Position numbers and translations under genes: made by a program. The notes under the pieces were generated by a model. The model saw only the letters and a list, made by a program, of their open reading frames with translations. It was not told where the DNA came from and did not search any database. 64,000 bases of DNA, from assembly GCA_963920525.1 (NCBI GenBank), contig OY986437.1, forward strand, positions 96,163,175 through 96,227,174. The letters are read 5' to 3'. Of this stretch, positions 1 through 64,000 are shown piece by piece (the first letter of the stretch is position 1; each line of letters opens with the position of its first letter). The DNA comes from Dichetophora obliterata (lineage: Eukaryota; Arthropoda; Insecta; Diptera; Sciomyzidae).

Positions 1-236
1 CTTGATTTATTTATTTTAATTTCTTTAAATATTTTATGTTTTTTATTCGTTTCTATTATTTCATTATAATATGTTAAATTAGTGACATGATATATTTCAC
101 CGTAATTTTCATAAATAAGGGCCTTATCATTTTCGATAAGTATGTAGTTATCTCTTGTATAATCTATTATGTCAATTATTTCAGTTTTTACTAATGTAGT
201 GAATATTAATATTATTATTACGTATTGCATCTGCAA
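1..236 (-). CDS. env: Errantivirus env, N-terminal part (copy A, partial)
   Basis: The ATG is at 236-234 and the frame is open to base 1. It is the same sequence as the first 78 or so codons of the complete env of copy B (6075-7544), including the hydrophobic signal-peptide-like N-terminus. The furin site and membrane anchor lie outside the window, so whether the gene is intact cannot be judged. It is too short to stand out by length alone and was recognised by its identity to copy B. Confidence 0.9.
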   Translation of the reverse strand, partial: MQMQYVIIILIFTTLVKTEIIDIIDYTRDNYILIENDKALIYENYGEIYHVTNLTYYNEIIETNKKHKIFKEIKINKS

Positions 237-259
237 TGAAAAAAGAAAGATAATATATT

Positions 260-496
260 TTAATATATATTGTATCTATTTATTATGTCTCTTTGTTCAA
301 TCGGTATTAATCTATTTCTTATATCTATATTTTCTCCTTGCATAATTTCTATTATGAGGTCATCTAAAAATATCATTATTTGCGCGTTTTCTGAGTTTGA
401 AACTATCGGTTCCTCTGAGGATTGTGGCATTTCAACATCCTCTTCATTCGTTTCGGTTATTATTGGTAACACTGCAAAAATTTTAAAATTTAACAT
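260..496 (-). CDS. Small ORF between pol and env (copy A)
   Basis: A 78-codon ORF whose ATG lies inside the last codons of pol (a 14-base overlap of different frames) and whose stop lies 23 bases before the env ATG. It is acidic, with many Glu, Asp and Ile residues, and has no signal peptide or recognisable domain. The predicted protein is identical in copy B. Function unknown. It could be a separate accessory protein, part of a spliced env leader, or simply an open stretch. No nucleic-acid-binding or membrane motif is visible. Confidence 0.5.
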   Translation of the reverse strand: MLNFKIFAVLPIITETNEEDVEMPQSSEEPIVSNSENAQIMIFLDDLIIEIMQGENIDIRNRLIPIEQRDIINRYNIY

Positions 497-3400
497 TATC
501 TTTATGGATAATTCTATTTCTATTATTTATTTTAATTATTTTTCCTAAATCTTCTTTAACATATTGTTTTTTATATCGTGGTTGTAATTTATTTCTTTCA
601 CCCATTAATTTTTCATATACTTTTTCTCCTATATTATATTCTTTATCTCTTCTAGATTTATTATGCGTTTCTAACATTTTATTTTGAGCACTTATTAGTT
701 TTTCTTTTAAATTGTCATGATTTACTTTATTGAATAATACTTCATGTGGTTTAGTATTTGTTATTGAATGTATTGTTTTGTTATATAACTGAGCTGCTCG
801 TAAAATTGATTCTAAGTCACTTACTAAACTATATTCTTGTTTAATGCATCTAGAAATTTCAATTAGTGTGGAATGAACTCTTTCTATCTGTCCATTCGAA
901 GTACTATGTCTTGGGGTTATAAAAAATGTTTCAATATTAAGTCTCTGCATAAGAGATTTAAATTGTGGAGTCGTGAATCCTGGTTCATTATCTAAACACA
1001 ATTTTTTTGCATCTGGAAATGACTGAAGAAGTTCTAGAACTTTGTTTTCTAAATTCATTTTATCGGGTATATTTTTAATTACTAAAAATTTTGAATACGC
1101 ATCAACACAAGTCATAAATATTAAATTTTGAGCGTAAAAAATATCAACGTGTAGTTGTTCTCCTTCTTTGTCTGGAATTGGTGCCTCGCCAATTGGTACT
1201 TTTATTGGGTGGCGATCGTATTTATTTACATTACAAATATCGCAATTTCTAGCATATTCCTTAAATTTCTTTGCCATTTGTGGCCAATAGTACATTTCCT
1301 TAATTTGTTTTAAATTTTCTCTATAATTTCTATGCGCTCTGTTATGTATTTGCTCAATTATAAGACCTTGATCTTCTTGATTTTCAATGTCCGTTGGAAA
1401 ATTTTTTGTATGGACAAATTTAATATTAAATGTTTCAAGTAATTTTATTTTGATTTCATATAAATCCTCTGGTGTACAATATATTCCTGTAACAATATTT
1501 GGTTTAAGGTATTCCTTTAGTATTGTTATTAAATTTTCAACTGTATCATATTCAATAAGATGTCTTTTATTTCCAAATTTTGTTAATTGTTCGTGGATTG
1601 TGAATCTATTTTTGCTCACAATTATTTGTTGTTTAAATTGGTTTAATGGTTTATCTGTACTTTTTATTTGTATGTTATCGCTACTTTCAGCGGAATGTTG
1701 TGTTGAATTAATTGATGATGAAGAATCATCTGTTAAATTATTTAAATTTTGTCTTGATAAAGCATCTGCGACAACATTAGTAACACCTGGCTTGTATATA
1801 ATTTTCGGTGAATATTCTTCAATTAAGGCATGCCATCTCTTCATTTTGGCATTTGGATTCCTCGTTGATACTGCAAACGTTAGTGGTTGGTGATCTGTGA
1901 ATATTTCCAGATCAGAAACTCCATATAAATAATTTCGTAAATTCTTTAATGCCCATACTATTGCATATAGTTCTTTTTCGTTAGTGGCATAGCGTTGTTC
2001 CGTAGGATTCAAAGTTTTTGAAATAAAAGTTATTGGATTTTTATCTTGTGAGAGAACTGCTCCTATTGCTGCATTTGATGCATCTGTTGTTAAAGTAAAT
2101 CTCTTATTAAAATCGGGTTGATACAATTCTATTTTCTCTTTAAGGCATTCTTTTAGTTTTTCACAGGACTTGATTCCATCTTCATCTAATATTATTTTAG
2201 TATTTTTAGATTTGTATTGGGATATTTTACCATTATCTCCTGATAAATGTTTTGTTAATGGTTTTGCTATTAATGCATAATTTTTAATGAATTTTCTATA
2301 ATATCCGGTAAGTCCTAAAAAGCTTCTTAATTGTCTAAGTGTTGTTGGGATTGGAAAGTTTGAAATCGTCTCCACTTTCCTTGGATCTGTTTTAATTATG
2401 TTGTGAGATACTACATATCCTAAAAATTCAACTTCTTTTTTATAAAATACGGATTTTTCCAACGATATTTTCATATTAGCCTGTTTTAATGTATCAATAA
2501 TTATATTTAGGTGTTTAGCATGTTCTTCAATATTTTCTGAAAAAACTATTATATCGTCTATATAGACGTGACAAAATTTACCTACAAAATTTCGTAGTAT
2601 ATTATCCATTGCTCTCTGAAAAATACTTGGGGCGTTTTTCAATCCAAATGGCATTCTTAAATATTCATATTTGCCATTATTAACTGAGAATGCAGTTTTC
2701 TCAATGTCTTCATTATTCATTAATATTTGATGGAATCCTGATTCTAAATCAATTGTCGAAAATATCTTTGCTTTATCTAAATTGAACAATATTGTATTTG
2801 TATCCGGTATAGGATATTTATCTGAGATTGTTTCGTTGTTTATTTTTTTATAGTCAATTACCATACGTAGTTTTGGTGTCCCATCCTCATTAGTTCCTTT
2901 CTTTGGGACTACCCATATTGGTGAGTTATATGGACTCTTGCTTGGTCGAATTATATTTGCCTTCAACATTTTTTCTATTTCTTTATTTACAAACGAATTT
3001 ACTGACAATGGATATGGATATTGTTTGCTCCATATCGGTTTTTCGTTTTCCGTTCTAATTTCAGCCTTTATATCTGTACGAAATGGTAAATCCATATTTA
3101 TATCTTTATGTTCCTTTTTTATTCTTTCAATAACTTCATTTCTTAATGATAGATATTCGTCTTCATTTTTTATATTATTTATTTTCATTTTGTCGGTATT
3201 ATTCTTCGACGGCGTTTTGAGATTTTTTCTCAAAATTTTGTTTTTATTAGCGGCATTTCCTTCGCTTGGCGTTTCGAATTTTTTATTCGAAATTATTTTA
3301 TTTATATTAATAGCGGTATTTCCTTCGCTTGGCGTTTCGAATTTTTTATTCGAAGTTATTTTATTTATAGCGGTATTTCCTTCGCTTGGCGTTTCAGAAC

Positions 3401-3782
3401 TTTTTTGTTCCAAAATGTTTTTGTTTTCAATTAATGTTTTATTATTCTTTATTTCATTTTCCATCTCATTGATGTACTTGATATCATATTGTTTTCCTTT
3501 TATTTCTAAGATTCCTTTTCCAAAATCTAGTTTAATATTGTTGCTTCTAATAAAATTCATCCCTATAAGAAAATCGCTTTCTAAATTATTTATTTCATAA
3601 AATCTTTGTTTTATTCCAAAAAACTCCATTTCAGAATAATGTGTTATTATTGTGTACCCGTTTATTGTTTTTACGCGTTTTATTATTGGTAATTTCATTC
3701 TTTTAATACATACATTTGGCTTAACATAGCAATTCGTCGCACCAGTATCGATTAATATTTTAATTGTTTTTCCCGTTATATT
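483..3782 (-). CDS. pol: Errantivirus Pol: protease, RT, RNase H, integrase (copy A)
   Basis: The first ATG is at 3698 (1071 codons), but the frame is open upstream and carries the aspartic protease motif DTGA about 25 codons before that ATG. Pol is therefore most likely made as a Gag-Pol fusion by a -1 frameshift before the gag stop at 3776-3778. Numbered from the ATG, the reverse transcriptase box YIDD is at 379-382 and an RNase H Asp at about 539. A His-His-Cys-Cys zinc finger precedes the integrase triad D852, D903 and E939 (35 residues between the last two, as in DD35E). Asp is replaced by Val a few residues before YIDD, unlike copies B and C; the effect is unknown. No stops or frameshifts are present inside the domain region. 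Confidence 0.95.
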   Translation of the reverse strand, partial: NITGKTIKILIDTGATNCYVKPNVCIKRMKLPIIKRVKTINGYTIITHYSEMEFFGIKQRFYEINNLESDFLIGMNFIRSNNIKLDFGKGILEIKGKQYDIKYINEMENEIKNNKTLIENKNILEQKSSETPSEGNTAINKITSNKKFETPSEGNTAININKIISNKKFETPSEGNAANKNKILRKNLKTPSKNNTDKMKINNIKNEDEYLSLRNEVIERIKKEHKDINMDLPFRTDIKAEIRTENEKPIWSKQYPYPLSVNSFVNKEIEKMLKANIIRPSKSPYNSPIWVVPKKGTNEDGTPKLRMVIDYKKINNETISDKYPIPDTNTILFNLDKAKIFSTIDLESGFHQILMNNEDIEKTAFSVNNGKYEYLRMPFGLKNAPSIFQRAMDNILRNFVGKFCHVYIDDIIVFSENIEEHAKHLNIIIDTLKQANMKISLEKSVFYKKEVEFLGYVVSHNIIKTDPRKVETISNFPIPTTLRQLRSFLGLTGYYRKFIKNYALIAKPLTKHLSGDNGKISQYKSKNTKIILDEDGIKSCEKLKECLKEKIELYQPDFNKRFTLTTDASNAAIGAVLSQDKNPITFISKTLNPTEQRYATNEKELYAIVWALKNLRNYLYGVSDLEIFTDHQPLTFAVSTRNPNAKMKRWHALIEEYSPKIIYKPGVTNVVADALSRQNLNNLTDDSSSSINSTQHSAESSDNIQIKSTDKPLNQFKQQIIVSKNRFTIHEQLTKFGNKRHLIEYDTVENLITILKEYLKPNIVTGIYCTPEDLYEIKIKLLETFNIKFVHTKNFPTDIENQEDQGLIIEQIHNRAHRNYRENLKQIKEMYYWPQMAKKFKEYARNCDICNVNKYDRHPIKVPIGEAPIPDKEGEQLHVDIFYAQNLIFMTCVDAYSKFLVIKNIPDKMNLENKVLELLQSFPDAKKLCLDNEPGFTTPQFKSLMQRLNIETFFITPRHSTSNGQIERVHSTLIEISRCIKQEYSLVSDLESILRAAQLYNKTIHSITNTKPHEVLFNKVNHDNLKEKLISAQNKMLETHNKSRRDKEYNIGEKVYEKLMGERNKLQPRYKKQYVKEDLGKIIKINNRNRIIHKDNVKF

Positions 3783-5005
3783 ATGTTTTCCGATAAGGTA
3801 GGGGAGGTCATTCGCTCGTCTAAAAAAGCTTTTTCGTTAATATTATTTATTCTTTGTTGCTTGGGTTGAGGTAATTGTGCACTTTCTAACACTCTTTTTT
3901 GTCCTTGAAAATTATTTCGATAATTTCCTGACTGATTGTAATACTGATTTCCTGGTCTAAAGTTTGCATTTCTATTATTATAATTCTGTCTAAAATTGTT
4001 ATTAAAATTGTTAATAGGTCTATTCTGTATCTGTAATGATTCGTCTACTTCCATTGGTGTAGGTTTAGGTGGGTCTGCTTTTTTCGGTATTGACTCAATT
4101 CTATTGATTCGGGGAAATCGTAAAGTATTATTATTGTTATGAGTATTTCTGTTATAAGAATTTGATGATCTTCCAAATTGGTAAGCAAAATTTGCTCTAA
4201 GGTTATTTGATTCAAGTTCTTGCGCTTTAGCTAACGCATTTGCTAAGTCTTCAGGGGATAGTGAAAATAATATATTATTTAATGGATGGTTCAATCCAGT
4301 AATGAAAATTCTTAAGGCATTCTGGCAATTTTTCTTATTTAACTCGTTCGTCATTTCGGTATTGTTTCCGTACGTCATAATTGTTTTGTTCGTTAATAGT
4401 GTTAATTTCTTATTAACTACGTTGTAGTAATCTAATATTGTCATTGATCCTTGTCTTAGAACACTTAACTCCTGTTCAATAATATGTGCTGGTCTCCTGT
4501 CTGAGTATGCAAAATCTAGTCTGCTTATAATAGCGTCATAATTAAGTACTGTACCATGGTTTGTTAATACGTCATTAGCTTCACCTGTTATTTTATTTCG
4601 TAATATAGTTAATGCACCGAAATATCTTTTACTTCCTTTCTCGTAAAGAGAAATTGAATTTTGAGAGGCTTCTCTCCAACTTACATAAGAATTAGGCTTA
4701 CCTGAAAATTCTGGGAGGGTTCTTATTATGTCTAATGGTTCGTTACATATGATTGTACTGTCAATTGTCTGAGTCTTGTAATTTTCTACTGTGTCTGTAC
4801 ATGTTAGTCTTGCTAATTGATTTTGCAGAGCAATAATTTGATTTTGAAAAGATTGATTATTTGTGGCAATAAGTTGCGAAACTAAATCTGCAGTTATATT
4901 TGCCATTTCAGATTCTTCTTTTTTTAAATTTTCTCTCAAATTTATCTTTTTAAACAATTCACTTAAGTCGTTGTCAGGATTCTTTTCCTTATACACTTTT
5001 TTCAT
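3776..5005 (-). CDS. gag: Errantivirus Gag (copy A)
   Basis: A 409-residue capsid precursor starting at ATG 5005; a second in-frame Met at residue 34 is an alternative start. The N-terminal two thirds are helix-rich with Gln/Leu stretches, and the last 130 residues are very rich in Asn, Arg and Tyr. There is no CCHC zinc knuckle, as in gypsy-type errantiviruses, so RNA binding would rest on the basic Asn/Arg tail. The stop overlaps the pol frame, which is -1 relative to gag. The overlap has a GGAAAAC stretch near the stop but no perfect X-XXY-YYZ slippery heptamer. Confidence 0.92.
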   Translation of the reverse strand: MKKVYKEKNPDNDLSELFKKINLRENLKKEESEMANITADLVSQLIATNNQSFQNQIIALQNQLARLTCTDTVENYKTQTIDSTIICNEPLDIIRTLPEFSGKPNSYVSWREASQNSISLYEKGSKRYFGALTILRNKITGEANDVLTNHGTVLNYDAIISRLDFAYSDRRPAHIIEQELSVLRQGSMTILDYYNVVNKKLTLLTNKTIMTYGNNTEMTNELNKKNCQNALRIFITGLNHPLNNILFSLSPEDLANALAKAQELESNNLRANFAYQFGRSSNSYNRNTHNNNNTLRFPRINRIESIPKKADPPKPTPMEVDESLQIQNRPINNFNNNFRQNYNNRNANFRPGNQYYNQSGNYRNNFQGQKRVLESAQLPQPKQQRINNINEKAFLDERMTSPTLSENII

Positions 5006-5587
5006 TTACAGTATTTTTATCTTGTTTGTCACTTTTTTATATATATAAAAACTCAATATAAATCAATATAAAATCAACCAATATAAAATATAATATGTAT
5101 AATTATTTTTTTTTTTTTAAATAAATAATTCTTACTTCCGGTTCTGTTGATTTTTTCTTTCGATTCACTGCTTTTCTTTTCTCCTTCCAAATGTACTTGC
5201 ACTCGCTTTTTAAACAATTTAATTTTTTCTCCAATTATTGGATACTTATTTCTTTAGGTGGTCTTCAATTCTGCTTCCTTTGTCTAGGCTTTTATTTCCA
5301 GAAATTGATTGTATCAAAATTTTACGTTGATACCCCACTTGATGATTTTGGTCCTTTGCCTTGCTGTATTCTTCAGTTCCTTACTTGTATTCGTCTGTAC
5401 CTTGTTTTTTCTTCTTATTTATTAAGAATACTTTTTTCTGGTCACAGATGTTTTCAGGATTTTATACACTTTATTATTTTATTAAAGAGCTGCGACTTCT
5501 TTAACTTGTGCCTCAGGAGGGACTACTGCAAGCAATAGTTTACGCTGCGGGCTTCGTAATAAAGTGTAATGAAGTTAATTTAAACAG
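5006..5587 (-). other. Errantivirus 5' leader (copy A)
   Basis: This is the untranslated stretch between the primer-binding site and the gag ATG, about 580 bases, T/A-rich on the plus strand. It has a long homopolymer near 5107-5119 whose length accounts for the one-base shift between copies A and B. It would be expected to hold the packaging signal and the env splice donor, but I see no unambiguous donor. Open frames on the opposite strand here are unremarkable. Confidence 0.6.
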
Positions 5588-5605
5588 CTCCTGGCAGGAT
5601 CGCCA
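5588..5605 (-). other. Primer-binding site for tRNA-Arg (copy A)
   Basis: The plus-strand sequence CTCCTGGCAGGATCGCCA matches, from memory, the 3' end of an insect tRNA-Arg including CCA, so the minus-strand RNA would pair with that tRNA. It directly abuts the inner end of the LTR, as a PBS should. The same site is at 12895-12912 and 26266-26283. Confidence 0.8.
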
Positions 5606-5642
5606 ATTAATTTTTTGACGTTAGGTTTTGTTAAAAAAAATC

Positions 5643-5652
5643 TTTATTTATT
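5643..5652 (-). promoter_or_regulatory. LTR polyadenylation signals
   Basis: Two overlapping AATAAA motifs (minus strand) lie about 110 bases downstream of the inferred start site and 40 bases before the end of the LTR, as expected for the end of R. Equivalent motifs occur in the other two LTRs. Confidence 0.6.
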
Positions 5653-5757
5653 TCTTAACAAACTTAACAATCAAAAATATTCTTAATATCTAAACTGCAA
5701 CTGAACTGAAAACAAACTGAAGTGAAACTCCACTCAAACTGAACTGAAACTAAAAAC

Positions 5758-5791
5758 TGAAGAAGTATTCTAAGTTCATACTTCTTTTATA
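5758..5791 (-). promoter_or_regulatory. LTR core promoter: TATAAAAG and TCAGTT initiator
   Basis: TATAAAAG at 5784-5791 (minus strand) is followed 33 bases later by TTCAGTT, which matches the arthropod initiator TCAGTT. Several further CAGTT copies follow in tandem. Their spacing makes this the likely transcription start of copy A, and the equivalent TATA box at 13091-13098 would serve copy B. Inferred from motif spacing only. Confidence 0.55.
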
Positions 5792-6063
5792 CTTTAAATT
5801 CCTTATTTACATCTCTACATAAAACTTATGTATTACATATCATTTATTAATGTATTTGGACACTTAGATACTTTTAAGAATTTATCATATAAAGAAATTT
5901 GATCGTAAACATCATCCGATCAATATTCCCATGAATCAGTTATAAACAATTAAAGTTATAAACAAAGAAATATGATTAGAAGCATACTTTAATATGAATC
6001 ATATTTATAATAATTTTTGTTTATATTATCTATTAAAGTTACCAGCAAGTGCTAACTTTAACT

Positions 6064-6073
6064 CCCCCCTTCG
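6064..6073 (-). other. Polypurine tract of copy B
   Basis: Minus-strand CGAAGGGGGG sits directly before the AGTTAAAG start of the 3' LTR, the position required for plus-strand priming. The env stop codon (6075-6077) is immediately upstream of it. Confidence 0.85.
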
Positions 6074-6074
6074 T

Positions 6075-7544
6075 TTAAGACAAATCGTCCCGATTTGTTA
6101 CATTCTTGGACAAATTTTCAATTTTGTTTTGTATTTCTTCTAATGCATATTCTTCTTCTTTCCGTAATTTATTTTCTTTATATTTCTTTAAAAATTTGAT
6201 TAATTTTAAAATGATATAACTTATTATGGCGAAAGTTATAAAACTAGTTAAAGTCCAAATACCTTGTTTCACTTTTACATTGTCTGTTTTAATATTTAAT
6301 AAATCAATATTATCAAAATTTAAATTAGTATCTTCTTCTATATATTTTATAATTTCATAGTCATTCAAATTATTATTTTTAATATAATTATATATTACAT
6401 CATTTTCATTTTCATATGTTTCGTTGTCAATAGTGATTTGATCGTTAAACGTTACTAGATATATACCATTTGTTTTAAATTCATTAACCATATGGTTTCC
6501 ACTTATTAAGATTGCTCCGTCTTTAATGATTTCCAAATTTTTATTATGGCCTTTAATTTTATTACACTTTCCTTTCTTATTATTTAAAATTTGTGACAGG
6601 CAATTTTCTTCTTTATTGGTTTTACAAAATATACTTAATAATTCTTTTTTACAATTCTTTACATTTTCAAAAATTTTATTACATTTTACAATTTCTTTCG
6701 GTATGATCAATTTACTTTCATTTTGGCTAATTGCCCGTGTTTCAAAATATTTGCATGATTTGGTAATTATTGGATATTTTATATATATAACAATTAAGTC
6801 TTTGTTTTGAATAATTTTAAAAATTGAGGTATCTAGCAAATCTGTTATTGTTATTTTTTCATGTTCATGCCTTATTATTGTTTTTATTTCATTTAAATTT
6901 AAAATCAAAGGACTAAGAATTCCTGCTTTCGCTAAAGTAATTGTATGTATAACATTTTGTAATTCATTTAAAATCAATTGGTTTCTTCTTTTAATCATTA
7001 TTTTTATATTTGAAGAATCTGGTATTTTTATTATCATGTCGTGCAATTGTTCAATCGCCTTAAATATTTGTGAGTTAGTTACAAATTGTTTATTATTGTT
7101 CTGTACGAGTTCGTCCAGTTTTGTATTTATATTAACTAAGTCGTTATAATCTGGTGTCCCGGCTATCCATTTCCATAATGTTCCTAGTTCATTTATTCCT
7201 CGTCTTAATCTGTTAGCTTTTTTATTCTTTGGTTTTTGTAATTTTCCTAACAAAATTTCGATTAGTCCTGTTTCAATGTCAGTCTCATTATATTCTGATG
7301 CGGTTATTCTTGATTTATTTATTTTAATTTCTTTAAATATTTTATGTTTTTTATTCGTTTCTATTATTTCATTATAATATGTTAAATTAGTGACATGATA
7401 TATTTCACCGTAATTTTCATAAATAAGGGCCTTATCATTTTCGATAAGTATGTAGTTATCTCTTGTATAATCTATTATGTCAATTATTTCAGTTTTTACT
7501 AATGTAGTGAATATTAATATTATTATTACGTATTGCATCTGCAA
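6075..7544 (-). CDS. env: Errantivirus Env, F-protein-like fusion glycoprotein (copy B)
   Basis: A 489-residue complete ORF. The N-terminal 18 or so residues form a hydrophobic signal peptide. A furin-type RLRR motif ends at residue 115 and is followed by GINELGTLWKWIAG-type sequence, the place of the fusion peptide in errantiviral and baculoviral F proteins. One hydrophobic anchor lies at about 430-452, followed by a charged cytoplasmic tail of about 40 residues. The order and length fit the errantivirus Env family, which makes LTR elements potentially infectious. The start is the first ATG after the small ORF; the protein is presumably expressed from a spliced mRNA. The ORF is uninterrupted. 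Activity is not shown by sequence alone. Confidence 0.93.
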   Translation of the reverse strand: MQMQYVIIILIFTTLVKTEIIDIIDYTRDNYILIENDKALIYENYGEIYHVTNLTYYNEIIETNKKHKIFKEIKINKSRITASEYNETDIETGLIEILLGKLQKPKNKKANRLRRGINELGTLWKWIAGTPDYNDLVNINTKLDELVQNNNKQFVTNSQIFKAIEQLHDMIIKIPDSSNIKIMIKRRNQLILNELQNVIHTITLAKAGILSPLILNLNEIKTIIRHEHEKITITDLLDTSIFKIIQNKDLIVIYIKYPIITKSCKYFETRAISQNESKLIIPKEIVKCNKIFENVKNCKKELLSIFCKTNKEENCLSQILNNKKGKCNKIKGHNKNLEIIKDGAILISGNHMVNEFKTNGIYLVTFNDQITIDNETYENENDVIYNYIKNNNLNDYEIIKYIEEDTNLNFDNIDLLNIKTDNVKVKQGIWTLTSFITFAIISYIILKLIKFLKKYKENKLRKEEEYALEEIQNKIENLSKNVTNRDDLS

Positions 7545-7567
7545 TGAAAAAAGAAAGATAATATATT

Positions 7568-7804
7568 TTAATATATATTGTATCTATTTATTATGTCTCT
7601 TTGTTCAATCGGTATTAATCTATTTCTTATATCTATATTTTCTCCTTGCATAATTTCTATTATGAGGTCATCTAAAAATATCATTATTTGCGCGTTTTCT
7701 GAGTTTGAAACTATCGGTTCCTCTGAGGATTGTGGCATTTCAACATCCTCTTCATTCGTTTCGGTTATTATTGGTAACACTGCAAAAATTTTAAAATTTA
7801 ACAT
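7568..7804 (-). CDS. Small ORF between pol and env (copy B)
   Basis: The protein is identical to the 78-codon ORF of copy A (260-496). Its ATG is embedded in the last pol codons in another frame, and it ends 23 bases before the env ATG. In copy C the duplication junction at 21141 removes all but its first few codons. Nothing in the sequence tells its role. Identity between copies reflects recent duplication and is not evidence of selection. Confidence 0.5.
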   Translation of the reverse strand: MLNFKIFAVLPIITETNEEDVEMPQSSEEPIVSNSENAQIMIFLDDLIIEIMQGENIDIRNRLIPIEQRDIINRYNIY

Positions 7805-10800
7805 TATCTTTATGGATAATTCTATTTCTATTATTTATTTTAATTATTTTTCCTAAATCTTCTTTAACATATTGTTTTTTATATCGTGGTTGTAATTTAT
7901 TTCTTTCACCCATTAATTTTTCATATACTTTTTCTCCTATATTATATTCTTTATCTCTTCTAGATTTATTATGCGTTTCTAACATTTTATTTTGAGCACT
8001 TATTAGTTTTTCTTTTAAATTGTCATGATTTACTTTATTGAATAATACTTCATGTGGTTTAGTATTTGTTATTGAATGTATTGTTTTGTTATATAACTGA
8101 GCTGCTCGTAAAATTGATTCTAAGTCACTTACTAAACTATATTCTTGTTTAATGCATCTAGAAATTTCAATTAGTGTGGAATGAACTCTTTCTATCTGTC
8201 CATTCGAAGTACTATGTCTTGGGGTTATAAAAAATGTTTCAATATTAAGTCTCTGCATAAGAGATTTAAATTGTGGAGTCGTGAATCCTGGTTCATTATC
8301 TAAACACAATTTTTTTGCATCTGGAAATGACTGAAGAAGTTCTAGAACTTTGTTTTCTAAATTCATTTTATCGGGTATATTTTTAATTACTAAAAATTTT
8401 GAATACGCATCAACACAAGTCATAAATATTAATTTTTGAGCGTAAAAAATATCAACGTGTAGTTGTTCTCCTTCTTTGTCTGGAATTGGTGCCTCGCCCA
8501 TTGGTACTTTTATTGGGTGGCGATCGTATTTATTTACATTACAAATATCGCAATTTCTAGCATATTCCTTAAATTTCTTTGCCATTTGTGGCCAATAGTA
8601 CATTTCCTTAATTTGTTTTAAATTTTCTCTATAATTTCTATGCGCTCTGTTATGTATTTGCTCAATTATAAGACCTTGATCTTCTTGATTTTCAATGTCC
8701 GTTGGAAAATTTTTTGTATGGACAAATTTAATATTAAATGTTTCAAGTAATTTTATTTTGATTTCATATAAATCCTCTGGTGTACAATATATTCCTGTAA
8801 CAATATTTGGTTTAAGGTATTCCTTTAGTATTGTTATTAAATTTTCAACTGTATCATATTCAATAAGATGTCTTTTATTTCCAAATTTTGTTAATTGTTC
8901 GTGGATTGTGAATCTATTTTTGCTCACAATTATTTGTTGTTTAAATTGGTTTAATGGTTTATCTGTACTTTTTATTTGTATGTTATCGCTACTTTCAGCG
9001 GAATGTTGTGTTGAATTAATTGATGATGAAGAATCATCTGTTAAATTATTTAAATTTTGTCTTGATAAAGCATCTGCGACAACATTAGTAACACCTGGCT
9101 TGTATATAATTTTCGGTGAATATTCTTCAATTAAGGCATGCCATCTCTTCATTTTGGCATTTGGATTCCTCGTTGATACTGCAAACGTTAGTGGTTGGTG
9201 ATCTGTGAATATTTCCAGATCAGAAACTCCATATAAATAATTTCGTAAATTCTTTAATGCCCATACTATTGCATATAGTTCTTTTTCGTTAGTGGCATAG
9301 CGTTGTTCCGTAGGATTCAAAGTTTTTGAAATAAAAGTTATTGGATTTTTATCTTGTGAGAGAACTGCTCCTATTGCTGCATTTGATGCATCTGTTGTTA
9401 AAGTAAATCTCTTATTAAAATCGGGTTGATACAATTCTATTTTCTCTTTAAGGCATTCTTTTAGTTTTTCACAGGACTTGATTCCATCTTCATCTAATAT
9501 TATTTTAGTATTTTTAGATTTGTATTGGGATATTTTACCATTATCTCCTGATAAATGTTTTGTTAATGGTTTTGCTATTAATGCATAATTTTTAATGAAT
9601 TTTCTATAATATCCGGTAAGTCCTAAAAAGCTTCTTAATTGTCTAAGTGTTGTTGGGATTGGAAAGTTTGAAATCGTCTCCACTTTCCTTGGATCTGTTT
9701 TAATTATGTTGTGAGATACTACATATCCTAAAAATTCAACTTCTTTTTTATAAAATACGGATTTTTCCAACGATATTTTCATATTAGCCTGTTTTAATGT
9801 ATCAATAATTATATTTAGGTGTTTAGCATGTTCTTCAATATTTTCTGAAAAAACTATTATATCGTCTATATAGACGTGACAAAATTTACCATCAAAATTT
9901 CGTAGTATATTATCCATTGCTCTCTGAAAAATACTTGGGGCGTTTTTCAATCCAAATGGCATTCTTAAATATTCATATTTGCCATTATTAACTGAGAATG
10001 CAGTTTTCTCAATGTCTTCATTATTCATTAATATTTGATGGAATCCTGATTCTAAATCAATTGTCGAAAATATCTTTGCTTTATCTAAATTGAACAATAT
10101 TGTATTTGTATCCGGTATAGGATATTTATCTGAGATTGTTTCGTTGTTTATTTTTTTATAGTCAATTACCATACGTAGTTTTGGTGTCCCATCCTCATTA
10201 GTTCCTTTCTTTGGGACTACCCATATTGGTGAGTTATATGGACTCTTGCTTGGTCGAATTATATTTGCCTTCAACATTTTTTCTATTTCTTTATTTACAA
10301 ACGAATTTACTGACAATGGATATGGATATTGTTTGCTCCATATCGGTTTTTCGTTTTCCGTTCTAATTTCAGCCTTTATATCTGTACGAAATGGTAAATC
10401 CATATTTATATCTTTATGTTCCTTTTTTATTCTTTCAATAACTTCATTTCTTAATGATAGATATTCGTCTTCATTTTTTATATTATTTATTTTCATTTTG
10501 TCGGTATTATTCTTCGACGGCGTTTTGAGATTTTTTCTCAAAATTTTGTTTTTATTAGCGGCATTTCCTTCGCTTGGCGTTTCGAATTTTTTATTCGAAA
10601 TTATTTTATTTATATTAATAGCGGTATTTCCTTCGCTTGGCGTTTCGAATTTTTTATTCGAAGTTATTTTATTTATAGCGGTATTTCCTTCGCTTGGCGT
10701 TTCAGAACTTTTTTGTTCCAAAATGTTTTTGTTTTCAATTAATGTTTTATTATTCTTTATTTCATTTTCCATCTCATTGATGTACTTGATATCATATTGT

Positions 10801-11090
10801 TTTCCTTTTATTTCTAAGATTCCTTTTCCAAAATCTAGTTTAATATTGTTGCTTCTAATAAAATTCATCCCTATAAGAAAATCGCTTTCTAAATTATTTA
10901 TTTCATAAAATCTTTGTTTTATTCCAAAAAACTCCATTTCAGAATAATGTGTTATTATTGTGTACCCGTTTATTGTTTTTACGCGTTTTATTATTGGTAA
11001 TTTCATTCTTTTAATACATACATTTGGCTTAACATAGCAATTCGTCGCACCAGTATCGATTAATATTTTAATTGTTTTTCCCGTTATATT
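7791..11090 (-). CDS. pol: Errantivirus Pol (copy B)
   Basis: Same architecture as copy A: a DTGA protease motif upstream of the first ATG (11006), then RT with YIDD, RNase H, an HHCC zinc finger and a DD35E integrase. It is a full-length, stop-free ORF expected to be produced as a Gag-Pol fusion through the -1 frame overlap with gag near 11084-11090. It has Asp before YIDD (Val in A) and one private Met in the integrase region where A and C have Ile. With intact gag, env and LTRs this is the best candidate in the window for a functional polyprotein. Confidence 0.95.
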   Translation of the reverse strand, partial: NITGKTIKILIDTGATNCYVKPNVCIKRMKLPIIKRVKTINGYTIITHYSEMEFFGIKQRFYEINNLESDFLIGMNFIRSNNIKLDFGKGILEIKGKQYDIKYINEMENEIKNNKTLIENKNILEQKSSETPSEGNTAINKITSNKKFETPSEGNTAININKIISNKKFETPSEGNAANKNKILRKNLKTPSKNNTDKMKINNIKNEDEYLSLRNEVIERIKKEHKDINMDLPFRTDIKAEIRTENEKPIWSKQYPYPLSVNSFVNKEIEKMLKANIIRPSKSPYNSPIWVVPKKGTNEDGTPKLRMVIDYKKINNETISDKYPIPDTNTILFNLDKAKIFSTIDLESGFHQILMNNEDIEKTAFSVNNGKYEYLRMPFGLKNAPSIFQRAMDNILRNFDGKFCHVYIDDIIVFSENIEEHAKHLNIIIDTLKQANMKISLEKSVFYKKEVEFLGYVVSHNIIKTDPRKVETISNFPIPTTLRQLRSFLGLTGYYRKFIKNYALIAKPLTKHLSGDNGKISQYKSKNTKIILDEDGIKSCEKLKECLKEKIELYQPDFNKRFTLTTDASNAAIGAVLSQDKNPITFISKTLNPTEQRYATNEKELYAIVWALKNLRNYLYGVSDLEIFTDHQPLTFAVSTRNPNAKMKRWHALIEEYSPKIIYKPGVTNVVADALSRQNLNNLTDDSSSSINSTQHSAESSDNIQIKSTDKPLNQFKQQIIVSKNRFTIHEQLTKFGNKRHLIEYDTVENLITILKEYLKPNIVTGIYCTPEDLYEIKIKLLETFNIKFVHTKNFPTDIENQEDQGLIIEQIHNRAHRNYRENLKQIKEMYYWPQMAKKFKEYARNCDICNVNKYDRHPIKVPMGEAPIPDKEGEQLHVDIFYAQKLIFMTCVDAYSKFLVIKNIPDKMNLENKVLELLQSFPDAKKLCLDNEPGFTTPQFKSLMQRLNIETFFITPRHSTSNGQIERVHSTLIEISRCIKQEYSLVSDLESILRAAQLYNKTIHSITNTKPHEVLFNKVNHDNLKEKLISAQNKMLETHNKSRRDKEYNIGEKVYEKLMGERNKLQPRYKKQYVKEDLGKIIKINNRNRIIHKDNVKF

Positions 11091-12313
11091 ATGTTTTCCG
11101 ATAAGGTAGGGGAGGTCATTCGCTCGTCTAAAAAAGCTTTTTCGTTAATATTATTTATTCTTTGTTGCTTGGGTTGAGGTAATTGTGCACTTTCTAACAC
11201 TCTTTTTTGTCCTTGAAAATTATTTCGATAATTTCCTGACTGATTGTAATACTGATTTCCTGGTCTAAAGTTTGCATTTCTATTATTATAATTCTGTCTA
11301 AAATTGTTATTAAAATTGTTAATAGGTCTATTCTGTATCTGTAATGATTCGTCTACTTCCATTGGTGTAGGTTTAGGTGGGTCTGCTTTTTTCGGTATTG
11401 ACTCAATTCTATTGATTCGGGGAAATCGTAAAGTATTATTATTGTTATGAGTATTTCTGTTATAAGAATTTGATGATCTTCCAAATTGGTAAGCAAAATT
11501 TGCTCTAAGGTTATTTGATTCAAGTTCTTGCGCTTTAGCTAACGCATTTGGTAAGTCTTCAGGGGATAGTGAAAATAATATTTTATTTAATGGATGGTTC
11601 AATCCAGTAATGAAAATTCTTAAGGCATTCTGGCAATTTTTCTTATTTAACTCGTTCGTCATTTCGGTATTGTTTCCGTACGTCATAATTGTTTTGTTCG
11701 TTAATAGTGTTAATTTCTTATTAACTACGTTGTAGTAATCTAATATTGTCATTGATCCTTGTCTTAGAACACTTAACTCCTGTTCAATAATATGTGCTGG
11801 TCTCCTGTCTGAGTATGCAAAATCTAGTCTGCTTATAATAGCGTCATAATTAAGTACTGTACCATGGTTTGTTAATACGTCATTAGCTTCACCTGTTATT
11901 TTATTTCGTAATATAGTTAATGCACCGAAATATCTTTTACTTCCTTTCTCGTAAAGAGAAATTGAATTTTGAGAGGCTTCTCTCCAACTTACATAAGAAT
12001 TAGGCTTACCTGAAAATTCTGGGAGGGTTCTTATTATGTCTAATGGTTCGTTACATATGATTGTACTGTCAATTGTCTGAGTCTTGTAATTTTCTACTGT
12101 GTCTGTACATGTTAGTCTTGCTAATTGATTTTGCAGAGCAATAATTTGATTTTGAAAAGATTGATTATTTGTGGCAATAAGTTGCGAAACTAAATCTGCA
12201 GTTATATTTGCCATTTCAGATTCTTCTTTTTTTAAATTTTCTCTCAAATTTATCTTTTTAAACAATTCACTTAAGTCGTTGTCAGGATTCTTTTCCTTAT
12301 ACACTTTTTTCAT
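11084..12313 (-). CDS. gag: Errantivirus Gag (copy B)
   Basis: A 409-residue Gag as in copy A, with Lys for Asn and Pro for Ala at two positions about 15 residues apart. Pro is shared with copy C, consistent with B and C being duplicates of one locus. It has an Asn/Arg-rich C-terminus and no zinc knuckle. The stop at 11084-11086 lies in the overlap with the pol frame. Confidence 0.92.
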   Translation of the reverse strand: MKKVYKEKNPDNDLSELFKKINLRENLKKEESEMANITADLVSQLIATNNQSFQNQIIALQNQLARLTCTDTVENYKTQTIDSTIICNEPLDIIRTLPEFSGKPNSYVSWREASQNSISLYEKGSKRYFGALTILRNKITGEANDVLTNHGTVLNYDAIISRLDFAYSDRRPAHIIEQELSVLRQGSMTILDYYNVVNKKLTLLTNKTIMTYGNNTEMTNELNKKNCQNALRIFITGLNHPLNKILFSLSPEDLPNALAKAQELESNNLRANFAYQFGRSSNSYNRNTHNNNNTLRFPRINRIESIPKKADPPKPTPMEVDESLQIQNRPINNFNNNFRQNYNNRNANFRPGNQYYNQSGNYRNNFQGQKRVLESAQLPQPKQQRINNINEKAFLDERMTSPTLSENII

Positions 12314-12894
12314 TTACAGTATTTTTATCTTGTTTGTCACTTTTTTATATATAAAAAAACTCAATATAAATCAATATAAAATCAACCAATATAAAATATA
12401 ATATGTATAATTATTTTTTTTTTTTAAATAAATAATTCTTACTTCCGGTTCTGTTGATTTTTTCTTTCGATTCACTGCTTTTCTTTTCTCCTTCCAAATG
12501 TACTTGCACTCGCTTTTTAAACAATTTAATTTTTTCTCCAATTATTGGATACTTATTTCTTTAGGTGGTCTTCAATTCTGCTTCCTTTGTCTAGGCTTTT
12601 ATTTCCAGAAATTGATTGTATCAAAATTTTACGTTGATACCCCACTTGATGATTTTGGTCCTTTGCCTTGCTGTATTCTTCAGTTCCTTACTTGTATTCG
12701 TCTGTACCTTGTTTTTTCTTCTTATTTATTAAGAATACTTTTTTCTGGTCACAGATGTTTTCAGGATTTTATACACTTTATTATTTTATTAAAGAGCTGC
12801 GACTTCTTTAACTTGTGCCTCAGGAGGGACTACTGCAAGCAATAGTTTACGCTGCGGGCTTCGTAATAAAGTGTAATGAAGTTAATTTAAACAG

Positions 12895-12912
12895 CTCCTG
12901 GCAGGATCGCCA
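12895..12912 (-). other. Primer-binding site for tRNA-Arg (copy B)
   Basis: The same 18-base complement to a tRNA-Arg 3' end as in copy A, abutting the 5' LTR of copy B. Confidence 0.8.
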
Positions 12913-13370
12913 ATTAATTTTTTGACGTTAGGTTTTGTTAAAAAAAATCTTTATTTATTTCTTAACAAACTTAACAATCAAAAATATTCTTAATATCTAA
13001 ACTGCAACTGAACTGAAAACAAACTGAAGTGAAACTCCACTCAAACTGAACTGAAACTAAAAACTGAAGAAGTATTCTAAGTTCATACTTCTTTTATACT
13101 TTAAATTCCTTATTTACATCTCTACATAAAACTTATGTATTACATATCATTTATTAATGTATTTGGACACTTAGATACTTTTAAGAATTTATCATATAAA
13201 GAAATTTGATCGTAAACATCATCCGATCAATATTCCCATGAATCAGTTATAAACAATTAAAGTTATAAACAAAGAAATATGATTAGAAGCATACTTTAAT
13301 ATGAATCATATTTATAATAATTTTTGTTTATATTATCTATTAAAGTTACCAGCAAGTGCTAACTTTAACT
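12913..13370 (-). repeat. 5' LTR of errantivirus copy B
   Basis: A 458-bp LTR identical by eye to 5606-6063. The outer end is fixed by the loss of similarity to 6064 onward (PPT) and by the start of the R1-like sequence. A TATA box lies at 13091-13098. Confidence 0.93.
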
Positions 13371-14660
13371 TGCACACATTCGTCCCATCTAGACCTAACA
13401 CATTCACACAGCAAAGCCTTCCTTTCACCCTCACCCACATGCGCTACATTCGAGTGATTGACCCAATCAAACAATAAGGAGGGCACATCTTTCTTAATGC
13501 CATAAGCAACACATAGTTGTATTACTACCAGATCAAGAGGGGGGACCCCCAGCAACACTTGTAAGGCATCTGTAGATACCGTATGACACACAGGCATACA
13601 TCCAATCAGAATGGCTCTCTGACAAGAGAGTATCTTTCGATATCCCACAGCAGACCTGACCACGTGACCCCATACAGGTGCACCAAAAGTTGCGCAAGCA
13701 ACAAATAGGCCCCCATACATAAGCCGTACAGCCCGCCTACTGAGTCCCCATTCAGATCTGAGTAATCGCCGTACACACCCTACAACCGACAGTGATCGGC
13801 TCTTCAGTGCCACCAAATGGGCAACAAAATTCATTCTTTCACACAAGGTTATCCCCAAATACTTGACTTCAGTCGCATATTTAAGGCTAACCCCATTCAC
13901 TCTAACACATGGATGCCGACTCAACTTGCCCTTCAGCAACATCATCACGGTCTTGTCCATGGCCACACTCACACCAACACCCATCCCCCATTCACACACA
14001 ATGCTCATGGCCTCACTTGCTTTAGCCTCCAGCTCAGCACGAGACCGGCCTTCAACCAACACAAGAAGATCATCAGCATACGCACAACATTCAACAGTTG
14101 ACGAAGCTGTTTTAACAAAGGATCTATCATAAGGTTCCAAATAAATGGACCACAGATAGACCCCTGCGGACAGCCCCGAACAACATCTACATACACACAT
14201 TGACTAACACCAATAACACATGCACGTCTGCCAGAAAAATAACTCCTCCAGAGCTTAATTTCCTGGCAGCCTATCACACTTAACCTATCTAAAACCCTCT
14301 TCCAGCATAAATAGTCGAAGGCCCCTTTGAAGTCAATAAATAACCCCAAGACATACTTGGAGGTACTTACTGCAACAACATTCTTGACAAACATCCACGC
14401 ATCAATCACGCTTTTGCCCTTACGAAAACCAAATTGATTCTCGCAAAGGCTCGCATTCACACAACCAAGAAGCCGTTCCACCATAACCCTTTCCAGCACT
14501 TTTCCAAGCACCGGTAGTAGGCTAATACCCCGATAGGAGCGGGGATTGCTTCTCAGCCTATCAGGCGACTTTAACAGCACAACAACTCTTGCTTCCTTCG
14601 ACACAGTGGGGAAGTAGGCCTCAGACATACACTTTGTATACACAGCCTCAAGATACTCAG
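13371..14660 (-). pseudogene. R1-like non-LTR retrotransposon fragment (unit 1)
   Basis: Minus-strand reverse transcriptase relic. The upstream part (14005-14643) has the RT motifs NPRSYRGISLLPVLGK, FGFRKGKS and DFKGAFD, and the turn GCPQGS. The downstream part (13371-14200) is in another frame and carries the catalytic AYADDLLVLV box, followed by the thumb and a conserved C-terminal segment typical of R1-clade ORF2. A frameshift lies near 14110-14120, in an A-rich stretch. The 3' end is cut at 13371 by the errantivirus LTR and the 5' end is lost at about 14660. There is no endonuclease domain. Clade assignment rests on motif resemblance. Confidence 0.82.
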
Positions 14661-14692
14661 GAATAATAAAACAACTTCAATGGGAAAAAATA

Positions 14693-14884
14693 GTTCAAAA
14701 ATAGAATAGTGCGGAGATACCCACAAATAGATGTGTGGCGCAATCAGATATGTGATTTGCGTGGCCAACGAAAATATAGCGACATATTTAAAGAAATGTT
14801 GTGCGACCTTGTTAAATCTTACGGGAAAAAATTAACAGTGGAAGAAGTTAGAACAAGAGTTAATAATCTGAAGAAGAGATATAG
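14693..14884 (+). pseudogene. MADF/Myb-SANT-like relic, exon 1 (unit 1)
   Basis: The plus strand encodes a MADF-like DNA-binding segment: Arg-Tyr-Pro near the start, Trp and Arg-Lys-Tyr in the middle, and a final LTVEEVRTRVNNLKKRYR-type helix. It ends at a consensus splice donor ATAG|GTAAGT (14885). An in-frame stop lies just upstream of 14693, so the true start is lost. Such proteins are commonly the second gene of PIF/Harbinger transposons, and Harbinger transposase pieces lie downstream on the opposite strand. It may alternatively be a relic of a host MADF gene. Confidence 0.6.
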
Positions 14885-15168
14885 GTAAGTAGATTGAACA
14901 ATTGTAATTTGATAGGCCCATGTCAAATTGCAAAATTTTTCGCGATTTTCTCCAGTAAGATAATCGAAGCTACCAAAAAAAGTATGCTAAACTTTTGACG
15001 TGATTGCTTTATTTCTCTTGCAATTTCTCGTGCAACAGAGGATAGAACAATTGCGGCCGCGTAACTTCCAACACTATGCAATCAGCTTTGATCGCCTGCA
15101 ACTCGCCCGCAATCTATCATGCAATTTGGCCTGGACCTCATAATAAAAAATGCTGGTATAACATATAA

Positions 15169-17003
15169 ACTTACTTTACTTACTTAGTTGGCGCTACAAC
15201 CGTATGTCGGTCTTGGCCTCATCTAAGAATTTGCGCCAGCCATTTCTGTCTTTCGCTTGCTGGCGCCAGTTCGAAATTCCAAGCTTCGTCAGGTTGTCCT
15301 CTACTTGGTCTTTCCAACGAAGATGCGGTCGTCCTCTTCTGCGTTGACCGCCGCTGGGTACCGAATCAAATGTTTTCTTCACTGGAGCATCGTCTTTCAT
15401 GCGCTGAACATGACCAAGCCAGCGAAGCCGCTCGATTTTAATGCGCTTGACTATGTCGATGTCAGCGTACAGCTCATACAGTTCATCATTCCACCGTATT
15501 CGGTACTCGCCATTGACGCAGATTGGTCCGTAGATCTTACGAAGAATCTTTCTCTCGAATGCTCCTAAAGTCTTTTCATCTAAACTGCTCAGCGTCCAGG
15601 TTTGTGATGCGTAAAGTAGGACGGGCATGATGAGCGATTTATAGAGCGTGATTTTCGTTCGTCGAGAGAGGGCTCTGCTTCTCAATTGCCTACTGAGCCC
15701 AAAGTAACACCTGTTGGCAAGAGTTATTCTTCGTTTGATCTCAATGCTGATGTCGTTGGTTGAATTAATGCTGGATCCCAGATAAACGAAGTTCTTCACA
15801 ACCTCGAAGGAGGTATTGTCAACGGTAACGTGGGTTCCAAGACGCTGGGACTGTTTGTTTGTTGACACTAAGTATTTCGTCTTATCTGCATTCACTGCCA
15901 GACCCATTCGACTTGACTCTCTTTCTAATCTGGAAAATGCTGCACTGACTTCGCGCGTATTATGGCCAATGATATCTATGTCATCAGCATACGCAAGCAG
16001 CATAACACTCTTGTAGAATATTGTGCCACTACGTCTCAGATCAGCAGCTCGTATGATCTTTTCCATCATTAGGTTGAAAAAGTCACACGATAAGGAATCA
16101 CCTTGTCTGAAACTTTCCCGATTTTAACTGCGCTGCTGGTGTTGCTCAGTGTCATCCTGAAAAGTCTTATTAGTTTTGCAGAAATACCAAATTCAGACAT
16201 GGTGGAGTACAGGTGCTTCCTTATTGGGCTGTCGAAGGCGGCTTTGTAGTCGACAAAAAGATGGTGGGTGTCGTCGACTTGTTTTTCTTGAGTCTTCTCC
16301 AAGATTTGTCGTAGCGTCAAAATCTGGTCGATGGTGGACTTTCCAGGTCTGAAACCACACTGATAAGGTCCGATCAGTTCGTTTACAATGGGCTTCAATC
16401 TTTCACATAAAACGCTCGACAGGACCTTATATGCGATATTAAGAAGGCTTATCCCACGGTAATTGGCACAGATAGTGGGATCGCCTTTCTTGTGGATTGG
16501 GCAGAGCACACTGAGATTCCAATCGTTCGGAATGCATTCTTTCTACCATATTCTGCATAGAAGCTCGTGAATGCATTTAAGTAGAGCATCGCCTCTGTTC
16601 TTAAACAGCTCAGCAGGTAAGCCATCAGCTCCCGCGGCTTTGTTATTTTTAAGCCGAGCTATAGCTGTCAGAACTTCATCATAGTCGGGCAGCGGAACCT
16701 CAACGCTTAGAAGCTTAGAGAAGTGTTCCCTCCATAACGTCAGTGTACTCTGGACATCTGTCACTAGATTCCCGTTTTCATCCTTGCAGGAAGAGGCCCC
16801 GGTTTTAAAACCATCGGCAAGGAGTCTTATTTTTTCAAAAAAAAATTCGGGCCTCATTCCTGTCACCATACATCTCAATCTTCTCCTGCTCGCGCTTTTC
16901 TGCCTCTCTTTTTTCCGCCTGAAAATATGTCTCTCTTCCCTCCTCTTTTCTTTGTATCGCTCCTTAGCAGCACATATAAAAGCAGTTATAAATTTGTTAT
17001 ACA
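15169..17003 (-). pseudogene. RTE-like non-LTR retrotransposon, 5'-truncated (unit 1)
   Basis: Minus strand, running from an N-terminal linker (16543-17010) with KEKRREERHIFRRKKERQ and NKAAGADGLP. The RT follows (16069-16509) with NYRGISLLN, YQCGFRPGKST and DYKAAFD, and then (15194-16069) the catalytic AYADDIDIIG and the C-terminal RRRGRPHLRWKDQVEDN segment typical of RTE/BovB-type ORFs. It is broken by an in-frame stop at 16543-16545 and a frameshift near 16069. The 3' end has GTAAGTAAAGTAAG-type short repeats near 15170, as usual for RTE tails. It sits in the intron of the MADF-like relic. The apurinic endonuclease is missing. Confidence 0.85.
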
Positions 17004-17061
17004 TTAACACAGTATGTCTTTTTCTAAATTTGCAATATGTCTTTTTCTAAATTTCAATAAG

Positions 17062-17519
17062 GAAAAATTAAATATTGGAGTAGCCGGTGGATCTCCAAGT
17101 GAATGGGAGTTCTATGAAGTTATCATTGAATTTATTGGTAACTTAAAATCAAATATAATTTGTTAGCTCAGAGCTTTTTACAGAAAGTATTGATGTGTGA
17201 AATACTATCTCCAAATACAACATACAAATATACCAGTATTTATTGAATAAAAGATTTTATAGAAACGCAAGATTCCTTGGAAACAGAAAACCTGGAGATA
17301 ATATGTTATACTCCAGAACCTGCAGAGGAATTGGGTCCCTCGACATCCCCAGCATCAAAACGAAATCTTTCGGAAACAAATCCACCATCAAAACCTAAAA
17401 GATAGAGAGATGAAATAAATGAGGAAATTTTAAAAATAGCAATTGAAGAAAAAAATAACTTTAAGCAGTTTGTCGAACAATCGCAGAAAAATGAGAAAAA
17501 GCGCAATGAGTTGTTGTAA
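17062..17519 (+). pseudogene. MADF-like relic, exon 2 (unit 1)
   Basis: After an AG acceptor at 17060-17061 the frame reads KEKLNIGVAGGSPSEWEFYE, the usual continuation after an N-terminal MADF/SANT domain in Harbinger-associated proteins. Further on (from about 17279) comes an acidic, Pro/Ser-rich stretch and then a Glu/Lys coiled-coil-like tail ending at TAA 17517-17519. The frame is broken by a stop in the first part and by TAG near 17403, so it is not functional. The joining of the two exons is inferred from splice motifs and from matching family layout. Confidence 0.55.
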
Positions 17520-17760
17520 CAGAATATTGATATCCAAAGTCAAATGCTTAATTATTTTTCAAATAAAAAGTACATAACTGTTATTTTTTATCTTTTAAAA
17601 CTTCTTAATATATGTAAATATTGTTATTATGCGTTTTTTGAGTTTCTTGTTTTTTGTTGAGTTTTTTGTTTTTTTTTTTTTTTTCTTATATTATTGCAGT
17701 GATTTTTATTTTGTATTTGTATATGTAAAAACTATATAAATGAAAGAATTACCAAAGTAT

Positions 17761-17970
17761 TCTATTATTGCGTTTCTTATTGAATTTCCATCCATATCAG
17801 CTGTGCTTGATCATGTTTATATGATAGTTTTTACTAATTATTGATGCATTTTCTGTGTTTATTTCCAAACCTTTGCCTATGCGCCTAAACCGAGCCTTTC
17901 AATGTCCAAAAGCATTTTCAACTGCTAGTCGACATTTAATAAGTTGGAAATTATATTTTCTTTATTCTTT
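17761..17970 (-). pseudogene. PIF/Harbinger transposase relic, C-terminal part (unit 1)
   Basis: The minus strand reads LIKCRLAVENAFGH, a stop, then KARFRRIGKGLEI. VENAFG...ARFR is the signature around the catalytic Glu of the DDE_Tnp_4 (HARBI1-like) nuclease. At least one stop interrupts it. The rest of the same gene lies beyond a hAT MITE insertion at 17979. In the undisturbed element this gene would converge with the MADF-like gene. Confidence 0.7.
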
Positions 17971-17978
17971 GTCTTGAC

Positions 17979-19046
17979 TAGGGCTTGCAATCCCGGGACT
18001 GAAAATTTAAAATACCAGGATTTTCGGGATCCGGGATTTGGTTAAATTTTCAACAAAAATATATTCAAATAAAATTATAAAAATTTTGAAATAAAAATTT
18101 ATAAAAATTTTGAAATAAAAATTTATAAAAATATTGTTTAGGAACAGTTACTTTAAAAATTATCTTCATCTTGTAATAATTCATTTATTATCACCACTGC
18201 TACCAAAACGCTATACTTTCTGTCCATTCGAAATTCTTTATCTTAATAAGGCTTAACAACATGTGGGATCGTGTAGCTGCAAAGCTTTATTTCAAGTTAT
18301 TTAGCCATCACTCAATAAAGTTTTTTGTAATGTATTTTTTTAAATAATATAATGAAATAGTGGCTTTATTTTAAAATTATTTTTAAAATGTTTTTTTTTA
18401 AATTGTCAGTAGACAATCTATTTTTTGTTGTGTTATTTTTAAGACTTGATCTGGATTTGTTCCTTTTTGAATAAGTGTATTTGACCAACTTTTTGAATTT
18501 ATATAATTCCTTGCACTAGTGCTCTGACTAAATGGTCCGTATTTCTTATGCAAATAAAAAATATTTTAAATTTTTCTACTCCGAATTTTCGCTGGTTACT
18601 TTTCAGCTTCTTCAGGAAATTTTATTTATCTTAAAACGAATACAAAAAGTGATATTGTGGTAAGAATATAAAAACAATAAAAACAATTAACTTTTTAGAT
18701 GAACACAATTATAAGACAGAAGAACTTACAAATTTAAGTTTTACATTAAAAACTGATGTGTCTCTTGATTTTTAATACAAAATAAAATTTAACAATCAAA
18801 CATTAAACAATTAGAATTTCACTTTTTTAGATTTGCAAAAAATTATTATGTGCGGTTGCTCCAATAACATTTAGTTTAAAATAGATTGCAGATTTCTTAA
18901 CCTATTTTTTTTTAACAAGATCATTTAATTATAAAAATTATTTAATATTTGTTCAAAACAGTTGCAATCCCGGGATCCTGGGATTAAAAATTTTTAATCC
19001 CGAAAATCCCGGGATCGCCAAAAACAACCCGAAATTGCAAGCCCTA
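17979..19046. mobile_element. Non-autonomous hAT element (unit 1)
   Basis: 1068 bp with perfect 13-bp TIRs TAGGGCTTGCAAT and an 8-bp target duplication GTCTTGAC (17971-17978 and 19047-19054). Subterminal copies of ATCCCGGGA occur near both ends. There is no coding capacity; the interior is AT-rich. The 8-bp duplication places it in the hAT superfamily. It interrupts the Harbinger transposase relic. Confidence 0.9.
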
Positions 19047-19064
19047 GTCTTGACATATACAGAC

Positions 19065-19278
19065 CTATCGGAAATAATTTTTCACGCGGAATCGAAAAAG
19101 GGGATTTTAACTTTTAAGGTAAAGTTCAAGAAAATTTTGAAAATTTTTAATGCAAATTTGTTCATTAACGGTTTTAACAAATTTGCATCAAAAATCTTCA
19201 AAATGTTCTTAAACTTTATCATAAAAATTAAAACTCCTTTTTTGAGTACAGAAATGATTTCATCATTATTTTCGATAG
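19065..19278. repeat. Long imperfect palindrome (unit 1)
   Basis: Two arms of about 100 bases are inverted around a short centre near 19165-19178 (AAATTTGTT ... AACAAATTT). Outer pairs include CTATCGGAAATAAT with ATTATTTTCGATAG. The right arm reads as Harbinger transposase on the minus strand, so the palindrome looks like an inverted duplication of part of that gene rather than an independent element. The open frame across it is incidental. Confidence 0.75.
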
Positions 19279-19413
19279 TCGAAACGCGGAATTACTAATA
19301 AGAAGAACAGGCACATTGACACCTTGAATGTTTTTTGCATTATTTTGAAATACTAATTATTCTCGTGCTGCTTCTTAAGCATTGAATTGTTAAATATGGT
19401 TGAGTCGTTGCAT
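19279..19413 (-). pseudogene. PIF/Harbinger transposase relic, middle part (unit 1)
   Basis: The minus strand reads KCNDSTIFNNSMLKKQHE and, after a frame change, VPVLLISNSAFRLS. These match the second catalytic region of HARBI1-like nucleases (…DSTIF…, LLGDSAF). The expected catalytic Asp before SAF is replaced (SNSAF). The upstream side is cut by the hAT target duplication at 19414-19421. Confidence 0.65.
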
Positions 19414-19421
19414 TTTCCAGG

Positions 19422-21140
19422 CAGGGTTGCCGTTTTGGTAAAATATTACCATTTTTGCTAGAAAATTCTTGACTTAGTAAAATGGTAATTTCATTATAGC
19501 TTATCGTTGTACAAGCCAATTTTTTTAGAAGTTCAAGATTTCGAATAAATAATTATGAAGATATTGCATTCCATTCAATATTTTCCACCAATATTGTATA
19601 ATACTTTTTTATGGTTCATTAGTCAAAAATATTTGAAACTCATTTTTTTTTTTTAAATAAGATCTTTTTTCAATCGCTTATACTGCAGGAACTGACGAAG
19701 ATAGAAAAATTCGTTCCAAACAAGAAATGTGCGCCTTTTTCTTGGCTTTGATGTGAAGACAATATTTGAAGACTTCAAGTCATATTTTTAGTCTTTAATC
19801 ATATTATTTTGTGTTGCGAAAATTAGAGATTCCAACAAAATGGATTTATTTTTATTTGGACCTAATTGTTTTTTTTTTTTTTGTTAAAAATGTAAACCAA
19901 AATATTTGTCTTAGTACTGGTATGATTTGTGAGTGGAAAAAATAATACTTACTGAATGTACATGTGCGTACACGAAGCGTACGCTTCTTTTAACTTCTTT
20001 ACTTATCTTAACTTGTTAGTTCACTGTTTATTTCTAAAAATGTTCCGATGACGTTGTCAAAGACTTCGTGTTCTCAATTCAAAAACCGCTTTTGCAATCT
20101 ATTTGGCGTGGAAAATGCATTGCTCCGTAAGTATTTAGCTCTCCACTCTTAAATTATACCAGTGTTAAGAATAATGTTTTAGCTTTTTTTTAAAAAAACA
20201 ACAAATTAGGTTCAGATAACAAATAAATCTAATTTATTGGAAATTTCTATTTTTCGCAATCAAAAAATAATATGATTAAGTTTTAGTGAACATCATTCAA
20301 AAGCTAAGTAAAAGGCTCACAAATCTTTTTTGGGACAAATTTTTCTATCATTGTGAGTTATTGCAGTATAATCGATTAAAAAAATTCATTTATTACAAAC
20401 GTAAAATAAAAAGCATTTTTTTTTTTTAAATTGCGCGAAGTTTAAGCTGAGAGTCCAAAATTAAATAAACTTACTTAACTTATTTCTAAGTCAATGGTTT
20501 ATTGAATAGGTTATAGCATAGCCTTTCTTTCAACACCCATATTCAAGTTTGTATACAATTAAAAAAATAGCAAATTTTTCGAGCCCATTTTTTAAATTTT
20601 GGGCCCATATAACTTCTAAGCAAGATGAGAGCTCGTTAATTTTTTCATATTTGAAATTAGAAGCCCTTACTACAGACATTTTTTTTCACGAGTGGAAAAT
20701 TTTTTAGCTTAAAGTACATTATTAAGTAATTATTATAAATTATTCTGAAAAAATAAAAGTTGACCTTGAGATTTTTGCAGAGACGACATAAAAACCTATA
20801 AATTTTAACTATATATATTTTAATTACTATATTGTCAAAATCGGAAATTTCTATATTACCATTGATTTCAAAGTTTTTTTATTTAATAGATGATGATACT
20901 GAAAATGTTGTCACTTAATCTTCGAAGCTTCTAAGACTTTCTAACCTTGAAGTTAGCATTAATTATGACGTAATAGATTTTTGGAATAAAGTTTGAAATA
21001 CAAAAAACCTCATGGGAGAAATTTTAAGGATTTAACAGAGTATGTTTTTAATTTAGTGTCGCCGCTTCACATTTCGGTTGCAGGAGAAAGAAAGTTTTCT
21101 GAATTTGCATTTATTAACACGAAGCTTCGAAACAAGTAAC
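19422..21140 (+). mobile_element. Left part of hAT element 1, truncated by the duplication junction (unit 1)
   Basis: It starts with TIR CAGGGTTGCC preceded by TTTCCAGG, identical to the left end of the complete element at 32782-38215. It stops at the duplication junction, so the right TIR is absent. The content is AT-rich, with a transposase relic at its right end. Confidence 0.85.
20952..21139 (+). pseudogene. hAT transposase C-terminal relic (unit 1)
   Basis: The plus-strand reading VSINYDVIDFWNKV, stop, then LVSPLHISVAGERKFSEFA and TKLRNK resembles the hAT dimerisation domain (Trp near the start, then the Ser-x-x-x-x-Glu-Arg-x-Phe-Ser signature, then Leu-Arg-Asn). One TGA interrupts it. 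Recognisable coding sequence upstream is too degraded to assign. Confidence 0.65.
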
Positions 21141-21161
21141 ATTGGTAACACTGCAAAAATT

Positions 21162-24100
21162 TTAAAATTTAACATTATCTTTATGGATAATTCTATTTCT
21201 ATTATTTATTTTAATTATTTTTCCTAAATCTTCTTTAACATATTGTTTTTTATATCGTGGTTGTAATTTATTTCTTTCACCCATTAATTTTTCATATACT
21301 TTTTCTCCTATATTATATTCTTTATCTCTTCTAGATTTATTATGCGTTTCTAACATTTTATTTTGAGCACTTATTAGTTTTTCTTTTAAATTGTCATGAT
21401 TTACTTTATTGAATAATACTTCATGTGGTTTAGTATTTGTTATTGAATGTATTGTTTTGTTATATAACTGAGCTGCTCGTAAAATTGATTCTAAGTCACT
21501 TACTAAACTATATTCTTGTTTAATGCATCTAGAAATTTCAATTAGTGTGGAATGAACTCTTTCTATCTGTCCATTCGAAGTACTATGTCTTGGGGTTATA
21601 AAAAATGTTTCAATATTAAGTCTCTGCATAAGAGATTTAAATTGTGGAGTCGTGAATCCTGGTTCATTATCTAAACACAATTTTTTTGCATCTGGAAATG
21701 ACTGAAGAAGTTCTAGAACTTTGTTTTCTAAATTCATTTTATCGGGTATATTTTTAATTACTAAAAATTTTGAATACGCATCAACACAAGTCATAAATAT
21801 TAATTTTTGAGCGTAAAAAATATCAACGTGTAGTTGTTCTCCTTCTTTGTCTGGAATTGGTGCCTCGCCAATTGGTACTTTTATTGGGTGGCGATCGTAT
21901 TTATTTACATTACAAATATCGCAATTTCTAGCATATTCCTTAAATTTCTTTGCCATTTGTGGCCAATAGTACATTTCCTTAATTTGTTTTAAATTTTCTC
22001 TATAATTTCTATGCGCTCTGTTATGTATTTGCTCAATTATAAGACCTTGATCTTCTTGATTTTCAATGTCCGTTGGAAAATTTTTTGTATGGACAAATTT
22101 AATATTAAATGTTTCAAGTAATTTTATTTTGATTTCATATAAATCCTCTGGTGTACAATATATTCCTGTAACAATATTTGGTTTAAGGTATTCCTTTAGT
22201 ATTGTTATTAAATTTTCAACTGTATCATATTCAATAAGATGTCTTTTATTTCCAAATTTTGTTAATTGTTCGTGGATTGTGAATCTATTTTTGCTCACAA
22301 TTATTTGTTGTTTAAATTGGTTTAATGGTTTATCTGTACTTTTTATTTGTATGTTATCGCTACTTTCAGCGGAATGTTGTGTTGAATTAATTGATGATGA
22401 AGAATCATCTGTTAAATTATTTAAATTTTGTCTTGATAAAGCATCTGCGACAACATTAGTAACACCTGGCTTGTATATAATTTTCGGTGAATATTCTTCA
22501 ATTAAGGCATGCCATCTCTTCATTTTGGCATTTGGATTCCTCGTTGATACTGCAAACGTTAGTGGTTGGTGATCTGTGAATATTTCCAGATCAGAAACTC
22601 CATATAAATAATTTCGTAAATTCTTTAATGCCCATACTATTGCATATAGTTCTTTTTCGTTAGTGGCATAGCGTTGTTCCGTAGGATTCAAAGTTTTTGA
22701 AATAAAAGTTATTGGATTTTTATCTTGTGAGAGAACTGCTCCTATTGCTGCATTTGATGCATCTGTTGTTAAAGTAAATCTCTTATTAAAATCGGGTTGA
22801 TACAATTCTATTTTCTCTTTAAGGCATTCTTTTAGTTTTTCACAGGACTTGATTCCATCTTCATCTAATATTATTTTAGTATTTTTAGATTTGTATTGGG
22901 ATATTTTACCATTATCTCCTGATAAATGTTTTGTTAATGGTTTTGCTATTAATGCATAATTTTTAGTGAATTTTCTATAATATCCGGTAAGTCCTAAAAA
23001 GCTTCTTAATTGTCTAAGTGTTGTTGGGATTGGAAAGTTTGAAATCGTCTCCACTTTCCTTGGATCTGTTTTAATTATGTTGTGAGATACTACATATCCT
23101 AAAAATTCAACTTCTTTTTTATAAAATACGGATTTTTCCAACGATATTTTCATATTAGCCTGTTTTAATGTATCAATAATTATATTTAGGTGTTTAGCAT
23201 GTTCTTCAATATTTTCTGAAAAAACTATTATATCGTCTATATAGACGTGACAAAATTTACCATCAAAATTTCGTAGTATATTATCCATTGCTCTCTGAAA
23301 AATACTTGGGGCGTTTTTCAATCCAAATGGCATTCTTAAATATTCATATTTGCCATTATTAACTGAGAATGCAGTTTTCTCAATGTCTTCATTATTCATT
23401 AATATTTGATGGAATCCTGATTCTAAATCAATTGTCGAAAATATCTTTGCTTTATCTAAATTGAACAATATTGTATTTGTATCCGGTATAGGATATTTAT
23501 CTGAGATTGTTTCGTTGTTTATTTTTTTATAGTCAATTACCATACGTAGTTTTGGTGTCCCATCCTCATTAGTTCCTTTCTTTGGGACTACCCATATTGG
23601 TGAGTTATATGGACTCTTGCTTGGTCGAATTATATTTGCCTTCAACATTTTTTCTATTTCTTTATTTACAAACGAATTTACTGACAATGGATATGGATAT
23701 TGTTTGCTCCATATCGGTTTTTCGTTTTCCGTTCTAATTTCAGCCTTTATATCTGTACGAAATGGTAAATCCATATTTATATCTTTATGTTCCTTTTTTA
23801 TTCTTTCAATAACTTCATTTCTTAATGATAGATATTCGTCTTCATTTTTTATATTATTTATTTTCATTTTGTCGGTATTATTCTTCGACGGCGTTTTGAG
23901 ATTTTTTCTCAAAATTTTGTTTTTATTAGCGGCATTTCCTTCGCTTGGCGTTTCGAATTTTTTATTCGAAATTATTTTATTTATATTAATAGCGGTATTT
24001 CCTTCGCTTGGCGTTTCGAATTTTTTATTCGAAGTTATTTTATTTATAGCGGTATTTCCTTCGCTTGGCGTTTCAGAACTTTTTTGTTCCAAAATGTTTT

Positions 24101-24461
24101 TGTTTTCAATTAATGTTTTATTATTCTTTATTTCATTTTCCATCTCATTGATGTACTTGATATCATATTGTTTTCCTTTTATTTCTAAGATTCCTTTTCC
24201 AAAATCTAGTTTAATATTGTTGCTTCTAATAAAATTCATCCCTATAAGAAAATCGCTTTCTAAATTATTTATTTCATAAAATCTTTGTTTTATTCCAAAA
24301 AACTCCATTTCAGAATAATGTGTTATTATTGTGTACCCGTTTATTGTTTTTACGCGTTTTATTATTGGTAATTTCATTCTTTTAATACATACATTTGGCT
24401 TAACATAGCAATTCGTCGCACCAGTATCGATTAATATTTTAATTGTTTTTCCCGTTATATT
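21162..24461 (-). CDS. pol: Errantivirus Pol (copy C)
   Basis: Complete and stop-free through the pol stop codon, with the same domain set and catalytic residues as copy B. One private change gives Thr for Ile in the RT connection region, after the YYRKF motif. The Asp before YIDD and the Lys in the integrase match B. Without a 3' LTR downstream this copy cannot retrotranspose by itself, though Gag-Pol could still be transcribed from its LTR. Confidence 0.94.
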   Translation of the reverse strand, partial: NITGKTIKILIDTGATNCYVKPNVCIKRMKLPIIKRVKTINGYTIITHYSEMEFFGIKQRFYEINNLESDFLIGMNFIRSNNIKLDFGKGILEIKGKQYDIKYINEMENEIKNNKTLIENKNILEQKSSETPSEGNTAINKITSNKKFETPSEGNTAININKIISNKKFETPSEGNAANKNKILRKNLKTPSKNNTDKMKINNIKNEDEYLSLRNEVIERIKKEHKDINMDLPFRTDIKAEIRTENEKPIWSKQYPYPLSVNSFVNKEIEKMLKANIIRPSKSPYNSPIWVVPKKGTNEDGTPKLRMVIDYKKINNETISDKYPIPDTNTILFNLDKAKIFSTIDLESGFHQILMNNEDIEKTAFSVNNGKYEYLRMPFGLKNAPSIFQRAMDNILRNFDGKFCHVYIDDIIVFSENIEEHAKHLNIIIDTLKQANMKISLEKSVFYKKEVEFLGYVVSHNIIKTDPRKVETISNFPIPTTLRQLRSFLGLTGYYRKFTKNYALIAKPLTKHLSGDNGKISQYKSKNTKIILDEDGIKSCEKLKECLKEKIELYQPDFNKRFTLTTDASNAAIGAVLSQDKNPITFISKTLNPTEQRYATNEKELYAIVWALKNLRNYLYGVSDLEIFTDHQPLTFAVSTRNPNAKMKRWHALIEEYSPKIIYKPGVTNVVADALSRQNLNNLTDDSSSSINSTQHSAESSDNIQIKSTDKPLNQFKQQIIVSKNRFTIHEQLTKFGNKRHLIEYDTVENLITILKEYLKPNIVTGIYCTPEDLYEIKIKLLETFNIKFVHTKNFPTDIENQEDQGLIIEQIHNRAHRNYRENLKQIKEMYYWPQMAKKFKEYARNCDICNVNKYDRHPIKVPIGEAPIPDKEGEQLHVDIFYAQKLIFMTCVDAYSKFLVIKNIPDKMNLENKVLELLQSFPDAKKLCLDNEPGFTTPQFKSLMQRLNIETFFITPRHSTSNGQIERVHSTLIEISRCIKQEYSLVSDLESILRAAQLYNKTIHSITNTKPHEVLFNKVNHDNLKEKLISAQNKMLETHNKSRRDKEYNIGEKVYEKLMGERNKLQPRYKKQYVKEDLGKIIKINNRNRIIHKDNVKF

Positions 24462-25684
24462 ATGTTTTCCGATAAGGTAGGGGAGGTCATTCGCTCGTCT
24501 AAAAAAGCTTTTTCGTTAATATTATTTATTCTTTGTTGCTTGGGTTGAGGTAATTGTGCACTTTCTAACACTCTTTTTTGTCCTTGAAAATTATTTCGAT
24601 AATTTCCTGACTGATTGTAATACTGATTTCCTGGTCTAAAGTTTGCATTTCTATTATTATAATTCTGTCTAAAATTGTTATTAAAATTGTTAATAGGTCT
24701 ATTCTGTATCTGTAATGATTCGTCTACTTCCATTGGTGTAGGTTTAGGTGGGTCTGCTTTTTTCGGTATTGACTCAATTCTATTGATTCGGGGAAATCGT
24801 AAAGTATTATTATTGTTATGAGTATTTCTGTTATAAGAATTTGATGATCTTCCAAATTGGTAAGCAAAATTTGCTCTAAGGTTATTTGATTCAAGTTCTT
24901 GCGCTTTAGCTAACGCATTTGGTAAGTCTTCAGGGGATAGTGAAAATAATATATTATTTAATGGATGGTTCAATCCAGTAATGAAAATTCTTAAGGCATT
25001 CTGGCAATTTTTCTTATTTAACTCGTTCGTCATTTCGGTATTGTTTCCGTACGTCATAATTGTTTTGTTCGTTAATAGTGTTAATTTCTTATTAACTACG
25101 TTGTAGTAATCTAATATTGTCATTGATCCTTGTCTTAGAACACTTAACTCCTGTTCAATAATATGTGCTGGTCTCCTGTCTGAGTATGCAAAATCTAGTC
25201 TGCTTATAATAGCGTCATAATTAAGTACTGTACCATGGTTTGTTAATACGTCATTAGCTTCACCTGTTATTTTATTTCGTAATATAGTTAATGCACCGAA
25301 ATATCTTTTACTTCCTTTCTCGTAAAGAGAAATTGAATTTTGAGAGGCTTCTCTCCAACTTACATAAGAATTAGGCTTACCTGAAAATTCTGGGAGGGTT
25401 CTTATTATGTCTAATGGTTCGTTACATATGATTGTACTGTCAATTGTCTGAGTCTTGTAATTTTCTACTGTGTCTGTACATGTTAGTCTTGCTAATTGAT
25501 TTTGCAGAGCAATAATTTGATTTTGAAAAGATTGATTATTTGTGGCAATAAGTTGCGAAACTAAATCTGCAGTTATATTTGCCATTTCAGATTCTTCTTT
25601 TTTTAAATTTTCTCTCAAATTTATCTTTTTAAACAATTCACTTAAGTCGTTGTCAGGATTCTTTTCCTTATACACTTTTTTCAT
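24455..25684 (-). CDS. gag: Errantivirus Gag (copy C)
   Basis: A 409-codon intact ORF. It shares Pro with B and Asn with A at the two variable sites. Otherwise as copy A: Asn/Arg-rich tail, no zinc knuckle, stop within the pol frame. Confidence 0.92.
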   Translation of the reverse strand: MKKVYKEKNPDNDLSELFKKINLRENLKKEESEMANITADLVSQLIATNNQSFQNQIIALQNQLARLTCTDTVENYKTQTIDSTIICNEPLDIIRTLPEFSGKPNSYVSWREASQNSISLYEKGSKRYFGALTILRNKITGEANDVLTNHGTVLNYDAIISRLDFAYSDRRPAHIIEQELSVLRQGSMTILDYYNVVNKKLTLLTNKTIMTYGNNTEMTNELNKKNCQNALRIFITGLNHPLNNILFSLSPEDLPNALAKAQELESNNLRANFAYQFGRSSNSYNRNTHNNNNTLRFPRINRIESIPKKADPPKPTPMEVDESLQIQNRPINNFNNNFRQNYNNRNANFRPGNQYYNQSGNYRNNFQGQKRVLESAQLPQPKQQRINNINEKAFLDERMTSPTLSENII

Positions 25685-26265
25685 TTACAGTATTTTTATC
25701 TTGTTTGTCACTTTTTTATATATAAAAAAACTCAATATAAATCAATATAAAATCAACCAATATAAAATATAATATGTATAATTATTTTTTTTTTTTAAAT
25801 AAATAATTCTTACTTCCGGTTCTGTTGATTTTTTCTTTCGATTCACTGCTTTTCTTTTCTCCTTCCAAATGTACTTGCACTCGCTTTTTAAACAATTTAA
25901 TTTTTTCTCCAATTATTGGATACTTATTTCTTTAGGTGGTCTTCAATTCTGCTTCCTTTGTCTAGGCTTTTATTTCCAGAAATTGATTGTATCAAAATTT
26001 TACGTTGATACCCCACTTGATGATTTTGGTCCTTTGCCTTGCTGTATTCTTCAGTTCCTTACTTGTATTCGTCTGTACCTTGTTTTTTCTTCTTATTTAT
26101 TAAGAATACTTTTTTCTGGTCACAGATGTTTTCAGGATTTTATACACTTTATTATTTTATTAAAGAGCTGCGACTTCTTTAACTTGTGCCTCAGGAGGGA
26201 CTACTGCAAGCAATAGTTTACGCTGCGGGCTTCGTAATAAAGTGTAATGAAGTTAATTTAAACAG

Positions 26266-26283
26266 CTCCTGGCAGGATCGCCA
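26266..26283 (-). other. Primer-binding site for tRNA-Arg (copy C)
   Basis: An 18-base match to the 3' end of tRNA-Arg next to the LTR, as in copies A and B. Confidence 0.8.
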
Positions 26284-26741
26284 ATTAATTTTTTGACGTT
26301 AGGTTTTGTTAAAAAAAATCTTTATTTATTTCTTAACAAACTTAACAATCAAAAATATTCTTAATATCTAAACTGCAACTGAACTGAAAACAAACTGAAG
26401 TGAAACTCCACTCAAACTGAACTGAAACTAAAAACTGAAGAAGTATTCTAAGTTCATACTTCTTTTATACTTTAAATTCCTTATTTACATCTCTACATAA
26501 AACTTATGTATTACATATCATTTATTAATGTATTTGGACACTTAGATACTTTTAAGAATTTATCATATAAAGAAATTTGATCGTAAACATCATCCGATCA
26601 ATATTCCCATGAATCAGTTATAAACAATTAAAGTTATAAACAAAGAAATATGATTAGAAGCATACTTTAATATGAATCATATTTATAATAATTTTTGTTT
26701 ATATTATCTATTAAAGTTACCAGCAAGTGCTAACTTTAACT
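26284..26741 (-). repeat. 5' LTR of errantivirus copy C
   Basis: A 458-bp LTR, same limits and motifs as the others; TATA box at 26462-26469. It borders the duplicated R1-like fragment at the identical base (TGCACA). Confidence 0.92.
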
Positions 26742-28031
26742 TGCACACATTCGTCCCATCTAGACCTAACACATTCACACAGCAAAGCCTTCCTTTCACC
26801 CTCACCCACATGCGCTACATTCGAGTGATTGACCCAATCAAACAATAAGGAGGGCACATCTTTCTTAATCCCATAAGCAACACATAGTTGTATTACTACC
26901 AGATCAAGAGGGGGGACCCCCAGCAACACTTGTAAGGCATCTGTAGATACCGTATGACACACAGGCATACATCCAATCAGAATGGCTCTCTGACAAGAGA
27001 GTATCTTTCGATATCCCACAGCAGACCTGACCACGTGACCCCATACAGGTGCACCAAAAGTTGCGCAAGCAACAAATAGGCCCCCATACATAAGCCGTAC
27101 AGCCCGCCTACTGAGTCCCCATTCAGATCTGAGTAATCGCCGTACACACCCTACAACCGACAGTGATCGGCTCTTCAGTGCCACCAAATGGGCAACAAAA
27201 TTCATTCTTTCACACAAGGTTATCCCCAAATACTTGACTTCAGTCGCATATTTAAGGCTAACCCCATTCACTCTAACACATGGATGCCGACTCAACTTGC
27301 CCTTCAGCAACATCATCACGGTCTTGTCCATGGCCACACTCACACCAACACCCATCCCCCATTCACACACAATGCTCATGGCCTCACTTGCTTTAGCCTC
27401 CAGCTCAGCACGAGACCGGCCTTCAACCAACACAAGAAGATCATCAGCATACGCACAACATTCAACAGTTGACGAAGCTGTTTTAACAAAGGATCTATCA
27501 TAAGGTTCCAAATAAATGGACCACAGATAGACCCCTGCGGACAGCCCCGAACAACATCTACATACACACATTGACTAACACCAATAACACATGCACGTCT
27601 GCCAGAAAAATAACTCCTCCAGAGCTTAATTTCCTGGCAGCCTATCACACTTAACCTATCTAAAACCCTCTTCCAGCATAAATAGTCGAAGGCCCCTTTG
27701 AAGTCAATAAATAACCCCAAGACATACTTGGAGGTACTTACTGCAACAACATTCTTGACAAACATCCACGCATCAATCACGCTTTTGCCCTTACGAAAAC
27801 CAAATTGATTCTCGCAAAGGCTCGCATTCACACAACCAAGAAGCCGTTCCACCATAACCCTTTCCAGCACTTTTCCAAGCACCGGTAGTAGGCTAATACC
27901 CCGATAGGAGCGGGGATTGCTTCTCAGCCTATCAGGCGACTTTAACAGCACAACAACTCTTGCTTCCTTCGACACAGTGGGGAAGTAGGCCTCAGACATA
28001 CACTTTGTATACACAGCCTCAAGATACTCAG
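26742..28031 (-). pseudogene. R1-like non-LTR fragment (unit 2)
   Basis: A duplicate of 13371-14660 with the same frameshift between the RT N-terminal part and the AYADD box. One silent substitution was noticed near 26871. Confidence 0.82.
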
Positions 28032-28063
28032 GAATAATAAAACAACTTCAATGGGAAAAAATA

Positions 28064-28255
28064 GTTCAAAAATAGAATAGTGCGGAGATACCCACAAATA
28101 GATGTGTGGCGCAATCAGATATGTGATTTGCGTGGCCAACGAAAATATAGCGACATATTTAAAGAAATGTTGTGCGACCTTGTTAAATCTTACGGGAAAA
28201 AATTAACAGTGGAAGAAGTTAGAACAAGAGTTAATAATCTGAAGAAGAGATATAG
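28064..28255 (+). pseudogene. MADF-like relic, exon 1 (unit 2)
   Basis: A duplicate of 14693-14884, including the GTAAGT donor at 28256. Confidence 0.6.
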
Positions 28256-28539
28256 GTAAGTAGATTGAACAATTGTAATTTGATAGGCCCATGTCAAATT
28301 GCAAAATTTTTCGCGATTTTCTCCAGTAAGATAATCGAAGCTACCAAAAAAAGTATGCTAAACTTTTGACGTGATTGCTTTATTTCTCTTGCAATTTCTC
28401 GTGCAACAGAGGATAGAACAATTGCGGCCGCGTAACTTCCAACACTATGCAATCAGCTTTGATCGCCTGCAACTCGCCCGCAATCTATCATGCAATTTGG
28501 CCTGGACCTCATAATAAAAAATGCTGGTATAACATATAA

Positions 28540-30363
28540 ACTTACTTTACTTACTTAGTTGGCGCTACAACCGTATGTCGGTCTTGGCCTCATCTAAGAA
28601 TTTGCGCCAGCCATTTCTGTCTTTCGCTTGCTGGCGCCAGTTCGAAATTCCAAGCTTCGTCAGGTTGTCCTCTACTTGGTCTTTCCAACGAAGATGCGGT
28701 CGTCCTCTTCTGCGTTGACCGCCGCTGGGTACCGAATCAAATGTTTTCTTCACTGGAGCATCGTCTTTCATGCGCTGAACATGACCAAGCCAGCGAAGCC
28801 GCTCGATTTTAATGCGCTTGACTATGTCGATGTCAGCGTACAGCTCATACAGTTCATCATTCCACCGTATTCGGTACTCGCCATTGACGCAGATTGGTCC
28901 GTAGATCTTACGAAGAATCTTTCTCTCGAATGCTCCTAAAGTCTTTTCATCTAAACTGCTCAGCGTCCAGGTTTGTGATGCGTAAAGTAGGACGGGCATG
29001 ATGAGCGATTTATAGAGCGTGATTTTCGTTCGTCGAGAGAGGGCTCTGCTTCTCAATTGCCTACTGAGCCCAAAGTAACACCTGTTGGCAAGAGTTATTC
29101 TTCGTTTGATCTCAATGCTGATGTCGTTGGTTGAATTAATGCTGGATCCCAGATAAACGAAGTTCTTCACAACCTCGAAGGAGGTATTGTCAACGGTAAC
29201 GTGGGTTCCAAGACGCTGGGACTGTTTGTTTGTTGACACTAAGTATTTCGTCTTATCTGCATTCACTGCCAGACCCATTCGACTTGACTCTCTTTCTAAT
29301 CTGGAAAATGCTGCACTGACTTCGCGCGTATTATGGCCAATGATATCTATGTCATCAGCATACGCAAGCAGCATAACACTCTTGTAGAATATTGTGCCAC
29401 TACGTCTCAGATCAGCAGCTCGTATGATCTTTTCCATCATTAGGTTGAAAAAGTCACACGATAAGGAATCACCTTGTCTGAAACTTTCCCGATTTTAACT
29501 GCGCTGCTGGTGTTGCTCAGTGTCATCCTGAAAAGTCTTATTAGTTTTGCAGAAATACCAAATTCAGACATGGTGGAGTACAGGTGCTTCCTTATTGGGC
29601 TGTCGAAGGCGGCTTTGTAGTCGACAAAAAGATGGTGGGTGTCGTCGACTTGTTTTTCTTGAGTCTTCTCCAAGATTTGTCGTAGCGTCAAAATCTGGTC
29701 GATGGTGGACTTTCCAGGTCTGAAACCACACTGATAAGGTCCGATCAGTTCGTTTACAATGGGCTTCAATCTTTCACATAAAACGCTCGACAGGACCTTA
29801 TATGCGATATTAAGAAGGCTTATCCCACGGTAATTGGCACAGATAGTGGGATCGCCTTTCTTGTGGATTGGGCAGAGCACACTGAGATTCCAATCGTTCG
29901 GAATGCATTCTTTCTACCATATTCTGCATAGAAGCTCGTGAATGCATTTAAGTAGAGCATCGCCTCTGTTCTTAAACAGCTCAGCAGGTAAGCCATCAGC
30001 TCCCGCGGCTTTGTTATTTTTAAGCCGAGCTATAGCTGTCAGAACTTCATCATAGTCGGGCAGCGGAACCTCAACGCTTAGAAGCTTAGAGAAGTGTTCC
30101 CTCCATAACGTCAGTGTACTCTGGACATCTGTCACTAGATTCCTTGCAGGAAGAGGCCCCGGTTTTAAAACCATCGGCAAGGAGTCTTATTTTTTCAAAA
30201 AAAAATTCGGGCCTCATTCCTGTCACCATACATCTCAATCTTCTCCTGCTCGCGCTTTTCTGCCTCTCTTTTTTCCGCCTGAAAATATGTCTCTCTTCCC
30301 TCCTCTTTTCTTTGTATCGCTCCTTAGCAGCACATATAAAAGCAGTTATAAATTTGTTATACA
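28540..30363 (-). pseudogene. RTE-like non-LTR retrotransposon (unit 2)
   Basis: A duplicate of 15169-17003 with the same stop and frameshift, plus a private 11-base deletion near 30144 that breaks the N-terminal linker frame. The deletion is a clear marker for telling the two units apart in reads. Confidence 0.85.
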
Positions 30364-30421
30364 TTAACACAGTATGTCTTTTTCTAAATTTGCAATATGT
30401 CTTTTTCTAAATTTCAATAAG

Positions 30422-30879
30422 GAAAAATTAAATATTGGAGTAGCCGGTGGATCTCCAAGTGAATGGGAGTTCTATGAAGTTATCATTGAATTTATTGGTA
30501 ACTTAAAATCAAATATAATTTGTTAGCTCAGAGCTTTTTACAGAAAGTATTGATGTGTGAAATACTATCTCCAAATACAACATACAAATATACCAGTATT
30601 TATTGAATAAAAGATTTTATAGAAACGCAAGATTCCTTGGAAACAGAAAACCTGGAGATAATATGTTATACTCCAGAACCTGCAGAGGAATTGGGTCCCT
30701 CGACATCCCCAGCATCAAAACGAAATCTTTCGGAAACAAATCCACCATCAAAACCTAAAAGATAGAGAGATGAAATAAATGAGGAAATTTTAAAAATAGC
30801 AATTGAAGAAAAAAATAACTTTAAGCAGTTTGTCGAACAATCGCAGAAAAATGAGAAAAAGCGCAATGAGTTGTTGTAA
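30422..30879 (+). pseudogene. MADF-like relic, exon 2 (unit 2)
   Basis: A duplicate of 17062-17519 with the same stop codons. Confidence 0.55.
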
Positions 30880-31120
30880 CAGAATATTGATATCCAAAGT
30901 CAAATGCTTAATTATTTTTCAAATAAAAAGTACATAACTGTTATTTTTTATCTTTTAAAACTTCTTAATATATGTAAATATTGTTATTATGCGTTTTTTG
31001 AGTTTCTTGTTTTTTGTTGAGTTTTTTGTTTTTTTTTTTTTTTTCTTATATTATTGCAGTGATTTTTATTTTGTATTTGTATATGTAAAAACTATATAAA
31101 TGAAAGAATTACCAAAGTAT

Positions 31121-31330
31121 TCTATTATTGCGTTTCTTATTGAATTTCCATCCATATCAGCTGTGCTTGATCATGTTTATATGATAGTTTTTACTAATTA
31201 TTGATGCATTTTCTGTGTTTATTTCCAAACCTTTGCCTATGCGCCTAAACCGAGCCTTTCAATGTCCAAAAGCATTTTCAACTGCTAGTCGACATTTAAT
31301 AAGTTGGAAATTATATTTTCTTTATTCTTT
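31121..31330 (-). pseudogene. PIF/Harbinger transposase relic, C-terminal part (unit 2)
   Basis: A duplicate of 17761-17970 (VENAFG...ARFR signature, interrupted by a stop). In this unit the N-terminal half of the gene also survives, at 40743-41114, beyond the nested insertions. Confidence 0.7.
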
Positions 31331-31338
31331 GTCTTGAC

Positions 31339-32406
31339 TAGGGCTTGCAATCCCGGGACTGAAAATTTAAAATACCAGGATTTTCGGGATCCGGGATTTG
31401 GTTAAATTTTCAACAAAAATATATTCAAATAAAATTATAAAAATTTTGAAATAAAAATTTATAAAAATTTTGAAATAAAAATTTATAAAAATATTGTTTA
31501 GGAACAGTTACTTTAAAAATTATCTTCATCTTGTAATAATTCATTTATTATCACCACTGCTACCAAAACGCTATACTTTCTGTCCATTCGAAATTCTTTA
31601 TCTTAATAAGGCTTAACAACATGTGGGATCGTGTAGCTGCAAAGCTTTATTTCAAGTTATTTAGCCATCACTCAATAAAGTTTTTTGTAATGTATTTTTT
31701 TAAATAATATAATGAAATAGTGGCTTTATTTTAAAATTATTTTTAAAATGTTTTTTTTTAAATTGTCAGTAGACAATCTATTTTTTGTTGTGTTATTTTT
31801 AAGACTTGATCTGGATTTGTTCCTTTTTGAATAAGTGTATTTGACCAACTTTTTGAATTTATATAATTCCTTGCACTAGTGCTCTGACTAAATGGTCCGT
31901 ATTTCTTATGCAAATAAAAAATATTTTAAATTTTTCTACTCCGAATTTTCGCTGGTTACTTTTCAGCTTCTTCAGGAAATTTTATTTATCTTAAAACGAA
32001 TACAAAAAGTGATATTGTGGTAAGAATATAAAAACAATAAAAACAATTAACTTTTTAGATGAACACAATTATAAGACAGAAGAACTTACAAATTTAAGTT
32101 TTACATTAAAAACTGATGTGTCTCTTGATTTTTAATACAAAATAAAATTTAACAATCAAACATTAAACAATTAGAATTTCACTTTTTTAGATTTGCAAAA
32201 AATTATTATGTGCGGTTGCTCCAATAACATTTAGTTTAAAATAGATTGCAGATTTCTTAACCTATTTTTTTTTAACAAGATCATTTAATTATAAAAATTA
32301 TTTAAAATTTGTTCAAAACAGTTGCAATCCCGGGATCCTGGGATTAAAAATTTTTAATCCCGAAAATCCCGGGATCGCCAAAAACAACCCGAAATTGCAA
32401 GCCCTA
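31339..32406. mobile_element. Non-autonomous hAT element (unit 2)
   Basis: A duplicate of 17979-19046: TIR TAGGGCTTGCAAT, target duplication GTCTTGAC at 31331-31338 and 32407-32414. Confidence 0.9.
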
Positions 32407-32424
32407 GTCTTGACATATACAGAC

Positions 32425-32638
32425 CTATCGGAAATAATTTTTCACGCGGAATCGAAAAAGGGGATTTTAACTTTTAAGGTAAAGTTCAAGAAAATTTTGA
32501 AAATTTTTAATGCAAATTTGTTCATTAACGGTTTTAACAAATTTGCATCAAAAATCTTCAAAATGTTCTTAAACTTTATCATAAAAATTAAAACTCCTTT
32601 TTTGAGTACAGAAATGATTTCATCATTATTTTCGATAG
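32425..32638. repeat. Long imperfect palindrome (unit 2)
   Basis: A duplicate of 19065-19278. Confidence 0.75.
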
Positions 32639-32773
32639 TCGAAACGCGGAATTACTAATAAGAAGAACAGGCACATTGACACCTTGAATGTTTTTTGCAT
32701 TATTTTGAAATACTAATTATTCTCGTGCTGCTTCTTAAGCATTGAATTGTTAAATATGGTTGAGTCGTTGCAT
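32639..32773 (-). pseudogene. PIF/Harbinger transposase relic, middle part (unit 2)
   Basis: A duplicate of 19279-19413. Here the upstream continuation is preserved on the far side of hAT element 1: the minus-strand reading at 38224-38260 ends …ESPGK and joins KCNDSTIF across the target duplication. Confidence 0.65.
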
Positions 32774-34322
32774 TTTCCAGGCAGGGTTGCCGTTTTGGTA
32801 AAATATTACCATTTTTGCTAGAAAATTCTTGACTTAGTAAAATGGTAATTTCATTATAGCTTATCGTTGTACAAGCCAATTTTTTTAGAAGTTCAAGATT
32901 TCGAATAAATAATTATGAAGATATTGCATTCCATTCAATATTTTCCACCAATATTTTTTTTTTTTTGTATAATACTTTTTTATGGTTCATTAGTCAAAAA
33001 TATTTGAAACTCATTTTTTTTTTTTAAATAAGATCTTTTTTCAATCGCTTATACTGCAGGAACTGACGAAGATAGAAAAATTCGTTCCAAACAAGAAATG
33101 TGCGCCTTTTTCTTGGCTTTGATGTGAAGACAATATTTGAAGACTTCAAGTCATATTTTTAGTCTTTAATCATATTATTTTGTGTTGCGAAAATTAGAGA
33201 TTCCAACAAAATGGATTTATTTTTATTTGGACCTAATTGTTTTTTTTTTTTTTGTTAAAAATGTAAACCAAAATATTTGTCTTAGTACTGGTATGATTTG
33301 TGAGTGGAAAAAATAATACTTACTGAATGTACATGTGCGTACACGAAGCGTACGCTTCTTTTAACTTCTTTACTTATCTTAACTTGTTAGTTCACTGTTT
33401 ATTTCTAAAAATGTTCCGATGACGTTGTCAAAGACTTCGTGTTCTCAATTCAAAAACCGCTTTTGCAATCTATTTGGCGTGGAAAATGCATTGCTCCGTA
33501 AGTATTTAGCTCTCCACTCTTAAATTATACCAGTGTTAAGAATAATGTTTTAGCTTTTTTTAAAAAAAACAACAAATTAGGTTCAGATAACAAATAAATC
33601 TAATTTATTGGAAATTTCTATTTTTCGCAATCAAAAAATAATATGATTAAGTTTTAGTGAACATCATTCAAAAGCTAAGTAAAAGGCTCACAAATCTTTT
33701 TTGGGACAAATTTTTCTATCATTGTGAGTTATTGCAGTATAATCGATTAAAAAAATTCATTTATTACAAACGTAAAATAAAAAGCATTTTTTTTTTTTAA
33801 ATTGCGCGAAGTTTAAGCTGAGAGTCCAAAATTAAATAAACTTACTTAACTTATTTCTAAGTCAATGGTTTATTGAATAGGTTATAGCATAGCCTTTCTT
33901 TCAACACCCATATTCAAGTTTGTATACAATTAAAAAAATAGCAAATTTTTCGAGCCCATTTTTTAAATTTTGGGCCCATATAACTTCTAAGCAAGATGAG
34001 AGCTCGTTAATTTTTTCATATTTGAAATTAGAAGCCCTTACTACAGACATTTTTTTTCACGAGTGGAAAATTTTTTAGCTTAAAGTACATTATTAAGTAA
34101 TTATTATAAATTATTCTGAAAAAATAAAAGTTGACCTTGAGATTTTTGCAGAGACGACATAAAAACCTATAAATTTTAACTATATATATTTTAATTACTA
34201 TATTGTCAAAATCGGAAATTTCTATATTACCATTGATTTCAAAGTTTTTTTATTTAATAGATGATGATACTGAAAATGTTGTCACTTAATCTTCGAAGCT
34301 TCTAAGACTTTCTAACCTTGAA

Positions 34323-34510
34323 GTTAGCATTAATTATGACGTAATAGATTTTTGGAATAAAGTTTGAAATACAAAAAACCTCATGGGAGAAATTTTAAGG
34401 ATTTAACAGAGTATGTTTTTAATTTAGTGTCGCCGCTTCACATTTCGGTTGCAGGAGAAAGAAAGTTTTCTGAATTTGCATTTATTAACACGAAGCTTCG
34501 AAACAAGTAA
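34323..34510 (+). pseudogene. hAT element 1 transposase C-terminal relic (unit 2)
   Basis: A duplicate of 20952-21139. The dimerisation-domain signature ends with TAA at 34508-34510, just before the edge of the duplicated unit. Confidence 0.65.
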
Positions 34511-35103
34511 CATTTTAGAACCATTAATAGCATTATGCTTTAACTTTGGGAAGTAAGAAATGAGCCTCATTATGTGTGGTTGAAAATGAAACGATTTTTA
34601 GATTAAACATTTATTTAAATTAATTTATTTAAACTTAATAATATTCAATAAGTTCCTATTTATTTTTAATACAAGGAGGCAAATACTTTTAAAGAATTTA
34701 AAAAAAATTTTATTAATAAATTTTTGTTCGGTTTGAATGGTAAAGTCATATATCTAAACTTGATACAGTTGAACTTCCCTATAGTGAACTTCTATACAAT
34801 AGAGTTCTCCCTACTATGAATTGATTTAAAAAACACAGCTTTTTTGTTCTACTTTAAGTGTATTTACATCAGCTTATAATGATTTTCCATACAGTGAATC
34901 TCCCTCTACAATGAACAAATTTTGCAGCTGCAAATTGAACTCTCATGCGTTTTTGTCCTTATATAATAGATTTTCTTAAACCATTTTCTGTTACGCATAT
35001 TAACATCACTATGTGGAGATAAAAAGTAAAACATTATTAGGGGCTGCACGGTGAACAATTTTTGGCTACTTTTTAGTCCAAACTTTGGTTTAAAAGAGTT
35101 AGT

Positions 35104-35475
35104 TTAATTTAGCTGGGTCTCAAACCACGTTCCTGAAAATAATTTACTTGCATTCGTTATGATGCAAAATAAGAGAAACTATGCTAACAACTGAGTTGGA
35201 CGAATGGATAAGGCATTGGATCAGTACATCAGAGGACGTGTGTTCAAATCACGAACTGGTCAGAACATTTTTATATTTTACTTTAATTTAGCTGATTCTC
35301 GAACCCACGTTTCTGCTCGCTTGCTTACTTACTGCAAGCTTACTTGCTTTCGTTATGATGCAAAATAAGCGTAATTTTCTTAACAGATGAGATGGACGAG
35401 TGGATAAGATGTTGGACCAGTACAACAGAATACGCGTGTTCAAATCATGAACTGGTCAGAGAAGTTTTTGATTTT
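35104..35475 (+). repeat. Tandem pair of tRNA-Arg-related repeats
   Basis: Two diverged copies of a roughly 180-200 bp unit, each starting TTTAATTTAGCTG and ending GAACTGGTCAGA. Each contains a tRNA-like segment: an A-box region TGGACGAATGGATAAGGC (35198 onward), close to tRNA-Arg, and a B-box-like GTGTTCAAATCAC. The second copy has the same layout at about 35391-35460. They do not fold as an intact tRNA by eye, so a tRNA-derived SINE or tRNA relic is more likely than a working gene. Confidence 0.5.
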
Positions 35476-36617
35476 TAGTTGAAATTTATATTGCTTTATT
35501 TAAACTTTTTTTGGATTGAAAACCAATCTTTTACGAATTGAAAAATTTTAGACTTTTCCTTGGATTAAAAATTAATCTTTTTTTGGTGTTGTCCTTAATT
35601 TTATCCAAAAAAGTTTAAAATTTACTCCAAGATGTTTAACCGTATGCCCAAAAGTTGAAAATAACTACAGAAAAATAAAAAGAAAAAAGTACCATCACTA
35701 GCAATTTTGTCAGCAGTTGACTATGTTCAGTGAACGAAGTTGTGGGAAGTTGTAGAGTTCAGGCAATCCCAGGCATTGGCGTCGGAAGCGGGGGGAAAAG
35801 GGGGCAGTCGCCCCCCCACTTTTTTAGCTAGATAAACGATTTAAAAGGAAAACTTCAAAAGTTATTCAAAATATCAGTTTTTCTTACAACGATAATATTT
35901 TTTGTATATGTTCTCCTCTTCTATCTCTCTTTTTCATAAGCATGCTTGCGGATAACCATTTCCTTTCTCTGTGTTTGCAAAAAGATAGAACAAAATGTAG
36001 AGTTTCTACTGCAAGCCCACCACTTTAGGTAAAAAGCACCCTTAAGTATGTAGCTAAATGCTTGTTGATTTTACAACTCTGGTAAGAAAAAATTTGGCAT
36101 GTTCTTAGGGGCTTTCCATATTGGACGACATGTTGTATGATAAGTTAGATGGAAAACTAATGGGACTATTTGATTGAGCGTTCGAACGATCCAACTTGTT
36201 AATCAACATCATTAATTACAAGCTCTCGAGCAGAACACATCCGGATAATAGCTAAGCAACTTTTAGATGCCCTAACAATTGAGCAGTAATTTTACATAGT
36301 TGTACAATATTGTACAATCGGCAGAAAAAAACCAAAAATTTCAACTATCGTTTTAGCTTACGCATGGTACTACATGTTGTACAATCTGACATGTTGGTCC
36401 AATGTTTTGGACCATGCAAAAGCTCCTACTGTGAATTAGCTGATGAAAATCCACCTCGACGCTTTGAAGAAACATCAAATCCGGTTCCTTCAGTACAGTT
36501 GCCATTATATAATCGGCTACGAAAAGATTATTTCGAAATTTTAGATCTTCTCTCAAATGAGATAAGGGCTAGATTTGGTTAAACAGGTTGATATTTTACT
36601 TTTTTTTAATTTCGCAT

Positions 36618-36693
36618 GTTTACACCAGCTTCACTCAACCGACTCACTTTGATTTAACATTCGGTGAGTCGGTTGAGTGAAGATAGTGTAAAC
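36618..36693. repeat. Short hairpin repeat inside hAT 2
   Basis: CTTCACTCAACCGACTCAC (left) and its exact inverse complement (right) form a 19-bp perfect stem, extended with gaps to GTTTACAC / GTGTAAAC, around a loop of about 15 bases. It lies in the gap between the two coding parts of the transposase relic. Probably a foldback/MITE remnant. Confidence 0.65.
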
Positions 36694-37100
36694 TGGCACT
36701 TTGTAAATCTTATTGTATTGTACATTTAAACAGATCTTGACACTCTAGAATCGTTGGAAAATATTGTAATCGAAGCCTTCAAGGGAAAAGTGCCTTCTGA
36801 ACAAAATCTAAAAACAAAACTAGATCTTTATGCAGATGACTTTGATGTGAGCGACCTCCACGCGCAGCTTAAATTGCTGAAGCAATTACCTGGCCAAACA
36901 CCTTGAAATTGTAGTGGCATTGTATCCCAATTTGCAAAAAATTCAGATACTGTAAGAAAACTATTAAATGAAGTTGAGAAACTTATTGCTTTGCTTTTGA
37001 CTGTGCCTGCATCAGCAGCTTCATCTGAGCGTTCTTTTAGTGCACTAAGACGACTTAAAACGTATCTTCGAGCAACTGTGACACAGAAACGACTCACTCA

Positions 37101-37218
37101 TGCGGCACTTATACACATTCACAAAGATAAAACCGAAGAATTGAATTCGATGGAATTCGATATGCGGCACTTATACACATTCACAAGGATAAAACCGAAG
37201 AATTGAATTCGATGGAAT
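37101..37218 (+). repeat. 62-bp tandem duplication in transposase tail
   Basis: TGCGGCACTTATACACATTC... is repeated at a 62-base distance (37101 and 37163) with one substitution. 62 is not a multiple of 3, so the duplication shifts the frame between the copies. Confidence 0.8.
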
Positions 37219-37678
37219 TGGTGAAAGAGTTTGTTTCTCGCAAGGACAGAAGGAAACATTTTGGAATAATTTAAATTGATATAACTTCTTGTACCTAATT
37301 GCATTTAAACCATGTAAAGATATACCTAGTCATGCTTTATAAAAGCAACCATTATTTCTTATATTTTCATATTACCATATGAAAGATCCTTTAAAGGATG
37401 ATCTCTAATATTGAAATTGGATGAACTTTTAAAAATAATGAAATTTTAATATTTTTTATATATTTTTATATTTTTTTTTATTTTAAACTAAAATAAAAAA
37501 TTTGTTTATTCACATTCATGTTTCTTTGAAGAAATTTTGGTGAACTTTTTTTGCACCACCATTTGTACTGCCCCCCCATTTGTACTGCCCCCCCAGATGA
37601 AATTAGCTTCCGACGCGCTTGATCTCAGGTATTTATTTAATAATTTATGTGCATACTCATGTTCATATTATAATCATA

Positions 37679-37858
37679 TTGCCAAATAACTACGCTGACG
37701 AATTGGCCGATGCTACATTACCCACATTGGGACCAATTTCTTCATCACTTGACATACTGCGAGCCTTTGTCGAGGTGAGGAGTAACGTACCGACTAACGT
37801 GTTTAAATTTCTAAATGTATTACATGGTTTTGTAAGGAAGAAAAAAGGAAAAGTGTAA
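37679..37858 (+). pseudogene. pogo/Tigger-like transposase C-terminal relic
   Basis: The open frame ends in ...SLDILRAFVEVRSNVPTNVF KFLNVLHGFVRKKKGKV-type sequence, an acidic-helix then basic C-terminus like the end of pogo/jerky-type transposases. The stop is at 37856-37858. The rest of the gene is missing or unrecognisable on the other side of hAT element 2. Confidence 0.5.
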
Positions 37859-38223
37859 TCTAAGCTCAAAAAGTATCAGATTCTTTTAAAGAAAAGTGGA
37901 AAAATATCATAATTTCTGTATAATGAAGTTTCCATATAATAAAGTAATTATCTAATTCCTTGCGAATTCATTATAGGGAAGTTCGACTGTATTATAAAAA
38001 TGTGATTTTAATAGTTAAATGTTTTTTTATCGTATTGTTTACGTTAACTTATTTTTTTTTATTAATTAAACGTTTATTAATTATTTTTTTTAAATGAAAA
38101 AATACATATTTATTATTAACTTTTACTTAAAAGAAAACTTTTGAAATTTTTTTTCATATTGGTAAATTTTTTACGAATTTTGGTAAACATTTTTTTTTCC
38201 TGCGTGGCAACCCTGTTTCCAGG

Positions 38224-38260
38224 GCTTTCTGCATTTATGTAGGTAAAACGATACCTTAAT
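38224..38260 (-). pseudogene. PIF/Harbinger transposase relic, start of second exon
   Basis: The minus-strand reading RFTYINAESPGK continues after the hAT 1 insertion site into KCNDSTIF at 32773. It directly follows AG, and the upstream exon at 40743-41114 ends in NYRCRF, so an intron is inferred between them. That intron received hAT element 3. Confidence 0.5.
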
Positions 38261-38643
38261 TGAAATTAAGAACTTTACTTTAAAAAAATTCGTAATATAA
38301 ATACTTAAATATAAATATTGAATAAAAAATGAACTGGTTGAAAGTTGTAAAAAGTTTTGTTTGTTTTGTAAATATCTTTAAAATTTATTGAGTAATTGTC
38401 CTTACTTATCGAAATCCCAATATAATTTACCCAGGGTTGCCAACTTTTGAAAAGCCCAGGCCCGGAGTTTTTTTTTATTTAATAACTTTTTTATGGTCTG
38501 CTTGCTTTTAATTAAAAAATTAATTTTTTCTTTGGTTTTCTCATACATAGTCATGTTTAACAATCATGTTTGACAACAAATGTGACACAACACAACTTGC
38601 GTTTTCCCGTGAACTCGTTTTCCTTTAGCAACCAATCTTTGTA

Positions 38644-39935
38644 AAGGGTCCGCCAAATAACTTTTTTTTTTGAAAAATCGATTAAAAAATTCTACTGGAT
38701 ATTTTCTCAAATTTCTTTTTTTATTTGAAAGTACAATACTTCCATTTAATAATGAAAAATAATTTCATTCAAATGGCTGCCTCGGCTGGCCTTGCAGTAG
38801 CCTACACGATCGGTCCAATTTTTAAGCACATTATCGATTGTGTACAGCTGTATTTCACCAATGGCTTCACGAATAATGTCCTTTAAAGCGTCAATTGTCT
38901 CTGGCTTGTCGGCGTAACACTTATCTTTAAGGGCATCCCACAAATAATAGTCCAACGGTGTCAAATCGCAGCTCTGAGGTGGCCAAACTACATCAGCTCT
39001 GCGGCTGATAATGCGATTTTCAAAAACAGGGCGCAAAACATCGAGTGTAGCTTCGGCTGTGTGGCACGTAGCGACGTCCTGTTGAAACCAAATGTTGCCA
39101 ATATCCTCCTCTTCAATTTTTGAGAACAAAAATTCGTTCAACATGGTCCGATAACGATTGCCATTGACTGTAACGGCCACTCCTTGCTCATTTTCGAAGA
39201 AAAATGGCCCAATTATGCCTCTGGACCAAAATCCGCACCAAACAGTGACTCGTTTTGGGTGCAGCGGCTTTTCAATGTATGCGTGCGGGTTTTCTGTGCC
39301 CCAAATGCGACAATTTTGCTTGTTTACATACCCGCCAAGATCAAAATGAGCTTCATCTGATAAGATGATTTTTTTGGCAAAATCGGCATCTTCTGTAAGT
39401 CGATCGCAGGCCCACTTAGCGAAGCGAAAACGCATTGGATGGTCAGTTGGCTTCAACTTCTGAACCAATTGGACTTTGTATGGCGTTATACCAAGGTCTT
39501 TATGCAAAATTCATCTCAATGATGTCTCCGAAATGTTCAATTGTTGAGAACGACGGTGAATTGATGTTGATGACGCTTCACGCACACTTTCTGCCACAGC
39601 AGCAATATTCTCGGGTGTATGCACTGCTTTTGGCTTTTCACGCTTTGGTTTATCGATGAGGATGCCAGTTTCTTTCACTTTTTTCACAAGATAACGAACA
39701 TACGGAGCTTCTCTTCTTCCAAAATCCGTACGCAATTTTCGCACACGTTCTGCAACATTACCATGATTTTCAAAGTAATGTCGCAATATTTCCCAGCATT
39801 GTTCAAGCGTATACACAACCATATTTGTTCATCGGAAGGATAAAACTAATTATCTGTCAAATCAGACATGAGCTAAGTGTTACCATTTACGAAATAAGCA
39901 CTAGTTGAAAAAAAAAGTTAGATGGCGGACCCTTG
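38644..39935 (-). mobile_element. DD41D mariner element
   Basis: About 1292 bp with TIRs AAGGGTCCGCCA... at both ends (left 38644, right ending 39935), T-rich just inside. The left flank has TA, but the right flank is GT, so one side of the target duplication seems altered. It contains one transposase gene on the minus strand. Confidence 0.82.
38746..39822 (-). pseudogene. Mariner transposase, DD41D (rosa-type), one nonsense codon
   Basis: The ATG at 39822 begins a helix-turn-helix N-terminus (TLEQCWEILRHYF...). TGA at 39511-39513 interrupts the frame after 103 codons, and the same frame then continues without further stops to 38746. The catalytic part shows LSDEAHF (first Asp), WFQQDVATCHTA (second Asp) and CDLTPLDYYLW. 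Exactly 41 residues separate the second and third catalytic Asp, the spacing of the DD41D group first described as rosa in Ceratitis. Total length of about 358 codons matches an intact family member. A single base change explains the loss, so this copy is young or recently silenced. Confidence 0.88.
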
Positions 39936-40169
39936 TTTCAAATGAAAAAAGGGCGTTTTTGGCGGAATTACTCATTTTTACGGACCCTTTAGCGTGGTAT
40001 CGATAGCCAATTGTTGTTAAAAGATGTTAAGTTATGTTTCCTCTTGCGACTAGATTCCATTATGCTGTTCTCTAAAATAGTTTTGTATCAGTTAATACAC
40101 AAAACACAAATTATTGACCGAACTTACATAAATTGAACTGCAAACATTAATTAAAAATTCAGCCGCAGA

Positions 40170-40348
40170 CAAGGTTCATTTATAAGGTTGTGGCACTTGA
40201 GAGAAATGCACTCTTTTTCCCGCCTTTGCTCGAACTGTCATTGCGCTTTTCTTTGTTCTAAGCATTCATTTTCTTCATTTCTTTTCATCCATTCTGATAG
40301 TTCGACCGAGTTCGCTCTCAAGTGCCACAACCTTATAAATGAGCCTTG
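40170..40348. mobile_element. 179-bp MITE with 33-bp TIRs (hAT-type)
   Basis: The inverted ends CAAGGTTCATTTATAAGG... and ...CTTATAAATGAGCCTTG pair over about 33 bases with one or two mismatches. A perfect 8-bp target duplication GCCGCAGA flanks it (40162-40169, 40349-40356). It is inserted in hAT element 3. No coding capacity. Confidence 0.9.
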
Positions 40349-40742
40349 GCCGCAGAACTCAAAAGAAAAAGAAAAACAGAAACGAGTTCGTCAAGTTACC
40401 AAAAGAAAAGTAACGACTGGTTACGACGTTCCTTTAAAAATGAAGTTCAAGAAATAGAAAGAACGTCAAAGTTAAGTTAGCATTCATTAAGACAAATGGT
40501 TCAAACATTCACTAAAAAAGGGCAAATCAACACTAATAAATAAGTTAAACAAATTTTTTTGTAAAAAAAACTTGATTTAAATATAGATTAGAGCGAAAGC
40601 CGGAGAAAATGTGCCAGGCCCGGAGCCCGGAGATCGGCCCTCAGGCCCGAAGTCTCCGGGCGAAAAGGTATGTGTTGGCAACCCTGAATTTACCAGCTCA
40701 ACGCAAATAAAAATGTTAAAAATTAATCCTTATAGTGAAGTT

Positions 40743-41114
40743 TTAAACGAATCGACATCTATAATTTACAGCTGCCAACAATATGATTGAGTGCCATCCA
40801 TTATAATTGAAGTAATCCACAGCTTCGTCTTTAGGAGGATTGACTTCAATGTGGCAACCATCAACTGCACCAAAGCACTGTGGAAACCCAAGACTTTCAA
40901 AGCCTTTAATAATTTCATTGAGCTTAGGCTGAGTTGGAGGGTAAATATTTAGGAAATAGTAATTAAACGTGTTAAAAACTTCGCGACAAAAATTGAACAC
41001 AATTTCTCCCACAGTTGTTCTGCCAACTCCATGAAGCTGAGCTATTGTTCGGAATTCTGCGGAAGAACTTAGGAACTTCCTTTTCCCAATATTTAGATAT
41101 TGGCAACGCAGCAT
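40743..41114 (-). pseudogene. PIF/Harbinger transposase relic, N-terminal part
   Basis: The minus strand encodes a helix-turn-helix-like stretch (EFRTIAQLHGVGRTTVGEIV). The first catalytic region GFPQCFGAVDGCHIEV follows, with its Asp, and then the DYFNYNGWHSIILLAAVNY motif diagnostic of HARBI1-like (DDE_Tnp_4) nucleases. The frame is open here for 123 codons. The gene continues, after an inferred intron, in pieces at 38224-38260, 32639-32773 and 31121-31330. Upstream of 41114 the frame is degraded. Confidence 0.82.
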
Positions 41115-41449
41115 TTAAGTTTTTTATTCGATTGTATTAAACAGTTGTAGTCCATGTATATCATTTATTGGCCTAACCTTTGTCCAAAGCCGATGATTAA
41201 TCCTAGAATGATTGCTCAAATACAATAGATGTATATACAAAAAAGCTCGCCATCTGCTCTTAAGCATCCATACTTTTAATTACTCATTTGTTATTTCAAG
41301 AGTGCTTATACTTTTATTAAAATTTTTTTCTTTTTTTCTTGATATAAAAATTTTATTTAAATGTTAATAATTTTTTGAAGCAATTGTCAAGCAAAATTAT
41401 TTCGATATGTGTCTCACTACTTTCATATGTGTGTCACTAATTTCATATA
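41115..41449. other. Non-coding flank between Harbinger relic and Tc1 element
   Basis: AT-rich, with no convincing ORF or TIR. The last 60 bases contain two copies of TGTGTCACTA(C/A)TTTCATAT, a motif that reappears just beyond the right end of the Tc1 element (48547), so Tc1 inserted into a short repeated sequence. Confidence 0.5.
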
Positions 41450-41896
41450 CAGTGGCTCACAGCTTATTTCATGCAGTGCATACTTTAAACTTTAAGGCTT
41501 TATAAAATCAAAACTAACTGGAATACAAAAGATAATATAGTGACATTTTAGAGAGCAAAAAGTCTAGTTAAATAAAAGTTTTTCATTAATTATGAATACA
41601 CATATTTAGTTGTCATAAAAATAAGAGAGCAGAAAATACTGCTTAATTTCATCTCGGAGCTTATTTTTTGCAGTCACTTCTCTCTGTTACGGTACTCTAA
41701 TGCTGCGTTGTCTAACGGTACTTTCGTTAGCTATGCCTTCGTTCTATTTCTATAATTGCTTTGTGTTAGCTTTTTAGTCTGATTTTTTTGCTTCAAGTGT
41801 CTGCTTCTATGATTATTAAAAATAGGAGCGCGTTCAACGCTTTAACAACGAGAATTGGTTATATACTATTTTTAAAACAGCAGCTCGCAGCGAAAA

Positions 41897-42226
41897 ATGG
41901 CTGAAATGGTTACTATCGATTCCTCTACAGTGCAAAAGATCATCAAGCGTTCGTCCATAAAAATCGATTGCACAATAAGAGCAAAGAAGCACCAAACAAA
42001 ATTTTTAATGCAACCGACGAGCGGCATATTGTACGGAAGGCTAACCCGAGACTCTCAGCTCTGATAATGACTTTTGAAGTTCAAACTGACCTGAGCAAAC
42101 AGTGTAGTGCTGAAACTATTCGACGTGTCTTGCGCAAAAATAACTTTCATGGCCGAGTAACACAAAACAAGCCGTTTATTAGCACCGAAAACAGATTATG
42201 CAGACTCAACTACGACAAAGAACATA
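41897..42226 (+). pseudogene. Tc1-like transposase relic, N-terminal part
   Basis: The plus strand encodes a degraded HTH start (MAEMVTIDSSTVQKIIKRS), then after a frame change NKIFNATDERHIVRKANPRL and AETIRRVLRKNNFHGRVTQN, ending NRLCRLNYDKEHT at the MITE. These are the paired-like DNA-binding domain and linker of Tc1 transposases. Confidence 0.78.
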
Positions 42227-43221
42227 CACTCTAAAAAGTTTTTGTTGAATTTTACTACAACTCTTGTAGGCAACAGTTTTGCGGCTGTTTCTGTAGTAAA
42301 TTTACACACCCTTATTTAATTAAACATATTTTTTACTATTGACTTGAAGTGAAATTCAACAAAACGTGTTTATGTTTGAGTTAAATATGTAGCAATATAA
42401 ATGAAAAGATATTGATATTGTAGTAAAATTAAACATCAATTGTTATCATCTGTGTAGTACCATAACAATATTACTACTCTCATGTTAGCATAATTCAACA
42501 ACTAGAATTTGTTTTTACTACAATTGATGTAATCTATTGATATTCTAGTAAAGGCAACATTCTTAGTTTTGACATTCTTAGTTTAAAACATAATTTAATA
42601 TATCTTAAAACTTTACACTCTTGACGACACGTGCAGAAATAAATTTGACTTATATTTACTGCTTATCCTTCATTAAATTAACACTATAAACACCAAAATG
42701 AGACATACACACTTGCATAAAGAAATTCCTGCCGATTAGTACCCGAAAGAAAAAAACAAATGAAACACAGATATTTTTTATAGATTTTTATTTAATTATT
42801 AGCATATTGCCCACATTTACCCATTTTGTTGTTTTGTACAACATAAAATACTACAATATAGTAAAACTTTTACTAAAAATCGAGTTAACACTAAATTTTT
42901 TTCAATTAAAAATCATATAACTCTTATATAATGATCCGTACACGTTGACTAGCAAAGTCGACTAAATATCTGTTGAAAATATTGTCCATGTTGAATATTC
43001 AACATCTGTTTCATTAGTTCAATTTTGGTAGTAATATAAAGCATTGCAGTTGATATTGCAGCAAAATTAAAAATTTATAGCTTAATTTTGCTAAGAATAG
43101 TGTTTAATGGTAAATACTCAAAGATCAATATAATATTTATAGTAAAATTACACATCAGTTTGAATTTCAACAAAAAATTACTATAATAATTATAGTAAAT
43201 TTATATTTATTTTTTAGAGTG
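42227..43221. mobile_element. 995-bp MITE with TA target duplication
   Basis: TIR CACTCTAAAAA and its inverse TTTTTAGAGTG flanked by TA (42225-42226, 43222-43223). Removing one TA and the element rejoins the Tc1 reading frame as …KEHMSKAPEYW, which confirms the insertion limits. The interior carries several diverged copies of TAGTAAAATTAAACATCA. It is AT-rich with no ORF. Confidence 0.88.
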
Positions 43222-43223
43222 TA

Positions 43224-43828
43224 TGTCTAAGGCCCCAGAGTACTGGAATTCAGTTATTTTTACAGATAAATCGAAGATCAATTTATTCGGTTCAGATGGT
43301 ATTTGCTATATGTGGCGAAAACCGAATACCGAGGTCAACAAAAAAAACTTAAAACAAACCGTGAAGCATGGCGGTGGAAGCGTCATGGTTTGGGCCTGAA
43401 TGTCAGCTGCTGGTACTGGGAAGTTGCCGTTTATTGAAATAATAATGGACAAATTTAAGTACCCACAGATCCTGAAGAACAATTTGTTGCAGAGTGCAAA
43501 GGTTCTGGGTATAATATTGCATTTCCGATTTTACCTGGATGACGATCAAAAGCACAAAGCGAGTATTGTGCAAACCAGGCTAATATAAAACTGCCCACAA
43601 TTGATGACGCCGCCAGCACAGTCATTAGAGCTTAATGTTATTGCAAATGTGTGGTCTTTATTGGAAAATAACATCCGGAAACATCTAATTTCAAACAAAA
43701 ACCACCTGAAAGAGATATTGAAAACGAAGTGGGCGAATATTTCGCCAACTATCACTCAAAAACTGGTCGCATCAATGCCAAACCACCCTAGATCTGTTGT
43801 GGACAACAAGGGCCATCATACCAAATAA
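43224..43828 (+). pseudogene. Tc1-like transposase relic, catalytic part
   Basis: It begins SKAPEYWNSVIFTDKSKINL (first catalytic Asp present) and continues through KHGGGSVMVWA, which is followed by a stop. The second motif is degraded to YLDDDQKHKAS, and the final region AQSLELNVIANVW has Ala where the catalytic Glu of IENVW is expected. The stop is at 43826-43828. It has stops, frame changes and a lost active-site residue. Confidence 0.8.
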
Positions 43829-44066
43829 TAAAAATAACAAATATCATTAATTAAGTAATACGAAAAATTTGTAAATAACAAGTGACTGCATAAAATAAGC
43901 TGTGATATGAAATTAAGCAGTATTTTCTGGTTTCTTCATTTAAGCCAACTCAATATTTATTTTTATAATAAATTAAGTTAATTTATTTAACTAAATATAT
44001 TGTTCTTTTAAATTATACTATATTATTTTTTCTATTCCTGTTATTTTCGTTGTTATAAAGCCCTTA

Positions 44067-44454
44067 AGTAGATAGGCTATGCCGGTTCTGGCTCACTTCT
44101 GGTAAAAATAAGCGCCATCTAGCGGTGGTTGACGAAAAACCATTGCATACTTCTGGGGGAACGCTTGTTTGACAGCGTTGACGAAAAAAAAAACATTGCA
44201 TGCTTCTGGGGGAATGCTTGTTTGACAGCGTTGACGAAAAAAAAAACATTGCATGCTACTGGGGGAATGCTTGTTTGACAGCGTTGATGATCAACGATTT
44301 AAATTTTTCGTGGTGGCTGCGGAGGCGTAGGCAGCACCATCTAGCGTTTAGGTGAGGCGGAGACAGCGCCACCAGAAGTAATGCGTGTATGAGGTTTGTG
44401 TCTTGGCTTTCCACAACATGAAAAAACAACCGCCAGATCTCTGCATGAATTAAC
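44067..44454 (+). repeat. Left TIR of the Polinton-like element
   Basis: 388 bp, nearly identical in inverse to 48110-48496. It contains three tandem copies of a roughly 53-bp unit with CATTGCAT(A/G)CTTCTGGGGGAA and TTGTTTGACAGCGTTGACG (about 44129-44288), followed by a GC-rich stretch (GGAGGCGTAGGCAGC). Confidence 0.92.
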
Positions 44455-44645
44455 TCATTTTAATAAATTTAATATGAGTTGGCTGACTAATGTAAAAACA
44501 AAGTATGAAAGCAGCAAAATAAATTAAGCTAACGATTGAAAGCGATATCATAACCATGACCATACGCAACTATGCTGATATAAATAAAACAAAACGAGTT
44601 GATTTATATATGAATCATTATTGTTCTTTTATTGATTTGCTATAA

Positions 44646-45866
44646 TTAAATAATTCTTATGATTTCCTTTGTTAGAGGAGTGTATTCAATTAAACGATCA
44701 TGGATTACCAAACAGTAAGCTGACGTTTTGTCTGGAATCGGTTTGTTTGCTTCGGTGTAAAACTCAATTCGTACATCAATAGGTCCTGTTTTAACTGCTT
44801 CATTTTGGTGTGTTACATCAACAACAATAAGCGGCGCTGTTGCCTTATATTCAACAACATTGAGCAATGGTTGAGGTTCCCGCATATAATAATAACTTTG
44901 TTGAAATTTTGCATACATATCATATAGAATAGCATACTGTCCCATTTCAAAGCGCGTATTTAAATCATCATAGGGATATGAATGAGAGTTTAAATGAACT
45001 TTTAAATTAGTTATATTACAATGGTCGAATGTATTTCCTTCCTCTTTGCTCCTCTCATTTTGTAGGCCAATAATAAGAAATCTAGGTCTTTCATTTTGCT
45101 GACTCAGTTTTACATTCCATAAAACCTTTGTACTTTTACTTTCTGAAATCCTAGGATTTACATGACAGTCCCAACTTCGAAAAGCCATTAAAATAGGGTT
45201 TTCATTATTAATTATCTTGTACATTTCCAATTTCGAAAAGTCCGATAGTTGTATGTGAGGCATTTTCCATGTTATATCCAGTATTGTCAATTTTAATTGA
45301 TCTGCGGCATTAGTAGGATAATATGAGCTATCATTAGACGAAGAACGTTGAAGGATAAGCTCATGCTTCGAATTTAATATTATTTTAGTGTAATCTTCGG
45401 CAAATCCCATCAACATTTTTAGTGGTATACAGCAACTAAAGTGATTTTTTTCCAAAGTTAGACTTTCATCAGGGCACCAACCAGCGTTTTTTAATGCATC
45501 GCTTTCAGCTTTATTCAATGATACAAAATTTTTCATGGTGGATGAAGTTCCAAGATTGCGCGTACGATCAACTTCAAAACCATTAATTTCATATCGAATT
45601 TCATCAAACAAATATGACACAAAGTTATTTTTAAATTTCACACCTGTCGTTGGCACATCTTTTCCACCTTCACGTTTTACTATGAAGCCATGAATGTAAA
45701 TCATACTCTCACTTGGTAGGACAAAGAGATCCTGATTTTGAATTGGTATACGAATCTCATCGTTATTGTTGAATGATTTTAAATATGGAGAGTAGCTATG
45801 GTAATCCCTCTTTATAATACTCTCATCATATATTGGTTTTTGAAGGACATTTAATATTTCGTTCAT
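44646..45866 (-). CDS. Capsid-like protein of the Polinton-like element, 406 residues
   Basis: A complete ORF from ATG 45866 to the stop at 44646. It is soluble with no signal peptide or membrane span. It is rich in predicted beta strands with motifs NNNDEIRIPIQNQDLFVLPS near residues 34-53, LFDEIRYEINGFEVDR at about 90 and RLIEYTPL near the C-terminus. The layout, two beta-rich halves with no enzymatic motif, beside a second beta-rich gene in an element with long TIRs, suggests a jelly-roll capsid protein. I cannot assign a named family. The gene diverges from the plus-strand gene across the repeat region. The ORF is intact although the host Tc1 element is decayed, so the insertion is comparatively young. 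Other readings include a structural protein of an unrelated integrated DNA virus. Confidence 0.7.
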   Translation of the reverse strand: MNEILNVLQKPIYDESIIKRDYHSYSPYLKSFNNNDEIRIPIQNQDLFVLPSESMIYIHGFIVKREGGKDVPTTGVKFKNNFVSYLFDEIRYEINGFEVDRTRNLGTSSTMKNFVSLNKAESDALKNAGWCPDESLTLEKNHFSCCIPLKMLMGFAEDYTKIILNSKHELILQRSSSNDSSYYPTNAADQLKLTILDITWKMPHIQLSDFSKLEMYKIINNENPILMAFRSWDCHVNPRISESKSTKVLWNVKLSQQNERPRFLIIGLQNERSKEEGNTFDHCNITNLKVHLNSHSYPYDDLNTRFEMGQYAILYDMYAKFQQSYYYMREPQPLLNVVEYKATAPLIVVDVTHQNEAVKTGPIDVRIEFYTEANKPIPDKTSAYCLVIHDRLIEYTPLTKEIIRII

Positions 45867-46013
45867 GATTAAAGCTGAAATCCCAAGAACTTACAATTTT
45901 TTATGTTTAATGTTGACAACAGATTCTTTTTATATGTCTTCGATCGAGAGTTGATGTAGGGCTAAACGGAAATACTATGACAACTAGTTATTAATAATTG
46001 TTAACGACTTGCC

Positions 46014-46573
46014 ACATCTAACTGTAAAACTGTTTACTACAGTATCAGATCAGTATCAGATTATCATCAGAACAGCATAAGATCAGTATGAGATCAGTAT
46101 CAGATCAGTATCAGATCAGTATCAGATCAGTATCTGATCAGTATCTGAGCAGTATCAGATCAGTATCAGATCAGTATCAGATAAGTATCAGCACCCGATC
46201 AGTATCAGCATCAATATCAGATAAGTATCAATATCACTATCAGTGCCAGTTAGTATCTTCATGTTTTGAGCAAAATTTAATTTGAATATGAATACATCTA
46301 ACTGTAAAACTGTTTACTACAGTATCAGATCAGTATCAGATTATCATCAGAACAGCATAAGATCAGTATGAGATCAGTATCAGATCAGTATCAGATCAGT
46401 ATCAGATCAGTATCTGATCAGTATCTGATCAGTATCAGATCAGTATCAGATCAGTATCAGATAAGTATCAGCACCCGATCAGTATCAGCATCAATATCAG
46501 ATAAGTATCAATATCACTATCAGTGTCAGTTAGTATCTTCATGTTTTGAGCAAAATTTAATTTGAATATGAAT
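46014..46573. repeat. Central minisatellite: two 280-bp copies rich in GATCAGTATCA
   Basis: A 280-bp unit (46014-46293, 46294-46573) is repeated in tandem with very few differences. Each contains a run of GATCAGTATCA-type 10-11 bp repeats, some arranged as TGATCA palindromes. It lies exactly between the two divergent genes and may hold their promoters or a replication origin. The open frames through it are by-products of the repeat. Confidence 0.9.
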
Positions 46574-46662
46574 AAAGAAAATTGTAAACTATTTTAGTAA
46601 TTATTTAATACTAAATCGGGGAAAAATATGTATAGATGCTCAGTTCATTACGACTACTCATA

Positions 46663-47412
46663 ATGTCTTTAACAATCTCTTTAAGCGGAACCACATCAAC
46701 TCTTATTGGAAAATATTTTCCACCAATTGAATTGGCAACAAAATATGTTTGCGGACTTGTAGACTTTGTAACATTTAATTCTATACCCAATGTAGATGTC
46801 CACAACAATTTATTTCATATCGGGCCGCATACTATTACAATACCAGTTGGTTCATATGAATTTGAGGATATTGGGTTTTTCTTGAAATCAGTCGTAAGAG
46901 ACCTTGATGATTCAATTTTCCTGGAAATTAAATCAAACAACAACACTCTTAAAATTGAAATTGTATCCTCCGTGGACATAGATTTTTCAAAACCAAACAG
47001 TATAGGACAGGTGCTGGGATTCAGTATAAGAAAGTTGATAGTAAATCCTATAGATCCGTTACAAGAGATAGAAAAAACGGAATATATACATATAGGTCAG
47101 TCAGATAAAACTAGAAAAAAGTTTGAATCTGATTTACCTTTAAATATTACAAATATAAACACAATACGAATTGAATGCAACTTGACAACCGGATCATATA
47201 TTAACAACACATCAGTTCATACTATTCACGAATTTCCTCTCGATGTCTCACCAGGATATAAAATAATTGAAAAACCTCGAAATGTCATTTACTTACCCGT
47301 CAACTGTCAACAAATAAACAGCATAATGATAAAAGTCTTAAATCAAGACGGTGACCTTATTAATTTTCGAGGGGAAAAAATTTCTATAAGACTTCACTTT
47401 AAGCCAGAGTAA
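46663..47412 (+). CDS. Second capsid-like protein of the Polinton-like element, about 249-258 residues
   Basis: The open frame has an ATG at 46636 and a second at 46663. I prefer the second because it gives MSLTISLSG with no odd leader. Beta-rich, no membrane span. Notable motifs are IGKYFPPIEL near the start, CGLVDFVTFNSIPNVD, IPVGSYEFEDIG and a C-terminal EKPRNVIYLPVNC followed by NFRGEKISIRLHF. No enzymatic signature. The size and strand-rich pattern would suit a single-jelly-roll minor capsid (penton-like) protein, but this is inference. It is uninterrupted, divergent from the 406-residue gene and followed by broken copies of that gene's 3' end. Confidence 0.65.
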   Translation: MSLTISLSGTTSTLIGKYFPPIELATKYVCGLVDFVTFNSIPNVDVHNNLFHIGPHTITIPVGSYEFEDIGFFLKSVVRDLDDSIFLEIKSNNNTLKIEIVSSVDIDFSKPNSIGQVLGFSIRKLIVNPIDPLQEIEKTEYIHIGQSDKTRKKFESDLPLNITNINTIRIECNLTTGSYINNTSVHTIHEFPLDVSPGYKIIEKPRNVIYLPVNCQQINSIMIKVLNQDGDLINFRGEKISIRLHFKPE

Positions 47413-47448
47413 AAATAATGATCATTTACGCTATAAATTCTTCATCAT

Positions 47449-47607
47449 CCGCTCAATGTTGATGAATATAAGGCAACAGCACCGCTTATTGTTGTTGATG
47501 TAACACATCAAAATGACGCAGTTAAAACAGGACCTATTGATGTACGAATTGAGTTTTACACCGAAGCAAACAAACCGATTCTAGACAAAACGTCAGCTTA
47601 CTGTACA
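47449..47607 (+). pseudogene. Partial copy of capsid-like gene C-terminus (fragment 1)
   Basis: The plus strand encodes NVDEYKATAPLIVVDVTHQN and continues to DKTSAYC, matching the C-terminal 55 or so residues of the 406-residue protein with a small deletion. The reading then jumps into a 36-40 base stretch identical, in inverse, to 44455-44493 beside the left TIR. It is therefore an inverted, internally deleted copy of the left side of the element. Confidence 0.82.
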
Positions 47608-47641
47608 TTAGTCAGCCAACTCATATTAAATTTATTAAAAT

Positions 47642-47959
47642 GATTTAAACACCCGCTTCGAAACAGGACAGTATGCTGTATTATATGATATGTATACAAA
47701 ATTTCAACAAAGTTATTATATGAGGGAAACTCAACCATTGCTAGATGTTGTTGGATATAAGACTTTTGCACCGCTTATTGTTGTTGATGTTACACACCAA
47801 AATGAAGCAGTTAAAGTGGGACCTATTGATATACGGATTGAATTTGATACTGAAGCAGGTAAACCAATTCCAGATAAAACGTCAGCATACTGTTTGGTAA
47901 TTCATGATCGTTTAATCGAATACTCACCTCTTACCAGCGAAATTCGAAGAATAATTTAA
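47642..47959 (+). pseudogene. Partial copy of capsid-like gene C-terminus (fragment 2)
   Basis: An open frame starting DLNTRFETGQYAVLYDMYTK and running to the stop at 47957-47959. It corresponds to the last 105 or so residues of the 406-residue protein, with about a dozen substitutions, so it is older than fragment 1. It has no start codon in a sensible position and lacks the first three quarters of the gene. Confidence 0.82.
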
Positions 47960-48109
47960 ATAAACAATTACTTATTTTTCACAATTTTAAAATAATCAAA
48001 ATTGTTATGTAATAAAAATGATAAAATCAACACGTTTTTTATTTTTATTTACATATATCAACATAGTTGAGAATGGTCAGGTTCATGGTTTGTATTATCA
48101 AAGTTCAAG
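47960..48109. other. Spacer before right TIR of the Polinton-like element
   Basis: 150 bp of AT-rich DNA after fragment 2. I see no gene or repeat in it. Confidence 0.5.
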
Positions 48110-48496
48110 GTTAATTCATGCAGAGATCTGGCGGTTGTTTTTTCAAGTTGTGGAAAGCCAAGACACAAACCTCATACACGCATTACTTCTGGTGGCGCTG
48201 TCTCCGCCTCACCTAAACGCTAGATGGTGCTGCCTCCGCCTCCGCAGCCACCACGAAAAATTTAAATCGTTGATCATCAACGCTGTCAAACAAGCATTCC
48301 CCCAGTAGCATGCAATGTTTTTTTTTTCGTCAACGCTGTCAAACAAGGATTCCCCCAGAAGCATGCAATGTTTTTTTTTCGTCAACGCTGTCAAACAAGT
48401 ATTCCCCCAGAAGTATGCAATGGTTTTTCGTCAACCACCGCTAGATGGCGCTTATTTTTACCGGAAGTGAGCCAGAACCGGCATAGCCTATCTACT
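48110..48496 (-). repeat. Right TIR of the Polinton-like element
   Basis: 387 bp, inverse complement of 44067-44454 with only scattered differences, including the three 53-bp internal repeats. Followed by the CCCTTA duplication and then the end of the Tc1 right TIR. Confidence 0.92.
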
Positions 48497-48544
48497 CCCT
48501 TAAATTGAAAGTATGCACTGCATTAAATAAGCTGTGAGCCACTG

Positions 48545-49200
48545 TATGTGTCACTACTTTCATATGTGTCCTTAGTATAAAATTAGCTGAAACGTTTTTG
48601 TTTGTTCGATTTCCTTTCGGTAGCTTTCTCACTGTAGCTAATTTAATCAATTGAACTTTATATTGAAAATATTAACTAAGCCGATATAAATCTGGTTCTA
48701 TCAGAAAACACATTTGTCATACCCATCACCAACATCTTATAGCAGCTATTGAAAGAATCTGCAGGTGGATTTATATATTTGGCGCTACTTTTCGCTAAAT
48801 CAAAGAACTTTCTTCATATTTCTTCTCAGTCAGCTTGACAAAAAAAAACTTCATATGCAAAATGAACGCTAGAGGGCGCCATAATATTTTTCAATTTCAG
48901 CACATTTCCGGTTAGTTGCACGTGCTGCCAAAACTTTGACTTTGAGCTTCAATAGCAAGCAAACAAAAATTCAGGAATATTTTATTTTTTCCGAAGTATT
49001 CAGTATATTTATGCATCTCAATTAAAATAAAAAAAAAACTGTTGCAAAAATTCATCAGCCCAGAAGGGAACAATTCTGCTTGTTTCGGATAAGTAAAAAA
49101 TATATATATGGCACCTATGAAAATATTAAAAACTTTTTCGATTTGTAGCGTCAATTTGTGATTCTGCTGATTGGACTGAATGGCGTTGAATTGCAAACAT
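48545..49200. other. Non-coding sequence right of the Tc1 element
   Basis: It begins with TA and TGTGTCACTACTTTCATATG, the same motif as on the left of Tc1. The remainder is AT-rich, unassigned and without supportable genes. Confidence 0.5.
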
Positions 49201-49230
49201 CAACAACAACAACAACAACAACAACAACAA
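49201..49230 (+). repeat. (CAA)n microsatellite
   Basis: Ten uninterrupted CAA triplets in AT-rich non-coding DNA. Confidence 0.95.
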
Positions 49231-51149
49231 AAGCTACAACAAAATTATAGTAAGTTGAAATGTCATGTAATAACAATAACACTAACATAATTCAGCAAAA
49301 GCAAAAAATAAAAGAAACCAAGACCAAACGAAACAATAACATAGGTGAAAAGTTTTTCTTCGCTTTCGTATTAAATTTCCCGCACAATACTTTTCTCACT
49401 CCCCTGAAACTGCTCACTTGCCATGTTGGCAACACTGTTTTCTTTTTTTGAGGGGTGGTATAGAAAAATGGTTGAAGGAAAAAACTTTTTCTATAAATCG
49501 TAATAAAAGTGCAAATATTCCCTGTTTCGTAGTAGATTAGTAAAATCTACTCACCAGCGTTGCCAACACAATACAATGTTACTTTTTCTTAACTTTTCTT
49601 CATTTTGACTTCTGACTTCGACATTGATTTGCAGTGTTTTCCTAATGAGAAAAGAAAAATAATTGCAAAGTTTTCCCATGGCCACCTACGACTGCCACCA
49701 CCCACTGTTTGATATGCGAAATCATTCCGTTATACGTACTTACAACTCATTTTTAGGTGCTAAATAGGAAATCTTGCGGGATCACATTAATTAGCTTGGC
49801 TTCGTGCTTGCATTCTTTATTTCTCATTTGTCTTCCAAGTGCTTGAGTTGTAGCAAAGTTTTAATGGGAATTATAATACTCACACCTGCGTGTACGTGTG
49901 TTTGTGCTTCCTCACCAATACTAAGACCACCTGCAAATGATAATTAATTAGAGTCTAATTTTGGGAATATCTTCTAGGTTGTGAATAGATTGTTTTCTGT
50001 TTTTTTTTTGTTTTTGTTATGAAGAATTATAGAATCTCTGATGATAGAACTTCAATACAAATGTGAACTAAGTAAGATAACTACGTTAACCTAGAAATGA
50101 GACATGGATAGTATGAACAATAATTGGTATTCTCTCAATCTACATTATTCTACAATATTGTATTTAACTTTTATTGAAAGTCTGACTACTAAAAATTGGC
50201 ATTCCATATATTGATTCGAGCAAAATAAATCTGTTTAACATTATTTTAAATACTGTTATACGTCACTTCAGTGTACAGAAGAACAATACACCGAAACCAC
50301 AAAAAGTTAAAAAAATCAGTAGTACAAAAAAGTGGAGTGGTTGCGGGACCTGCATCAGGGACGAAGTTCCTTGCGCTTTATCTTTACTTCAAAATGTAAT
50401 TCGAAATAATATCTGCATATGTATTTTTATTTTTTTTATTACTTTTAAATTATAACATTTTTTCGAAGCAAGTACTGTAAAAGAACAATCAAATCAAAAA
50501 GTTTTATTTTGTATGTTAGAAAAAAATAATTATTTATTAAAAATTAAGATGTAAAATTCTTATGAGAGATGAAAGTCGGCAGTTACCATTGCCTTAGTTA
50601 TTTGTTTCAAGAAGCAACAAGGTGTAGAGCATTTATTATTCTTCATGTTCGACGCATGTAGCTTGAATTGATTGAAAAGTTGTATAGAAAACTGCTTGTA
50701 CTTAAGAGTATAAAAAAAACTTAGTATCAACAAACTTTTTGAAATTTTAACATCAGGTTCGATACATAATATCGAAAAATATTCACAACAAATTATTTTG
50801 CGAAACATTTTGTATGTTTCTAACTCCATGGACCATAAAAATACGACTTAAAAGACAAGCTTATCAATGAATTTACAGTTGTCAATCACCAAAATAAGTC
50901 TTCATTTCAATACATCTAAACGATTTTAACAAAAAATATCTCTTAAAAAGTTATGCATGGACTTTCATGTTTATTACCTCGTTAAAAAAGATACAAATTA
51001 CCTTTGATTTGACAGCCAAAAAGCTTAGTTTTGTTGGAAAACTAAAAAAAAACAGCAAGATTTTTAGGTCATTTTTTCAAACTTTGCAGGCCTATAATTT
51101 CTAAGCCAATTGCGAGAGGCCCGAAATTTTTCCGTCAATTAAATACTTT
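49231..51149. other. Unassigned AT-rich non-coding sequence
   Basis: No ORF with coding character, no TIR pair and no tRNA. Near 51040-51130 is a degenerate phrase (CTTTGCAGGCCTATAATTTC…) that recurs in similar form near 56935-56975 and 20590-20625, suggesting an old dispersed repeat. Confidence 0.5.
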
Positions 51150-51162
51150 TTACTTTTTGTAA

Positions 51163-51482
51163 ACAAAAGCAGCTGATTTTAAGTTTATTAAGTAGATGTA
51201 CGTCTGCATAATCAAAACGCTGTTGACCACGGGCAATCTGCGATTTGCTATTGTACCATTATTGGACCACCCGACTGCTACTTCACAATAAACATTTAAC
51301 TTGGAGATCGGCTTGACCTCAAGTGGAGCTCCAGTTCGTTTCTCCAATCTCCACTTCTCGATATCAACTTCACCTTCACTTGAGATCACAGCCATTCTCC
51401 AGGGAAATGGACCTTCAATCTCCAGTTGAGATAAGGATGGATCTCCACTTGATTTGCAAGATCTTTCTCTAATCATCTCCAA
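51163..51482 (-). repeat. Degenerate CTGGAGAT-rich stretch
   Basis: The minus strand has at least six copies of (A/T)(A/C/G)(T/C)TGGAGAT-like words at irregular spacing. A 110-codon frame runs through it, but the repetition and the lack of any recognisable domain argue against a real protein. It could be a fragment of a repeat family. Confidence 0.35.
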
Positions 51483-51945
51483 CCCAAAATGAAAAAATTA
51501 ATAGTATTTTAAGAGGAAGCTTTACCCATTATTTTTTTATTTCAATCAATTAAAATAATTTTAAACCTAATACTACACATTTTCATAAAATTATTTAAAA
51601 TAAATTATATTATTATTCAAAGCTAAGCTCGCTTGGTAAAAAACACAGCTAATATCGATGAAACTACCGAAGTTTTAGTATATGATCTGGAAAATGTATT
51701 CTCTCTTGCAAAAATGTTTGCATCCAGCTTTTACTATTAAAGGAAATTGTGCATCGAAAATCTTACCGGTACACTTGTTATACTTGGCCATGGTCGTGAC
51801 GGTATGTTAAATTTTATCTATAATTTGGGATATTTTTTCAAATATCTTGTGACATGTAAAAAAATATGTGCATTTACATATCAACTAAAAGGTTTAATTA
51901 TAGGCTTTTTGAATAAGGTATTTTTTTTCATATTAATAACGAGAC
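51483..51945. other. Unassigned AT-rich non-coding sequence
   Basis: No coding or repeat feature seen. Confidence 0.4.
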
Positions 51946-53096
51946 TTCTATATATAAAAATGGATGTATGAATGCATGTGGGTCTGCGTGTATGTTTGTA
52001 TATCACGTATGGACTCCAAAACCGCTGAACCGATCTTTATGTTATTTTCAGGGAAACTGAAGCCACATCTTGAGAGTGTCCCTGTTATTTTTGGTGAAGA
52101 TTCGACAAGGGGGCGTGGTACCTCCCATACAAGCCAAATTCGCGCAAACAACAAACAAACAAACAAGGGGTGTATATCAGACGGTTTTGATCGTAAAAAA
52201 CTAAAAATTTTGAATATTCCTCAGATAGTTACTTTCGGCAACTGTACATAAAAGGGGCACTATATCTACGCCCACTTTTCCGAAATTATGGTAATTCCGG
52301 AGTTGTACACGTTTTTATGTAAAACTTGATATGTAGGTACTTTAAGTAGCAGTCACTATATATATATATATATAAATGTTAACACGCCCACTTGTAACGA
52401 CCACAAATTAATAGAACTTCTATATATCAGACGATTCTGATTGTAAAATACTAAAACTTGGTAATTTAGATAATATGTTTACTCTCAAAAACTTTCCAAA
52501 AAATGGCCGTGGTTGCACTATATCTGCGCCCACTTTAATCGCCTACAATTTAGTAAACATGATACATACCAGACAGTTTTTACGGTAGACTTAAATTTGG
52601 TAAATTAGCTTTTATGTCTTTACCGATTTTCATGAAACTTTAGGAAATTATTAAACACGTACAAAGGAACGTTTTTACGTTGGAAAAGGGTGTGGCACCT
52701 CCCATACAGAACAAATGTGCAATATCGATAAGCTTTGGAATTAGAGGTCGCACAGCTTCGGAATTCGGTATTCGAACATAATTTACACGTGCTGTTTCAC
52801 TGATAAAATTTTATGGGTATTGGACAAACCGACAAATTTGTGATGTTGAATACATTTTGAGTTATAGGCCGCATGGCCTTGGAATTCGGTGATCCACCAA
52901 AACTTACACGTGCCATTTCACTAATAGCTTTGTATAAGCGTTAGACAAGGAAGCATGGCACCTCCCATACAACCCAAATTTAATAGCTTTTGAGTTATAG
53001 GTCGCATAGCAACGGAATTCAGTATTTGGCCACAATTAACACATGCAGTTTCATTGATAACATTTTATGGGTGTTTTGCAAAGGGTGCTTGGCTAA
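51946..53096 (+). mobile_element. Helitron-like non-autonomous element
   Basis: It starts TTCTATATATAAAAATG and continues TATGGACTCCAAAACCGCTG, a start typical of insect non-autonomous Helitrons. It ends GGCTAAAGCTAGT, with a small GCTTTAGC-like stem before CTAGT. There are no TIRs. The interior contains three to four diverged copies of a roughly 120-bp unit with GGTCGCA(C/T)AGC...GGAATTC and CCTCCCATACA. Exact ends and the A|T insertion site are uncertain. Confidence 0.5.
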
Positions 53097-53798
53097 AGCT
53101 AGTAAAAAATAAATATATGAAATCAAGTTTTTTTGGAAAGATTCGTTAGAACAATTAATTGTTCTAACTTTGACCTTAAGCTCAATAAACGATTTTAAAC
53201 TTTCAAACACCTAGAATTTGTATTTAAAATCAAGTGTGATTTAACATCTAACATTTACAACATTTGACAACTATCAAAAATTTAGAATTTGTATTTAAAT
53301 CATATAAAAACAACATAATAAATAAAGAGGTAATTTAGGAAAAAACTTTAATAAAATAGTAGAGCTCGACCAAACGGAAACAGCAGAAAACAAAATCAGC
53401 AAAAATCTAAAAACAACTTCAGTAAACATGCTTTGTTAGTGGAGACTTCCAGCAGGCTGTTGGTTTCCATATAATAACATAAGCATAGAGACTAAAGTAA
53501 AGCAAAAATACAACAACAAATGTGAAATTATGAAATTGAGAAAAACTGAGAAATTGACACTGTAAGTTGTTTATCTCAGAATACTCAAATCTGTAGATGT
53601 TGCACTCTTTCTTATGACGGTAGTATGGGTGTAGGCTCAGTTATTTTCGTTTGAAATTATTTTGACAGAATTGCTGATATTGTCAAAAAGAAATCAAAAC
53701 AAATACAGAATAAAAGGGGTACTTTTTAAAGTATATCCGTATCGAGCCAACCTTCTTATTATGCCATGATTTTATCCAGTATTTTCTTCCGATGAATA
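53097..53798. other. Unassigned non-coding sequence
   Basis: AT-rich with no ORF, TIR or tandem repeat of note. Confidence 0.45.
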
Positions 53799-53870
53799 AG
53801 CATGGACAAGGGCGTCCACAGGATTTGTTCTAGGGGGGCCGCAAAGGCACAAAGGAGTCTAGAATGCACA

Positions 53871-56640
53871 TTTTTTTTTTTTTTAGACTGAACCAACGCT
53901 CAGGGGATGCCCCCTATAAATGCGTAAGCATTGTGTTGATTCGGAAGATGAGTGATAGTTAGTTGGAGGGTGGATAGATGGAGTAGTGTCGGTGAAGATT
54001 TGTTTTGAATTTGCACAGCTCAAAACTACCGGGAAACACGATCGCAGGGAGACTATTCCACAACTTAACCGCGCGACTAAAGAACGAATTATCGCGGTAA
54101 TGCTAGGTTCTATTAGGCATCGATGCAATGGTACAGGGGTGGGCTTGGACAGCTGCCCGAGTGGACCTGGGAAACACTCGAGCTGGTGGCGTCAGGCCAT
54201 GTATCTCCCTTGAACACTTCCCATGGTAATACCTTTACAGAAGGCTTAGGCAACCTACATTACGTCGATGCTCAAGAGAGTTGAGAGAGGATGAAATACT
54301 TTCATCTCTTATCAAATATATCGCACGACGTTGAATTCGGTCCAGAAGCTCCAAATAAGATCTTGAAGCCCCTGCTCAAATGTGCGAATTGTACTCCATT
54401 TTTGGCCTAATATATGAGGTGTAGATCATGCGAAGATCAGCTGAAGTGAAATATTTTTTGCACCGTTTTAGAAAACCTAGGCACTTGCCCGCTTCTTTCG
54501 GCACATCGAAAATATGATCATTCCAACGAAGATCACATTGGATCGATTTGCCCAGAACGTCAAGAGCGGCTGATTCCACAAGATCCACACCATTCATATT
54601 GAGGGGAGCTAAGGGGCAATCCATCCGCTTGTGGGTTAACAGACAACACTGGGTCTTGCTTGCATTGAACTCTACTCTATTAGCAAGACCCCACTCGGAG
54701 ATTTTTTGTAGATCATTAAGGAGTGTGTCATTAATAGTTTGCCTTTTTCTCTCAATCCCCATAGAGCTTGGGCGTTTTTTGAATGAATATGAATGACAAA
54801 TGCTGCTGTCGTCCGCAAACGAATGAATTGGGTTATGCGTCAACGACAGAAGGTCGTTGATAAAAACCAGAAACAAGGTTGGCGATAGAACTGAACCCTG
54901 CGGTACTCCTGCGTTGATGGCGTGCTTCTCGGACAAAATACCGTCAACTACGACTCGAATCGTTCTGTCCTTGAGAAAACACGTGATCCATCGAGCAAAA
55001 TTACTACCAAAACCATATGCAGCAAGTTTTGACACGAGCGCTTTATGCCACACTCGGTCGAACGCTTTTGAAATATCCAGAGCAACAACCCTACTCTCGC
55101 CGAAAAAGTGAACGCATTTATTCTATTCTTCGGTTAAGAACGCCATAAGATCACCAGTAGAGCGAGCCCTACAGAAACCATATTGACGGTCACTGAGCAG
55201 TTGGTTGTGCTCCAGATAGTTCATAACGTTGAAGTTTATTACGCTCTCCATAACTTTGGAAAGCGTAGAGCATATCGCAATGGGTCGGTAGTTTGCAGGG
55301 TTCATGGCATCACCCTTTTTAGGTACCGGCTGGACATTTGCCACCTTCCAACAAGATGGAAATATTCCTGTTCTGTAGGAGATGTTGAAAAGGTTGCGCA
55401 AAGGCCGAGCCAGCGAAGAAGCACACATTTTAAGCACAATTGGCGGTATGCCATCAGGACCAGAGGCTTTGTTAACGTTGAGATTTGTAAGGACCCTTTT
55501 AACTGCTCTCGTTCGAAAGTATATCTCCTGCATTGCAGAAGATCCACCCTCAACAAAGGGCAGTGGCTGATTGCTATCCGAGAGAGTGGAATTTTGTGCA
55601 AACAATCTAGCCAATAGGTTCGCTTTATCAGCCGAGTCATTGAAGATTTGGTCATCTTTTAAAAGAGCTGGAATCGATGACGATGTCTGGTTCTTAACTC
55701 TTTTAACAAATGACCAAAAATTTTTGCTCCGTTTGGGGCAGAGAAGAACCTGTTCTCGAATGCGAGCTTCGTGCAGAAACTTTTCGCGTTTTAAAATTGC
55801 ATTACAGCGATTACTTGCCTCGATGCGAAGTCTTTTAGTATCAGTATTCTTGTTAGAACGCCAATTCTAAAAAGCTTCCTCTTTGGACCTGACTGCAATC
55901 CTGCAAGTCTCATTAAACCATGAGTGGTCTTTTGGTTTAATGCTTCTCATCTTATTAGGGATGAAAGATTGCATACCCAATAGAATAATTCCTTGTACCA
56001 TGACAGCCGCGGAATTCACATTTCTATCAGCGAAACATAATTTCCAATTGAAGCTGCGATAAAAATTTGCCTTTCCATAAAACCATGCAGTCCTCTTCGG
56101 GGCTTTAGGCGTAGAGGTGCAGGGGTTAGAATATGGAAAAACAGCGGATATGGTACAATGGTCCGAGTTACCAAGAGGTGCGTTGACACTCACATCATAT
56201 TTTTCATGATGTGAAATCAGAAAAAGGTCAAGGATATTATGGCTTTGCAAATCACTTTGGGGGAAAAAAGTGGGTTCCTTCACTAGTTGAATCAGTTGGT
56301 TCGATTCAGCAAATAGCTCAACATATTGTCCAACAGGTGTCAATGGGCCCGAGTGACTTAACCAAGCCGTGTTGTGGACATTGAAATCGCCTGCTACAAC
56401 GATCTCACTGTCAGGAAACAACCCCAAAATATGCGTAATCAAATCAGAGAGAGAGTCCAGTTTGTTAAAAGTGGGCTCCCTTCCTAGATTCGGACTTCTA
56501 TAAATAAAGCAGAAATGTAGCAAGTGAAAGCGAACCTGTACAGAACATGTAACCTGTATAATTCTATTTTCTGAGATTTTGGTACTAATTTTGTTATCAT
56601 AATACGCTGGTTGACACACTCTTGTAGACATAAGAAAATT
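53871..56640 (-). pseudogene. Jockey-superfamily non-LTR element, 5'-truncated
   Basis: The minus strand ends in a poly(A) tail (T run 53871-53884). In one continuous frame it encodes part of an apurinic endonuclease (GDFNVHNTAW, then NSDHC; 55870-56631), a linker, and RT with NKASGPDGIP, NYRPIAICSTLSK, YGFCRARST, ALDISKAFDRVWH, GVPQGSVLSP and the catalytic SFADDSSICHS. A C-terminal segment follows (RDNSFFSRAVKLWNSLP) near 54070. The frame is interrupted by TAG 55867-55869, TAG 55123-55125, TGA 54376-54378 and TAG 54103-54105 but by no frameshift. The N-terminal part of the endonuclease and all of ORF1 are missing. The exact clade within the Jockey/I/CR1 group is uncertain. Confidence 0.85.
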
Positions 56641-57222
56641 ATATATATTATATATGTTTCAAAGAGGGGTAAAAATCTTTCTCGTATCATGCCCGATACA
56701 TTTTCAAATTTATTTTTTTTTTTTTCATGTAATTTCAAAATTTTATTCTCAACATATATTCTAAGTAATTTAGTAAATTAAATAATATGATGTCTCCTTA
56801 AACCTCAAATAAAATCGCATTAATTACTATTTAGCCCCAAAGTTTTCCACTTTTCAACTAAGAATACAAAAATTTCCCAACATTTCTTCTTTAAAAATAC
56901 ATTAAACCAGGAAGTTTTTTAGACCATTTTTTTCAGTTTTGGGGGCCTATAACTCATAAACTAATTGCGATTTATCAGATTTGGATCTAGGAGGTAAACA
57001 TCTATATAATCCGCAAAAATTATAAATAAGAGTGGTCGCTATTCTTGTTCTCCGCATTGACATTAACTGAATGATTTCTTTTTTCAACATGCATCAGTTC
57101 TAGCGCATGCAAGTTACTAAAATCGAGCTTGAAAACATACCTATTGTATGAATTATTTAAAATATCAAAACGTATTGAATAACGTTAATTCAAAACGTAT
57201 GAATAAATATATAAAGAGGTTC
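56641..57222. other. Non-coding sequence inside hAT element 4
   Basis: AT-rich; includes the dispersed phrase GGGGGCCTATAACTCATAAA near 56940. No ORF of note. Confidence 0.45.
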
Positions 57223-58030
57223 ATGTATAGTAAGGCGGCTCACAAATGTTCAAAATAATCCTTGTTTTATGTTATGATGATTCCTTAAATATTTTGACTC
57301 TAGCGATAGCTATCCGTGAGCTGGAATGGTTCGAAATAACCTTTATAAATGAGCTTTTTGTAAAATATTAACTGTTAGAAATTAGTGGCCGAAAAACGCT
57401 CTTCCAATCTATATCAAAAAATTGTAAATGTTTGCAATCAGATTAAAGGTAACGCTGTTTTTCATAAATTTTTTTTTTTGACATTTATTTATTTTATTTC
57501 CATACAAAAACTTTCAAAATTCATATAACTTCATAACTCTAATTTTTTTTTTTTTAATATCTAAGAATATTTTTTAGTAGGTGTTTATTTTATAATAAAC
57601 ATTATAATTTTAGTATATATCAATTTAAGCAATTTTGACTAAGAATCAATGCGAGGTCTCAAAAACGATATCTTGAAAGAGAGGATTGCATTGGAAATAA
57701 TTAATTTTTTAAATTTTAGTGAAAATAAATTTAGAAAAATACATGAAAAACTGCAATATCTTTAATCTGAATGCAAAAAATGTAATTTTTTAATGTAGAT
57801 TGAAGTTGCTTTTTCCGGGCTATAAATTCTGACAACTTGTTTTGTAAAACTACTACGCAAGCCAATATCGTTACAAAAAACTCGATTTTTAGAGGTTATT
57901 TCAAACCATTTCAGCTCACGTATGGCAATCGCTAGAGTCAAAATACTTGGAGAATCATCATAACATAAACCAAGGGTTATCTTGAGCAACTGTGCCGAAC
58001 AACTTTTTTTTCCTGAGGCGCCCTAATGTA
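57223..58030. repeat. Foldback element with about 240-bp inverted arms
   Basis: Left arm about 57223-57455 and right arm about 57760-58030 are inverse complements with scattered mismatches. An example is TTATGTTATGATGATTC (left), matched by GAATCATCATAACATAAA (right). GTATA flanks both ends and may be a target duplication. The spacer is AT-rich. No coding capacity. Confidence 0.78.
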
Positions 58031-58627
58031 TAGATGGGTTTTGGGCTCCATTCATTTTCTAAACTTATTCCAGAACCTCCCTGCAAGGCTTCATTCTAAA
58101 TCCTGGATGTAGTATAAGCACGTGATGCGAAAAAATCCAGAAAATGCTCAAAATGGGTAAACGCCTGTTAAAAAACGTGAATTTGAAGAAGTATAAAATA
58201 AATGTTTCAAATCGATTGCTGCAATTTTCTCAAATTAAAATGCTGCAAGATTGCTAGCAATTTTATTAAATTTACGAAAAATTAAAAAATTTTCCAAATT
58301 GGATCACCTTTATGACAGTAAAACGATTTGTTTAATTACTTGAAAACATAAATTTGCTTATCGCCCAAATTCATAAGCGTTATTGGCTTAAATGCCCCCT
58401 ATCATCTGTTGCTCCGAAGAATGATCTTCGACTAATAGGGATATCATTCCTTATTATTCCTCAATTTCTCGTAAGAATGACATCATAATTTCTTCCATTG
58501 CATTCGTAGTATATACTAATGCCGTCGTACTATTTAGTATTAGTTGAGTATATAAAAATTTATAACCGAAATCTTTCAGCCTGGTTTGTTGAACAATTAC
58601 CGAATATAAGGAAATGTATGATTGCAA

Positions 58628-58700
58628 GGTGGCTGTAGTCTACTGAAAGACTACTTGGCTCGTAGGCTAAAAAACCGTGGTTCAAACTCCAGCTCAAACA
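58628..58700 (+). other. tRNA-like segment, possible SINE head
   Basis: GGTGGCTGTAGTCTACTG resembles a pol III A box and GTGGTTCAAACTCCA a B box, about 35 bases apart. I cannot draw an intact cloverleaf, so it is not called a tRNA gene. Confidence 0.3.
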
Positions 58701-59354
58701 GAATGTTTTGTTTTTCGTTATAAGTTAATGTAACAAATGTATTCCTACAATTTACATTTGTTTTTGTATGAATACGAATCAAATATTTTTAATATGTACC
58801 TAACTACGTCCAATCTACGAATACTATTCGTGACTGAAAACTACGAATCAAATTTGAAGAATGTAGGCAATTATAAGTGTATTTACACACAAAATTTTTT
58901 GAGTGTAAGAATACGTATTGAAAAGTGCCTGTGTAGCAAGGGTAAATGAAATGGTATCGTAACTTATTACTACGACGGGTACAACATACTATTTAAAAAT
59001 GCATGGTTTAGCTCAGCTTTATTTATAAATATACCTGAAAAAAAGTTTTTTTTTGAGTTCTCTTCAAAATATATTAACTATTAAATATATATGTGTAATG
59101 AAAATATCGTCATATAAAATGAAAAAGCCGTAAGTTGCAATAAACTCAAAGTATACTTTTTTATTGATTACTGACGCACCTTATCAAAATACATTTTCCT
59201 GCTAAATTTTACACGCTTACATCTAAAAACGACGTTTTTATCAAAAAAGTTCTAAGATCCCTAAGTTTTTGATTTAATATGAAGATATTTAAAAATTTTC
59301 ACGGTCTAGGGGGGGGGGAAAGCGCCCCCCGCGATGGACGCCCATGAGCATGGA

Positions 59355-60690
59355 CTCATCACTATCACTATTACTTGTGTCCTTATTAAAATTATAGATT
59401 ATTAAAAATACCTTAAACATTTTTTGCACTAGTTGTCTCAAATTATCACAATTAATTTAAAAACAGTTTAATTTCTACCAAAAGTGAACAATCCAAAAAA
59501 TAAAACAGCTGATGCAAAAAGTTTTAGCACCTATTAAAAAATTTTAGTAAAAAGCAATCAATTTTCAAGATTTTCGTCAGTTTACGCTCGATGCTGAACT
59601 CTTACAATCTGGTAATAATGTTTTTGACAAGTACTCACGTTGAGAGTATGTGAGAAACGTAAGCAACGTAATGTTGGACGATGACGCAAGAAGAAAGAAC
59701 AAAGACCTACTTTTGGACGATCACGTTGGAAAACGAGCGAAGCTTTTCACGAAGGCTTCGTTTTACCTAGACAGAACATTAATTTTTAATTTGATATTCT
59801 CTCGTGCACTTTTAGTTTAACAAGAGAAGCTTAAACTTCTTAATAACTATTCAACTAATCAGTATTCTTTTTATCATAACAAGTATTATTTTAATATCAA
59901 TAAATTATTATAATTCGTCTATTTTTCTTTAAGCAAAAAAAAATAGTAATTCTACTGCAATAGGTCTGAGCTATTTTTTTTTTTTTTTTTGACAACAAAC
60001 TGAGAGTTATTTAAAAAGAGAAAAGCTAAAATTTTTAAATAAAGATATTTTAGTGAAAAAATTAAACGTTAAAACTTTTTCGATTAAAAAAATGTATCCC
60101 GAGCAACAACGAGTATTCTGCTATTGAATCTCTTTATTTTACAAGTTTTTTTATTTTTTACTTATTTTAAAGTGTTCGATAGCAAAACAAGTAGTTTTAA
60201 ACAGTGCCGCTGTAAACTCTGCAGTCTACAGTGGAGCTCATAAAATGAAACAAAATAACCAGATATTTTCACCACCCTGCTTCTCAATGCTCTGATGGCC
60301 ATCTACCAGCAATTTCATTCAGCAAAAGATACAAAACTCTTATGTTACAACCATTGCTGACTGTAGCTGAATCTATGTTCAAATGAAACACAAGAAGCAA
60401 ACCTGGTGCAAGACGTACGAGTTAACTGACCTATATTTAGTACACAAACGCTAAGAAACATTCGCCAAGTTTCAGCACAAACCAGAGCACGACCTAGCTT
60501 TCCCATGATTAAATTTGATTAATATAACTATAGTCGAGTCAAATATGATACTAAAGCTCGGTACCCTCTCTTAGCGAACGCTCCCCAAAAAGCTTTATCA
60601 AAAATACAACAACAAACGATGAAAAGTTTTACCACACAACTGGCAACATTGGCGCTCCAGAGAGGCAGACACAAACAGCAGCAGTGCAGC
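59355..60690. other. Unassigned non-coding sequence
   Basis: AT-rich, homopolymer-rich, with no gene-like ORF or TIR pair. Confidence 0.45.
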
Positions 60691-60707
60691 CAAGTGTCAA
60701 TAACTCG

Positions 60708-60742
60708 GATTCAGTTCGTTCTTGAACTACATGAGAAAACGT
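60708..60742 (+). promoter_or_regulatory. Possible TATA-less core promoter (Inr + DPE)
   Basis: TTCAGTTCGTT (Inr-like) is followed, with the Inr A as +1, by CGTTGT at +28 to +33, five of six bases of the arthropod DPE consensus RGWYVT. The local sequence is less AT-rich than its surroundings. It could be a host-gene or retroelement promoter; no coding exon can be tied to it. Confidence 0.25.
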
Positions 60743-60759
60743 TGTCGGAAGCGCAACGC

Positions 60760-62034
60760 ACCACCGGAAACAACGTTGTGTGCAATTTTTTTTTGCCATT
60801 TAATTTTTTAATTTTTTGTACTCAAACGGGTTAAAGTGTATGAAAAAAGAATTCTAAATTGTGCATATTTTTAGGGGTGTAAACAATAAATTTAATGAAA
60901 ATAAAAAAAATGATATTAAGATAAAAAATAGCATAAAGAGCAAAAAACAGCAATTTGTTACACATCATTAAGTAAGAAAATTTGTTATGTAGAAACATTT
61001 GTGTGTGTTCCCAAGAAAAAGGGGTGCGGCGTGTGTGTTGCCCACAGTTACAACGATGAATGTCAAAATCTTATTACAAAAATATCAAAATATTCAACTT
61101 GGTGTTAAAAATATCCAAATTCTTCGATTTCAAACAAAAAAATCCATACATAATAAAAATGCAAAACTTATGTCCTTAAGCCACAAGGAAAAAAAAGACA
61201 AGGATACGCTCAATATTCTACATTGACAGCTCTCACAAAAACTCCACATTTTGACAGCTGATTACATTTAACACTGCGATTTCAACGTCAAAACAACACA
61301 AAGAAAAAAAAAACTACGCAAAACTTGGAAGAAAACTTTTTTGAAGCGCCCAAAATTACTAGCAGTGTGAGAAAAATAGAGCGTGCGAGAGAAACTGGGT
61401 GTTTAAGTCTGCGAAGCGCAGACTACCCTTAAATCTCAAAATTTTTACAGCATTGCAGCGGGTTTTAGTTTCTAAGGGATTGATTAATGGTGAGTTTTGT
61501 TAAAGATCTACAGAACACCATAATTTGACATTTATATAAAATTTATTAATAAATTCATTAAATTTTTATTCAAAATCTCATTTCCTTTTAAAAGTCTTCC
61601 GTCGTGTGCTATAGCGCACCTTTCCCAGCTAAACTCTCTTCTCTCTGCTTTAATATCTCTTGCTGGCAAGGTGTTAAACACTCTTTTCTGCAGTTCTTAA
61701 CCTACATCAATGTCTACAGCACTTGTTTTCGTTGTAACCGTTAAATTCATATTGTTGTTTTTACCATTCTGGTGTTTGGATTTCTATGTTTTGCTAGGGT
61801 TTTGTTATTTCCGGGCCCTTGTTCATTTCTACTTGGAACTTTGCGTATATGCTATTATTTAATAAACTGCTGGAATTATTTTGCTCTTTCCATTGCATTG
61901 CTTAACATCTGTGTTGCCTGTTCTTGCTTAAGCTGAGTTTGTATTTGAAAGTTTCTAGATAAATAGAATAAGACGATAGTTTCAGAAACTTCTTTTTATA
62001 TGATATAAATCATTTAAGTCTAAGTATTTAAGTC
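60760..62034. other. Unassigned sequence; may include the 5' region of the following element
   Basis: Mostly AT-rich. A short hairpin AGTCTGCG...CGCAGACT lies near 61407-61425. From about 61600 base composition is more even and could be the leader of the non-LTR element that follows. No supported gene. Confidence 0.4.
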
Positions 62035-62037
62035 TAA

Positions 62038-64000
62038 CTTTTGGCCAGCAGGCGTTCGTGTAAAACCATTTCAAAATTTTTCAAAAAACTTCAAGCACTC
62101 GGCGGTAAAGAATCAGTGCACATAAGCAATTCTTTGCCGACCTTCTCAAAAAATGCTGCGTTATTGAGCTCTGCATATAAAAATATAGAAATCTACTACC
62201 AAAATGCTGGTGGTCTACGTACTAAGTCAACAAAATTTGCACTTAATCTTGCGGACTGCTTACATGATGTCATTGCTTTAACTGAGACCTGGTTGCATCC
62301 AAACATTTTTACCTCAGAACTTTTCGATGATCAATTTGAAGTTTTTCGGCGTGATCGCTGCTTACTTCCATCTGGATTGACCCGTGGTGGCGGTGTTCTA
62401 ATTGCCGTCCGTGCGGGTTATCGTTGTCAGGAAGTAATTTTACAACACTTGTCTGAACACTTAGAGCAACTATGTGTACGAGTGGATTGTCCTGTTTCGA
62501 GTTATGGTTCTAGTGTGTCCTCGTTTATAAGTATTTATGTATTTATATCGTATATTCCACCCTGCTCTAATTGTGAAATTTATTCGATGCACTTTAGTAA
62601 TATACTTAATATTGTTGATCGCCTTAAAGATAACGAATACCTCGTAGTTTTAGGTGACTTTAACTTGGGTAATACAAATTGGTCTCAGTCTGATGAGCTA
62701 ACAAGTATGATTCCGAATTCGAGCCTAAACTCGGAGATTGATTTTATTGATTCTATTTTATCGTTGGGTATAATTCAAATAAACTCAGTTAAAAATAATT
62801 TGAATAATATATTGGATTTAGTTTTTTCCGATCCTGATCTTAATGCGGTTTGCGATGAAGCAGATTTCCTTTTGTCTAACAATAGTTTCCATCATAAAGC
62901 GTTATTAATTAAATTGGATATTCTAACATTAGAGTTATCTGCTCTAGAAGAAGATACTTTTGTTTTTGATTTTCGAAAAGCTGATTACGTAGCAATTATT
63001 AACTACTTATCAAGTGTAGACTGGCATGCACATTTGGGTGACAATTTGTTACAAAATTACCAGTTATTTATTAATATCATAAATGAAACATTTATTAATT
63101 TTGTTCCTATAAAAAAAGTTAAGAAGAATTCTAAGCCGGAATGGTTTAGTAAAAATCTTTCCAGATTAAAAAATAGATTGAATAAGCTATTCAAAAAAAG
63201 TAAGGATGATATAGCTTTTCGTCAAAGTTACCATCAAGCGCGAAAAGAATACGAATCACTCAAGAAGCACCTTTACAGAAGGCATATACGTGGTCTTGAA
63301 TCTGATATAAAGTGCAACCCTAAAGCATTCTGGAATTTCTTGAATAAAAAATGAAATACCAAGGGTTTCCCTAAAAATATGTTTTTTAAAGAAAAAATAT
63401 CGAACAACTCGAAAGATGCTTGTAACCTGTTTGCCGTTTTTTTTCAATCAAATTTTGTCTTTGATAGAGATGATGGGGTTGGCAACTATCCGCTCTATTG
63501 CGGTGACCCCATCACTGATTTGGGATCTTTATCTCTCTCTGAAGAGGATGTTTTAAACGAAATGTTAGCTCTTGACATTAATAAAGGTATTGGTCCGGAT
63601 AATATCCCTCCAATATTTCTTAAGAAGTGTGCAAGTGTCTTAGTAACGCCACTTGCACTTATGTTTAATTTGTCCCTCATGAAGGGTCAGTTTTTAGAAG
63701 TCTGGAAGGAGTCTATTATAATTCCTATACATAAATCTGGTTCCCGACAGAATATAGCCAATTATCGTCCTATATCTAAACTACCGTTAATTCCAAAATT
63801 GTTTGAAGCAGTTGTAAAAAAACAAATTTAAACCTGCATAAGAAACTCAATATCCGAAAAACAGCATGGTTTTGTATCTGGAAAATCCACCTCGACAAAT
63901 CTTACTTTATTTTCTCATTTCATAAAAAATGAATTAGAATCAGGAAACCAAATTGACGTCATTTTCACAGTTTTCGCTAAAGCCTTTGATAGGGTGCAGC
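62038..64000 (+). pseudogene. Jockey-superfamily non-LTR element, runs off the window
   Basis: One plus-strand frame, open from after TAA 62035-62037. It encodes an apurinic endonuclease (YYQNAGGLRTKSTKF, LTETWL, RGGGVLIAVR, VLGDFNLGNTNW; the usual SDH motif is replaced by NNSFHHKALL) and a linker. The RT N-terminus follows (NKGIGPDNIPPIFL, NYRPISKLPLIPKLFE, then GFVSGKST and AKAFDRV at the edge). The frame is broken by TGA 63352-63354 and TAA 63829-63831 but is otherwise continuous. No ATG is obvious at the beginning, so the start is unknown. The catalytic YADD region lies outside the window. Confidence 0.85.

What the first reader, a model, noticed from the sequence alone, without database searches (positions are those of the whole stretch)
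44067..48496. Compact Polinton-like element encoding two capsid-like proteins and no replication genes
It has long AG-starting TIRs (388 bp), a 6-bp target duplication CCCTTA, two divergent uninterrupted ORFs with beta-rich, non-enzymatic sequences, and a central tandem repeat, all in 4.4 kb. Polintons are normally 15-20 kb with polymerase and integrase. A miniature keeping only putative virion genes would be an unusual hitch-hiker, possibly packaging or moving with a helper. The limits are well supported because the insertion splits a recognisable Tc1 TIR.
Basis: partly seen in the sequence, partly recalled or inferred. Interest (0 to 1): 0.88.

Follow-up and report, generated by a model that had tools for sequence, protein, structure and literature searches.

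The report
Jumping DNA carrying only virus shells
This genome holds dozens of copies of a short piece of mobile DNA (4.4 kb here) whose two intact genes are predicted to build a virus shell; it has no polymerase or integrase gene of its own and likely borrows those enzymes from larger relatives with the same ends, so shell genes seem to be kept by DNA that likely cannot copy itself.

Summary
In detail: 4,430 bp, 388/387-bp TIRs (98.2% identical), 6-bp TSD, two intact head-to-head ORFs, inserted in one TIR of a Tc1-like element whose other TIR shows the empty site. The 406-aa protein is a double-jelly-roll capsid protein (PF21738, E 9e-126); the 258-aa protein models as a penton. Of 87 scored capsid genes of this type (best of 1525 candidates, window copy included), 65 sit head-to-head with a penton gene and 84 lack an integrase hit within 20 kb; all 15 of the other type lie near an integrase, 14 near a polymerase. 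Two 17-18-kb elements with polymerase and integrase share the TIR, and the miniature's right end is 99.4% identical to one. The layout suggests inverted duplication of a Polinton's capsid end and complementary gene loss. Two miniature copies of different subfamilies differ by 13 replacement and 23 silent changes (p = 1e-8), so the capsid gene was likely kept by selection after the enzymes were lost; gene exchange is not excluded. Helper use and packaging are inferred. New variant of a known kind.

The parts
44061..44066 (.). left copy of the target site duplication, CCCTTA
44067..44454 (+). left terminal inverted repeat, 388 bp, starts AGTAGATAGG
   Evidence: 42 matches in the genome, 40 of 113 candidates scored
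44135..44287 (+). 53-bp tandem repeat inside the left TIR (3 units)
   Evidence: unit number varies 2-5 among 30 loci, window copy included
44646..45866 (-). major capsid protein gene, 406 aa, double jelly roll
46014..46573 (.). 2 x 280-bp direct repeat made of CAGTATCAGAT-like units between the two gene starts
   Evidence: the one subfamily-B copy read lacks the second 280-bp unit
46636..47412 (+). penton (vertex capsid protein) gene, 258 aa as listed; the homologues aligned start at the second Met, 46663
47451..47604 (+). inverted remnant of the element's own type of capsid gene (96.8% to the reverse complement of 44712-44865)
47604..47648 (+). inverted copy of 44450-44494 (inner TIR edge), 97.8%
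47640..48101 (+). end segment 99.4% identical over 462 bp to the capsid end of the 18.2-kb element at C2:121211611-121229804 (locus L069); includes a capsid-gene C-terminal remnant, 47690-47959
48110..48496 (-). right terminal inverted repeat, 387 bp
48277..48428 (-). 53-bp tandem repeat inside the right TIR
48497..48502 (.). right copy of the target site duplication, CCCTTA
41444..41679 (-). other TIR of the interrupted Tc1-like element (empty-site reference)

Best explanation
This is a mobile element of the Polinton (Maverick) kind that has no polymerase or integrase gene and keeps only a predicted major capsid gene and a predicted penton gene, and it is likely copied and inserted by the enzymes of larger Polintons with the same ends in the same genome. 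Shown: shared TIRs, perfect 6-bp target duplications in 4 of 4 copies checked, many closely similar copies, intact capsid genes, and larger relatives with the enzymes. Inferred origin: the capsid end of a complete Polinton was duplicated in inverted orientation, as in a snap-back product of protein-primed replication; then one capsid gene was lost from one arm and one penton gene from the other, and the right end was later exchanged with a complete element. Inferred function: helper polymerase and terminal protein replicate it through the TIRs, helper integrase inserts it, and its capsid proteins add to the shells into which it, or the helper, is packed. Selection on the capsid gene after the loss of the enzymes is indicated by the silent/replacement ratio but rests on one copy of the second subfamily.
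For: Capsid identity: MCP; penton. Mobility: 6-bp TSDs in 4 of 4 copies with both ends in hand, window copy included; 10 miniature copies with both TIRs scored, 4.2-4.6 kb end to end, window copy included. One architecture: 30 of 30 top capsid loci, window copy included, have TIR, MCP and penton in the same order, some with extra partial ends; 65 of 87 mini-type MCPs have a head-to-head penton at 0.4-0.8 kb and 4 more one within 6 kb. No enzymes: integrase hit within 20 kb of 3 of 87 mini-type against 15 of 15 full-type MCPs; polymerase hit within 25 kb of 1 of 87 against 14 of 15. Helper: the same TIR bounds 17-18-kb elements at C2:121211611-121229804 and C3:45536026-45553426, with polymerase and integrase hits in both; MCP and penton were read only in the first. 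End exchange: right arm 99.4% identical to the first although the MCP genes are only about 83% identical. Ends act as one unit: the TIR lengths of the two ends agree in 12 pairs (10 miniature, 2 large; mean difference 3.3 bp against 36 in shuffles; 0 of 10,000 shuffles as low). Selection: 13 replacement and 23 silent changes between the window MCP and one subfamily-B copy, p = 1.2e-8 against neutral; MCP dN/dS 0.12-0.13 against that copy and two large-element MCPs, penton dN/dS 0.20 against the large element; the two mini MCPs form their own 100/100 clade; 30 of 30 MCPs read, window copy included, have no stop, and 27 of 30 pentons are open over the part held.
Against: No transcript, protein or particle was examined. 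The selection test uses one B copy. A-B differences are scarce in the first 360 bp of the gene (2 of 36, p = 0.0007) and the spacer is nearly identical outside its repeat array (by eye), so exchange between copies occurs and could carry sequence in from unseen large elements. Only the best candidates are scored (102 of 1525 for the MCP; 895 penton candidates gave 147 scored; 7627 integrase candidates gave 128 scored; 520 polymerase candidates gave 91 scored), so the census favours intact copies and absence of a hit is weaker than absence of a gene; even so 14 of the 87 mini-type MCPs have in-frame stops, and 17 of 87 have no penton hit within 6 kb. Three of 30 pentons have early stops. The penton frame of the large element read ends 12 residues before the window's, so that copy may itself be impaired. 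No packaging ATPase or protease was identified in the element, and no ATPase in the pieces of the large element read.
Confidence: 0.74

Rival explanations
1. An ordinary deletion derivative: the capsid genes are passengers that are intact only because the burst is recent, with no function for the miniature.
For: The MCPs of the 29 other top loci differ from the window's by 2-5 bases, which is a recent burst; 14 of 87 scored mini-type MCPs and 3 of 30 pentons are broken.
Against: Two subfamilies that share the mini-specific spacer differ with 23 silent to 13 replacement changes, where neutrality expects about 7 to 29; each gene survives once, with about 110 bp of its own upstream DNA.
Confidence: 0.17
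2. The signal of selection is borrowed: gene conversion from complete, selected Polintons keeps renewing the capsid genes of the minis, which are otherwise inert.
For: The right arm is 99.4% identical to a large element; the A-B divergence is patchy.
Against: The two mini MCPs form their own clade (100/100), apart from both large-element MCPs in the tree, and no MCP with polymerase nearby is more than 88% identical among the 102 scored, except one broken copy at 18.9 kb from a polymerase hit.
Confidence: 0.15
3. A segmented (multipartite) Polinton: capsid-only minis and polymerase-only palindromes are two parts of one system that must complement each other.
For: The genome also has 23 convergent PolB pairs, 19 of them 7.2-8.0 kb apart, with no integrase hit within 10 kb and no MCP or penton hit within 20 kb in these capped lists; two pairs have arms 100% identical over 4449 bp. 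Segmented bidna-like viruses with similar terminal repeats are described from Drosophila (PMC8363768, passages).
Against: The PolB of the palindromes belongs to another lineage (about 67% DNA identity over 1.1 kb to that of the large element sharing the TIR); their TIRs and TSDs were not seen; one-piece elements with all these genes are present.
Confidence: 0.06
4. Host-serving capsid copies, for example as interfering capsid against active Polintons.
For: Silent excess in the capsid gene and high copy number.
Against: Many copies at different sites with TSDs look like self-spread, not a fixed host gene.
Confidence: 0.04

Closest known systems
Polintons / Mavericks (polintoviruses), with MCP (PY) and penton (PX)
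   Same: Long TIRs, 6-bp TSD, double-jelly-roll MCP and penton; large relatives with the same TIR are in this genome.
   Different: 4.4 kb instead of 15-20 kb; no polymerase or integrase, and no ATPase or protease identified; MCP and penton head-to-head instead of co-directional. A key Polinton study set aside elements under 10 kb as incomplete (PMC4028283, passages).
Short Maverick copies in a gall midge (Mayetiola destructor)
   Same: Maverick consensuses of 600-4500 bp in a dipteran (PMC8504770, passages).
   Different: Those have only the polymerase or the integrase domain and are described as fragmented.
[quoted passage not shown]
   Same: Capsid homologues and a Polinton-like nature (PMC8363768, passages).
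   Different: 13.3-14.6 kb, with polymerase, integrase, protease and FtsK ATPase.
Truncated endogenous virophage type EMALE08
   Same: A shortened relative that would depend on others for part of its cycle (PMC8547959, passages).
   Different: The mirror case: it lacks recognizable shell genes and keeps an integration gene.
TR-GAG retrotransposons
   Same: Non-autonomous elements with terminal repeats and a gag domain only (PMC10552921, passages).
   Different: RNA-based LTR elements; an analogue by way of working, not a relative.

Membership tests
Polinton/Maverick, autonomous | 6-bp target site duplication and long TIRs starting AG | tested here: met
[quoted passage not shown]
   no ORF of that size in 44067-48496; PolB hit within 25 kb of 1 of 87 copies
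Polinton/Maverick, autonomous | retroviral-type integrase | tested here: not met
   the two long ORFs of the element are capsid-like; integrase hit within 20 kb of 3 of 87 copies, the window copy not among them
Polinton/Maverick, autonomous | double-jelly-roll MCP and penton | tested here: met
   the penton rests on a model of pLDDT 73.4
[quoted passage not shown]
   no candidate seen in the ORF list, but 3 of 13 ORFs were scanned
Non-autonomous Polinton derivative | same ends as a complete element in the same genome | tested here: met
   TIRs 17-18 kb apart with PolB and integrase hits between them at C2:121211611 and C3:45536026
Non-autonomous Polinton derivative | dispersed copies with target duplications but without the enzymes | tested here: met
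   4 of 4 copies with TSD; 84 of 87 copies without an integrase hit within 20 kb
Non-autonomous Polinton derivative | movement by the helper's enzymes | not testable with these tools
   inferred from shared ends and end exchange
Adintoviridae | PolB and integrase together with the capsid genes in one genome | tested here: not met
Satellite virus / packaged hitch-hiker | DNA found inside particles | not testable with these tools
   no particle data
MITE | short non-coding element with TIRs | tested here: not met
   4.4 kb with two intact genes

The most novel reading that the evidence does not exclude
A split Polinton: the shell genes have become an element of their own, kept by selection and multiplied beyond the complete elements, and their products package DNA that other elements replicate. 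It would be the mirror image of a classic satellite virus, bringing the shell and borrowing the replication enzymes; the polymerase-only palindromes of the same genome would be the complementary part.
Probability: 0.22. Interest if true: 0.92.

Novelty: new variant of a known kind. Interest (0 to 1): 0.74.

Why it matters
Whether Polintons still make virions is open: an abstract seen in a listing says that an extracellular form had yet to be detected (PMC7805220, 2021). DNA that lacks the enzymes but keeps capsid genes under apparent selection is indirect evidence that the shells matter to Polinton spread, and it gives a high-copy system in which this can be tested with DNA from protected particles. 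It also suggests how such elements arise: inverted duplication of one end followed by complementary gene loss, with the polymerase end apparently doing the same elsewhere in the genome. By way of working it would be the DNA counterpart of gag-only retrotransposons.

Tried and rejected

The search for the right arm across the genome did not complete, so how many mini copies share the exchanged right end is unknown beyond those held. A search with another TIR variant did not complete. The centre, TIRs and TSDs of the polymerase palindromes were not read.
Full report
What is there. The element spans 44067-48496 (4,430 bp). Its TIRs of 388 and 387 bp are 98.2% identical, begin AGTAGATAGG, and are flanked by CCCTTA on both sides. 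With one CCCTTA removed, the two flanks align without interruption (80.5% over 236 bp) to 41679-41444, the opposite TIR of the same Tc1-like element, so the window contains its own empty site. Three other copies with both ends in hand have different, perfect 6-bp duplications (3 of 3). Two intact genes run head-to-head from a central array of CAGTATCAGAT-like repeats.

A large family with one layout. In the window's own genome (1.31 Gb) the first look found 1525 candidate places for the MCP and 895 for the penton; 102 and 147 were scored, and all of these matched. Sorted by identity, 87 MCPs (the window's own among them) are 92-100% identical to the window's and 15 are 87-88%. Of the 87, 65 have a penton gene head-to-head at 0.4-0.8 kb, 4 more have one head-to-head within 6 kb, 1 has a co-directional one, and 17 have no penton hit within 6 kb. 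Of the 15, 10 have a co-directional penton at 158-172 bp and 5 have no penton hit. A polymerase hit lies within 25 kb of 1 of 87 and 14 of 15, an integrase hit within 20 kb of 3 of 87 and 15 of 15. The polymerase and integrase lists are capped too (91 of 520 and 128 of 7627 candidates scored). All 30 top loci read as DNA, the window's own included, show the order TIR, MCP, penton, a few with extra partial ends.

The likely helper. The same TIR bounds two elements of 17-18 kb, at C2:121211611-121229804 and C3:45536026-45553426. The first encodes MCP, penton, integrase (rve, E 3e-13), a weakly matching cysteine protease (Peptidase_C48, E 0.008, below the Pfam cut-off) and a polymerase; the second has polymerase and integrase hits between its ends. 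Five more TIR ends have an integrase of this family 8-18 kb inward; a sixth (C2:115649226) is the end of a miniature with an integrase hit beyond it. An ATPase was not seen in the pieces read, and the penton frame of the large element ends 12 residues before the window's.

How it probably arose. In the large element the capsid end reads TIR, MCP, penton, both genes on one strand. In the miniature the left arm is TIR and MCP with about 110 bp of upstream DNA; the right arm is the inverted end: penton with about 110 bp of upstream DNA, then remnants of MCP ends, then TIR. That is what an inverted duplication of the capsid end gives if each arm then loses one of the two genes. The 462 bp next to the right TIR are 99.4% identical to the large element, while the MCP genes are about 83% identical, so an end was exchanged with a large element later. 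Both TIRs of an element have nearly equal lengths although lengths differ between elements (12 pairs: mean difference 3.3 bp; 36 expected; 0 of 10,000 shuffles as low), which fits ends that are copied from each other in replication. The duplication and the mechanism are inferred.

Are the capsid genes kept? The window MCP and one copy of a second miniature subfamily, which shares the mini-specific spacer, differ by 23 silent and 13 replacement changes; neutrality expects about 7 and 29 (p = 1.2e-8). dN/dS is 0.133 for this pair and 0.12 against both large-element MCPs read; for the penton it is 0.20 against the one large-element penton read. In a tree of 51 proteins (4 from this genome, 47 of the 120 listed homologues) the two miniature MCPs form a clade with 100/100 support, sister to one large-element MCP (99/97) and apart from the other. 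Against this reading: one B copy only; divergence is patchy (2 of 36 differences in the first 360 bp, p = 0.0007); 14 of the 87 have stops; 3 of 30 pentons are broken; and scoring favours intact copies. Selection is therefore likely, not proven, and gene exchange is the main alternative.

A second, mirror-like class. The polymerase search (520 candidates, 91 scored, 89 matches) contains 23 convergent pairs, 19 of them 7.2-8.0 kb apart, none with an integrase hit within 10 kb or MCP/penton hits within 20 kb. Two pairs read as DNA have arms 100% identical over 4449 bp (L061/L062 and L063/L064). These look like inverted duplications of the other Polinton end. Their polymerase is about 67% identical in DNA, over 1.1 kb, to that of the element sharing the window's TIR, and their ends were not read, so I do not claim that they belong to the same system.

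Literature. Polintons encode a protein-primed PolB and an integrase, and many carry MCP and penton (PMC6431247 and PMC4028283, passages). Elements under 10 kb were set aside in PMC4028283. Short Mavericks in a gall midge have only polymerase or integrase domains (PMC8504770, passages). EMALE08 is a truncated virophage without recognizable shell genes (PMC8547959, passages). Gag-only retrotransposons (TR-GAG) are the closest analogue in way of working (PMC10552921, passages). Genomes that unite adenovirus-class virion proteins with no recognizable PolB and integrase are mentioned in PMC11071296 (passages), as whole meldvirus genomes with other replication genes. No title on a capsid-only Polinton came up; Repbase and subscription journals were not searchable.

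Verdict. The element is a non-autonomous Polinton that keeps only shell genes, a new variant of a known kind, with a testable and possibly much more interesting reading as a shell-bearing satellite.

Noticed in passing
window 1-33300: An errantivirus-like Gypsy element (gag-like 409 aa, pol-like 1071 aa; an env-like 489-aa ORF at 6075-7544; named by eye, not searched) stands three times in direct tandem, spaced 7308 and 13371 bp with 100% identical blocks; the second spacing also duplicates non-LTR fragments (13346-16069 and 26717-29440).
   Followed up: no
own genome, e.g. C1:289225362-289234377 (loci L061, L062): 23 convergent pairs of Polinton polymerase genes, 19 of them 7.2-8.0 kb apart; two pairs have arms 100% identical over 4449 bp; no integrase hit within 10 kb: polymerase-end palindromes.
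   Followed up: partly
window 44135-44287 and 48277-48428; loci L009-L038: The 53-bp unit of the TIR occurs 2-5 times in different copies, and the two ends of an element agree in TIR length.
   Followed up: partly
L020, L025, L033: Miniature copies with nested or repeated ends, such as a second TIR or partial MCP outside the first, which suggests recombination between element ends.
   Followed up: no
window 38746-39507: A 253-aa ORF that reads like a mariner-type transposase (by eye, not searched).
   Followed up: no
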